Positions 1 through 64,000 of a stretch of 64,000 nucleotides of DNA are shown here, in pieces. Position 1 is the stretch's first letter; each line of letters starts with the position of its first letter. This DNA is from Dictyophora rubrovolvata (lineage: Eukaryota; Basidiomycota; Agaricomycetes; Phallales; Phallaceae). The DNA is taken from NCBI GenBank assembly GCA_029959195.1, contig CP114124.1:1364001-1428000 (forward strand), in the 5' to 3' direction. The position numbers and the translations under genes were made by a program. The notes below the pieces were generated by a model. That model did no database searches. It was not told where the DNA came from and saw nothing but the letters and a program-made list of their open reading frames with translations.

Positions 1-438
1 GATCCCTTATCGAAGGTGTAGAACACTAGCCTTGATAGCGCAAGCAAGTGCCAAACCAATTCCTAAAGCATCATAACAATGAAGTTTGTCGAGTCAGATA
101 GTGAGATCTGTGGGCGTAAAAGATGACACTTGCCGGTGTTGCCACTGGTAGGTTCGATGACGACACTCTGCCCGGGTACCAAAACACCCTCTTTCTCAGC
201 CTCTAGCACCATACGCTTTGCAACTCGGTCTTTGACAGAACCTCCAAGTGAAAAGAATTCAATTTTGACCACTAAATCCAGAGTTTTTCGATGAATACTA
301 TGCCAAGTCAAAAGCGTGCAAGCAGTACAGACACAGATTGCATTTTAACCCTTCCTCTTTCGCGATCTTGCTTAATCGAACAAGAGGGGTATTTCCTATT
401 GTATCAAGGACGTCGTCTACAATCATTGAGGAAGCCAT
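1..438 (-). CDS. cystathionine beta-synthase (5' part, runs off the left edge)
   Basis: PLP enzyme that condenses serine and homocysteine to cystathionine in the cytosol. Three exons are visible: 438-333, 271-134 and 62-27. They join into [15 protein letters not shown], then [18 protein letters not shown] with the PLP lysine of the SVKDR motif, then [18 protein letters not shown], the phosphate-binding loop of the family. The start ATG at 438 lies only 11 codons before the conserved DTIGNTPL block, as is normal. The second intron (133-63) must use a GC donor (GCAAGT), because only that joins SGNTG to IGLALA in frame. [14 protein letters not shown] is closer to CBS than to bacterial or plastid cysteine synthase, but the regulatory C-terminus that would settle this is outside the window. 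Confidence 0.9.
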
Positions 439-734
439 ATGAGAAACAGAGATACTGGCAATCTCGAAAAGCGACTAGTGGCAGGTCACAAGTAATGGGC
501 CGGATCTTATATGCTAATGACAGTGCATACTTGCTTGGTACTCCGCATGCGGGTGTAGTAAGCAACATCAGATATCGAGCCCCTATTAAACTCGGATTAT
601 CATTCAAGACTCTGATTATATTCGGATTCAGGCTCAATTCAAAATGCATAGATACTAGATCATAACTACATATGCACTACAGCGGAATCATACTAATACA
701 TAACCAATCGATTGCAATCAACATATCGGTATAC
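439..734. other. intergenic, CBS promoter side
   Basis: About 300 bp between the CBS start codon and the stop codon of the dioxygenase gene, both read on minus. It should hold the CBS promoter and the dioxygenase terminator. I see no coding exon or repeat. Confidence 0.5.
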
Positions 735-1466
735 TCAGTGGCCGAAAATACCCAAATGCAAAGGCCATTTCTCTCCCATCCAGGTTGCGAGGGTTGTGTG
801 ATCCTCCAGGTCCTTTCCAGTGTTTGGATGTATCAAAACACTGTTAAAACCTCCTTTAAATACTGGCTGAACAAGTTCGAGTCAAGGCGTATGTTTAACT
901 CACGAACAAGGTCCACGGTTCACTGCGAGAAAACTGAAAAGAGCTCCAGTCTGGTGTGGATCAAAAACGTTCACCTCAAACATTGCAGTCGAGTGGGGAC
1001 CTGTATACACAAACGCTTTGATATGAGAACACTGAGTTGGCAAACAGTTCAAGTGCACTCTACAGACCGACTGGTTTATCCCACAGGCGATAGATACGAA
1101 GCTGACCGCGAACGTCATTAGTGAACTTTCTTGAGCAAAAGCATACCAAGAACCAGCCTTACTTCTGGGAACTCTCGGCGTACACGCTCGTGCAGTGCTT
1201 TCGCATACTCCATCTCACTGCTGATATGGGGTCGGTAATAAACTGTTCAGCAGTACTTGTTAGTCTGCAAGCAAGCTTGAATTTGAAACTTCAATATACT
1301 CACTATGAAAATCGAACCCGTTTTTGTTCTTCATGAAAGGCTCTGGGAATCCATCGTAGCAGGTAGACAGCGGTCCTGGAGTGTTAACCAATGATTTACC
1401 ATCGGCACTGTAGCCTTCAGGTAACGGAGGAGCATTTTCGTATCCTTGTAAAAGAGATGTAGACAT
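735..1466 (-). CDS. DOPA 4,5-dioxygenase family protein
   Basis: Small extradiol-type ring-cleaving dioxygenase family (DOPA_dioxygen). The Amanita member opens L-DOPA to betalamic-acid precursors. Most fungal homologues have unknown substrates. Five exons (1466-1304, 1242-1163, 1101-1068, 1000-904, 840-735) sum to 480 nt, giving 159 aa, about family length. Family blocks in order are FDFHIYYRPH near residue 55, LRIYRLWDKPVGPHSTAMFE, NRGPCSVLIHPNTG and DHTTLATWMGEKWPL. His residues suitable for metal binding are visible in the first and third blocks. The family assignment is strong. That the substrate is DOPA is inference only. No pigment genes sit beside it; its neighbours are CBS and CCZ1. 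Confidence 0.88.
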
Positions 1467-1821
1467 TTGAAGTTGCCGTGGAAGGGATGGATAACTACAC
1501 TACACTCGACCCAGTGAATAAATATGGGCGCATTTGGGAATTTTTCGTCCGTTTGTGGGTTGTAAGCTGAGTAAGATTCGCACCTAGTTAGTCACTTTAT
1601 GACTAACTTGTCGCCTTCAATAGCCAATCCGGAAGGGACGGTTGGGTTTGTTCAATATCTTACATTCTGATATTACCGGGCCAACAGTTGGAAAGACGAT
1701 TGATAACTGAAACTGGTGCTGACTAGGACGTCTAGTTTGATTGGGTTGTTATTTACATGCAAGAATGATGGCTGTGTTCGTAAAAGTAATCGTTATAATT
1801 TTAAAAGGAAGAAGGGTACCG
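1467..1821. other. intergenic, dioxygenase promoter region
   Basis: About 355 bp upstream of the dioxygenase start and downstream of CCZ1. I see no coding potential on either strand and no recognisable element. Confidence 0.4.
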
Positions 1822-3945
1822 TCAATGTTTATTGAAATGTCGGATAACGCTTTCGATCTCATTATTGGCCCCAATCAAAGACGCTTCCTTTATATTTACA
1901 GCGAAATTGGCCTCTGTGCACGTACGATTTGATGAACTGAGATTAGGGTACCGTTTCGAAACAAACCACGCCTTCGGTGTTTGAGGCCGAGAAAATATTT
2001 CTTGAATGTCATCACTAAAGAATAAATCAACATGCGAAGACGGGGGAATCAGAAGCCAAATGTTGACTTACTCTTGCATTGACTTATTATTTTCATTCAA
2101 ATATAAAACACCTTCTTTTGAAATAACACCATCCGCGTATGTAAGATTAGGTTGAAAGCGTAAAATATAATCCGATCGTCTAGGCTTAACCGTGCTCCTA
2201 AAATAACGAGTAATCAGCTTATGAAAAATTTGGGGGCTCCCAGAAACCGTACACAGATATATTGTGTTCTAGTGCATCTTGGATCTTTCTGAGAAATCGC
2301 ATCGTATTGAAGAACAGTCGATCTAAAAATTCAGGATTCTTTTCTTGCGACCAAGACACATCGACGACAAGAGCGAATATTGAATGTAACGCCTTCAAAA
2401 CGATATCGGTTTTAACAGCCGAGTAGTAAAGGTGATAGACTCACAGATATGTAAAGCAATTGGCGCGGCTGGGGATCGAGGATATGAGGACCAGGTAAAA
2501 ATATGGACTTCGAGATAAAAGTTGCCGCAGAACCAGAAAATGAGGAAAACAAGTTTGGAGTATCCGAACCTTCCGATACTAAAGGCATGTAGGCATCTTC
2601 AATAGTAGGTACAGAATGATCATTGGTAGTAGTTATGGCATCGTCCAATGCCAACTGATCAAGCTGAACTGGGGAAGTGACCTTATGGTCCGGGGTTGCA
2701 CTGGAAACGGTCAATGCTTCACTTTTCAACTGGTTGATGGTATTTGTATCAGGCACAGTGGCAACATCCGACGGTATGCGTTGCGAATTCTCTGGAGCTA
2801 CTGTTCCTCCAAATGTCAGACTTCCTGGCCAAGACCAATTCTTTATATTCATGACGCTTCCTATCCCAGGACCAAAAAAACCAGAGCTTGTAATCTGTTT
2901 ATCATCACGACTGCCGTTGCCCGATGATAAATTCTCTGGCTTCTGTCCGGCGTTGATCGTCGTCTCAGCATCGGCTGAGCGAGAAACTGACCACAGATAC
3001 CTCAGTAAAGATGAAGGGTACTCGTATTCATCTGAGAAAGTGACAAGATGCGACGATGTAAGTAATATAGGTAACGAATCGGATGGTAGGGTCTTGGCAA
3101 ATTCTGATACTATGGGACGCAAAGATAGATCCGATGAGTGTATATGTGGACCTGTGTGGCCTTGTAAGTGTTGCCGTTGTAAATTAAAGGGAAAAAAAAA
3201 GAAAACCTGATCGATAATACATATCGTCTGACGAGTCGAAATCTAACTGCCACGACCAGGGGGTAAAGAAACGCTCCAGTTGGCGTTGCAGTCGCCCGGC
3301 GGACAAATTAGATGAGAAGGTGCCATGGAGGAGCTATATTTCGGTGTGCAACTGATCTGAGAGGAAGTTAAGAATCGATCAAACTTACTTTAAACTCCTC
3401 ATAGCCTTGAAGAAGATAATCACGCAACAACGCGTCAGGAACAGACTCTTGGTGGTAGTAATTGGTCGTTAAGACGGGTTTATTCGCCTCTTTCGATTTC
3501 TTGCTAGATTTCGGAGTCCGTGCAAGGTTAACGCACTGAAAGATGCCACTTTAGTTTGATGTCTGACCATACGAGACAAGCATTGTGCTTACAATATGCA
3601 TCCAGAAATTAGGCTCAGGAGAGATAGATACCATGTGTTTGCTTTGAGTATGAACATTGTCCACACCGTGATTTGAAGTGAATAATCTATAATCAATCAG
3701 ACAAAGCGCCTGAATTGCATGACCATATGAAAAACATGCCCAGAAAAGCTATTAATTGCTTTGGCCAGTCCTGCTTGTCTGAGCATTGTATCTCTAGAAG
3801 TTACTTGATCTTGGGAGGTATAAAATAAAATATGGGACTCTTCGCGAGCATCTTCATCACTGTCTCTTTCAGCATGCGGTTCAGGAGAGATAGTCGGATT
3901 ATATATAAGAAAATAAGCAAGACTGGGAGGTAATTTGGCACTCAT
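1822..3945 (-). CDS. CCZ1: vacuolar fusion protein Ccz1
   Basis: Subunit of the Mon1-Ccz1 complex, the guanine nucleotide exchange factor that activates Rab7/Ypt7 on late endosomes, vacuoles and autophagosomes. Eight exons (3945-3740, 3686-3593, 3535-3389, 3333-3207, 3160-2445, 2392-2253, 2197-2072, 2014-1822) sum to 1749 nt, giving 582 aa. The first longin domain shows PPSLAYFLIYNPTI, then HILFYTS, MLRQAGLAKAINSF and the signature SPEPNFWMHI. The middle carries FFTPWSWQLDF. The C-terminal domain ends with PKAWFVSKRYP and KEASLIGANNEIES. The protein is longer than human CCZ1 because of a Ser/Thr/Pro-rich insert around residues 200-300. Intron 1 (3739-3687) needs a GC donor to keep frame. The family call is firm. 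Confidence 0.9.
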
Positions 3946-4113
3946 CGAAAAGGGGTGCTGGTAATCATGAGGTCAATAGCCTGAGACGACCCATAACCAC
4001 CCACAAATAAGAAGGTTAAGGTTGCTTAAATTAAGTATTGCTATATCATATCTTATGTACAATGATTTTGAAAGCCAAAGAATGCAACAAAATAAAATAA
4101 AATAACGTGGCCA

Positions 4114-8310
<4,197 letters not shown>

Positions 8311-8437
8311 AAGGAAAGCAGTACGGTGAGGAGTAGATAATATTTGGGATTCGGATATGAAGGAGAGACGACTTGAGTGATACTATCCGAAAGGACCGTG
8401 AGGGTTATTACGAAAAAAGTGCCAGCGGTGGCACAAA
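8311..8437. promoter_or_regulatory. short divergent promoter interval
   Basis: 127 bp between the ubiquitin-protease start (minus) and the next possible ORF on plus. If the plus ORF is real, this must serve both. No specific motif was identified. Confidence 0.35.
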
Positions 8438-8701
8438 ATGCTTGGAGCTGGGTTTAGGAAGACTTACGCGTCGTCACACAGCGTGACGCGACTTTACATT
8501 TCTTTCCTGTCCTTCTATGTACTCCTCTGGACAACGATTCCGTTGTGCATTTTGCATCGAGTGATGTGGGCAAATTATTGGGGAAGTGTTCTTGCCGTGC
8601 TTATCTACATCTTTTGGTATTTGCTGTCTCAGCCAAAGGATGTTAAACTACGCGGCGAAATTGAAACTTTTTTCTTTTCGTTCACAGCAGATCGCAGGTG
8701 A
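8438..8701 (+). CDS. possible small two-pass membrane protein
   Basis: An uninterrupted 87-codon frame opening with ATG, divergent from the ubiquitin-protease gene. It encodes two hydrophobic stretches, roughly residues 18-38 (YISFLSFYVLLWTTIPLCIL) and 47-62 (YWGSVLAVLIYIFWYLL), then a charged tail. An AATAAA lies about 100 bp past the stop. I do not recognise the family. The layout recalls small subunits of GPI or dolichol-phosphate-mannose synthesis complexes, but no diagnostic residues match, so I assign no function. It could also be a chance ORF. Confidence 0.3.
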   Translation: MLGAGFRKTYASSHSVTRLYISFLSFYVLLWTTIPLCILHRVMWANYWGSVLAVLIYIFWYLLSQPKDVKLRGEIETFFFSFTADRR

Positions 8702-8972
8702 TGTATTTCCACCTTTTCATTTGCGTTTTGATTGAACGGAACAGTTTTTGGGCAAATTTTTGAGCGTAATATGGTTATTATGAAGAAGTGAACCCATAAA
8801 CAATAAAATAGACTCATAATACCTGCAATAGACACTTTGATGACTCATTTAACGCTTGGGCTTATTGTTACAGTTAGAGCTTTCGGGGTGAAGACTATAC
8901 GTATATTGAAAGCATAGGCTTGTTCATAAGACAAAGAAAGCACTTTTAATATGTATCCTAAGCATAAGTTTT

Positions 8973-9771
<799 letters not shown>

Positions 9772-11064
9772 GCTGGATGAAATGTTAATACTGGGTGAAA
9801 ATTTATGAGAAATAATAAAAACGTACATGGGCTAATGGGTGTAACAAATGATATTGCTCTGGTCTATCCAACTGTACGATGGAGTCTTCGACGAGAGCAA
9901 CCTGCTAGTTGATTCGAGCGGAGTAGAGGATGAGAAAGAACAGTTATTAGCTCAGCAACTACAAATCAATGTTCTCACGCCCGAATGTCTGGCTCTCTCA
10001 CACTTAGCCGCGCACTCAAAATCAAGAAACATCTAAGTATAATATTTCATCTAGTGTTTTCAGTTTTACTGAGTTGTGTTCGCCTTTTTTTTGAACTCTT
10101 CAAGCTGGGTTTTCCATTAAACTAAAGGAACTATCTCAATAGCCCTTCCGTCCCCGATACTCTGTTTTTCAGCATAAGTATTACAACCGGCAGGGCTTAA
10201 GATATTTTTTTTGTATTCTTCGTCTTGTTTACATCGTTATAATATGGATGCAGTACCTCAATAACTAGCTTTCCAAAGAAACACACTGAATCAACGGCAG
10301 CTCTGCAGGTTCATGCCCGTTAGCAACGAGCCCTATGTATGTGCCTCAGACGCAATACCCCCATCTCAACTATTGGTAACTGTCTAACGTTGTTGTTAAC
10401 TTACTGGTAAAAGAATCCAGTCCTGGTCTGGTTACGGCATCATACCGTCAGTGCTAATGATACTCTATCTTGTATGACCGCGTCGCAGCATCAAACGGTT
10501 CCAACGCTCAAATGAGATAAAACATGTTGGTTCTCGGATTAAACTGTCTGGATCCAACTCAACAGAATCTTCGATGTCGCGGTTTGATTTGCGTGCGATG
10601 AGGTATAGGCATACATATTGGCCAAAACACGCACGTCAACGACATTGGGAAGGTTCGAATCAAGCACGCGCATACTTCGGAATAATTAGTTCTTTCAGAT
10701 TGGGAGTTTATGGAGCCTTCTCGTATGCATACACGTTTGATTCGTACCTCTCTAAATTCTAAGGTCAAAAATGCAGCGCACGTGGGGGTGAGGTTGTAAT
10801 AGGTGCATCCGACTATTCGGTATGTTTGCATCGACTGTGGGATTGCTGCATTATAAAACTCCGAGTATGTAGGGCCAATTTGTCTATGGAACTGTTAAGC
10901 TTTTGGAACAAGAACAAGCTCAGGCTGAATTGACTTATGCCATTGCCAACGAACAAGCACCGCGAAGAATTTTTGTCAAAGCGAACTTAAAACTTTACAC
11001 GAACTCCCCGCCTAAGCGTAAGCGGAGTGTCACGCGCCGTCACGCTCGTAATAACCTATGCACC
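9772..11064. other. intergenic between eS31 and RFC3
   Basis: 1.3 kb separating two divergent housekeeping genes. The part next to 9771 probably includes a 5' UTR intron of the ribosomal gene, since pyrimidine tracts and a GTACGT are visible on minus near 9820. Weak open stretches occur on minus at 10250-10830 but could not be joined into a convincing protein. An in-frame extension of RFC3 upstream to 10903 exists but looks like leader. No tRNA structure was found. Confidence 0.4.
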
Positions 11065-12471
11065 ATGAATAGCGAAAGCGACGTTGAAATGGAGCAAGGA
11101 TTCACGAATAAAGGGAAAGGGAAAGCCCAAGAACAAAACCACCTCCCTGTCGAAAACTTACCATGGTCTGTTTCTTTTCTCTTAAACCCTTAGGTTAATC
11201 CTTCTCAACGAATTTTACAGGGTTGAGAAATATAGACCTGTTAGCCTTGATGAAGTAGTCTCCCATCAACAGATTACTAGTACAAGTACGAGCTTTCTTT
11301 CATTGTCAAACATATTTTTATCTTTTAGTTGAGAAATTCATCGAAAAGAATCGCTTACCCCACTTACTTTTTTACGGACCACCGGGGACAGGAAAGACCA
11401 GTACAATACTTGCCGTTGCGCGTAAGATTTATGACAAAGACTACAAAAGACAAACGTTAGAGGTGAAATAGTTTAAATATATCATGTCTCTCTACTACTT
11501 TCTACTAAGTATTTTACCCAGCTTAACGCGTCAGACGATCGAGGTATAGACGTAGTTAGAGAGCAAATAAAACAATTCGCCGAAACGAGAACACTATTCA
11601 AGTATGTCTGATTGATTGGGACACGCTGAGGGCTGATTATGGCGTAGCAAGGGCTTCAAATTAATTGTTTTGGATGAAGCAGATATGATGACAAGCGCTG
11701 CACAAAGTGCTTTGCGGCGAGTTGTTGAACAGTACACCAAGAACGTTCGCTTTTGCATTATCTGCAATTATGTGAACAAAATCATACCCGCCATTCAATC
11801 TCGTTGCACTCGATTTCGTTTTTCTCCACTAAAGTCTGAAGAAGTCGAAAGGAGAATTCAAGACGTCATTCAGGCGGAAAAGTGAGTGCTCTTAGAACTT
11901 CTCCCGGTCGCGCTAAGCACCCCTTTTGTTCAGTGTGAAGATCACCCCAGAGGGCACGCAAGCTTTGCTGAAATTATCCAAAGGAGATATGCGCCGAGCT
12001 CTCAATGTCCTTCAAGCTTGCCATGCGGCTTACGACCTAATTGCTGAAGACGAAATATATGCTTGCACTGGAAACCCGCATCCTTCTGATATTGAAGCCA
12101 TAGTTAACACAATGATGACTGCAGAATTCACAACAGCTTATCAAAGTGCGTTTTATCTTAACGAAAGAGTCGATTTCATTTTACCTTCGTCCTCAGCGGT
12201 TATCCGACTGAAAACGGAACGAGGTCTAGCACTTCAGGATCTGATAATCGGTGCATACGAATACCTCGAAAATCTAGAATTGCCTCCTCAGTCTCGAGTT
12301 TACTTATTAGACTTTATAGCTACCACTGAGTATGACTAATTTCCTGCCAGCTCTTTTTGTTCTAATTGCTCGTGCAGGCACCGTCTCTCTACAGGAGGAA
12401 ATGAACGAATTCAACTGACAGCCTTGTTGGCTGCGTTTAAAACCGCTGTCCAATTGGCTAGTTCCAAATAA
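11065..12471 (+). CDS. RFC3: replication factor C subunit 3 (human RFC5 type)
   Basis: AAA+ subunit of the clamp loader that places PCNA on primed DNA. Eight exons (11065-11165, 11221-11285, 11329-11462, 11522-11601, 11648-11881, 11934-12145, 12197-12329, 12378-12471) give 350 aa. [15 protein letters not shown] opens the RFC box series. Walker A is GPPGTGKTS, Walker B is [10 protein letters not shown], and [12 protein letters not shown] carries the SRC motif that contacts a neighbour's [21 protein letters not shown] is sensor 2. The C-terminal collar includes [16 protein letters not shown] and [13 protein letters not shown]. The 51-nt intron 12146-12196 is in frame without stops, but splicing it out restores [18 protein letters not shown], which matches the family. 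Confidence 0.95.
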
Positions 12472-12660
12472 AATCAGCTTTTACTTGTATATTCATGTGA
12501 TTATATATAAGTCCCCTTTGGTCGGGACGCAAATAATAAAAACTAGTAATTTCCATCAGGTTATTTTGAGGTACCCATTGGCAAAAGCAGCGGAGCGCGA
12601 ATTCGCGCTGAGGTGCTCACACTCTTAGTCTCTTACTTTTGAAGCTTGAACTTGTTAGGA

Positions 12661-14131
12661 ATGGATCAAGTCAGTTCATTTCAACTCTTGTTGCACATTA
12701 TTCGATCAATCATAGTTCACCTAGGATGCGTTTAGGAAGTTACTGACAGGAGCTAGGCCCTCTTCGAAACTCCAAACAGGCTTTGCTTTACCTCCTCGCC
12801 GCAAACTGCAAGAGTCTACTTCGTCTTCACCTGGATTTCAACCGAGGAAACTCGATCAAAAAAAGCAACGTCCATCTGCCTATAGAGACAGAGCCGCGGA
12901 AAGACGACTCGGAGCAGGTACTGAGCATGAGCCCGTATGTCCATCAGCTACTCATCTATCTAGTACTTCTTTGGTTAAAAGACGCTAGATAGATACATTA
13001 GTGGAGAATAGCGATTCTAAAGATGCCATTTTGGGAGATGGCAGAACAGTAGGCATCTGTTTGTTTCCAGGGCTCTTTAGTTTCGTCTCATATGCGGGAA
13101 AATAGGTAGAAATTCCTCCTGTCAAAGGCTTAGACATTGCAGAGATAGAGCGGTCGAAATTACAAACAAGTACTGTAGAAGAGGATGAGACTCTCGAAAC
13201 AGTTTTTCAAGAAAGTCGAACCAAACTGGACGCTTCGGACAGTACCAGTAAAAAGCGCACTCGCGATGATCTCATTCGTGCACTGAAAGAACAACGCGCA
13301 AGTTCCAATACTTCAAAAGATCTGTCCTCCGATTCTGCCTTTGAAAAAGCCAAACAGCTTGGAAAGTTCAAGCCTATAGGCGCTCCAGGTATATCATCAA
13401 AGACCAAAGTGAAGCACCGAGGTGAGGACGGTGTGACGAAACCTAAAAAGAAGAAACAGAGAGCACGATCCCCAACTAGCGGTAGCAAGGAAATCGAATC
13501 CGAACCTACAACGCACCAGATGGCACAAACAGAGACGAAAGCTAATATTGGAAACGCACCTCCCGAGTCATTGTCGCATTCTGCTGGAGATGAAGATATA
13601 GATATCTTTGGTGATGTGGAGGAATACAGGGGAGTCAATCTGGATGAAGAGGAAGAGAATGAAGGTATTGTCGATGACGAAGAAGGGGCTATTGATGACG
13701 AGGAAAATTCTCATACCCAGAAGAACAGTTGGTTTGAAGACAATGAACATGGTGACCTTGCCGTTCTTGCTGAGGCCAATGTGTTACAGTCTCCTGTATC
13801 AGGAGATCGTTCTTTGCAGCCCCCTACGCCATCACCTCCACTTGAATTGCAAGCATCAGGATCCACTTCTACTGCACCTACACGCCTACAACCTCTCTCT
13901 TCGTCTTCTATGCCATCGATCCGTGACTTTTTGGACGTGGAAAAGATAGCGGGTAGATATGAAAAACGCCAAACTCGAAAAAAGGCAAAACGAGATAACA
14001 AAGAAAAGGGCGACCAAAGTGAGAAGGTAAATCGTGACTATCAAAAGTAAGTGAACTAGCGTATCTTGGAGTTTCGCAAGTTTCTGATTCCCACCAGGTT
14101 AGATTCATATATGAAAAGCAAAGGAGGTTGA
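12661..14131 (+). CDS. RED/IK-type spliceosomal protein
   Basis: Homologue of RED (IK), the partner of SMU1 in the spliceosomal B complex. The first exon, 12661-12669, holds only ATG plus two codons. The others are 12725-12917, 12993-13048, 13106-14046 and 14098-14131, for 410 aa. The N-terminus reads MDQDAFRKLLTG and then AYRDRAAERRLGA, the RED_N signature. VKGLDIAEIERSKLQ follows. The middle is Lys-rich and acidic with DIDIFGDVEEYRGV. The end, VNRDYQKLDSYMKSKGG, fits the family tail. The intron after RRLGA (12918-12992) has a second possible donor at 12937, so a few residues there are uncertain. The 3' part, including its last intron, is duplicated at 17553. Confidence 0.85.
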
Positions 14132-14350
14132 TCTTTGTATCTGTATGTCTATGCACGACTTTAACAATATAATCTAAATTTGTATTGCGTGTATCTATTC
14201 CCAGCTTGTGTTTTGTCGTCACAGCAATGCTGGTTTGTCATGAAGTCTAACGTGCTGTCGAGGTGGTTCCACCGCTCGTGTACGCTGACCAAACGTATAG
14301 TATAATCAAAAAGCGAGACCCGACAGAACAACAGCTCAGTTTATATCTCC
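14021..14350 (+). repeat. direct duplication, copy 1 (RED 3' end plus PQ-loop gene 5' fragment)
   Basis: Starts inside the last exons of the intact RED gene and continues past its stop into a shortened copy of the 5' part of the PQ-loop gene. The block at 14257-14330 (GAGGTGGTTCCACCGCTCGT onward) matches 17890-17955 almost base for base. Relative to copy 2 it lacks about 110-130 bp covering the PQ-loop start codon and first exon, and the donor after the GACTCGACAG exon has changed from GGT to GAA. The PQ-loop piece here is therefore dead. Confidence 0.9.
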
Positions 14351-14420
14351 GGGATGCCAGACTAAACGTACCGATGTGCTACGGGGGTATCTGTGAGTTG
14401 AGTTATCTTCTTTGCGTCGC

Positions 14421-14932
14421 GATATTAACCGTTCGATAAGCTGTTTTTGCGGTTCGGTTACCGATCCTAAGCCAGGAGTTTCAACACCCCACAGGTTGGT
14501 TATATCTTATGTGCTTGTGCCAGATGAATCAAATGTATCTTACATGCGTATGCCAGCTGCGGTGCATCCTGTACTCGTCAAAGAATGGCGTGCGATCACC
14601 CATGTCCACTAAGCTGTCATCCAGGTATGTTCAAACACTTTTGTTACGAATAGTCCTAACTTGGTGTCAAAGGACCATGTCCCCCTTGCAATCTAACCGT
14701 CTATGTTACTTGCCATTGCGGAAAGGTAATCAATGCCGTCCGCTGTGAAAATTCTCATCCTGCAGACCAAGCCGTCAACTCCTGCGGTGCAATTTGCGGC
14801 CGTTTTCCTCAATGCCAAACTCACTCATGCAATCGTCCATGTCACCCTGGGGATTGTGGAGGATGTGATAAATTTGAGGATATAACCTGCTTTTGCGGAC
14901 AAACGACGAAGGGAGTGCAATGTGGAACTTAG
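14421..14932 (+). pseudogene. NFX1/FAP1-type zinc-finger fragment
   Basis: Three spliceable pieces encode repeated NFX1-type Cys-rich fingers: SISCFCGSVTDPKPGVSTPH; SCGASCTRQRMACDHPCPL with SCHPGPCPPC; then YVTCHCGK, HSCNRPCHPGDCGGCDK and ITCFCGQTTKGVQCG, ending in TAG at 14930. Joining uses an intron at about 14495-14553 (AG|C completing Ser) and another starting at the GTATGT near 14622. A full NFX1/FAP1 protein is about 1000 aa, with a RING-like PHD finger before the fingers and an R3H domain after them. Neither is present and no start context is visible, so this is a fragment of a host gene, not a working copy. Its intact parent is not in the window. Confidence 0.75.
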
Positions 14933-15428
14933 TGGCTTAGAGCTGGCCCGTGAAGCTTACGTTCCAGACGCTGGTCGGGACGCTTTGACTTTGGTGGCAC
15001 ATGTGAGAGGTATATATTCCTGACTTTATATTTTACCACATATTGAACCATTTTGAGAGATTTACCATTCTGCAGTTGCGCAAATTACTCCCCCTCGTCT
15101 TGATACGTCGGGTAATGTTAATGTCAATCTGATGGGGATGAATGCTGGAACGAGTCTGGTGGTAAGGTCAGGTATGCATGCACAATGGATTGACACAAGA
15201 GCAAATTGAATGGCTGTATCATTCACAGCTCTACTGGATGCGTGCTTTTCATTTTTATTCATTATCGTGATGTTAGAAGGAGTTTTTCGGTGGTATTAGG
15301 GTGATCCACAGATGCGTGCTGCTGCCGCTAATGCTCAGATGGCATATGCTCAATCCCCGCCACAAGTGACAGCCTCAGACTCCGCAACAACAAATCTCGT
15401 CACCGCGTCCACCATCAGTACAACCTGA
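14925..15428 (+). pseudogene. unidentified coding remnant next to the NFX1 fragment
   Basis: Overlapping the end of the NFX1 piece in another frame, codons for LAREAYVPDAGRDALTLVAH run to a GTATAT donor at about 15011. A second open piece has VAQITPPRLDTSGNVNVNLM and MNAGTSLV, and a third has MRAAAANAQMAYAQSPPQV and ends at a stop near 15426. The amino-acid composition looks coding and splice-like boundaries separate the pieces, but I cannot name the parent gene. It may be the continuation of the NFX1-bearing gene after a frame change, or a piece of another gene joined to it. Confidence 0.4.
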
Positions 15429-15929
15429 TTCTCATGTTACTCCAGCACCAGCCCCACCGTCATAAACAGGAACCCGGAATTTTTGCATAAAAACGGACCC
15501 CGGATGGACATTGCCGCTTCTTCAAATGGTCCTTGTTTTTTGTTGGAACATAAGGTGTGTCTCATAGATTAGATATCTGTATTGTTCGTGAGGTGCGATT
15601 ATACATTTGGTTGTATTATTGGAAAACGAATATAATGGTTTCAATATGCTCAGATACATATAATATGCAGTGACTTAGCAGGCGTTCGCAGTGGTCTCAG
15701 GATTTCAGAACTGATTCTTTAGGGTATCCTTTTTTTGGTAGGAGGAAGGTAATGCCTTCCTTGATGAATCTCAGTTTAAGTTCAGACTGAGGAATACATT
15801 CTTTCTCTATTTTTCGGTTGAGATATACGCAGGTGTATTGTAATATGAAATGCACGACGTATAAGAGAAATAAAACAATACATGAAAGACCTCAATAAAG
15901 GACTTGTAAGTGGTACGAGAAGCGGCATG

Positions 15930-16241
15930 ACTTTCGCCATAACTATGTTCCCCTGTGCAGGCATTGTGAAAGAAAAACGGGGAATGTATTTTCGAAAACT
16001 TTTAGCGCGAAAATATTCGATAAGCGAAAAACCGGTGAGAGACCTGCTTTGAGTGAAAAGATTGCGTACGAAGGGAAAGCGCATTCAATCCCTTCACACT
16101 CAATCATCCCACCTAAAGGTGGTCCTTCATTGATTCTCCGCTTTTCAAAATCGTGGAGCTGAAAGTTTTTTTAAATACATTCACCGCTCTTTTTCACGAT
16201 GCCGGAGCAAGAAAACATAGTCATGGCGAACTTGCCCATAT
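15930..16241. repeat. imperfect inverted repeat, arms about 80-90 bp
   Basis: The minus strand of about 15930-16014 and the plus strand of about 16155-16241 are diverged copies. Both contain an AAATACATTC block, a pyrimidine run with TTTCAC, then ATGCC(T/G)G(C/A) and AACATAGT(T/C)ATGGCGAA. Each arm could start a short peptide reading MPAQGNIVMA or MPEQENIVMA. A perfect 6-bp palindrome (CCACCTAAAGGTGG) lies in the spacer near 16110. It could be a fold-back element, or the 5' end of a gene copied head to head. Confidence 0.55.
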
Positions 16242-17552
16242 CGCACCATAGTTCAAAAAAAAATTGATCAGCCCAATGTCGCAAAGAGGTTATACGAGCA
16301 AATCCGCCATTAACGCATGCTTGCTAACCTTCGGTGCAAATGTATCGGTGGTTCGACCAGCGAGCGAACTGAACACTTTTGATTGAGAAAAAAAAGGAAT
16401 ATACGTTTACCTTACTACTGACAGAGAAGGTATTTTGATATTGTGTGCTTCGACCATTTGCCAACAATTGAAGATCTGAACACCGCTGTTGGAAGCTGGA
16501 GATTCGCTGTTGACAGAACCGAAACCACTTTAAATGTGAGGTGGAGGAAAGTTGGTGTTGCCTGCATCTTGGTATGCACAGGGGTCGGCAGCTGCGAAAA
16601 TTGCACTAGAGACATTGACCACGATGACATTGCAACGGCGCTCCTCCGTTAGGGGTGTTGCAATCGTTTTTCCAGCCCTCGATAGTGTCGATGATGGTTT
16701 GGGCGATTCAGTCTTTTAAAGGGAAGGCTGCCGAAGTTGATCATATGGTATAGTTGGAAGCCCCCATTCAAGCGTGCGAGACGAGACAAGGTAGGGAGGG
16801 GATGTTTGTTGTTTGGAGAAACCGACTGCATGTGTGATGGGTTTATATACATTTCTTCCATCAAGAGTGTCCATGCAGCAGGACGGAGGTTGTGTCCAGA
16901 ACCTGCTGGACGAACGGAAAATTGAGCAAGACGGTGACCGATCCGTCCACTGTTGTTCTCCAGCGCTAAACCGGGACGACTATACCCTTGCATCCTGCAA
17001 GGGCTCACCCACCCCGTAGAAGGGGTTTGGTTCGAGATAAGAGATTAGAATACAACCTTGAGGAAGAGGTCGAAGACCCAAAACTAGTGCCGGGTCATAT
17101 GTAAATCAATGATACCAATGTCGAAAACTTAAACAACATAGGCGAGACAACCATAAAATGACAGCTGACACGTACGTTCACGGAACACCGAGGATCTTCA
17201 CGAGCCCAACGACTTACATGAATTGGGTGTAACCAGCGCTGTATCTGCTAGATGTTCAAGGGTAGAGTGACTGGAGGCGCTTCAATTTCAATGGCATGCA
17301 ACTTCTAGCGGACCCGTAACATTTAAAGTCAACCGAGTCAAACTTTGGTGAGAGCATGAAAAGTACGTAATTCGGTCCAAGGTATCGAGGGCACGGTATT
17401 TGTAGCGGGAAGGTCTGTATGGAGATGTCAGGACTTAGCACGCCCAGCAACATTCCGCTCAACATTTGCAAAGACTGTACTCTAAACGTCGATTTCAACT
17501 TACTAAAGTTATATGTGAGTTTGAGAATATACATTGTTGCTGTAGAGTTTAT

Positions 17553-17981
17553 GAGAAGGTAAATCGCGATTACCAGGAGTGGGTGAACTAGCGTATTTTG
17601 GAGTTTCTCAAGTTTCTGATTACCACCAGGATAAATTCATATATGAAGAGCAAAGGAGGTTGATCTTTGTATCTGTGTGTGTATACATAAACTTTAAAAT
17701 ATAATGTAATTTTGTAATGTGTGTCGGCAATGCTGGTTTGTCAGACGACCGCCCAGTCGACCACCAAGTTTTGATTCCGACCGTTATGATGTTGCTGCTA
17801 CCTGGATGGATTCAGACAGTAGCCAGTGTGGGGATGGCAGTAAGTCTTAAATACGTCCGAATGAATGTCATCGAGTCTTATGTGCTATCGAGGTGGTTCC
17901 ACCGCTCGTGTACGCTGACCAAACTTATAGTATAATCAAAAAGCGAGACTCGACAGGTACAACAGCTCAATTTATATCTCC
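17553..17981 (+). repeat. direct duplication, copy 2 (RED 3' fragment plus PQ-loop gene 5' end)
   Basis: Begins with a decayed copy of the RED 3' end. The motif around GAGAAGGTAAATCG, the last intron and the ATGAAGAGCAAAGGAGGTTGA tail (one base past the stop-codon A excluded) are all recognisable. The intron donor reads GTGGGT instead of GTAAGT, and the sequence before it lacks the RED coding context. It then runs straight into the intact 5' end of the PQ-loop gene. Each host gene therefore keeps its good copy on the outer side, and the inner copies are worn. Confidence 0.9.
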
Positions 17982-18931
17982 ATCTCCATAATCCACGTTT
18001 AATCATTATTAGGTTTCTCACATGATATCTGTGGAATACTCCTTATTGCAAATATCACCAGGTGCTTTTACTGGTTAGGGAGTCACTTTGAGACAGCGTT
18101 GTTGATTCAATCTCTCCTTATGATACTCGCTCAAGCAAGCCTTCCATTTTCAAGTACAATCATCCATTTACTCATCTTGCTATATCTTAGCTACTATTAC
18201 TATACATCTGTCTTCGGTATCGTCCCTCGATTTCTCCTGAAAACCTAGGGTTGTCTTCGCGACCGTTCTCATTTTGGCACTGGCCGTTCTACTGGAATTA
18301 CATCGAATTTCTTCTCGCCTTAATGTGCGTTTTAAAATTCCAGGGATTCATTCTTCACTGACGCGCTTACCTTCGAGCATAGTTTATGTCATATCATACT
18401 GTATTTGATCTTCGGCTCAACCACCTACTACATAGACGTCTTGGGCTTCGTTGCTCTGGGAATTGAAAGTTTGCTCCCGGTACCGCAACTAATCAGGTAA
18501 AGTTTTGTATACCAGGTGCCTTGGGAAAATACTAATACTAATGACGTCTTTCAGTAATTTCAAGCGTCGTTCTCTATGGGGCTTTAGGTTGTCGACGTTG
18601 TTAGGATGGATGGGTGGTGATGCATACAAGTAATTCCCTGCTTTTGACGACATACCGGAAAATTAGTAACCGTGCATCGACTTCCAGGACTGTTTACTTT
18701 TTTATTCAACACTCCCCTCTGCCATTCAAAGTAGGGGCGATATTTCAACTATCGGTAGATTTCGGTACGTGAGTTAGTACTGCGAACTACATACAAAGAT
18801 TAATATCTGTTTTGAAAGCCATTCTAATTCAAAAGATAGTCTATGGAAGTCCTCCCCCGACCGTGGTGCTGGAAGTCGAGGATCTTGAGGAGCAGGAACT
18901 GGTTTTAGACGAGGAAACCGGGAATGCATGA
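17786..18931 (+). CDS. PQ-loop repeat membrane protein (SLC66A2/PQLC1, yeast Any1 family)
   Basis: Multi-pass membrane protein of the family linked to endosome/trans-Golgi lipid asymmetry. Eight exons (17786-17839, 17893-17956, 18013-18134, 18191-18324, 18383-18496, 18555-18629, 18688-18764, 18819-18931) give 250 aa. First PQ-loop region: VVPPLVYADQTYSIIKKRDS then TGFSHDICGILLIANI. Second: LGFVALGIESLLPVPQLIS, FKRRSLWGFRLSTLLGW and GDAYKTVYFFI. The RPFSFWHWPFYWNYIEFLLAL link is typical of the family. The acidic tail ends EETGNA. Intron 3 (18135-18190) needs a GC donor (GCAAGC). Two adjacent ATGs at 17786 and 17789 are possible starts. The promoter overlaps the duplicated block. Confidence 0.88.
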
Positions 18932-19149
18932 TAACCTCATATTGTTCTGTACATGTGGAAACTTATTTAATTTAATGTGATTATTTACTGGTTCGAGGGT
19001 ACTTGAGTGACTGAACCGACTCCCGCGGCGGTAAACAGCGTGAGAAAGCGACCAAACATCTTTTGCAACTTGCAACCCATCCACGTAACGTCGTTTCTCC
19101 TTCTCTCAACTTTAGCCTCGTATAATACTAGTGGTCGAAAACAAAAATC

Positions 19150-22100
19150 ATGGCGAAGCCGATCGCTTTTTGTGAACACCTTCAACTGTCAAGCGTGGGC
19201 GTGCAACCCTCTTCGATTTCTTTCCAGGTAAAGGGTGTTTCAATCACCATGCTAGCCTCAAGTTTCTACAAACTGACGTATTTTCAAGACTCTTACGCTG
19301 GAATCTGATCGTTTCATTTGTGTCAGAGAAAAAGTTAACGAGCAACATCAAGTCGTAATAGTCGACCTTTCGGATGCCAACAATGTCCTTCGTCGCCCCA
19401 TTACCGCAGATGCCGCTATCATGCACCCCAAAGAGAAAATCTTAGCGCTAAGAGGTAAAGTCAATTGGTGCTGCGGAGAATTATTATACTGACTGGTAGT
19501 TAGCTCAACGACAATTGCAGCTGTTCAACATCCAAACTAAGAGTCGCCTGAAGTCCCATATCATGACCGAAGATGTTGTTTTTTGGAAATGGGTTTCGAA
19601 TAACATCATCGGTTTGGTCACCGACAGCGCAGTATACCATTGGTCTCTTTCAGATGAAAATGCACCTCCACAGAAGATGTTTGACCGACATGCCTCTCTA
19701 TCAGGAGCTCAGATTATCAACTATCGCATTACATCCGACGAAAAATGGTTTGTCGTTGTAGGCATTGCAGGAAATACGACCAATCCCGCCGCGTTCAAAG
19801 TTAAAGGTGCCATGCAGCTGTACAACAAGGACAGAGGTGTTAGTCAAGCCATTGAAGGTCACGCAGCAGCATTTGCCGAACTGAAGCTGGATGGCTCCTC
19901 GAATCCAACTAAGTTATTCGCCTTCTCCGTTAGAAATGCTACTAGTGGCAAGGTGTGCCTTAAGTTTGTTGGTATTGCTTTCGGTTGACTGTAACCCATT
20001 TCAGCTCCACATTGTAGAAATTGATCACAATCCCGCCAACCCTCCATTCCAGAAGAAAGCAGTGGACGTATATTTCCCACCTGAAGCTGTTAACGACTTT
20101 CCAGTATCCATGCAAGTTTCAAAAGTTCATGGAATCATTTACATGACCACGAAATACGGCTTTATCCATCTTTATGATCTTGAATCCGGTGCTTGCATTT
20201 ACATGAACCGTATTAGTGGAGACACACTTTTCGTAACGGCCGAATACGAGGCCACTAACGGTATTATCGGTGTCAATAAGAAAGGCCAGGTTCTCAGTGT
20301 GAACGTTGACGATAACACTATCGTACCTTACATTCTATCAACCCTAAATAACATCGAACTCGCTTTCAAGTTGGCCAGTCGCGCGGATTTACCAGGTGCA
20401 GATGACCTATACGTCCGTCAGTTCCAGCAATTGTTCTCTTCAAGTCAGTATAGCGAGGCGGCCAAAATCGCTGCGAACTCGCCAAGGGTAATGTTCCTTT
20501 ATATCTCAACTTTTGAAACAATGCTGAGAACATGTGCCAGGGAATCCTTCGTACGCCAGCCACCATTGAAGCGTTCAAGACTGCTCCTGTCCCTCCAGGT
20601 GGACTGTCGCCGATTCTCCAATATTTCGGGATTCTACTGGAGCGTGGTGAATTGAACAAGTTCGAGTCATTAGAATTAGCCAAGCCCGTGCTTACTCAAG
20701 GCAAAAAGCACCTTCTCGAAAAATGGCTCAAAGAAGAGAAAGTACGATACTCTGTTTATGCTATAACCTACTTTACGCTTACTTGCTTTCTAGTTGGAAT
20801 GCAGTGAAGAACTGGGAGACATCGTGCGTTTACACGACTTGACTTTGGCACTTAGCGTGTATCTCCGTGCGAACGTTCCGAGCAAAGTGATCGCCTGCTT
20901 TGCAGAGACTGGTCAAACGGAAAAGATTGTTTTGTATTGCAAGAAAGTTGGATATACCCCCGATTTTGTTGGATTACTTCAACACATCATGCGCGTCAAT
21001 TCAGAGAAAGGAGCTGAATTTGCAGGGCAGTTAATTAATAATGAATCAGGCCCATTAGTTGACGTGGAGCGCGTGCGTTATGATTTTGCCATTGCAGCAC
21101 GTTTGTTGAACTTTTCTAGGTTGTTGATATCTTCATGGGTCAAAACATGATCCAACAAGCTACTTCCTTCCTGTTGGATGCTCTCAAGGATAACAAGCCG
21201 GAACAGGGTCATTTACAAACGCGTCTTCTGGAGATGAATCTAGTTCATGCACCTCAGGTGGCAGATGCCATCTTAGGTAATGAGATGTTCTCTCATTATG
21301 ATAAACCGAGAGTTGCAAATCTTTGTGAAAAAGCCGGCCTTCTTCAAAGAGTATGCTTCCCGCTCTTCCTCTTGGTTTCAGTGTCTCACCACTCTTCATA
21401 GGCATTGGAACACTATGAGGATATTGCTGACATCAAGCGTGTCATTGTACATACCAACGTGCTGCAGCAGGAAGTAAGTGACTCGATATTGCGTAGAATG
21501 AAGTATCTTATACTGCGCTCCAGTGGCTTGTTAATTACTTCAGTCGTCTCACAACAGACCAATCTTTCGCTTGTATGCAGGAAATGCTACGAGTAAACAT
21601 ACGTCAAAATCTGCAAACTGTAGTACAAATAGCAACCAAATATTCCAATATCCTTGGACCAGTGAAATTGATTGAGCTATTTGAATCATTCAAGAGCTTC
21701 GAAGGTAGGCCGATACCTCGACAAGAACAATAATGAACTAATCATGATTATATGCTGTTAGGCTTGTACTACTATTTGGGTTCTGTTGTCAACCTCAGTC
21801 AAGATTCAGAAGTGCACTTCAAATATATCGAATCGGCAACCCGAACTGGTCAAATCCGAGAAGTGGAGCGCATATGCCGAGAAAGTAATTATTATAACCC
21901 GGAGAAAGTCAAGAACTTCCTCAAAGAAGCCAAGCTTTCCGACCAATTACCGTTGATCATTGTTTGCGATCGATTCGATTTCGTTCACGATTTGGTTCTT
22001 TATCTATACCAGAATGGGTTGACGAACTTTATTGAAGTATATGTGCAACGTGTCAATTCCGCCCGAACACCCCAAGTTATCGGAGGTCTTCTCGATGTCG

Positions 22101-25100
22101 ATTGTGACGAACAAACAATAAAGAATTTGTTGGCATCGGTGACCGGTTTGTTCCCTGTTGACGAACTTGTTGAAGAAGTCGAAAACCGGAATCGTCTGAA
22201 GTTAATTCATCCCTGGATTAAGTCGAAAATTGATGCAGGAAGCCAAGACTCGGCATTATACAATGCATTGGCAAAAATTCTTGTCGACAGTAACAACAAT
22301 CCCGAGGCGTTCCTCAAGGAGAATACTGTGCGTTCTGTCTATTTATTTTTATTCACCCATTAATCTCTGATAGATCTATGAACCTCTTGTTGTTGGCAAA
22401 TACTGTGAAAAACGTGATCCCTATTTGGCCTTTATTGCCTATGCCAAAGGCTTCTGCGACGAGGAATTAATTCATATTACCAATGAGAACTCCATGTTCA
22501 AACACCAGGCACGCTATCTCGTCAAACGTCGACAGTTGGATTTGTGGGCTCAGGTCCTTCATCCTGATAACATTTACCGCCGACAGCTTATTGATCAGGT
22601 TCGTCTTATGTAGATAATTACTTTTCGTCTGTTCCATATTCTTTCTAGGTTATTGCTACTGCCCTCCCTGAATCTACCGATCCCGACGACGTTTCAGTTA
22701 CTGTAAAAGCATTCATCGCAGCCGACCTTCCTCTTGAATTAATCGAAATCCTGGAGAAGATAATACTAGAGCCCTCACCTTTCCAAGAGAACAAGAATTT
22801 GCAAAACCTTTTGCTCCTTACTGCCATTCGTGCCGAGCCCGCCAAAGTCGTCAATTTAATAAGCAAGCTGCAAAACTATGATTACAATGACATTGCTCGG
22901 ATCGCGACTGAGAATCATCTGTACGAAGAAGCCCTTTCGATCTACAGGAAGCACAATCAACATGCTGAGGCTATAAATGTCCTGGTCGAACATATCGTCA
23001 GTCTTGATCGTGGAGTTGAGTACGCAAACAAAGTCAATCTACCGGAAGTATGGAGTCGATTGGCCAAGGCTCAACTAGACGGGCTTAGAATCAAAGATTC
23101 CATTGGTAAATCCGTCCTTTAGGTCCGCCATGAAGTGGTTATTGATGCTTGAATTAGATTCGTATATTAGGGCTGGTGATCCTTCTAACTTCGCTGAGGT
23201 TATTGAGATCGCCAATCAAGCTGGTAAACAGGATGACCTTGTTCGTTACCTCCAGATGGCTAGGAAGACTCAACGAGAACCTAAAATTGATACCGAGTTG
23301 GCCTATGCGTATGCTAAAACTGACAGGCTTCATGATATGGAAGACTTCCTTTCCCTTACCAACGTCGCCGACATAATGGCTGTCGGAGAAAAATGTTTCC
23401 AAGACGAATTATACCAAGCTTCAAAATTGTTGTTCTTGAGTATTTCGAACTGGGCTCGTTTGGCGACGACTTTAATTTACCTTGGTGAAAATCAAGCTGC
23501 CGTTGAGAGTGCAAGGAAAGCTGGTAATACACAGTAAGATTCCGCGGTGTGCTGAGTGATTTATCACTGTCTGAATTCTTCCCATAGGGTATGGAAGCAA
23601 GTACATGCAGCATGTTTGGCGAAGCAAGAATTCCGTTTGGTATGAGCTTGTAATTGTAACAAAGTATGCTTTGTTTTGATTGAACTTTAGGCTCAAATTT
23701 GTGGTTTGAATATCATCGTTCACGCAGTAAGTAACCCTAGAGAGATAAGATGGTGATTCTTATCTCCCGAGCAGGAAGAACTTCCCGGGATCGTACGAAA
23801 TTACGAGTGGGAAGGTCATTTCGAGGAGATCATATCTCTCCTCGAAGCAGGGCTAAGCTTAGACCGAGCACATGTACGATTTTTCAATTCCACTGTATTC
23901 GTTAGCTAATTCTTTTGTAGAAAGGGGTGTACACAAATCTGGCCATTCTTTACAGCAAATATCGCCCTGAGAAACGTAATTGCTTTCGTTCTTTATGCTA
24001 ATTCAGGAACTAAACATCAATCCAGTAATGGAACACCTCAAATTATTTATCTCCCGCATAAATATTCCACAGGTACCATACTCAATTCCAAATTTTATCA
24101 TTATACTTCATTATACCCTCACCTATTTGTCAATATTAGGTTATCAAAGCTGCCGAGAGCGCACATCTCTGGTCAGAATTAGTTTTCTTATATGTGAAAT
24201 ATGACGAGTTTGTGAGTGGAGAGTCTTGACTTATAACATCACTTGTGTAACGACGAGTTAGGACAATGCTGCTCTTGCCATGATGGAACGAGCCGCCGCT
24301 GCGTGGGAGCATGGTCAGTTCAAGGATATCATCGTCAGAGTAGCGAACGTGGAAATGTATATTTTTTATTAACTTAAATCTATTCCCACTTCTGACGGTG
24401 TTTTAGATATTATAAGGTCCAATCGTTTCAGGGGGTTATCTGTTTAACGCTCACATTTTTATTTTCATAGGCGCTTTCGTTCTACTCGGAACAGCAGCCT
24501 CTACTACTAACGGATCTCCTCGCCGTTTTGATTCCCCGAATTGATCATACCCGCGTCGTGCGCATATTTTCTGCCCAAGATAATGTACCGTTAATCCGCG
24601 CATATCTAATTGCTGTGCAAAGCGTAAGTTTTTATATCTGATTGAAAAAAGCCATTAATAACCCCTTTCTATAGTTGAACATTGAAGCTGTCAACAATGC
24701 CTATAATGAACTATTGATCGAGGAGGAAGACTACAAGACGCTACGAGATTCAATCGACAGTTTCGATAACTTCAACAGTACCGCTCTAACAAAGCGTTTA
24801 GAGGTGCACGAACTTTTAGAGTTCAGACGGCTTGCAGCGCATTTGTATAAGGTATTCGAGCTTCCATAAGCATCCTAACGTATCGCTAAAGCGTGAATAG
24901 AAACACCGTAAATGGGATGAATCAATATCTCTTTCGAAACAAGATAAGCTATTCGGAGATGCCATAATCACAGCGGCTACCTCAAGTTCTACAGAGGTCG
25001 CCGAGGAATTACTCACATACTTCGTGGATATCGGAAACAAAGAGTGCTTCGCCGCGATGTTGTATGCTTGCTTCGATCTGCTTCGACCCGATATCGTAGA

Positions 25101-25536
25101 AGAATTGTCATGGCGATACGCACTCGCTGATTTCTATATGCCCTATAAACTTCAGAGCCAACGTCATTTAATAGAAAAAGTGAGCCAACCACCCAATTTC
25201 TGAGGACTTGAGCTTATATGCCAACTATAGCTGTCCAAGCTTGAGAAAGAAGTTGCTGAGAGATCACGAAAAGAAACTCAAAAAGAACAACAAGAAGCCG
25301 ATCAACCTATCATCAATCCCGCCTTTGGGAGTCGATTGCTTATTACCCAGAATGGGTCAGTGATCTAGCTTTAAACATCTATTTCCGTCGTCTAAAGCCT
25401 TTATAGCTTTACGGGAGCACCAGCGCCAGCGTTTTCGAATGGTATAAAACCGGTTAGTTTGTTCTTTCATTCCTAAATAGAAACATATCATTGAATCAAT
25501 CATCCACAGCATTTGACTGGCTTTGGACAGTTCTAA
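19150..25536 (+). CDS. CHC1: clathrin heavy chain
   Basis: Triskelion-forming coat protein for endocytosis and Golgi/endosome sorting. More than twenty short introns divide a protein of about 1.7 kb codons. The N-terminal beta-propeller starts [20 protein letters not shown] and continues with [20 protein letters not shown] and [16 protein letters not shown]. Helical heavy-chain repeats follow, for example [15 protein letters not shown]-like, [38 protein letters not shown] and [19 protein letters not shown]. The trimerisation end has [20 protein letters not shown]-like sequence and [19 protein letters not shown]. The last exon is taken as CCG|CATTTGACTGGC, giving the tail [10 protein letters not shown] and stop at 25534. 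Reading on without that intron would instead end SLFFHS near 25480. No break was seen. Confidence 0.95.
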
Positions 25537-25726
25537 CTCATGCCTCATCATCTTTTGTAAATATATAATTATTTCGCTCTGAAATTCTGAAAACGACCGA
25601 TGCTGTCAATTAATATACATGCCATGAGCTTGTAACGCTTGTAAACTAAAATCCAAAAACGAGAGTAAAACCTTTGACATAAATGCGATTAAAAAAAGTC
25701 CGGAGAACATCAATATATATATTGTG

Positions 25727-26950
25727 TCACATTAGTACACAGCAGGTATTGTTGTTGCTGGCTGCCTGTCTGGATGACACAGCACAACGCGCAGCTTCAT
25801 ACTAATTCCAGTGATCAGCTGTGATTAATAGAAAGCCGATCATGCTTACGAAGACTTGTTCAACTCCACGGTTATGCTTGCTACTGCACTCTAAATGAAA
25901 AATGGAGTTCCTTTTACGGAAGCAACCAACAGTAATTATTCACCTAGATATCGACTAGCTCGTATTCGTCTAGCCATCATCAGTCCCTGTCCTCGTTATC
26001 AGATTAAGGAACGGGGGGGCCGTTCAACAAATAAACCGTACCTCCTCGTACTGTACAGGACTTCGGTTAGACCGTGCTAACCGTTCTGTGATATCTCTAT
26101 CCTCGCGCAGATCACATTTTAGAGCTGGACAACTCTCAATATTCTCTAACCAACAATTTGATACATTATACGGACCAGTGAGAACGATCTACGACAAGAT
26201 AAGCACTATTACGATAGATACGAAACAAATACGGACCTTCACTCCTGGACAGTATTCTAAGATTTCCCTTATCCACTGAGCAACAGTTTCTTCAATTAAG
26301 GGAAAGAATCGACGAAGAGATGGCATACCCTATATTCAACGTTCTCCAAAGAGACTGGATTATCGACCTACAGGTCATAATAAGTGTAGAGTTGCTTCAG
26401 AATAGTTTGAATCAAAACATACCGAAAAACAAAGGATGATAACGTGTGTTTCGGCATATGACAAAGTACGCAGCTGATCGAAGTCCTCTTGACCTAATCA
26501 CACGGATTATGGCTCACGTTATTTTGAACTAAACTGGTACGTTCTTACCAGCGGTATCCCATAAGCTCAGTTCAACTATCTGGTCTTCCAGCTGAACGTC
26601 TTGAACGTAATTCTCAAACACTGTCGGTTCGCTAGCCAAGAAAACATTCTCAGTTAAACTTCCGTGCCATCGGTAATGAAAAACAAACTATATTTGAGTA
26701 AAGTACCCTCGCGTATAAACATTAAGCCTTGTAGTGTGATATTGGATGAGAGGAGGATGTCGGTTTATTAGAAACACCCGAACTTACAGTGACGTCTTTG
26801 TGGAGGGGTCAAAGAAAAGCTAACCATGACATCTCAAGAGAACCGCACCTTTCCACAACCTCCATCCCCTACCACGACTATCTTTCTTTGCAATGGTCGT
26901 CTACTCAAAGGGTTGAAACCACTTGTGGTATCAGAGGAACATAGTGGCAT
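25727..26950 (-). CDS. Rho3-type small GTPase, 12 exons
   Basis: Rho-family GTPase expected at the plasma membrane in polarised growth and exocytosis. No exon exceeds 102 nt, so the gene has no long ORF. Exons are 26950-26849, 26795-26788, 26727-26689, 26631-26549, 26493-26423, 26367-26329, 26275-26237, 26188-26176, 26124-26042, 25986-25944, 25890-25850 and 25801-25727; they sum to 636 nt, giving 211 aa. P-loop [20 protein letters not shown], switch [14 protein letters not shown], switch [19 protein letters not shown], the G4 region LTALKCDL and the G5 region [16 protein letters not shown] are complete. The CAAX box CVLM at the C-terminus indicates prenylation. The N-terminal extension before the P-loop fits Rho3 rather than Cdc42 or Rho1. 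Exons of 8 and 13 nt are notable. Confidence 0.93.
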
Positions 26951-27216
26951 GGTACATAGACGCGAATTGTTTGTCAGCAACGGTCCTTTCCCGAGCCCCG
27001 ATTTGGATTAAATCTAGCATTCTATCGGCACGTGCTGTTGAACATCATAACCTACTACGTACGTATTGTCTTTTTCTATACAATTGGCAAGAGAAAATTG
27101 GTGTAGTCCATTTATACTTTCGGAAAAAAGAAGAATGAGTTGGAAGCATAACGCGTGGAATGTTCTAAGGGGTCTAGGTTCTATATAATGTAATCAGGCC
27201 AAAGCCTCGTATCATG
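26951..27216. other. intergenic, Rho3 promoter side
   Basis: About 270 bp between the Rho3 start and the serine dehydratase stop, both on minus. No element was identified. Confidence 0.4.
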
Positions 27217-30065
27217 TCAACAGGCCGGGGAAGTCAGGGGAATTTTAACTGTGGTCTGGAAATCCAAATTAGCCTGAGACGGCGGGGTGTGAACGAGAAA
27301 GTCACATACAGCAAGACCCGAAAGACTAGTTTCTTTATATTTAACGGACATGTCTCGTGCGGTCAATCGCATTGCTTCAATAGCTTCATCGAGTGTCACT
27401 GAGTAGACACCATCGCTAGCCATAGCCAGTTGAGATGCTGTAACAGCCTTTACCGCTATAAGAAAAAGTAAGTCGAGTCATACAAAAAATAAATATAGAC
27501 TCAGTACCCCCAAGGCTGTTTCTTTCAATGCAAGGAACTTGAACCAAACCATCAATGGGATCACAAGTTAAGCCTAGATTGTGTTCTATTCCAATCTCAG
27601 CTGCCTGTAAAACGGTTTCCGGCGAAGCTCCCATGCATGCTGCGAACCCAGCAGCGGCCATCGAACATGCCACTGTTCATAAATATGAACAATTCCGAAA
27701 TAAAAAGTCCTGAAGGTTACGAACCTCCCACCTCGGCCTGACATCCACCTTCCGCGGCAGATATGGTACTACCACGCTATTCGGAAGGTTAAGCCTCTCG
27801 AAAGCCTTCATCAAGACATTGAACTAACCTTGAAAAGCATTCCAACGGCTGCCGCAGTCAATAGGAATGTTTTGATGCTCTTTTCTGCATCCTCACTAAC
27901 GAACTAGGGTATAAATGTAAGCATGAGTAGAGGACTAAATATAGACTTACTTCTACGATGTACTTTAAGACTGCGGGTATTACTCCTGCGGCACCATTAG
28001 TAGGACTTGTTACAATACGCCCGCCACTGGCGTTGACCTCATTTACACTTATCGCGTAACAACTGAGCCAGTCCATGGCCTATATGGAATTCTTAGATGA
28101 AGATAAAGAAATGAGGAAAGCCCGATACCGGAAAAACCGTTTTTCGCTAAAAAAAAAAAAAAAAGTTAGTACATAAACATTATCGGAAGGCGTACAAAAA
28201 CAAACTCACGGGTGGCATGGGCAAAATTGGATGATCAAAGGAGCCAATGACCCGAGTGGGTCGAGAACGTCTGTTAGCATGTCGAGCGTTGGAAAGGGGT
28301 GTGAAGTTATCACCGTCCGTCGACGCTCTAGCATTATTAGAATTTGATTTCTGAATTTCCCCTGTCTCCGCAATTGCGGTCAGTGTTTCAGGACCGGTAA
28401 TGACGGGTAATTGACCAGTCGACAAAGCGGGATAGAATCTGCAGTGGATCAATGAGACACGACTGCAGAGAAAGAGAGAGAATAGGAAGCTAACCCTCTC
28501 ATCAGGCGTCGATAGAGACCGGGAGCCCTCCTACGTAAACCCAGTCTCCCAGGTAGTACGGTCTCCGAGGTAAGAACACCTGATCGTATGCAGTCATCCA
28601 TCACGGACCAAATACGGATTAACTTTTTGAACGTAAATTCGAGACATCAACTTTCTGTTCGAGAAACAACCACCTTATTGTGAATCTCCTCATGAGTATG
28701 AAAATGTAACTCGTTATCGTAGATTAATTGAGCAATAGTCATCTGAAGCTGATGTTAGACTGAGAGCACCAGAAATTAAACAGAGTAACTACGTTGTGTT
28801 TTCGGGTGAGTGCAAGGAGAGAATCCCCTGAATAAAAAAGATATGGTGGTTGACTTGGCCTAGGATGTAACTCGGTATCCGTAGCATCCGAGACCGATGA
28901 CTTGGCAAGTCGAGCTGAGTTTACAATACTTTTGTTGACGCCTTTATAATAAAGGTTTTCATCGTCTGGTCAAAAAGGGGTTTGTAAGAGTTGATGTTCT
29001 TAGACATAGCGTATCCCACATTTAGTCTTATCGTTAACGACAAAGCCTCCTCCAACGCTAGGGAAAAAGGATTAATACACATCTACCAATTCTGACGAGA
29101 TGTACCTAAAGTATTCATTCGTTGCTAAAAGATCTCCATTTGTATCGAAAACGGTAAATCGCATCCCATTCGGGTGTGTTTTCAAAACCTGGTCCCATCT
29201 GGTATTTTTGAGATTCCGAGTAGACTTTGCTAAGAAAATATTACCTCCAAAGCATGTCACGATCCATATCATAAGTGATGCGGTGACTTCCTCCGAGAAG
29301 TAATGTTTTATTTTCGAGGACGGCCTCATATCTGGATGGGATAGTCCCGGTGTCTATTGTTTCGGGATCTGACCCTATTCTTACGTCAATATATACTGTA
29401 AGTCGAGACAATAGGAGCCCGCACCTTCGAGTCCGAGAAGAATTGCCTGCGGAGTATGATGACTGGAATACGCAATTACAAACAAAAGAAGAAAAGTAAG
29501 AAGAGTGGTCTACTCACCCTTTGCCAGTAGCAGCCAAACTACCATATCTGATAGTTTCTCTCAGCTCATGAGTAAGTCTGTACACAGAGTGAGCTTACAG
29601 ATGTATTTTGACTTGGTGAACCTGTGAAAAGAGCTCGGTAATTAAGTCGAACGGTCATTTTCTCACTAGACCACTTGCTTTCTCCAGTAAACCAAGTTCT
29701 TGCAAATCAAACATGAAAATTCTAGCAGCCCTCATCGGTCCAACGGTATGAGAACTTGACGGCCCCACTAAAGAAAGTTAATCAGAGAATATGCTCCAAA
29801 TAGGCAGAAGAATTGCCAAACCTCCAATACTAAAAAGGTCGAAGGTAGATATGACGGCGTGCTCTGGTCGAGGAGGATCGTCTTGGGTATCATTATCTGT
29901 AGAATTTAAGGCTCGATCAGTAGAGTATGACCGATGGTAATTCCGAGCACGATATTTCAGACAAGCAGTTCGATAACTTCGAATGCAAGATGATGTCACA
30001 TATTGCAGCTGCCTGCAGGAAGTACGCTTGATAGGACAAACTAGGCTTCGAATGATGTGAGTCAT
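27217..30065 (-). CDS. L-serine dehydratase, iron-sulfur type, mitochondrial
   Basis: SdaA-type L-serine ammonia-lyase, which uses a [4Fe-4S] cluster rather than PLP to make pyruvate from serine. The start at 30065 gives an Arg/Ser/Cys-rich, acid-poor leader of about 65 residues, which suggests import into mitochondria. Next come [63 protein letters not shown]-like sequence, [37 protein letters not shown] and [19 protein letters not shown] with two cluster cysteines. GGCQAE carries the third. The tail is [14 protein letters not shown]. About a dozen introns are needed, and that at 29678-29622 has a GC donor. Splicing near the C-terminus (after GLA) is uncertain, so the last 25 residues may differ. 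Confidence 0.9.
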
Positions 30066-30624
30066 GCCAGTGTGTAATGGGAGCCGAGCTTCAAGGATTT
30101 ACAACCTGATGACAGGCTCGGTAACAAGTTGGCGCCTCAAAGGATCAAAAAATAGAACGAAACTTTTTTTTATATCAAGTCATCGGCAGCAGCAGCAGGG
30201 GAACATGGCCGTATTAGCGCTCCGTGACATTGTGTCATGTTAGTAAGCGGCCATTTTCTGCCGTTCACTAATTGCTCCTTCCCGCTAATCTGAAATGAAT
30301 TATCATGAGTTATCATGCCAGACTATCTTAGGCGACCATGACAGTTACGGATCCAGCAATTACCTAAAATCAACCTTGCAGCAAGGTTTACAGACATAAA
30401 CTTTACATAAACTTTCCGAGGAGAGCTCATGGTTAATGTTCTCATGACTTTGGGCAAAAATAAACTCACCAGCCTGGACTCGGCCCGAGTAATCGAAAAT
30501 TTCATGGATAGCTTAAAGAGAAGGGAAGGCCGACATGCAAAACGCATTTCATACGTATAAATAAGCATGCATCCAATGGTCAATTTGTTTGTTCTGCGAA
30601 CGGTCCTCTCTTCCCTTCGCCGCC
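30066..30624. promoter_or_regulatory. divergent promoter region, serine dehydratase / carrier
   Basis: 560 bp between two start codons facing away from each other. A (CAG)n-like run CGGCAGCAGCAGCAGG lies at 30183-30198. I see no exon and no named binding site. Confidence 0.4.
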
Positions 30625-32659
30625 ATGGTGTCCTTGTCAGTTGGAACGCTTATTTATCTGGGCGCAATGCCCCTTGTGAAGACGTGAGTTTTGATCCATT
30701 TGACCTTATGGTTATCCTATGCTACCATAGATACTTGACTATTGGTTTCGGCTACATTATGGCACGTTTGAATCTGTTCCCAGCAGCCGCATCGAGAGGA
30801 GCTTCTCATATCACTATGAATCTGGCCCTACCCTGTCTAGTCTTTGCAAATATCGTACCCGGTATACTAATCACTAATATGAAATCTTAACGCGTCACTG
30901 ATGAACTTCATTTAGCCTTTACCCCGTCGAATGTATCTGCCCTTGGACCTTTGTTTTTACTGGGATTCGTTTATCAGTTCCTCGGTTTTCTTCTTGGTAC
31001 GAATAGCGCCTCTATACATACTTCACCTTATGCTTACGGCAAGTATCAGGTTTATTCATCCGGGAAGCTTGTTATGTCCCTCGGAATTTCTATCAAGGTT
31101 TGGTTGTCATGTGTACCACGTCCAACTGGGGGAACCTTCGCAAGTTTAATCGCAAGTCTTTTTACTGTATCGACTAAGATTTCTTTCACCAGCGACTGCT
31201 GTTGTGCTCTCCGTTACCCAGGTTGCGCCCTTCAATCCAGCTACCGATCCTGACTGTAAGAGTTTAGTTCAGTATTCAATCGCCCCCAGATATAAATGGA
31301 AATCTTAGTAGGAGTTTCATTTGTGTCGATATTCATCGTTGCCTATTTTCTGGGCTTTTGGGTTTCCGGTGCTGCACACTCGATATCTTGGGATTATTTA
31401 CCCCATATACCTCAGGGCGAAGCCGCTGAACAAAAGGTTCATTGGAAGGAAAAACCACTCGGAAGATGGTTTTATCGAATAGTGCTCAGATCCGATACAA
31501 TTGCGTTTATAAACGAACCTCGAGAGAAACGGGATGCCGAGAAAAATGAAATTGACAAGAACATAACAATTTCGGTCCTCAATTCAACAAATCAGCTTGG
31601 GAGGCGATTATCAAATACTTCCAAGGTCATTTCTCCGGAGACAACAATTCAAGACACCGCTGCAGACGTCGCCCCAGTGGCTTCAACAATCAGCGAGGAA
31701 CTGCCCTCCGGAGGTTCACCAGTCTCCGTTCATGGTTCTCCTTTCAAATTTGTCCTTCATCGACTACGCCAAGTTTTGTCTGTCCTCGCCACCCCTGTGA
31801 CTGTTGTTTTGGCCATATCTCTTCCGGTTGCTTTGGTCCAACCTTTAAAAGCCTTATTCGTCGATACCACTGCTCAAGGAGGTCCGGATTGGAAAGGTCC
31901 GGATGGAAGACCTCCTTTATTTTTCATAATAGATACAGGTTAGTATTCCAACACCACGGTATTATTCATATTTTTTATCGATTAAAACATAGCCACGTTT
32001 GTTGGCAATCTGACTGTGCCGATGGGCTTGATCCTACTGGGAGCAAGTTTCGCTCGTTTAAAACTTCCTCGTCCACTTTCTAGGTTACCGTGGATAGCTA
32101 TGATTTCCGTGACTATAGCAAAAATGGTTATTATGCCTGTATTTGGTATTTTCGTAGTTCAAGCCATGGTGAAGAATGGGTTGATTTCTTCGTGAGTTAT
32201 ACATTTTATTTTCAATACCATCTGCCCTTCTGAAAGTAAGTCAAGAGATAGTAAAGTTGAGCGATTTGTGGCAATCTTTTTAGCAGGAACACCAGCCGCT
32301 GTTAAGTAAGTGATGTTTTGAGCACCCCAACTGGTCTGTAATGACAAGTCACCCGTCCCCATTCAGTCAAATGATTGCTACACAGCTATATTCTCCGGAT
32401 GGAACTGTAGATACCCTATCCGTAAGTGGACATCTCAAATGGTTGGAACATACTAATTGCTATCAAACCTAGGCCTTCATTTTAATCCAATGTACGTCGT
32501 TACCCAAATTTCTCTCACAGGCAATAACCTTGACCGTCAAATAGACGTGTTTATGTTTATCGGTTCTTCGTAAGTTGACTCAAAGTATGTTTCTGGATTA
32601 ATCCAATTATTTCATCGAAACTTAGAGCATTGGCTGCCATTGCAATTGCACTACTATAA
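30625..32659 (+). CDS. auxin-efflux-carrier family membrane transporter
   Basis: Member of the PIN-like Mem_trans family. Fungal members are ER or plasma-membrane carriers of mostly unknown substrate. The first exon encodes MVSLSVGTLIYLGAMPLVKT, and after an intron YLTIGFGYIMARLNLFPA and HITMNLALPCLVFANIVP follow. Transmembrane segments alternate with FTPSNVSALGPLFLLGFVYQ and VSIFIVAYFLGFWVSGAAHS. A hydrophilic central loop of about 150 residues (31420-31760) separates the two helical halves. The C-terminal half has LTVPMGLILLGASFARLKLP, MISVTIAKMVIMPVFGIFVV and GTPAAVNQMIATQLYSPDG, and ends in SSALAAIAIALL. Both halves are open, and no break was found. The substrate is not predictable from sequence. 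Confidence 0.88.
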
Positions 32660-33107
32660 TAGATAAAGTTTACTTTACCGGCCCAGGATAGATTAGGTTC
32701 TCGGTGTAGATCCGTTCATAGGCATTGTATCGCATATAAAGCATTGTTTCCATGTACTGCTACATATATACATCATATAACAAAAGCCTGTCGAATTCGC
32801 AAACCGCCTTCCTTATTGTGCCCTTGGGCTCGCTCTCACCATTATCGAGCAAATAGAACGTCCTGCATCATCAGTCCATTTATATCTCTCAAATTTCGTT
32901 CGCACCTTATCGTTGGTAAATCAAACATATTTTAAAAAGTATTAATACGTATGCGATTGAACGTCCACAAACTAAAATGATATAATTACGATAACTATGC
33001 ATAAAGTGACAAACAGTATGATATGCCAGTAAATAATGCGAATCCAAGTAAATATACAAAGCCATAAGCAGTCTTGGAATAGTCTGTCACCTCGTCGATG
33101 ACTATTA
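32660..33107. other. convergent 3' intergenic region
   Basis: About 450 bp between the 3' ends of the carrier gene (plus) and BUD6 (minus). It is A/T-rich and should hold both terminators. No coding exon was seen. Confidence 0.4.
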
Positions 33108-36100
33108 TTATTTACCCGTAGGTGATTCGGTTTGTGTAGGAGGACCTGCCTGAGATCCCTGATTATACAATTGCTTAATAGCCAGCTCATTTCGCTTTTG
33201 TCTTATGCGTTCCACCTCTTCCGCCCCACCTGTCAATTTCAACTTCTTCCCTTGCACGAAACCATTCAGCTCGGCTTGGAATTCATCTGCCTGATTAGCA
33301 CGTTCCTTTTCGCGATTTTTCTCGCTGGCTGCGATTGCTTTCAAGCGACGCTCCGGGTCTACAGCCGCACTTCGTACTTCGAGCATGACGGTGCTAAGTC
33401 CGTTATGGCCTTCCTCCATGGGTGGGGGACGGAACCGCGCCCTCGCGCTTCCAGTGGTGCTCCGAAGGGAGATAACTTTTTCAATATGCCCAAACACCTC
33501 CGTAAGGGCCTTATGGTCTTCCGAAAGATCGTTCATGAATTCCTCTTGATAGCTCAGGAATTGCTGCTCTTCTACTATATTTTGAAGTTCTTCTTCCCAC
33601 GTCTTCTTCCACATGGGCTTCACTGTCTGAATATGCTCGGTTAAACTCTCCAGTTCCTTTGCCGTGGTTTCAATGTCTGCCTTTAATGTGGTCATAACAT
33701 TTGATTTAGGGGAAACGTGCCTCTTAAGCACATCGTGCTTGAGGGTCTCGACCATGTCTTGTAGCTCCTCCACTTTAGTCAAAATATTCTGACTACGCTT
33801 GTCCATAGTCGCTTTTCCAGTATCAATGAAAGCTCGCGCGCCCCCAATCTTCGTCGACGCAAGTTCACGTACGCTAGCAGTTTGCGATCGGAGGGTGGTT
33901 AACGATTCCTTGGTTTGATTCATAAAGTCCGTGTACAGCTGTCTAATGACACCCAAATCTCGACGAAGATTTTGAACCTCGTCAAACTGCGTTTTCAGAT
34001 CGGAAACAATCCTGGTTGTTGCGAGATCGGACATCGCCACCGAATTTCCCGTCATTTGAGGCATTACGGGTGCTGGAGACGACGGAGCACGCAGAACATC
34101 ATCAGTGGGCGATATTTTGCTTATCTTTATATCGTCATTTTGGAGTTTGGACAGTCGGGCAACACGTCGAGCGATATTTGCAAACTGATTTTCTGACGGG
34201 CGCGGCATAGAGGGTGATTGGGTTAGTGTCAAGTTGGAAGCTTGGGCTGGGAGAGATTGTCGGCGTGAAGAAGTTATTGTTGTCCTCAAGTCCTTGATAT
34301 CTTGAGTTAAATTCGAGATTTGCATATCAATATGTTGTTTGATTTGATCGAGGGCTGTAATCACGAAGTCAGTACAACACATGTACTATGAGGTTATAGT
34401 ACACTTACGTTCGATATTTAAAGACAACAGGGACTTATCCTTGACATCGTCCATATCTTCCAATTCGTATTGAACATGGCTAGAGGGATCATTGATATAT
34501 ATAGCGGGAAAGTTCTCAAGTCCGGGATTATACGAAAACTTGTCAGTGAAATGCAAACGGAGGGATGGAATGGACAATCCATCTCGTTCTAATGTTAGTT
34601 TCTTGACCTGCAATCCGACCTTGAGAAAGACCGTAACAGAATCCGAGGCTGGAAATGTTGAAGGGAGTTTTTCGCTTGCAGGTGACGACCCAGGTGCTTG
34701 GACGTCATTGACCATGGTGATTTGTTCAGCAGTAACCTCTACAATTGGGACGTTGGCCAATGTCTCAGGAACGGGCGGGACAGGAGGAGCATTTTTAGCC
34801 GGAGAGTAAGTCCTGGGCTGTCTCTTGGAATGAGATGGGGATGCGCTATCGGCTCTATTTCTTCTATCACTATCGGTGCGGCTGAGACTCTTCGAAGGGC
34901 TCTTTACAACAACACTCGGACTTTCATTCTCTTCGGCTAAAGATTCTAGGTCCCCTGGAGTCAGTGTTGCTCCAAACATGGCGCTACGCCTATTCTTCCT
35001 CCTATCTTCACCGGCGGTGAACTTATCGAGAGGGGATATTCCTGACTTATCCCTTCCACCCGCAATTTTGGTTATATTGTACGTAGAAAAGCGCTTCGAA
35101 GCTCGTCTACCAAATGCTTCGGTTTTCTTCAACGCATCTAGAGAGCTTTCCATCGCGGGGGCTCTAGTGCTCTCAGCAGTAATGTAGTCTTTGTCTGGGG
35201 TGAGAAGCGGGCTGTGTTCGTGGTCATTTGCTTGTGTAGTGTCTGGCTGGGGAGATTTCCTGTCAGGCGAGGGGCCATTCGATCCTCCTGAAATTTCTGT
35301 ACCTGGGGTGGTGGGTAGTTGAACAGGCGGATCTGAAAGCGAATACCGCGCTACACTAGCAGGCACAGGTATTGGAGTAAAACCATGCTTGCCAGGTTTG
35401 GTGGTAGGCGGAACAAATGCTTCGTTATTCTCTTCTGGTTGAGCAGGTGCAGGAAGTGTAGATGGATGATTAAAGTACCCAGCAGTATGTTGAGTCCTGG
35501 CGCTTTGAGATGGAGAACTCCTTTGCTCTAATGAAGATCCAGATATTCGTGCCAATTGTTCTTCCCCGCGAGGCGGATCGTGCTCAGAAACGACCTCTCT
35601 TTCTCTGCGTAACAGAGAAGATTGGGACTCGCGCTGCGAGTCTCTTATAGATGTTCTCGCACGACTATGGTCAGTGCGAGAACTCCTGCTACTTGATGAA
35701 CCTGTAGAACCTCTGGTACGTTCAATCATGCGACGATAGATGGTTTGTTTTAATCGAAGACCGTGTAATAGATTCGTTATGACTTTACGGACATCAGGAA
35801 GATAGAGATCCAACACGGCCTGTGAGGCATCCTCTGATAAACATGCCTCCAGGATATGACGAAGATCGTCTGGGACTGACATAAGCTCACTTTGCCAAGA
35901 CGTTAATACATTATACCCTCCGTTAAACCGGACAAAAAGCAAGGGAATTATTTACCTCATATCGATGTTGCACTGACTGAACGCTGCCACTGCGGCATTA
36001 AAGTCATTTCCCAGACGTACATAGACGTCGCTGACGTCGGTTTCCGCTATGTGGCCTTTGCTCCATTCTGTCAACGCTTCCAATAGCTCTTTAATTGCAA

Positions 36101-36358
36101 CTAATAAACGAGTGACAGCTGATTCCACAGCAGGATTACTATACTAAAAAAACACTTATGAATACCCTAAATTGGAAAATGAGGCTGAGATGAGCTATTT
36201 ACCTCGCGTCTTCCGCCATGGCGCGAGCTCTGTGATGAAGTAGAACCGGTGTGGCGATGATAATTCGAAGGCACAGCGGAGGGTGGGTAGGCTGACATGG
36301 GTGTTGAAGGAGAATGATAAGGGTTTGGGGAGGGAAAATAGACTGGATCAGTCTGCAT
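33108..36358 (-). CDS. BUD6: Bud6/Aip3-type actin- and formin-binding polarity protein
   Basis: Aip3/Bud6 proteins bind actin and stimulate formin-driven actin assembly at polarity sites. Four exons (36358-36203, 36143-35956, 35889-34409, 34354-33108) give 1023 aa. The start is set at MQTDPVYFPSPNPYHSPS, because the frame further upstream has no ATG. An N-terminal helical region (NPAVESAVTRLLVAIKELLE) is followed by ELMSVPDDLRHILEACLSED. A Ser/Pro-rich linker of about 300 residues comes next. The Aip3 C-terminal domain opens SVTVFLKVGLQVKKLTLERD with SLRLHFTDKFSYNPGLENFP. It then has long coiled coils (HIDMQISNLTQDIKDLRTTI) and the basic GARAFIDTGKATMDKRSQNI region. The start lies 76 bp from the divergent TMA16 start. 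Confidence 0.9.
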
Positions 36359-36434
36359 GACAGGCAAACGACTCAGTGACAAGAACTTGGAATTTAGCGC
36401 CCGTTGATTCTTGTTAGTTGAGAACGATCAAGTC
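36359..36434. promoter_or_regulatory. 76-bp divergent promoter, BUD6 / TMA16
   Basis: Only 76 bp lie between the two start codons on opposite strands. Both 5' UTRs and core promoters must fit here or overlap the opposite gene. No TATA-like box was seen. Confidence 0.6.
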
Positions 36435-37141
36435 ATGGTTGCTCCAGCAAAAAAATCTGCGCCAACATCAAACCAAAAGCAGGTCAAAGAAAAGATTTTT
36501 CATCCCCAATCGAGAAAAGCTGGACAATTAGAATGGACGCAGTTAAGAAAGGCAAAAATGGCGTCAGCAGCTCAAAAGAAAACGAAGAAAGAATCGGCAA
36601 AAGGTGAGCCATGTTTGTCACGGATCGAGATGAATAATATTGTATGGTATTCATATATACTTTCAACAAATAGTTGACAGATTTGTTTTCTTTTATCATG
36701 CCATTCCACCAGAGGCAGAAGCAGTTTCTCTAGAAGAACTACATACCATCGTACGAGACATTTGGCTGAAACGACACGATGAAGAATTGAGCCAGGAAAA
36801 AGCGTTACGGCGGAAGGGCAGACCGAAAAGTTCGAATCAGATGCGTCTCGAGGATATTATCTTACATGAGACCGAAGAATATCGAACAGGCTTCGGCGAG
36901 TAGTACCTCGTAGTATATCACTCACTACTAATTTATGTTCCTGTTGTCAGAGGTTCCTGACTTAACGCACCCGCCTACAGTCAAATTATTCCGCCAGTGG
37001 GGCCAAACGGGTGTAGGCTTTTTGGACATTTTACGGTATATTCGAATAAACTCGGAAAACCCGACTCAAGTGCTTGTTTCCAGACCAGGTCGGCACGAAA
37101 GTCTTACGGTCAGTGATATAGCCATGTCGGAAATTAATTAG
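36435..37141 (+). CDS. TMA16: translation machinery-associated protein 16
   Basis: Ribosome-associated protein of the TMA16 family, implicated in 60S assembly. Three exons (36435-36603, 36674-36895, 36951-37141) give 193 aa. The N-terminus is Lys-rich with KIFHPQSRKAGQLEWTQLRK, matching the family HPxSRKA motif. DRFVFFYHAIPPEAEAVSLE and RRKGRPKSSNQMRLEDIILH lie in the middle. EYRTGF|EVPDLTHPPTVKLFRQWGQT crosses the second intron. That intron (36896-36950) has a GCGAGT donor. Using the nearby GT would break the EVPDL reading, so GC-AG splicing is required. Confidence 0.9.
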
Positions 37142-37481
37142 ATATCGCTCTATGTAGCCATCCGAATACCATTGCATGTATATGTACATATCAACTCGAA
37201 AGGGGCGTCCCTGCGTCCCTTGCTGTCAAACAAAATACAACCATTAGCTAAGTATACAGCCATATGTATGAACTTCTGAATTTAGTTTCAATTTTTAAAA
37301 TGAGATCGCTTACGGCACGTGATCATATCTTAGGGCGATCCGTCGGCGTCCACGTCGTCAGCGACAGTCCAAAACAGTTTCTGTATGAGCTAAATTCTGC
37401 GCGCTGTTCCGAATCTTCTTCACCTTTTTCCATTTGCCCTATTGACATCCACCGGAGTCTCTCTTTAAGCAACATTATATC
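37142..37481. other. intergenic, VRG4 promoter
   Basis: 340 bp between TMA16 and VRG4, both on plus. The last 100 bp before the VRG4 ATG are pyrimidine-rich (TCTTCTTCACCTTTTTCC), which is common just upstream of fungal start codons. Confidence 0.4.
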
Positions 37482-39013
37482 ATGTCTTCCCAAGATCGTG
37501 GCGGAGAGCACGACGCTTCCAGAGCCGACTACGTTGCAGTACCGCTAACAGAAGATATGAATCTTCAAAAAAGAAAAAACGCCAATGAACAGACAACCTC
37601 TCCAGACATATTATCAAACTCTGCCATACCACCAATCTTATCATATTGCGTTGCTAGCATAACAATGACAGTTGTTAACAAAGTATGTACATGGCTTTCA
37701 AATTTCTATATCTCGTAGCTCAAAAGTTTCTTATTCTCCCCGCCAAAAAAAAAGTACGTTGTATCAGGAAGGGACTTTTCCATGAATTTTCTTTTGTTAT
37801 GTCTTCAATCCATTGTATGCGTTGCGTGCGTGTGGCTGTCGAAAAAAGCAAATCTCATTTCTTTTCGAGATTTTGACATTGGAGACGCCAAGCAGTGGTT
37901 TCCCATCAGCTTCTTGCTAGTTCTTGTCATTTATACAGGCTCAAAGAGTCTCGTGAGTTTCCGCTAGCGGTGCTTTATTCCTGTCTCATCCGCTGAAAAC
38001 GTTTTCCATGGCAGCAATATCTCCCTATACCAGTATACACCATATTCAAGAACCTAACTATCATTCTCATTGTCCGTTCCGTCCCGTCTTCTTCTCTTTG
38101 TCTTTTCCCGTTTAACGAAATTTCGTTTTTACAGGCCTATGGCGAAGTTCTATGGTTCGGCGGACGTGTGACCGGGTTAACCCTCGGATCCTTCATGCTA
38201 ATGGTTATTTCTTCTATCATCGCAGCATGGAGTGATATCAGCCAGACACTAGCCACCTATTCTATCTGGCTCCCCGAGGTCGGGGTAGAACCGGACGCGC
38301 GTATGAATTCCATCGTATTAATAAACTCTGGTTACGTTTGGATGCTAGCAAACTGTCTAGCCCAAGCTGCTTATGTATGTTCTTCACAGTCTGAACTCCA
38401 AGGTAAAACTGACGTGTCACGGACAGGTTCTCGCTATGCGCAAGCGTATCAAAAACATTGGATTCAAAGACTGGGATACCATGTTCTATAACAACCTCCT
38501 ATCGATCCCGGTTCTTGTCCTATTTTCTTTGATTGTCGAAGACTGGGGCACAGAAAATCTCAATAAGAACTTGTAAGGCATCTGCGCCCTCACTTTGCAG
38601 AGTCCAATGCTAAGTGGTTCCCTTTGTAAGCCCATCGGAGACAAGGAATGTACTGCTCTTCGCGATTGCCTTTTCGGGGGCCGCTGCCGCGTTCATCTCG
38701 TACTCGACTGCTTGGTGCGTCCGAACGACTAGCAGCACGACATATAGGTAAGGCAATCAACCATCTTGTTTATTTTATCGCTCATCTACCCGTCAACAAC
38801 AGCATGGTGGGAGCCTTGAATAAATTGCCTGTAGCTGCATCAGGCATGATCTTCTTCGGTGATCCAGTCACCTTAGGATCCGTTTCTGCAGTCTCTGCAG
38901 GGTTTTTGGCGGGGCTGGTTTACGCCATCGCTAAAAACAACCAAAATAAGGCAGAAAAAAGCAAAAACGATGCCCCCCTTCCTTTGCACAATAGAAAGCC
39001 TATGAGCCATTAG
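37482..39013 (+). CDS. VRG4: GDP-mannose transporter (Vrg4/Vig4)
   Basis: Golgi antiporter that imports GDP-mannose for glycoprotein and glycolipid mannosylation. The short cytosolic N-terminus [17 protein letters not shown] is followed by about ten membrane segments. [18 protein letters not shown] begins the first, [20 protein letters not shown] the next, and [17 protein letters not shown] and [20 protein letters not shown] follow. Both substrate-binding signatures are present: FYNN in [12 protein letters not shown] and GALNK in [20 protein letters not shown]. The charged tail ends HNRKPMSH. About six introns interrupt the coding region. No defect was seen. Confidence 0.93.
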
Positions 39014-40084
39014 AAGTGTTTGCATATATTTATTATTCGCTATGAGTTTTGTCGTTTTAACTAGCCACAGATACATTGTTCATTGATGATTAGCCTGGCA
39101 CGTTCACGCAACATTCGCCATCAAGGGTCCTAATTTCTGCACTTCGGCATCACGATCGGACGATTTAAAAACCGAGTTGAGTCTAGAGAACGAAAATCCG
39201 ATTGACGTTGCATGAAAATTCGAGGTGTATTTGAATTTCATGGCGTCTACCAATTAACCGAAGATTTACATATGCCAAGTCTCTCGTCTTGGATGAGCAG
39301 TCCAAGCTTGATTCAAGAGAAGTAATGAAATCATCTGAACTTGACAGTCAAACGTTGCACAATTTTAATACTCTGGGTGAATCGTATGACAGCTATGATT
39401 AATTATATAGAATATATGCATGGCAATCCTTATCTGCGTGCGGCGCTACTTCCATTCAATTCCTCGTCGTCTTAATTGTATCACAATGATGGAAGCTTGA
39501 AATATCCTTCCGCTTTTTTTTTCTATTAGGTTCAGGGACAAGAAGCCAGTTTGACTATGACGATATACAACAAGGCGTTCATTATGAGCCGCTTGAGGCA
39601 AATAATTCAATTGTTCCCTAGGTTGCACGTGAAAAACTCCGAACGCACTGATGCGATGGGGCACGATCGTTTTTCTGAGAAGTCAAGCGTCTCTTCTCCA
39701 TTGCTTAAAGGCATCGTGGGGCAGTGGAATTCCGAGAGGTTATTCGTAATGTCCGCGCTCTACACAGGTATTAAAATGTTATCAAAGCTTGGAGTTTGAT
39801 TGATTCACTAGATTGGGTTAGGGTTAAACGTTAAAGACTAGTGGCGTACAACATGGAGAGGAATATCACCGGATGTTTGATAATTCCTTGGATTTTGATA
39901 AATTTCATATGACATTTGGTGAGAATTGAGTCGATCAGCCTGGGCCAATAGGATTGCGGAGTTCGAAACGGAGACCCGTTACTCCATCTTATCGTCGGCC
40001 TGACGCGGTTTGTGTATTTATACCAAGTTTGAACATTTCCCGCCGCAAGTCGAGTCGACATTCGCCCCCTTAACTCTACGAAAT
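39014..40084. other. intergenic, pyruvate carboxylase upstream region
   Basis: 1.07 kb between VRG4 and the carboxylase gene, both on plus. An 82-codon ORF (39551-39799) shows no recognisable family and could be a chance frame or leader ORF. A single TTAGGG-like GGGTTAGGGTTAAAC occurs near 39815, not a telomere array. Nothing else was identified. Confidence 0.4.
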
Positions 40085-43000
40085 ATGGTTTCTTCCTTGC
40101 AGCCGGTTATACCTATGACACCGAGGCCGAGATCGCCTACGACGTCGTCGTCCGCTCATACCATTCACACAATCCGGCGCAAGGCGGCAGGTCATACCGG
40201 TCCATTACCAAAGGTATTGGTAGCAAATCGTGGTGTACGTGGTCATCTTAATCTTCTCTCGGTCTTCTCTGAAACATCGCATTTCATTCGGTTGTCAGGA
40301 AATCGCCATCCGTGTCTTTAGGACCGCTCATGAGCTGGCAATGCAAACAGTCGCTATTTTCTCATATGAGGATCGGATGTCAGCTCATCGTCAAAAAGTA
40401 AGTGAATATATATCTGTCATATACAAAGTAAATTAAATATTTCCACAGGCGGATGAAGCGTATCAAGTTGGCAAGGGTCTTACACCGGTCGGTGCCTATC
40501 TGGCTCAGGATGATATCATCAGGATCGCGCTTGAGCATGGTGTGGACATGATCCATCCCGGGTGAGCTGAACACTCCTTTATAGAAGCCATGGCACTGAC
40601 CGTCGACTATGCTTTTCACTTCTCAGTTATGGCTTTCTTTCAGAAAATGCGGAATTCGCCCGTAAAGTTGAAAGTGCGGGTATTAGTTTCGTCGGACCCT
40701 CTCCCGAAGTCATTGACAGCTTGGGCGACAAGACAAAGGCTCGTACCATAGGTTGGCATTTACCTTATTGACCGCTCTTTTTTTTTTCTTTTCATTATTT
40801 AACAAACTACTTCAGCGATGAAGGTTGGAGTTCCAGTTGTGCCCGGAACACCCGGTCCTGTGGAATCTTACACAGATGGCGCCGAATTCACAAAAGAATC
40901 TGGTTTTCCAGGTTTGTATTAGCCCGCATATATCCGGACTTTTTGTTCCAAAATTGACATAGTTGCCAGTCATCATTAAGGCCGCCATGGGTGGTGGTGG
41001 GCGCGGAATGCGTGTCGTAAGGAAAGAGGAGGAATTCAAAGACGCCTTCGAACGTGCCGTCAGCGAGGCTAAATCCTCATTTGGAGACGGGACTGTGTTC
41101 ATCGAACGTTTTCTGGAGCGACCTCGTCATATTGAAGTCCAGCTTCTTGCCGATGCTGAAGGAAACACAATTCATCTTTTTGAGCGTGATTGTTCCGTAC
41201 AGCGCAGGCATCAAAAGGTCGTAGAAGTTGCTCCAGCTACACATCTCCCAGAACCAATTCGTCAAGCCATTCTCCATGATGCTATCAAGCTGGCTAAGAG
41301 CGTAGGATATAGAAACGCAGGGACAGCCGAATTCTTGGTCGATCAAATGGGTCGTCATTATTTCATTGAAATTAACCCTCGTATTCAAGTCGAGCATACC
41401 ATTACTGGTATGTGTTTGTCTAAAAAGAAGACTCGATAGCGCGTTCTGATTAAGCGATTAGAGGAAATAACCGGTATTGATATTGTTGCTGCCCAAATTC
41501 AAATCGCGGCTGGCGCGACTTTGTCCCAGCTGGGTTTAACGCAAGATGCGATCATAAAACGTGGATTTGCCATTCAGTGTCGAGTTACCACAGAAGATCC
41601 ATCGCAGAATTTTCAACCTGACACGGGTAAAATTGAAGTGTACCGCAGTGCTGGTGGTAATGGTGTTCGTTTGGATGCAAGCTCGGGTTTCGCTGGGGCA
41701 AGGGTTACGGTATGAGTTTAATGTTGTTTGCTCTAGCATGCTGACGATTGATGATATTCCTTCGTTAGCCTCACTATGACAGCTTATTGGTCAAAGTTAG
41801 TGTTAGTGGTGCTACCTATGAAGTGGCACGTCGTAAAATGCTCCGTGCACTTGTCGAATTCAGAATTCGAGGTGTTAAGGTCAGTTTTATAATGTCGATC
41901 ATATTGACAGTAACATAATTCACTGGATTTTACAGACAAATATTCCTTTCCTCATGCAACTCATAACGCATGACATTTTCGTCGATGGGAGGACGTGGAC
42001 TACGGTAAGAATTTTATTTTTCACCGCTAAAAAGTAATATCGTAAGCCTGAAAAATCTGTAGTTTATCGACGATACGCCTGATTTGTTCAAATTGATTCA
42101 TGTTCAAAATCGTGCCCAGAAACTACTGGCTTATCTTGGCGATCTGGCCGTCAATGGAAGCACTATTAAAGGACAACAAGTAATTTGCGACCTCATAGCA
42201 GTCACAATACTTCACTGATCGACCTTTGCTTTTTTTAGGGTGAACCAGGACTGAAAACAGACATTGTCATCCCACATCTACCCAATCGCGATGATCCTTA
42301 TGGACCACCTTTGGATAGTTCTGTTCCATGCACCACAGGCTGGCGCAATATTTTATTGGAAAAGGGACCGGAAGGTTTTGCCAAAGCTGTTCGACGATAT
42401 CCTGGTACACTGATCATGGACACTACATGGCGTGATGCACACCAGTCACTTTTGGCCACGCGTCTAAGAACAGTCGACATGGCAAATATTGCAAAGGAAA
42501 CGAGCTATGCCTTGGCCAACGCATTCAGTATAGAATGTTGGGGTGGAGCGACGTTTGACGTCGCGATGCGATTCTTATACGAGGATCCTTGGGAACGTTT
42601 GGTTAGTATCATGAGCTGCCTTATTGAAATAACCCATTAACGCTTTCTACAGCGTACGTTGCGTAAACTTGTCCCGAATATTCCCTTCCAAGCGCTCGTT
42701 CGAGGTGCCAATGCAGTGGGTTATACAAGTTATCCGTACGTTTTTGGTGGCGTTGTTTGCTTCTCCGGCACTCATTCCCTAATAGGGACAATGCCATCTA
42801 TGATTTCTCGAAGAAAGCGGTCGAGAATGGCTTGGATATCTTCCGTGTTTTTGATTCATTGAACTACATTGGTGAGCGGGACTGTATGTTCTGAGAGAGA
42901 AATATGGTTTCTGACCTCTTTTAATGTAATAGATAATGTAAGTATTACAGAATATCATTTGATTCTGTTTATTGTTTACTTTACGCAGATGAAACTCGGT

Positions 43001-45054
43001 ATCGACGCAGCTAAAAAGGCCGGTGGTGTCGTGGAAGCTGTTGTTTGTTACAGTGGGGACGTCGCGAATCCGAAGAAGACAAAATATACTCTACAGTATT
43101 ATATGGATTTTGTTGATCAACTGGTCAAGGAAGGCATCCACATTTTGGGAGTCAAAGATATGGCCGGTATTTTGAAACCCGAAGCAGCTAAAATGTCAGT
43201 CTCATTAGCCCGGCATCCTTTGATCATCGTTGGCTAACATGTTCACAGGCTCATCGGTGCCATCCGTGAAAAGTATCCCGATATTCCTATTCATGTCCAT
43301 TCCCATGATACCGCTGGTATTGCAGCTGCAAGTATGATAGCTGCGGCTTTAGCAGGTGCCGATATCGTCGACGTGGCCATTGACAGTCAGTGTTCTTTCT
43401 TTCTTTCTTCCACTTTTATAATATGAATCTAATGACCAACCAGGCATGTCTGGCCTTACATCTCAGCCTTCTATGGGAGCGGTTTGTATGGCTCTAGAAC
43501 AAACAAATCTAGGAACTGGAATCCGTTATGAAGACATACAAGCACTAAATTTGTACTGGACTCAAGTTCGTCAATTATATGGCTGCTTCGAGGCCAATGT
43601 GCGAGCCTCGGATTCAAGCGTGTTTGATCACGAAATGCCTGGTGGTCAGTATACAAACTTGATGGTAAGAAGGTTCCTCTATTTTAATTCAAAGGCCTCA
43701 TCTTTTTTTGCCGCACTAGTTCCAAGCTTCTCAGCTTGGTTTAGGCACACAATGGACTGGTTGGTCCCCTCCAGCATTTGCATCACGTGAAGGGCTTCTT
43801 TGACTGACTTCGTACAATAGAGATAAAGAAGAAGTACATTGACGCTAATCAACTGGTAACTGGTCTATACTCATATACTCAAAAGTGATTGGTTTAAATA
43901 ACCCATCTCGTTCAGTGTGGAGATGTTATCAAGGTTACGCCTTCTTCGAAGGTCGTCGGAGACTTTGCACAATGGATGACCTCGAACAACTTCTCGAAGC
44001 AAGATGTTTTGGACCGCGCGGAATCATTGGACTTCCCATCTTCTGTTGTTGAATTCTTCCAAGGATACCTAGGACAGCCAGTTGGTGGATTCCCAGAGCC
44101 TTTGCGGTCCCACGTCATCCGTAACAGGCCACGAATTGATGGTCGACCAGGTGCAACGATGAAACCTCTTGACTTTGAGGGAATGAAAGCGGATTTGCGG
44201 GCCAAGTTCGGCAATCATATCACGGATCTCGATGTTACGTCGTATGCCATGTACCCGAAAGTGAGTGAGAACCAGCAGCGGATTGTGAGGAGTGACCTTA
44301 TCTGAGTTTCTTTTAGGTCTTCGAAGAATATCAAGCGTTTATCCAGAAGTTCGGAGATCTGAGGTATATTTACACTCACCCTAGATAGAGAACTAAACAG
44401 TCTGAACTGAGCTCGATGACAGCATTGTTCCCACCCGACACTTTTTAGGTAAACCCAAGATGGAAGAGGAGATGCATATTTCCATTGAAAAAGGAAAAAC
44501 ACTGATCATTCGATTGCTTGCTATTGGAAACGTCGTCGAAGGTAAAGGAGTTCGCGATGTATGGTTCGAAGTGAATGGAGAAGTAAGCTTTTTTACATTG
44601 TTACATCCACACTATTTTTACCAGATTCTTCCCCCCTTCTTTCTCAGGTACGTGCAGTCCCTGTAGAAGACAAGTCTGTCCCAGTTGATGCGTTTACGCG
44701 TGAGAGAGCCACTTCAGAACCTGGATCAGTTGGAGCTCCTATGTCTGGTGTTGTGGTAGAAGTTAGGGTGACCGAGGGCCACGAGATTAAACGTGGTGAC
44801 ATTATCTGTATCTTATCAGCTATGAAGGTAAGCAAAACGAACCACCATCTCCTAGTTGATTGAAATTCTGAAACATACTTTTTCAGATGGAAAGTGCTGT
44901 ATCAGCACCAGTTTCGGGACATGTTAAGCGAGTACTTGTTAATGAAGGTGCGTTGCCAAACGCCAGGTTGTTTACCATAGCAGCTGAACACACAAAACTT
45001 TTTCTAGGGGACTCTATTAACCAAAGCGACTTGATTGTTGAGATCACACATTGA
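40085..45054 (+). CDS. PYC: pyruvate carboxylase
   Basis: Biotin enzyme that makes oxaloacetate from pyruvate, bicarbonate and ATP for anaplerosis and gluconeogenesis. The domain order is complete. The biotin carboxylase half has [39 protein letters not shown], the ATP-grasp loop [20 protein letters not shown] and [13 protein letters not shown]. The carboxyltransferase half has [58 protein letters not shown] and [16 protein letters not shown]. The C-terminal carrier domain reads [17 protein letters not shown] and [14 protein letters not shown] with the biotinyl lysine; an intron falls between AMK and MES. About 18 introns are needed. No mitochondrial leader is evident, as is usual for fungal Pyc. 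Confidence 0.95.
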
Positions 45055-46427
45055 TGACGGTTATTTATGATTCCACTACGGCCTGTTTCGTCGGGGGCTT
45101 CAATGTTGCAGGGTTTTTGTTTGACTCGGAATGCGTATATTGGCATGCCAGTGCAGTTCGATGCCGGAAGCATTTTTTCAGAAGCTATATCTCTTGCAGC
45201 CTTGTACTAGATTTAGAACTTCAAAAGGGGAAATAAAACAAACACTTTCAGATAACTTAGTAAGAAAGTTGTGATGTAACTGTTTGAGAGAGAGAAAAGT
45301 GTGAAGCCTTTTGTGAACATGATGGATAATTGCGGGAAGGAAAGTGCTGACGACCACTATGTAACGCCTTATTTTCACTGCACCACTGGCAACTTTGGAA
45401 GGGTGCAAAAAAAATGTGCTTCCGAGAACCGCCACTCCTGGAGGGTGATGTCGGTACGATTACCCGGATTCTTTTCAAAGAGATATAACATATCACAATA
45501 ATTCCGATGATTTCCGATAAATATTTTCGTTCGACAATATTTGAAAAGCGTCTATTTGATTTGCAATAAAAAAAATCAAAGATAAAAAGATCATAATGTG
45601 TGAAAGATGTGTCTTGGCGAAGCCTCGTTTCAACAAAAAACTTTTTATACACGAAGAAGCATTGGCGATTCGATATGGCAAAAAATGTCACGGAAATATG
45701 GTCTTGTCTCCGAAAGTCGAGCTAGCCTGTTCAAAAGAGATTAAAAAAAGATAGAAATCCGCGAAATTACGAATTATGCCCCACCGAATCATGCTTTGCC
45801 TGCAAAGGCTTGAAGCTTCTTTCACGAGGTAATCCCGGTCAGAAGGTAAGGAATTACCAAATCCACGGTAGGTACGTCCTTACAAGGTACATACCTACTT
45901 CTTACACTATCTTTGAAAATTAAGTGCATGTTTTATCCGAGTCCACGTTTATTTCATGGGAATAACATTCTTTTTTTGTGTTACCCCGTTCCTGAAATCA
46001 AAGGATTATAGCTCAAGGGACGACAGTGAACCCATCAGGAGCCTGTTTGCGAGGTGAGCTTGGCAAATTAAGTAGTGGGGATTCGAGATACAAACCAAAT
46101 ACCAATTATATCTTTCGTGAAATCTTGTGTTTGGTGGTCTTCCGTCGTTCTTCCTTTTTTTTGAAAAGTGTCGCCAAATCGCCAAATGAGAAAGCGAGCT
46201 TTGGGTTGACGACCATCAATGCACCAGACAGGTTGGACTAGATTTACGCCAAGGGGCTTGTTGCCACTACAGAAGCCATAACAAATTGGAGATCGAAATT
46301 ACTCCGACTTGAACTTTCAAATTGACGCAAAGCATTAGTGAAGCGGGGATCCAAATTTGAAACTTTAAACTCCGCCGAGGGTCGCCACCGTTCCGTGTGT
46401 TCATTGGATTGAGGAAATTCTGCAACC
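45055..46427. other. intergenic between pyruvate carboxylase and SmB
   Basis: 1.37 kb without a supportable gene; minus-strand ORFs at 45257-45691 are low-complexity. An imperfect hairpin (GTAGGTA at 45869 pairing with TACCTAC near 45892) lies in the middle. The last 200 bp should be the SmB promoter and leader. Confidence 0.4.
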
Positions 46428-47243
46428 ATGGTAAAGACTCTTCTTCAATAGCTTTTTTTTGAAATTAACGATGAGATATCTTTGCAGCCACCACCAAAAG
46501 CGAAGGGAGGGCGGATGCTAAGTCTCATCAACTGGAGACTCAAAGTCACGCTAAATGATGGTCGACACCTGACGGGTCAAATGCTCGCGTTCGACAGACA
46601 TATGAACCTTGTGCTGGCAGATTGCGAAGAGTTTAGAAAAGTGCGACCAAAAAAAAAAGCCGGCGAGGGTGATGCTGGACCACCCCAAGATATGAAACGC
46701 ACATTGGGTCTTGTGATCTTGCGTGGAGAAGCTGTTGTCAGCTTAAGCGTCGAAGGACCTCCACCTGTTGTAGACGAAGATAAGAAAAACGCTATCAATG
46801 TATGTCTTCGAGTTCTAGTCATTCTTGATAGCCATGTTCTGACACTCGAACTTTATTTTTTATCAGATTCTTCCTGGACCAGGCCGAGGTCTACCAGCAG
46901 GACGCGGTATAGGAATGATGCCACCAGGTAATGTTCTTTAAAAAAAAATCACCCATGTGGTTATCGATATATTCACCGACGTTTAACCTTTATTCTTGTA
47001 CCTTCTGCCTTTTAGCTTTTGCAGGACGACCCATGCCATACGGACCCCCAGGAATGCCTGGCGGGCCTCCCCCGAATTTTCGCCCACCAGGTATGCCCCC
47101 GGGCATGCCTTTCCCTCCTCCTCCTCCACCTGGTTTTGGGTAAGTTTCGTTCTAAAGGGGGGGAAGACCATCGAGTTAGATCTGGTGAACTGACTTCGTT
47201 GACTCCTTTCTCTTTACCCAGATTTCAACCCCCGCCACAATGA
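46428..47243 (+). CDS. SMB1: small nuclear ribonucleoprotein SmB/B'
   Basis: Core Sm-ring protein of U1, U2, U4 and U5 snRNPs. Five exons (46428-46430, 46488-46799, 46867-46927, 47016-47139, 47222-47243) give 173 aa. The first exon is the ATG alone: ATG|GTAAAG ... TTTGCAG|CCACCACCAAAA, giving MPPPKAKGGRMLSLINWRLK as in other SmB proteins. The Sm fold follows, with VTLNDGRHLTGQMLAFDRHM, NLVLADCEEFRKVR and GLVILRGEAVVSLSVEGPPP. The tail is Gly/Pro/Met-rich (GRPMPYGPPGMPGGPP, PFPPPPPPGFG), the proline-rich segment typical of SmB. Confidence 0.95.
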
Positions 47244-49997
47244 ACGAAAGAAGGTCAAGAAGGCCATCGCATCGACATTGTTTCTCGTTTTGGACGGCAA
47301 TCCTTTCTTCTACCAAGTACAGCTTCGTTCCCCTGCACCATGACTGCACCCGCCGACTTCGTCCCTAAAAAAAGGAAGATGCAGAACCGCGATTGTATCG
47401 TATATACTATGTCATAAAAAATGTCATTAGTTCTCAAACCCGATCAAGTAATCAATTAGTGTTATGTTGTAAAGACTAAGTGGTGACGTTGTGTTTTCTA
47501 TTCCCATTCAAATTATGGCTTTACGCTGGAGCTTCTTCCCTGGGGTCCTGATCTATATGTGTGTGTGTCAAAATTGTAGTAGGGCCCTAGAAAAAAAAAG
47601 GATGTCCGAGCATCTAATTTAAGCTAAACTCAGAATCTATACCCTAAAAAACAAACCCCGACAGATGGAGTAAATGATAATACGGGCTTGCTCTATACAT
47701 TCTAATTTGAAAGCAATTGGATATCCTACTGATGTTTCTAAATATATTGTCATATTCACTTTGACTATTAAGGCTAGATAGTTTTGGTGATTTACATTGC
47801 CACGGGCATCAGTTCCTAGTACTGTTAAGCGTGCATGTTCTAGCTATCTTTATTGAAGTGGCACTCAGCCATCCCATCACATGTCAATGATATATTGTTG
47901 AATCTCATATTAGTAGTAGTAGTAAGCAGAATTCACACCTCGGCATCATTCTGTCGTAACCATATTGATATATTGACACTGCCCCAGCGGCAAATTATTG
48001 TGATTTGGATTCCGTTTTCCTTTTGCTAAAAGTGGCAAATTGGGAGATTCCGATGCTCCCAGAAGACTTCGAGGATGTTGTGTTGTTTTTCTTTAGTACT
48101 AGTCACCGCTGCGGTATCAGTCTTTGTTGCCAACATGCATCGAAAAGCCGCATCGAAAAGAATACTAGTACTTCCTTTCACACTGGTCATCAATATAATA
48201 CATAGCTGAGAATAATTTTAGACATGGTTACACATTACAACACACGATGATATATACCTAGCACTGTCTGTGGTAATTCGAACTCATCGAAGCACCCGCT
48301 GACCGGGCGAAACCTCCTAAAGAATTGGAGGCTTCCTTTCTTTTCTTTTGAAGAATAACAACAGTGCATGATAGCAACCGTCTTAATTTGAGGTAGTGTG
48401 GCGTGCAAGGGCGTAATGTCGATATGGTCATATCTTGTCCAAGTAAAGTGAGAGAGGGAGACACGTACGGTCGGAAAACGTCGTTTTAATACGGCGAGAC
48501 AGAGTCTCCGACGTGCGGGGGAGCCTTTGGCCAATACAGCCTTGGCCGGTGCCACGAGTCTCGACCTCAATATTTACATTATTAAAAATGAATCCAGGCG
48601 AAAGGGATTTTATATACATAATTAAAATATTTTTTTCGAAAAACAACAACAGAGTTGTTCTAAGAATAGCCAGCTCTAGAACGCAGTAAATGACCCATGT
48701 TGCGGCTATTGTGCGCGGGGAGGTAATGCCTCCTTTAGATACTAAGTTGAGAGTCAATATCAATATATATGTGATCTTCGAAACCTTACCTTACCCTGTT
48801 TATTAAATTTGATTTCAATTATTCGAGTCCTGGCAATCAGCGACCTGTATCCCCTAGAATTAACCAGATATCACGAAACTCACACACTCACACACTCACA
48901 CTATTTTTGTCAAAACACACACTTGTAATTCTCTTGGGAAAACGCGGTGTTGCAGGGTCGTGAATAGAAACAGTACTTTCTTTTCTTTGTTCAAGGGAAA
49001 TCATATTCAATGGAAAGAGAGAGAGAAATCTGTCAATTCATGAGACATAAACAAGGCTAGAAAGCTGGTCATTTTATTAATGAACCATATAAATGATGCA
49101 AATATTCGATGTACATTGAGTGGTCATTTTTTTTCTTTCTATAAGACGTGTAAAGGAAGTGTGTGTACATGGGGAACAAGTACAAGGCCAACGTCCACAA
49201 TTGAGCAATATGCAAGATACTAAAAAACAAACAAGGAGGCAACAACAGCAACAGCAACAACAACAACATCGTGGAATGGTGAGTGAGTGAATAGAACAGA
49301 AAGTCGAATAAGCGAGCGAAGAGAGAAAAATATTGCGGCAAGACAAAAATAGAGAATGTGTGCTTCGGTGATGATGAGTCGGCAATGCAAATAGATATTT
49401 AGGAAGAAAAAGGAAAGAGAAAATAGAATTGGAGATGATGTGAACGGTAGAGGATAAGTTTATGTTGTTGTGTTTCTTTTTCCTTGGGGGATATGTTTTA
49501 CGGTACGAATTCGACAGTGCCGATATAATCGGTGCCACCTCGAATTTTAAGGGTTTGCTCGCTGGTTTTGCTTCGTAGGGAGGGGTGTGTATGTGTGTGA
49601 ATATGCTGGGATAAATGAAACAGAAATTTTGATGCAGATCAACAGAAATTGGATGATTGTATGGTGGGGATGCTTCGGAACAAAAAGGGGAAAGATGCGA
49701 CGGCAAAAAGGGACAAGATAAATGAAAACAGAAAAAAAAAAACAAAGGGGTTCAAGGGGAAGTTTTAGGGAAAAAGAGGATATGGCGACCTTTGTGTAGG
49801 TGCTTCTATAGGCGATGACAAAGAAGGGGGACGAAAAAAGAACCAGTCGTTGGGTGGTTGTTGGATGATACACACGCAAGATGTGTATTGCACTGCTGTA
49901 TAGGCAGTTTAAGGGAAGGGAAAAGAAGGGCGAACAGGGGCGAACCCAGTAGGCGATATATCCGAAGGGAGGATTACCAACTTCAGCCTGGGTCATC
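47244..49997. other. gene-poor 2.75 kb stretch
   Basis: Lies between the 3' ends of SmB (plus) and the Ecl1-like gene (minus). It contains simple repeats: CACACT units at 48889-48902, GA-rich runs near 49015, and a CAA/CAG run at 49236-49269. There are also many homopurine tracts on plus, so the long minus ORFs (49077-49996) are mostly Ser/Phe/Pro low complexity and are not credible proteins. An Arg-rich 111-codon minus ORF at 48235-48570 has no recognisable family. Confidence 0.5.
49236..49269 (+). repeat. CAA/CAG microsatellite
   Basis: Short imperfect run of CAA and CAG triplets (CAACAACAGCAACAGCAACA and on) in non-coding DNA downstream of the Ecl1-like gene. Confidence 0.8.
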
Positions 49998-51004
49998 TTA
50001 TGACGGGATGAGACTTTTAGGTATTGATACTACCGAAATATTTTTTCTTGGTAGGGGACGTAAGGTTTCATCTGAATATACAAGGCGCTCTTCGGGAGAT
50101 GGCGGGACGCTCGCTTTACGACCTGCATCGACATTGGGAAGTGGGACAGGAACTGGATATGCCATCCAAGATGAAATTTTATTCACGAACCGACGTAGTA
50201 GGGGTTTGGCAGCATGAGAAGACGTAGTCGAGGAGGCATCGGGTATTACAGAAGGTGTATTTACAGATTCAGATACAGGTGTGAGAAAGGAAGCGTCGTC
50301 CTGACTTGGAATTAGCGAAGGAGCCGTGCGTGGTTCGCGTTGTTGTTGTTGTTGTTGTTGTGAGCAAGGGAAGCTGTGGAGTATAGATCCTGATATGTGA
50401 CGGGGGTCGATAGTAACGCAAGGTGGGGCGAGATTTTGGGCGGTTAAGGGAAAAAATGGAGGACGGGTGAGTTTGTCGAGATCAACTGGGATAGAGGAAG
50501 AGGGGGAGGGAATCGGGTCGTCTTCCTCTTCTAGCCCAGGATGAACCGAAGCAGCCCAACGCAAGATTCCATCATGGTCTTTGCCGAGATACTGAGAAGG
50601 AACGACATGGTATGCGCCAGCGTGCAAGTCTTGGAGTTCCTCATCTCGGAAGCGTGTCACACACTGAGTCGGATCGCTCGGATGAGCTCGACGATGGATC
50701 GGAGGGAGTCTCTGAGAGGATTGAGTAACAGAAGCGGGACGAGGGGATGGTGCCGCGACAGGGAGGTCGAAACTAGCGTGACAATGGTACGAAGTCCGTG
50801 CTGGCAGAGAATGGGCAAGAGATTGGTCCAAGGCCATACATTTCTTGGAGCAATACACATCGTTGCCCTCGTTCTGTAGCAAATTTTTTTTGGGGGGGGG
50901 GAAGAAAAAAAAGACGGGAAATCGTCAAGTCAGCTGCAGGGCGAGACAAAACGTGCACGACTAACAGTGTGGCGACCACATCGTAAACACCAGTCTGTGT
51001 CCAT
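49998..51004 (-). CDS. Ecl1-like zinc-binding protein (life-span regulatory factor family)
   Basis: Two exons. The first (51004 to about 50966) encodes MDTDWCLRCGRHT. The second, after the CTACAG acceptor, gives NEGNDVYCSKKCMALDQSL, so that a CxxC...CxxxC knuckle spans the intron. This is the pattern of the Ecl1 family, small fungal proteins that extend chronological lifespan in fission yeast. The rest (about 280 aa) is Ser/Pro-rich and disordered, with a Gln run of seven near codon 190 (50338-50360) and LLRRFVNKISSWMAYPVPVP near the end. Stop at 49998. Only the N-terminal knuckle supports the family call. Its role as a transcriptional co-regulator is inference from yeast relatives. Confidence 0.72.
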
Positions 51005-51741
51005 TTTGCAGAGGCAATGAATAATATAGGAAAGAAATGAAAATGTTGAAAGGGTAGTGAGAGTGGTGGGGGAGGAGGTTGGAAGAGGAGGAGAATAAGG
51101 ACGAAGAGTGAGAGCAGGGGTATTGAAAAGGCAAGCAGGCCTCAAGGAGAGTGACCTAATAAGGACTTGAGAAGCCAAGAGGTCGAATATAGCGACTAAC
51201 CCAGCAAAAGCCCCCAAGAAGCGCTAAGATTGATCGAGGCTAATAATTTGCGGGGGAAGGGGATGGGACGACCAGAATAAATGAGAACTCGGCAGTGATC
51301 AGGGTCCCATCTTACTTCGAAGCCAGGGACTTTGGGACTGAATTGTTTATGAAAGCCATCAAAGCAGCACAAAACCAAAACAAGACCAGATCTCACCAGA
51401 AGATTGCAATGTTTAATCATGTAGTCTCCTGTGGGTCCTCCTGCCCCTTCTTAACCGAATGGCCGGAGAAGGCCCGCTCATAGTGAATAAGTACCGCCGT
51501 GGTTATCCGTCAACATCGACCATCGCGTTTCCGATTCTCTATCGCTTCCTCGTGAGCAATTTGAAAGAGAGAGAAAAAGACCTGTCTTCACCATTTCACA
51601 TGAGATCGTCAGATGTATCATTCAGAGATAAATACCGGTATCTTTATTACTCCTGATGATGAATATATCTAGATTAGGCCGTTCCCGAAGCCACCAACAA
51701 ACATCCTAAACTCACTCATGTCTACGCGAGCATCACGGTTC
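51005..51741. other. intergenic, upstream of the Ecl1-like gene
   Basis: About 740 bp. On minus the first 200 bp before the ATG are a strong pyrimidine tract (CTCCTCTTCCAACC, CTCCCCCACC), probably a leader. Further up nothing was recognised. Confidence 0.4.
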
Positions 51742-54054
51742 TTAGTTCCGTTTGTCTGTATGTCGTCGTTATAAACCCTTCCGCCCAACCGCCAAGAAGT
51801 CAATAGACACGCTTATCCGCCATCAGAATAAACTCACCGGTCAATTCCATCCAAGCAGATTGACAGCTCCTTAGTATCCTCCGGATCTCTAATGCATATT
51901 TCATACCCAGTCGTACTAGTCTGTTTTCTATCTCCGGTAAATCCTGGAAAGGAAAGATTTAGTTTCCATTGTCATCTTATTTTGTAAAAAAAATTGATAG
52001 AAAAATATAAAAATAGAGTAAACCCCGCCCCATCCGCCCCATCAAAGAGTAACATTTGAATAATATATCACGGATAGTTAAAATGATACACAGTTAAAAC
52101 TTAGGTATGGTACTCACGTCAAGCATCTCCCCGATTTGCTGTTCGGAGAGTTCGGGAGAGTGGACCGACTGGAGCTTCTGACCGCAAATCTCTACGACCA
52201 AGTCGGCGATTCCTTGAACAATAGACATTTCGTTGATGTCAACGCCGTTCGCAATTGCTTCAAGTGCCCGGTGTTCAACTATGCGATCTCCCTTGTTTAT
52301 TTGCAATGAGGAACCAGGGTCACCGACAGAACATTCTTCGCCTCCTCCAGCAGCCATTAATCCTTCTTCGAAGTGTTCCTGCTGCTCGGCTATAAGCTCT
52401 ATAGACTCTATCACATCCTCTGCTTCGGCGTCGAATTTACCCTTGACATCTGCCAAGGCGATTAAAAATAATGCCACCCACAGCTGCAGAGATACTTGAC
52501 CGTCTGCGTTCAGGTTCAGACACCCTGATGCGGGGTTTAATAAGCCGCTATTCGACGGCCCTGCGACCTCGATCCCAATCCCGCTCCCGTGCTCGTCGGT
52601 ACCCTGTGACTTTCGTTGTGCATAGGATAAAGGGTTGTAAACCATTTGACTACCGCTCCAGTGGTTTATCAATCGGCTAGTCAGAAATTCCCAATGGCTC
52701 AATAATAGGACCGGTTCTCTGTGTCTCTTGGCAGCGTCTTTTCCGCTTATTTGAAGAAGCTCATCCATCGTCCATGTGATGAGGTCGTTCTCGTTACCGT
52801 CTAGCATGAAACCATAGTGGCACAGCAGGTGAGCATTGGCCAACCCGTCTTCGTATGTATTGAAAACCTCTTCGTTCCCACCAATTGGCAAATCCGCTAC
52901 CATATCGCAGGTATCATCAGCGGCACTACAGCTTTTAGTGGATCCAGTAGGTTGCCAGTCAGCAAAATCTTCGCTATCGTGCCCACACTCTTGAAGAGAT
53001 CCACACATAGGGCATACGTGATAATCTGTCTGGATTAAACGGGACAGCGGACAAAAACGCCCGACATATCAGTCATTTCGGAGCCAAGATAGTTTTCATA
53101 TTTAAGCAGATCTATTACCTCCAAGTGAACATGGTTATTTTCGGTGTGGTTAAATCTGTCAAAAATATTCACTCCATTTAGGTTTGATGCCAGCATTCAT
53201 TAGGTGACACATACAAATCGGCAACGGGTACGAGCGATAAACCGAGGTGCGCGTCAACAAGGAATGCACGAGATGAGACAATTGAATATGCTCTATGGAA
53301 TTCGGGTAAACTTTTCGTAATCCCGAATTCTGATTGCAAGATAGGTTTGGCAACTGTTTCAAAATACGTATCAACGCGCTCCTATACTCACATGCAAGAC
53401 AAAAAAAGGAAAACGCATCATGAATTGGTAAAGATTTGACGTGTTCATGGAAACAAGATCGCTCACTAAAAGCTTTAGGGTGCCCTTTGGCTGTGAGAGT
53501 ATATTTTCCGCTTCTGTCCCGCGTAACCATTGGCGTGCCTCAAGACCGTCTTGATTACCGTACAGGTGCCAGAAAACACCAATATCAGCCATGTCCTTTG
53601 GCAGGAATAGGAAATAGGTATGCCATGGCGAACGCGGTCCTAGTTGTCTTAAAAAAATGATGAGCACCTAGCAGCACCAGGGAAAACAATCATCAAAACA
53701 TGCTCTTCTGTGATCAGAGCTAACGCGAGCTCAAGCGTGGGTTCAGCGCGCGATAGCCATGGCGCAAGTTCGCGTGCCTCGGAGCAATTGGACGTAGAGA
53801 AGACCATAGCTTTGGGTATACGAACGACTAAAAAAACACGGCAACGTATATATGGTTTCCACCTGATTTGACAAGTAGGGAAATAAAGGGAAAGAAACCA
53901 TACCAGATTCCCCAATCGCGATATTGACGTTTGGTTTTGTGTGGACGCTGACACTGTTGTCAGAAGATACAGTAATCTCGAGCCGTTCATCAATCTCGAT
54001 ACGATGGCTAGCACACCAACGTTCAAAAGCAGGTATATCTCGGTACGCGTCCAT
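51742..54054 (-). CDS. SET-domain protein lysine methyltransferase (Rubisco-LSMT/SETD type)
   Basis: Protein-lysine methyltransferase of the class with a SET domain plus a helical substrate-binding domain (fungal Rkm, human SETD3/SETD6). Start MDAYRDIPAFERWCASHRIE at 54054. An exon then has VRIPKAMVFS-type sequence and AEPTLELALALITEE. SPWHTYFLFLPK and LRGTE precede YSIVSSRAFLVDAHLGLSLV and the SAM/Tyr core AFNHTENNHVHLE (ADLFNHTENN after splicing). DYHVCPMCG-type cysteines lead to EVFNTYEDGLANAHLLCHYG, the conserved EVFNTYG..SN.ELL.YGF motif. The expected Gly after NTY is replaced by Glu. The C-terminus is helical (EIENRLVRLGMKYALEIRRI) and ends DKRN at 51742. The terminal splice is less certain than the rest. 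Confidence 0.85.
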
Positions 54055-54539
54055 CAAGAATTCGAGGGCGCTGAGATTAGGGCTTAAACAACCAAGTATA
54101 TGGCTGCAGGTCACAACGAACCAATGCCGTGATAATGACTAATCAGATAGCTTGAATCTACATCAAGCCATGCCATGATAACGCCATTGGCACTGGTAAC
54201 TGGCAATACGCTCACTGTTTTCAGCTGTTTTTGGTTAATACCTGATTGAACTAGTAATACTCAATCGACATTTTACATATATAATTGGACCCCGTTTTCT
54301 TAGCATCCGATAACAAGAACGTAGTACTATTATTAAATTTAAACAATACATTGCCTTGCTTTACATATGTATGAGATCTCGAACATTAATCAAATTCAAA
54401 TTGCGGGTGACATCTCAAATATATATACTTGATTGTGAACATATACTATTATCCACAGATGCTGCATCCGTGTACTGCCAACATAGCCAAAATATTATAA
54501 GATAGCGATGAAACGCATTGCACTGATGAAAATTCTTTT
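54055..54539. other. intergenic between SHR3 and SET gene
   Basis: 485 bp, A/T-rich, between the SHR3 stop and the SET-gene start, both on minus. No exon or repeat was seen. Confidence 0.4.
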
Positions 54540-55306
54540 TCATTGTGTCTTTTTAAGCGAGGCCTCTGGAAGCTCCTGTGCTTTAGCCTTGGCTTCCAAT
54601 TTTACTTGAACTCGTCTGGCATACTCTTGTCCCCCCTGTCAATAAAAATGTTTTAACAAGTTTTACTCATAAGTGTTATCTTCTTACCTGAAGAAGCAAT
54701 ACTCCAACCAAGCACAGAATAATGAGCGTGTTCCCCGCCGATAAAACCTTCAAAGCCTCAGTCCGATCTTTTTCTGTGTCTTCTGGAACCGGAACGACGA
54801 TAGTCCGTAAACCGGTTATCGTGACAGAACTGTAGATAATGATGCCAAAGACATAAAGCACTGTGGAACAAGTGTGAGCTAAATTTAGCAAAACGTAAAC
54901 AACCGACTTCTCACCCAAACTTGACCCGTCAAAAAAGATCGCGCTCTCATCCCATGAGTGCAATTTAGCCACCAAACCGAGAACACCCAATCCGATCATA
55001 CTGTGGAGCAAAGCCTATGGGCAACGTTGCATTTGAGTATATTTCATCCTATTAAATATACGCTTACTTTCACCGCCAGCGGGGCATTATAAAATGTAGT
55101 GTAGAATTGGAACCCATCGGCCGTTATTGCCGGCGTAAGGGGTTGAAAGAGAATCTTATGATCAATTGTGAAACATATGAACAATATCCCTACAAAGTAA
55201 TCGATACAAGGCAAAGTCAAATATAGGCACCACAGTTCACCAACGAAATTTGCACACCTAATACGAAGGATACGGAAGAAAGTACCGCAGCTTGTCTAAA
55301 CCCCAT
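54540..55306 (-). CDS. SHR3: Shr3-type ER membrane chaperone for amino-acid permeases
   Basis: ER protein that keeps amino-acid permeases from aggregating and packages them into COPII vesicles. Exon 1 starts at 55306 with MGFRQAAVLSSVSFVLG, the first membrane segment. After an intron come ILFICFTIDHKILFQPLTPA and GFQFYTTFYNAPLAVK. Then MLHSMIGLGVLGLVAKLHSW, DESAIFFDGSSL|VLYVFGIIIYSS, LRTIVVPV and EALKVLSAGNTLIILCLVGV follow. The family signature AGNT.II and the DGSSL segment are both clear. The cytosolic tail GGQEYARRVQVKLEAKAKAQ is basic and carries the COPII-interaction region in yeast. An in-frame 51-nt intron inside GSSL|VLYVF had been hidden by the open frame. Confidence 0.9.
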
Positions 55307-55613
55307 GTACTATATGGGTGACACGTGAAGCCAAAAGCAGCGTTACAGGCCACGCGTCACGCATCACTGAAACTTTGACTTTCGAGTTTTAACACCACTT
55401 TTAATTAATATTGCAATAGTAGTAAGATCCTAATCTACAGAGATATATGGGTATGAAAAAAAAAAACAACAATGTACCGATATAAGAAGGCGAATTGCGA
55501 TCGCATTGGTATCACCGAAATATCAGAAATATGAGTGTTAATCAAAAATTTGAACAGCGGGTCGTATGTGCACTTCGAGAGAAAAAGGGTGCTAGACTAT
55601 ACATATATACTTG
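55307..55613. other. intergenic, SHR3 upstream / BEM3 downstream
   Basis: About 300 bp between SHR3 start and the RhoGAP stop, both on minus. It contains a poly-A run at 55457-55468. Nothing else. Confidence 0.35.
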
Positions 55614-58600
55614 CTAGTGGTATCCCCTAGGTGGATGAAGAGGAGAAGGAGAAGGAAGACCAGCGTAATTTACAGTACTTTGCCCAACATTAACGCGAAG
55701 ATCGCGCGAGGCTGATTCCTTGTGTTTCCGCGTTCGATTGACTGGAGTCTTTTCTGCAGCAGAATCCTTATCTGTAGTTTCTTCCACTTCCGTTTCTGCC
55801 ACCAACTCTTGCCGACTTATCTCGAGGTTTGACCGCGAAAATTGAGCAGTGGCATCCGGGTCCTGCGTCTCACTGCCAAGATCAGAAAAACTATCGGGCA
55901 AAGTAACCTCATCAGCACTGTCCGACTCTTCCTCCCCTGCTGAACATGACGTTAGTTGATATGTAATTTTGCGGCTCGGACTTACGTTCGAGGGCCCGAC
56001 CTCCTAGCCCGAGTATTTGATCTGCAGCGCCATCAGCATAACTACGACTGTTGCGGTTATTCTGCACCGAGATTCGCTTCGACATGCGTAACTGTGCGTC
56101 ACTATCACCAGCGGCCGCCATGTCAGCCTCAGCTTCTTCGGTCTCTTCTCCTGTATCTCCATCGACATTGAACACCCGATTGAATTCAGTAAGCATCAAG
56201 TTGAACACAGCTGCCGGTATAGCCAGCGTTGGGCAGAACACTATACCGATATTGCGCGTCGTCATTTTGTTGATTGAGGAATTCTGAATAATCAAGATGA
56301 GGTGAGCCATTAATGCTCGTAATAAACTGTAGTTTGACTCGGGCAACTGTGAGACCAATTGTGATAGTTCATCAACTCTTTCGTCTGGATCTGCCAAATC
56401 TATAGCCAAGTCAACACTTGGAATGTTCACGCGAAGACGAAACACATACCAACCACTGCGGTGAATCTGGGTTGTAACTCCCTAGTAAATAGACCGCCAG
56501 GTATTTCTCGAAGGTAGCTTTTCAGAAGACCAGCAACGGCATTGAAATCCCACTCCTCGCTCGATGCTAACAAGTCGACGTCACCCTCTGAATAGAGTAC
56601 AATATCGTAAGCTAAATTCGAAAGCAAAAAAAGACATGATAATTACCCAAATTAAATAGATCCCTGAGATTTTTAATCACAGCTGAACTCCCACTCAGGC
56701 GATAGATGCCCTCTTCTTGATGGGCCTTCTTTGCTTCCAAGTATTGGATACATCGAAAAGCGACAGCGGGTAAACTGGCAATTTGGGCAACTTCCAGCGC
56801 CTCGGAAACTAGAACGCCAAACACGATTCGATTGGTATAGAAATTATTGTTGTGATTATTCGTGTTGACGTTGTTATGACTGCGCATGATCCCCGTCCAG
56901 AAATTCTTCGACTTGGACTTACGTTCTCGTTCGTTGCCACTTTCGGGCCCATCCTTTGCTCTAAATTTATGACCAGCAAATATGGGTGCTCCATTGATAG
57001 GTCCCGAGATTTTCACCTTGTTATTGTAGGGTTCAATAGCGGGGACATCACCAGCATTTTGGGCGTGGTATGAAGGAAGGTATCCAGGATGCACGGACAC
57101 TCGAGCTTGCTGTCGATCATGTCGATGGGGAGTTCTTTGAGGTTCTTGATAATGCTGCCGGATCCCCCCTAAGTCGGGATAATACCCCAGCTCAGATGTT
57201 GCGCGTTCAGATAATATTCCTCCACCCGTTATGTTTAGTTGCGAAGGCAATGAGCTTGATATAGGCACATTATCAGACGCAATTACTTGATCAGACCAAC
57301 GCTGGGGCGGTTGATGTTCCATAGGTGAAGTCGACGTAGATTCGGGTGCTGCTTGTAGGTGTTTGGATTGATCATGCGCGACGGTGTTCGCATTGCCTGC
57401 AGGGTGTCGTCTCGCGGGGGAAATAACGGTTGAATCAGCCGAAGCAACTGAACTAGTTGACGGTCGAGGCTGAGCAATGAGGGTATTGGCATTTGCAGAG
57501 GGTATTAAAGCACCGGGAGGAGGCGGCTGCTCATCATACGTTCCAGAAATATAGCGTATAAGAACGTTTACCCAACTGTCTCGTTCCTGATCGCTCTCGG
57601 CACATAGGACATGCCGTTGTTGAGAAGCAGGAGGACCTTTCTTTTGTTCAAGAATCAAAATCGCATGCCTATATTCATTTTCGTCGTCCGAGTGAGACTG
57701 ACCGCCGCGGCGTTGTTGTCGACCAACTTGAGCACCAGTAATATTGATGCTTCCTAAGTGATTGCCTCCACGCTACATTGAAGAAATTGGATAAATATGT
57801 AAACCGAAACTTAATCAAGGACATACGCTTTCAAAGTATTCAAGGCTGGGTCCTTGAAGGACAAAGTATCGTGTTTTCCATCTAATACACAAGGTTTTCC
57901 CCTAATATTCAGAGAAAGACAAAACACGTACCCTCCAAAATTCTTTCCTCGTTTTGTAAGGTATCCTTCCTTATAGCCCATCTGCGTTACTGGACCATTG
58001 GCTTCATTGATCAAATCTGTACTGAAGAAATCACAGATTTCGTCAGCCTCTCGTGTGGCAGCTTGGACAACATTTTGCAGATATGATTCCAGCGCCGTCT
58101 ATAGGAATATGAAACTAAGTATATATATATATATATATATATATGGGTGACTTGACTACTCACCTTGCGTTGGTCGACTTTGGCAGGAGCATTGTCCCTG
58201 AATAATTTACTATCAGGAAGGTGGGGTAATTTCTTTGCATCACTCCGGCTTAATCTAGAACGAATCCTCGTGTCTAAAGCCAAAACGTCGCTGTATAGCT
58301 TCTCAACTTTCCATAAACTTTCTGTGTCTGCAAGAAAGACCTCGATGGAGAAAGACAACACTTCTTTCCCACGATCGTTTGGACGAATGTGAGAACCGAC
58401 CACACCGATTTTACATCGTCGTAAATCAGCCTCAACCAAATACATCCTTTTCGCTTGCCGCATGGAATTGAGATCCCGATTGTTATACGCTGGGACACGT
58501 TCAAATGTTATTCCATCGGGAGGTCCATTACGTTGCGGCGAGGTAAGAGCGTGATCGTATCCAGCTCGCATTCGCTCTTGATAATTAGCCATAGCCTGAG

Positions 58601-60215
58601 ACTGAGACTGAACCTGAGACTGCGCTCGATGTTGGCTGTGTTGTGGAAGTTGGGCCTGAGCTTGAGATTGTGCTTCAGCAACCACTAATCGCTGGGCTTT
58701 AACTCTCTCCCGGGTCATGTTAAGCGTGGTGGCATCCGGGTAGTTGTTTGGCTTTGGCATATTTGAACTCGTATCCTGCACTACGGCTGATTTTGGTATG
58801 GGTGGTGCGTTATTGATGGGATTGATGGTGTTGGTGTTAAGACTGGCGTTTACCTCACGTGACACTGAGGCAGGGACAGGACGTGTTGCTTGTTTTAAAG
58901 GCTGTGATGCTCTATCTCGATCTTGTGAACGTGGTGTGACTGAAGTAGTGCCATAGGGGGGTGAAGCGGGTGGTGGTGTCAAAGTCCCCTGCCTTTCTGG
59001 GACAGCCTTACTGGGAGATAGGCTGCCTTTGCGTTCTTCTGAGGACGTACGCTTACCGCTCCTATGGTCCACTCGAGTAGGGGAAGCTCGGACAGTGTGT
59101 TCTGATCCTGAAGTCGATATGTCATCGGTATGAGGTATCGAAAGAGGAGGGGCGGTTGCGGTGTCATCATGGATTAATAGGGGTTCTTCAGTAGTAATAG
59201 TCGGCGGAATTTGCTGCAAGCTTGATGAATTAACCGGGCTATCCTGTAAGGTGGCGATATAACGCCGGGCCTCGTCTGGTAAGGTAATGCGACTTTCTCT
59301 GGCAGGGGTACGGTCTCGCAAATGGGGTATTGTCAAATTAGACGATGGTGAGGTCTCCGAGTTTGCTGCAGACAATAGTGGGTTTGATGCTCCTGTTATC
59401 AAAGGATTAAAGGAAGAATCAGATTGTTTTTGAGAATGGGAATGATCTTGTCGCTTGACAGGGGAAGATGCTTCGGAAAGCACACCAAGACTAATCGCAG
59501 TTGGGTTGGGGGAATGGGAGCGAGGTAACGAAGGTGCGAGTTTGACAGCTGGTGGCTTATCTGTGTCAATGTTCGGGACCAGGAGTGTATGCCCGTCGCT
59601 ATGGGATCTCATAGGTTCATGAGAACGTGAACGTGAGTTAGAGAGAGTACCGGACGGGATTGATGACCGACTGCTTTCACCTACATTAAAGGAATCTCGT
59701 CAGGTGCACAGTTGTTGATAACAGATGAAAATTAGAATGAATGGCTTACCGATCTCGGGACGGGATTGAAAGTCTGGAGTATGCCGCCCGTTTGGAGTTT
59801 CAGGCAGGGGGGAGGATGACTCCGATCTCGACAGGGCAGGAGCTGGGCTTGATGCTGCAAATGCTTTTGTTTTGCGATCGTCACGTTCGGAATCAAGCCT
59901 AGCAAGAGCTTTGTCGCGCTCTGCTCGTACTCGTTCCAGCTCTTTGGAGACAGTAGAATGAACTTGTCTTTGTTTTTCGACAAGTTTCCATAGTTGAATA
60001 TTTTGAGCGGAAAGGACATTTCGGTCGTTAAGAACTATCTCGAGTGCACTCTTGGTATCGCCATTTACACTCTGAAGAACGCTTTCGATGGTGAGTTGGG
60101 CACTGGGACGCGAAGGACTGGATACGTTGCGGGTGCGAGAAGATGATTGAACGCTACGTGAGACATCCTCTACATTGACCACCCTACGTTCTGGAGTGGA
60201 GAATGTGGTAGTCAT
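55614..60215 (-). CDS. BEM3: Bem3-type Rho GTPase-activating protein (PX-PH-RhoGAP)
   Basis: Negative regulator of Cdc42/Rho in polarity. Starts MTTTFSTPERRVVNVEDVSR at 60215. A coiled coil follows (KLVEKQRQVHSTVSKELERV), then a long Ser/Pro/Gln-rich linker. A PX domain has RCKIGVVGSHIRPNDRGKEV, SLWKVEKLYSDVLALDTRIR and LPHLPDSKLF. A PH domain comes next (KEGYLTKRGKNFGGYVFCLS-like ... HVLCAESDQERDSWVNVLIR). The C-terminal RhoGAP domain runs FGVLVSEALEVAQIASLPAV, then EEGIYRLSGSSAVIKNLRDL with the arginine finger, then LLKSYLREIPGGLFTREL and NKMTTRNIGIVFCPTLAIPA. All three domains are open, in the Bem3 order. A (TA)12 run lies in an intron at 58121. The tail after the GAP domain is acidic and disordered. 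Confidence 0.92.
58121..58144 (+). repeat. (AT)12 microsatellite in a BEM3 intron
   Basis: Twenty-four bases of perfect AT repeat just inside the intron that follows the PX-domain exon. Likely polymorphic in length. Confidence 0.95.
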
Positions 60216-60752
60216 CGTTGAAGCTTAAGAGCTAGTAAAAGAGGTTTTTTACATAAGGAGCAACCCCGTGCGGAGTTTCAAATTTGTATGTATGTAACCC
60301 ACACCCGTTGCTCTCTTCCTCGGTGAGGTGGCATGCTTTAAGTAGAGGCTTGTTGTTTTATATATATTATATTTTATATATTTTCAGTAGTAATAAGAAA
60401 CATACCCATAGGCAAGCCTTCATTCCGAGTGTGTATGTAATAATGTATAAATGGGAATTGGGGATTGATTGTTTATTGATTTACATTCAAATGTTTGATT
60501 TGGGAAATACATATTTGCTATGTCGGCTTTAACTTTGACTATCGTTCAAAACCGGCCATGAATTCACAGATAAGCCAATTAAGATCATCGTATACACCGC
60601 AGTTTCATCAGTGCTTACGTAATGAATGGTGATTATTGGCCGCCACGTGACATTTGTTTGAAAGCGCGGACAACGGTCGTGACTCGCCCAAGTTCACGCG
60701 TTACCGCGTTACCGGCTCTCAAAGTTCCCACTCGCTGCTCCGCTCGTTCGCG
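60216..60752. promoter_or_regulatory. divergent promoter region, BEM3 / BRCT gene
   Basis: 540 bp between two diverging start codons. The BRCT-gene side carries CACGTGAC (60644-60651) and two ACGCGT-like sites (TTCACGCGTTACC near 60690; AAAGCGCGGAC near 60661). ACGCGT is the MCB element of G1/S genes in yeasts, which fits a cell-cycle protein. This link is inference. Confidence 0.4.
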
Positions 60753-63613
60753 ATGGCACCTCCCAGTAGACATCCAGCACAACGCTCGAACATGCGCACT
60801 CGCTCGCAGCAACAACAGCCAATTGTCCCCGCGGATCTCACTGCCTCCCCATTCAAAGCGATCCGACGCCTGAATCAAATTGCCACAGTCGTTCAAAATG
60901 TTCGAAATGTTCAAACATCAACTACTACAGAACAGCAGTACGAGCAAGAGTCAGACATACTGCTTGCGAACGGAAAGCGGTCTCCCCCAGCATTCTCACC
61001 CTCTTCTCCCTCCCATCCACACGATTGGAAGCGCCAAAGAGTCTCACTTGAGAGGGATGACGAGAAAGCCGAATCCGCAACGTCCTCACAAGCAACCTCC
61101 ACCAACTGCCCTAGCACACCCACATCTCTTCAAGTTCCATTTCCGAGGGAGCCTGTTCACCTGAATTTAGCAAGAATCTCCCAGAGTCCTCCCAAACCGG
61201 TTGCTTCTCCAGCGAGAATGTTCAAGATTACCACTCAAACGGGAGGCACTGTTGAAGTTCCAGTGACGCCTGCTAGACGGCCTACCCTCAATCCTGAAAA
61301 CATGACCGAATCGGTACACTATTCTTTTTATCTTTAATTCTTACCCCCGCGCTAAAACTTCGTCAGAATAATAAACCCCAACTCATCCCTATTCTGATGG
61401 AACATGCTGAAATTCTACCACATGCCACACCAGCTCGTGCATCGGACATCACTAACGATATCGCACACCCTCAGCCATCTCCTTGCTTAAGACCAGCCGC
61501 CGATCCCAATGCTACAAACGACGTAACTCCTCCAGTCATATCATTTCCTAAAGCGCCTGAGATCTCAGTCCCTACCTCAACTAGAAAGCCAGAACATGTC
61601 TTACCGTTCAAAACTCCTGTAAAACCTCGAGAAACGCTCGCACCGGGACCATCTCGACTTCCAAAGCCTTCGTCATCCTTAAGGATCTCTTCTCTTCCTG
61701 ATAACGTCGCCAAGACACCAACCAGAATGCCAAACCCTATGGCGGCAACTATTTCTAGCATGGCCAAAGCAAAGCCCCGTATCTCACCAATGCGGCTAAG
61801 ATCACGTCCCCAGTTGAAAGCGAAATTAGGGATAAAAGATAGGACACCGGCAAGCAAATTAGCCTTGAAACGTACCATGCGTCGCACTTCTCTTAATAAA
61901 GGGAAAATGAAAGGAGCCCCCTTACCCTCAGTTAACCCACCAGGAGCACTTGCTAATACTGTCGATACATCCGTCAACGGGTCAAAGCAAACAACCATAA
62001 AGGCATTTTTCCAGCAACGTCCCACTAGCTCTAGACAGGCTCTACAAGTCATGGGTTCGCCCAGTAAACCTGCACCTCTGGTTGCGCTCTCTACTGCTCT
62101 AAAAAAATTGGAAGTCAGTGCTCCTCTTCCACCCACCCGTCCCGCTGTAAACAGCGGTTCCACAGAATCAACAGACGCGCCCGCTCCTCAACCCGTACCA
62201 GAAACGACGCAGGAGAATACGTCGGATGCTACCAAAAACAACTCCGTCACCACTGCAAGTCCGAAGATGACCCCAAAGGCCCATCTACCTATGCGGTTGC
62301 CAAGTAATCCCGATATCAATGGAAGGTCAATTATGGCAGTTAGTAAATCCCCCACAGATGAGAAGAACCCGTCCGCCTTTACAAACCCATCAATCGAGTC
62401 ATCAGAGGAGACCCAGGACGAGCTTCCTAATGGCAAATCTACCCCCAAACCCTCTGAAGTCGTCGACGTGGAGTCCTGGTTAGACAAAGGCACCGAGGAA
62501 CAAAAGGAAAACAAGCCCCCGCTCGAATTTTTTGTTCCCTTGGCAGATGGGCCCAGTACGAAACCTCAAGCTCTAGCTCAGATTTCCCCTAGTCGACGAG
62601 CTTCACAAGCATCAATCGCATTAACGCAGTCCCTTTCTGCTCCAAATAGACTTCCGATTTTTCCACAAGTTCGTTCTGTGTCTACCTCTCATCTTCAGCT
62701 AAATGCGCGTTCCCCCGTGAAGACTCGAGGAAAAACCAAACCACAAGCTCCTGTAGCCGAACCGGCTAACCAGACAACTGGGAAACGCTCGAATGCTCGA
62801 ATGCCTGGTTCGTTGGATGTCTTGAAGGATTGTGTCATTTTCGTGGATGTCAAAACTGAAGAAGGCGAAGATGCTGCACCACTGTTCGTTGATATGCTAC
62901 GGGGATTAGGAGCGAGAGTAAGTTATAATAATGCACATACCACCGTCTTTCTTTGAAATCGTAGCAATTTCCCAGATACTGTCGAAACCCGGAAAGAGTT
63001 GTACTCACTTGGTCTTTAAGGCTGGGTTGCCATCTACGGTTGTCAAGTACAAGTGAGTAGCATTATGAATAAAGCATCTGTATGCCCGATTCTAACCACA
63101 CCTCGTCAAGGCTAATGCCTCAACCAAAGCCTTTGGTTGTAAGCATCGGTTGGGTAGTAGAATGCGTTGAAAAGAGATCTCATGTTGAAGAGACAAGGTT
63201 TTTGGTGAATTTGGACGATTTTGACATTACGGGAGGTTCTTTGGTAGGTCGAATGAATTTGCCTTTCTTTTTCATTGTGCGAAACTAAAGCGCGTTACAT
63301 CGTTCTACTATCGTAGCGTCGTCGATCTTTAACTATGCAACCGAAGCAAATACGAGCACTAATTTTAGGTCAGCTGGATCCTATTGATTCGGGCGATGGT
63401 GGCACGAATGGAGATGCGTCATTTACGTCTGAAGGTTCTTCGGCGGCCGGTACGTTCCCTGTTCAGTCTGTTAACGCTCTTCTAGATTGTCTGATCAAAT
63501 ATCCTCTTTGAATAGCTAACTTGAGTCCTCCTCAGCGATCCACTGCAATAGACAATCTGCCTCCCCTGGAAAGAGCAAGACAGAGAAGCCAGCGTTTCTT
63601 CCGGAAGAAATGA
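60753..63613 (+). CDS. microcephalin-like BRCT protein with PIP box and KEN box
   Basis: Six exons (60753-61313, 61367-62917, 62976-63052, 63111-63243, 63317-63449, 63516-63613) give 850 aa. The first 660 residues are disordered and basic, rich in S/TPxK/R sites typical of CDK targets (TPVKPR, SPMRLR, SPSRR, SPVKTR). QTTIKAFF near residue 395 fits the PCNA-binding PIP box exactly. KEN near residue 567 is an APC/C degron candidate. The BRCT domain starts SLDVLKDCVIFVDVKTEE, then LRGLGARILSKPGKSCTHLV, and PLVVSIGWVVECVEKRSHVE with the conserved Trp. SLRRRSLTMQPKQIRALILG just after resembles the stretch after BRCT1 of human MCPH1. The start at 60753 is preferred over the in-frame ATG at 60654. 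The function is inferred. Confidence 0.75.
61988..62011 (+). other. PIP-box coding segment in the BRCT gene
   Basis: Encodes QTTIKAFF, matching Q-x-x-(I/L/M)-x-x-F-F exactly, with flanking basic residues (GSK before, QQR after) that usually strengthen PCNA binding. Confidence 0.6.
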
Positions 63614-64000
63614 CGACATGCTACACGACCCCTTTGTTATTTTTTTTTTTTTTCACTATATCGCTGTGGATTCCGCTTTATATCATTTACTGGTCGGTTT
63701 TATCGGTCGGTCGGTTATATTATATCTCTTCTTATTAAAATGTTTACTAGCGCCTTTTGCTTTGTTATTTCAATCCTTGGAACGGTACCTACATAGCTAC
63801 ATCGTTATGAAAGTATAACAATATGACGTGTAAGAAATACAGAAAGTGCATTAAATATAGCTGTTTTGTGACACGACTGCCCGAGCTGTAAGAGCTGCTT
63901 CAATTCGCAGTTCCCGGTCGGAATTGTGAAACAGACCTCTTTTCCATACGAAGGCTGTAATCACATTTAAAGTTTGACTCAACCACGATGCCCTTAAAGT
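63614..64000. other. right-edge region, possible terminal exon on minus
   Basis: The first 200 bp are T-rich 3' UTR of the BRCT gene. On minus, after a GATTACAG acceptor at about 63956, codons run AFVWKRGLFHNSDRELRIEA and LTARAVVSQNSYI to a stop at 63851. This could be the last exon of a gene entering from the right. I do not recognise the family, and one exon is weak evidence. Confidence 0.3.

Follow-up and report, generated by a model that had tools for sequence, protein, structure and literature searches.

An old DNA-break repair in the genome of Dictyophora rubrovolvata appears, with somewhat better than even confidence, to have left a ~430 bp junction between a RED-like gene and a PQ-loop gene on both sides of ectopic DNA, with the stretch in between being altered later. 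The insert lies at positions 14351-17551 (3,201 bp) of the analyzed window, a stretch of 64,000 nucleotides to which all positions given without a contig refer, and it is pieced together from degraded parts of genes and repeats.

Two direct copies of one gene junction

The upstream junction copy (14020..14350) and the downstream copy (17552..17981), both on the forward strand, align in two colinear blocks. Positions 14020-14192 are 86% identical to 17552-17724, and positions 14236-14350 are 91% identical to 17866-17981. Between the blocks, both copies share a 17-mer (14224-14240 and 17727-17743). The two alignments reach bit scores of 199 and 161, whereas none of 100 Markov-1 shuffles of the region 13501-18500 scored above 30.1. 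Each copy crosses the stop codon of the RED-like gene unbroken and continues into exon 2 and intron 2 of the PQ-loop gene. The initial annotation had proposed a 3.2 kb insert bounded by direct copies of gene ends, both spanning the same junction, and the alignments bear out all three points. The host segment is thus present in direct orientation to the left and right of the insert, with a duplicated target of ~430 bp. Overall, the copies differ at 35 of 288 sites (25 of 164 noncoding sites). No further copy of the junction was found elsewhere in the genome. The most economical reading is a junction that was formerly present once and of which a segment of several hundred bases was duplicated, with ectopic DNA ending up between the copies.

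Host genes and the state of the inner copies

Both host genes are encoded on the forward strand, and their outer copies are open as far as they were read. The RED-like gene (12725..14130, start approximate) has its last intron at 14047-14097 and a stop codon ending at 14130, while the PQ-loop gene occupies 17716..18960 (ends approximate). The RED_N profile scores 16.5 bits on the exon frame 12725-12988 and the PQ-loop profile 19.7-20.4 bits, with 20.4 bits on the first exons. Since the Pfam cut-off is 22 in both cases, we keep the names originally assigned to these genes as tentative labels. Neither the main 314-residue frame of the RED-like gene nor its joined 395-residue reading matched a Pfam family.

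The inner PQ-loop copy is clearly nonfunctional: it has lost the GT donor of intron 2 as well as the equivalent of 17744-17870, a 127-bp deletion affecting exon 1 and intron 1 that is flanked by two TGTCA words. The downstream copy begins with the inner RED-like fragment (17552 to ~17662), followed by the 5′ end of the PQ-loop gene. This fragment lacks its 5′ part but keeps an open frame and open splice sites, and comparison with the outer copy by eye shows a K to E and an LD to IN exchange. The earlier description of both inner copies as worn therefore suits the PQ-loop fragment much better than the RED-like fragment, which is truncated but open.

The insert is a mosaic of fragments

The first piece of the insert (14345..15063, forward strand) is a copy of a stretch from the interior of an NFX1-type zinc-finger gene. 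It is 93% identical to C8:1353323-1354056 and inverted relative to this source gene, which is located 25 kb away on the same contig. For this piece, a template clearly remains elsewhere. Because the copy keeps its introns, an origin as a retrocopy is ruled out. Its left edge shares the bases TCC (14348-14350) with the PQ-loop fragment, a three-base overlap that is weak evidence of microhomology. It is also the one insert boundary at which microhomology can be read, as the other boundaries involve DNA without a known donor.

The region 15064..15919 holds possible remains of two coding exons, and no relative of it was found in the genome; the candidate exon pair in 15060-15480 matches only itself. 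It is followed by a foldback (15920..16292, forward strand), of which 15933-16230 is self-complementary at 70% and for which one other copy was found (C6:913121-913497, 80%). Next to it lies, on the reverse strand, a dead and internally shortened copy (16296..16980) of a small gene family that apparently encodes secreted proteins. Members of this family are located on C9, C7 and C2 (two genes); C11 has a distant and C6 a degenerate member. C6 thus carries the foldback copy together with a degenerate member of the same family, so that the two seem to have formed a unit independent of the present site.

A 39-bp edge of a MITE-like dispersed element (16983..17021), with identical copies on C1 and C2, lies between the dead gene copy and a two-piece match to C9:369311 (17025..17269, forward strand; 81% over 17025-17235 and 88% over 17236-17269). 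The matching stretch on C9 contains no open frames of at least 80 aa. The last segment (17270..17551) matched nothing in the genome or in the rest of the window, including the downstream PQ-loop and clathrin DNA. Together with 15064-15919, this segment (17270-17551) makes up ~1.1 kb of insert for which the genome comparison gave no source. The matches amount to ~70-88% for 15920-16980 and 17025-17269 and to 100% over 39 bp for 16983-17021, and places matching at ~80% are probably not the true donors. None of eight selected open frames between 14660 and 17636 matched a Pfam family at E up to 0.1. A tRNA remnant was considered at 16980-17040 and rejected, with no hit by ARAGORN and, in Rfam, only two sub-threshold chance matches.

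For the dispersed element, 17 loci were compared singly with a 113-base reference. At 13 of them the element starts with TA or TT followed by CCCTT. Locus L052 ends in GATGCAAGGG, the mirror of the start CCCTTGCATC, and locus L053 carries GATGCAAG at the end of the portion viewed. Judged from these termini, the element is likelier a short TIR-type (MITE-like) element. A Helitron or captured-gene transposon, as suggested by a hairpin at 16985-17003, was rejected on account of these TIR-type-looking ends; fungal Helitron ends given in parts of PMC5148889 served for comparison. At the edges of the whole insert, no inverted match longer than 7 bp exists between the 200-bp ends, and comparison of the 600-bp ends with each other yielded no direct match (E up to 1) indicative of long terminal repeats. 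The long duplication is accordingly not the work of a transposase, as the initial annotation had also held.

Divergence and order of events

The NFX1-type piece has diverged far less than the junction copies: its introns differ from the source at 7 of 210 sites, compared with 25 of 164 noncoding sites of the junction (P=5e-5). Either the insert was built stepwise or this piece was reset by gene conversion, and the NFX1-type piece that now abuts the PQ-loop fragment may not have been part of the first event. Such unequal divergence of the pieces speaks against their insertion in a single event, although gene conversion could account for one of them. The initial annotation had suggested break repair, or a tandem duplication with internal replacement; an event that duplicated the junction around ectopic DNA remains the most economical reading, but the insert was probably not added as one piece at one time.

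Break repair is favored by the colinear direct copies of a host junction for which no other occurrence in the genome was found, and by the ectopic DNA between them, one piece of which has a traceable, intron-bearing source. The TCC overlap at the PQ-loop/NFX1 edge, the absence of TIR and LTR at the insert ends, the contrast between open outer copies and a disabled inner PQ-loop copy, and the lack of any match for 17270-17551 point the same way. From this pattern we infer a DNA break that would have occurred long ago near the start of the PQ-loop gene. Template switching may then have left the site and re-entered it upstream, as a “cycle” of templated insertion, or widely staggered nicks may have been filled in and other DNA captured between the ends. 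The duplicated piece would have held the 3′ end of the RED-like gene together with the start and upstream region of the PQ-loop gene. Since both gene ends were part of it, neither gene need have been lost, which may explain why the event persisted. The inner copies would have drifted afterwards. Later, the NFX1-type fragment may have been added, or gene conversion with the source gene, 25 kb distant, may have homogenized it; a MITE edge may also have been left between the junction copies.

A possible but rather less probable history begins with a tandem duplication of the RED-like 3′ end and the PQ-loop gene, after which the extra PQ-loop gene decayed and was overwritten by deletions and by later insertions, namely the NFX1-type fragment, the dead gene fragment and the MITE edge. 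The layered insert, the lower divergence of the NFX1-type fragment and at least one further deletion in the upstream PQ-loop copy would agree with this order. However, a plain tandem duplication predicts that DNA from downstream of the PQ-loop fragment precedes the second copy, and 17270-17551, directly before the second RED-like fragment, matches nothing. Nor does any part of 14351-17551 match the rest of the PQ-loop gene or the window DNA following it, so that every trace of the tandem joint would need to have vanished. Later replacement of the tandem-derived DNA in front of the second copy may account for this.

We regard it as improbable that all pieces were inserted in one burst of multi-template copying and that gene conversion later rejuvenated the NFX1-type piece. 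Conversion is suggested by the longest identical run within this piece, which measures 178 bp and was equalled in 53 of 20000 permutations, and by the location of source and copy on one contig. The outer parts of the piece differ at 26 of ~381 sites, nearer to the 35 of 288 of the junction, yet they are still less diverged than the junction (P=0.02, with the cut picked after the data were seen). A single burst is also at odds with the foldback and degenerate family gene found together on C6, which look like a separate unit, and with the 39-bp MITE edge, unchanged relative to two other copies.

The two nuclei of a dikaryon might differ as much as the junction copies do, and two haplotypes could in principle have been joined in tandem during assembly. 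We consider such an artefact very improbable, since disabling changes are present in the inner PQ-loop copy and the insert, unlike allelic sequence, is a mosaic with relatives at other places. Least credible of all is carriage of the fragments by a transposable element or captured-gene transposon such as a Helitron: the mosaic of gene fragments and the hairpin-bearing element edge would fit, but the insert edges lack TIR and LTR, the hairpin belongs to a short dispersed TIR-type-looking element 530 bp inside the insert end, a flanking duplication of several hundred bp is no target-site duplication, and the whole 3.2 kb unit is absent elsewhere among the matches listed.

Comparison with known repair processes

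Vaughn and Bennetzen (2014) reportedly described patch-mediated break repair that gives rise to tandem duplications in rice. As far as this model is mentioned in parts of PMC8355091, the likeness lies in natural insertions, nearby opposite-strand nicks leading to a break, and a direct target duplication; in D. rubrovolvata, in contrast, 3.2 kb of ectopic DNA separates the two copies of a 430 bp target. Cycles of templated insertions are somatic structural variants of human cancers (Nature 2020, PMC7025897). In these events, a chain of copied templates rejoins the host chromosome and part of the latter is replicated again, which likewise places inserted templates between two copies of a host segment. 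These cycles are somatic and read as single events, whereas the present locus is an old germ-line fungal locus with unequal divergence. The replication-based complex chromosomal insertions outlined in parts of PMC5120786 are human constitutional cases studied by array and FISH, while here one junction with a short overlap can be read. Most simply, the locus is a scar of DNA-break repair of a known kind, in which debris accumulated afterwards, and no new kind of system.

Frequency and significance

In a non-random sample of 12 stretches of the genome (168,210 bases), direct repeats of at least 60 bp were present in four, the present locus being one of them. The others comprise a nest of repeats (L011), adjacent short repeats (L013) and an open frame next to a degenerate copy (L016), presumably an F-box-like gene pair. 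It seems to us quite doubtful that break repair in this organism regularly duplicates several hundred bases of target around captured DNA, letting compact gene junctions accept insertions while both genes are spared, and that nearby captured gene fragments keep converting with their sources.

The locus indicates no new mechanism. It preserves, in a compact eukaryotic genome, a still legible trace of what is probably break repair with target duplication. As one complete copy of each gene remains after the duplication, the locus illustrates how a gene junction can tolerate an insertion. Drift and possible gene conversion can moreover be compared here in place.

Two copies of one gene junction flank the insert

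The window occupies positions 1364001-1428000 of contig C8 in a 28.2-Mb genome of 11 contigs. Its genes are intron-rich, which in our judgement points to a fungus, probably a basidiomycete. Self-comparison revealed a direct repeat between 14020-14192 and 17552-17724 (86% identity) and another between 14236-14350 and 17866-17981 (91% identity), with a colinear 17-base word (14224-14240 / 17727-17743) between the two blocks. With low-complexity filtering, these are the sole direct repeats of the 64-kb window at E values up to 1e-3. Their scores of 199 and 161 bits compare with 30.1 bits for the top non-self direct match in 100 shuffles, and no further match to either copy was found in the genome. 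Each copy takes in the final intron of the RED-like gene, its stop codon, and then exon 2 and intron 2 of the PQ-loop gene. Since both read continuously across the RED-like end into PQ-loop, the repeats are copies of one junction, and the insert bounded by direct copies of host gene ends, as described in the initial annotation, is real.

The gene names are based on Pfam scores below the cut-off of 22 (RED_N, 16.5 bits; PQ-loop, 19.7-20.4 bits). Longer readings of the RED-like gene matched no Pfam family and its reading gave no PDB match; for PQ-loop, the best PDB matches had E values of 0.48 and above. The gene 3' of PQ-loop, starting at ∼19150, contains a clathrin propeller repeat scoring above the Pfam cut-off (29.5 bits).

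The upstream copy lacks an equivalent of 17744-17870, a 127-bp segment from PQ exon 1 and intron 1; in the downstream copy, TGTCA words edge this segment. The upstream copy also carries 29 extra bases ahead of the common 17-base word, and its PQ-loop intron 2 no longer has a GT donor. The downstream RED-like fragment starts within the coding region, and its splice sites and stop are still readable; read by eye, K is replaced by E and LD by IN. Judged from these readings, the expected contrast between intact outer and decayed inner copies holds in part: within the parts read, the outer copies remain open, the inner PQ copy is dead, and truncation is the only certain damage to the inner RED-like fragment.

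Composition of the insert

The insert (14351-17551) is composite, and none of eight open frames taken from it matched Pfam. At its left edge, 14345-15063 copies C8:1353323-1354056 at 93% identity and in inverted orientation; this source is part of a gene with open-reading exons. By our reading, the gene resembles NFX1/FAP1-type zinc-finger proteins; a joined reading scores 18.0 bits for zf-NF-X1 (cut-off 22.7), and four single frames gave no Pfam match. Because introns are retained, the piece derives from a DNA template. TCC is common to the PQ fragment and the source at the left edge of the piece.

Genome searches found no relative of 15064-15919 or 17270-17551. These searches scored best candidates only, and one of them overlooked a 34-bp match at 17236-17269, so missing matches are weak evidence of absence.

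A foldback at 15920-16292, self-complementary over about 300 bp (15933-16230), has one other copy that we found (80%), at C6:913121-913497 (3122-3498 of stretch L011). Each of these two copies lies beside a degenerate gene of one small family. In the insert, this is a dead, internally shortened member on the minus strand (16296-16980). Protein matches to it occur on C9, C7 and C2 (two), with a distant one on C11 (39%); the C7 and both C2 matches contain one or two stops. The four on C9, C7 and C2 are near full-length. Family loci on other stretches of the genome are L013 4989-5687, L014 5454-6140, L016 4895-5551 and C2:2965050-2965712 (in L015). From its N-terminus the family looks secreted to us, and the one member searched had no Pfam match above cut-off. 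Stretch L016 also carries a degenerate direct duplicate (21-1249 and 3315-4512; 72-86% alike, in pieces), with an open frame of 526 aa ∼3.2 kb away. On C6, the foldback precedes the degenerate gene copy in the same order and orientation as in the insert, about 4 kb apart, and the two therefore look like a unit existing apart from the insert site.

Positions 16983-17021 match, without a difference, the edge of a short dispersed element, which we read as MITE-like from its termini. Its 17 loci (L047-L063, query and window included) start with TA or TT followed by CCCTT in 13 cases; the copies most alike form a perfect hairpin, and at locus L052 the element end is the mirrored GATGCAAGGG. Finally, 17025-17235 is 81% identical to a stretch at C9:369311 that overlaps no open frame reaching 80 aa, and 17236-17269 matches at 88% beyond a gap in C9.

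Relative ages of duplication and insert

The junction copies differ at 35/288 aligned sites and the NFX1-type piece differs from its source at 32/715 (P=3e-5). At noncoding sites, with the 3' ends assigned to introns B, C and D approximate, the values are 25/164 and 7/210 (P=5e-5). This unequal divergence means that the single event initially proposed is not demonstrated. An identical run of 178 bp (14402-14579), covering exon and intron and equalled or exceeded in 53 of 20000 permutations, suggests ectopic gene conversion with the source 25 kb away. The outer parts of the piece differ at 26 of ∼381 sites (P=0.02 against the junction, with the cut picked after seeing the data). Going by these counts, the piece may either be later than the duplication or have been partly reset by gene conversion.

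Origin of the locus

The architecture is a host segment, ectopic DNA and the same host segment repeated. We somewhat favor break repair that duplicated the target, one of two routes suggested in the initial annotation, with subsequent stepwise change inside the insert. Such repair leaves this arrangement if copying quits the host site and rejoins it upstream of the break, or if fill-in of widely staggered nicks encloses captured DNA. The event would have been survivable if the duplicated piece held the complete RED end, the PQ-loop start and upstream DNA. A tandem duplication that was later overwritten we consider less likely: a simple one is expected to place downstream DNA ahead of the second copy, and genome and window searches found none. 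A transposon carrying the insert in would be expected to leave terminal repeats, and none were found at the insert edges.

For target-duplicating repair, the nearest description found is that of cycles of templated insertions, in which, according to PMC7025897, template strings return to the host chromosome and re-replicate a segment of it. Replication-based complex insertions, as outlined in PMC5120786, are similar, and PMC8355091 mentions a rice patch-mediated model. A narrow search of titles and abstract openings found no fungal case of this layout, which does not prove absence. The initial annotation described the locus well and was right in part of its interpretation. The locus is most simply read as one scar left by a known type of repair, with debris added later; its general significance is low.
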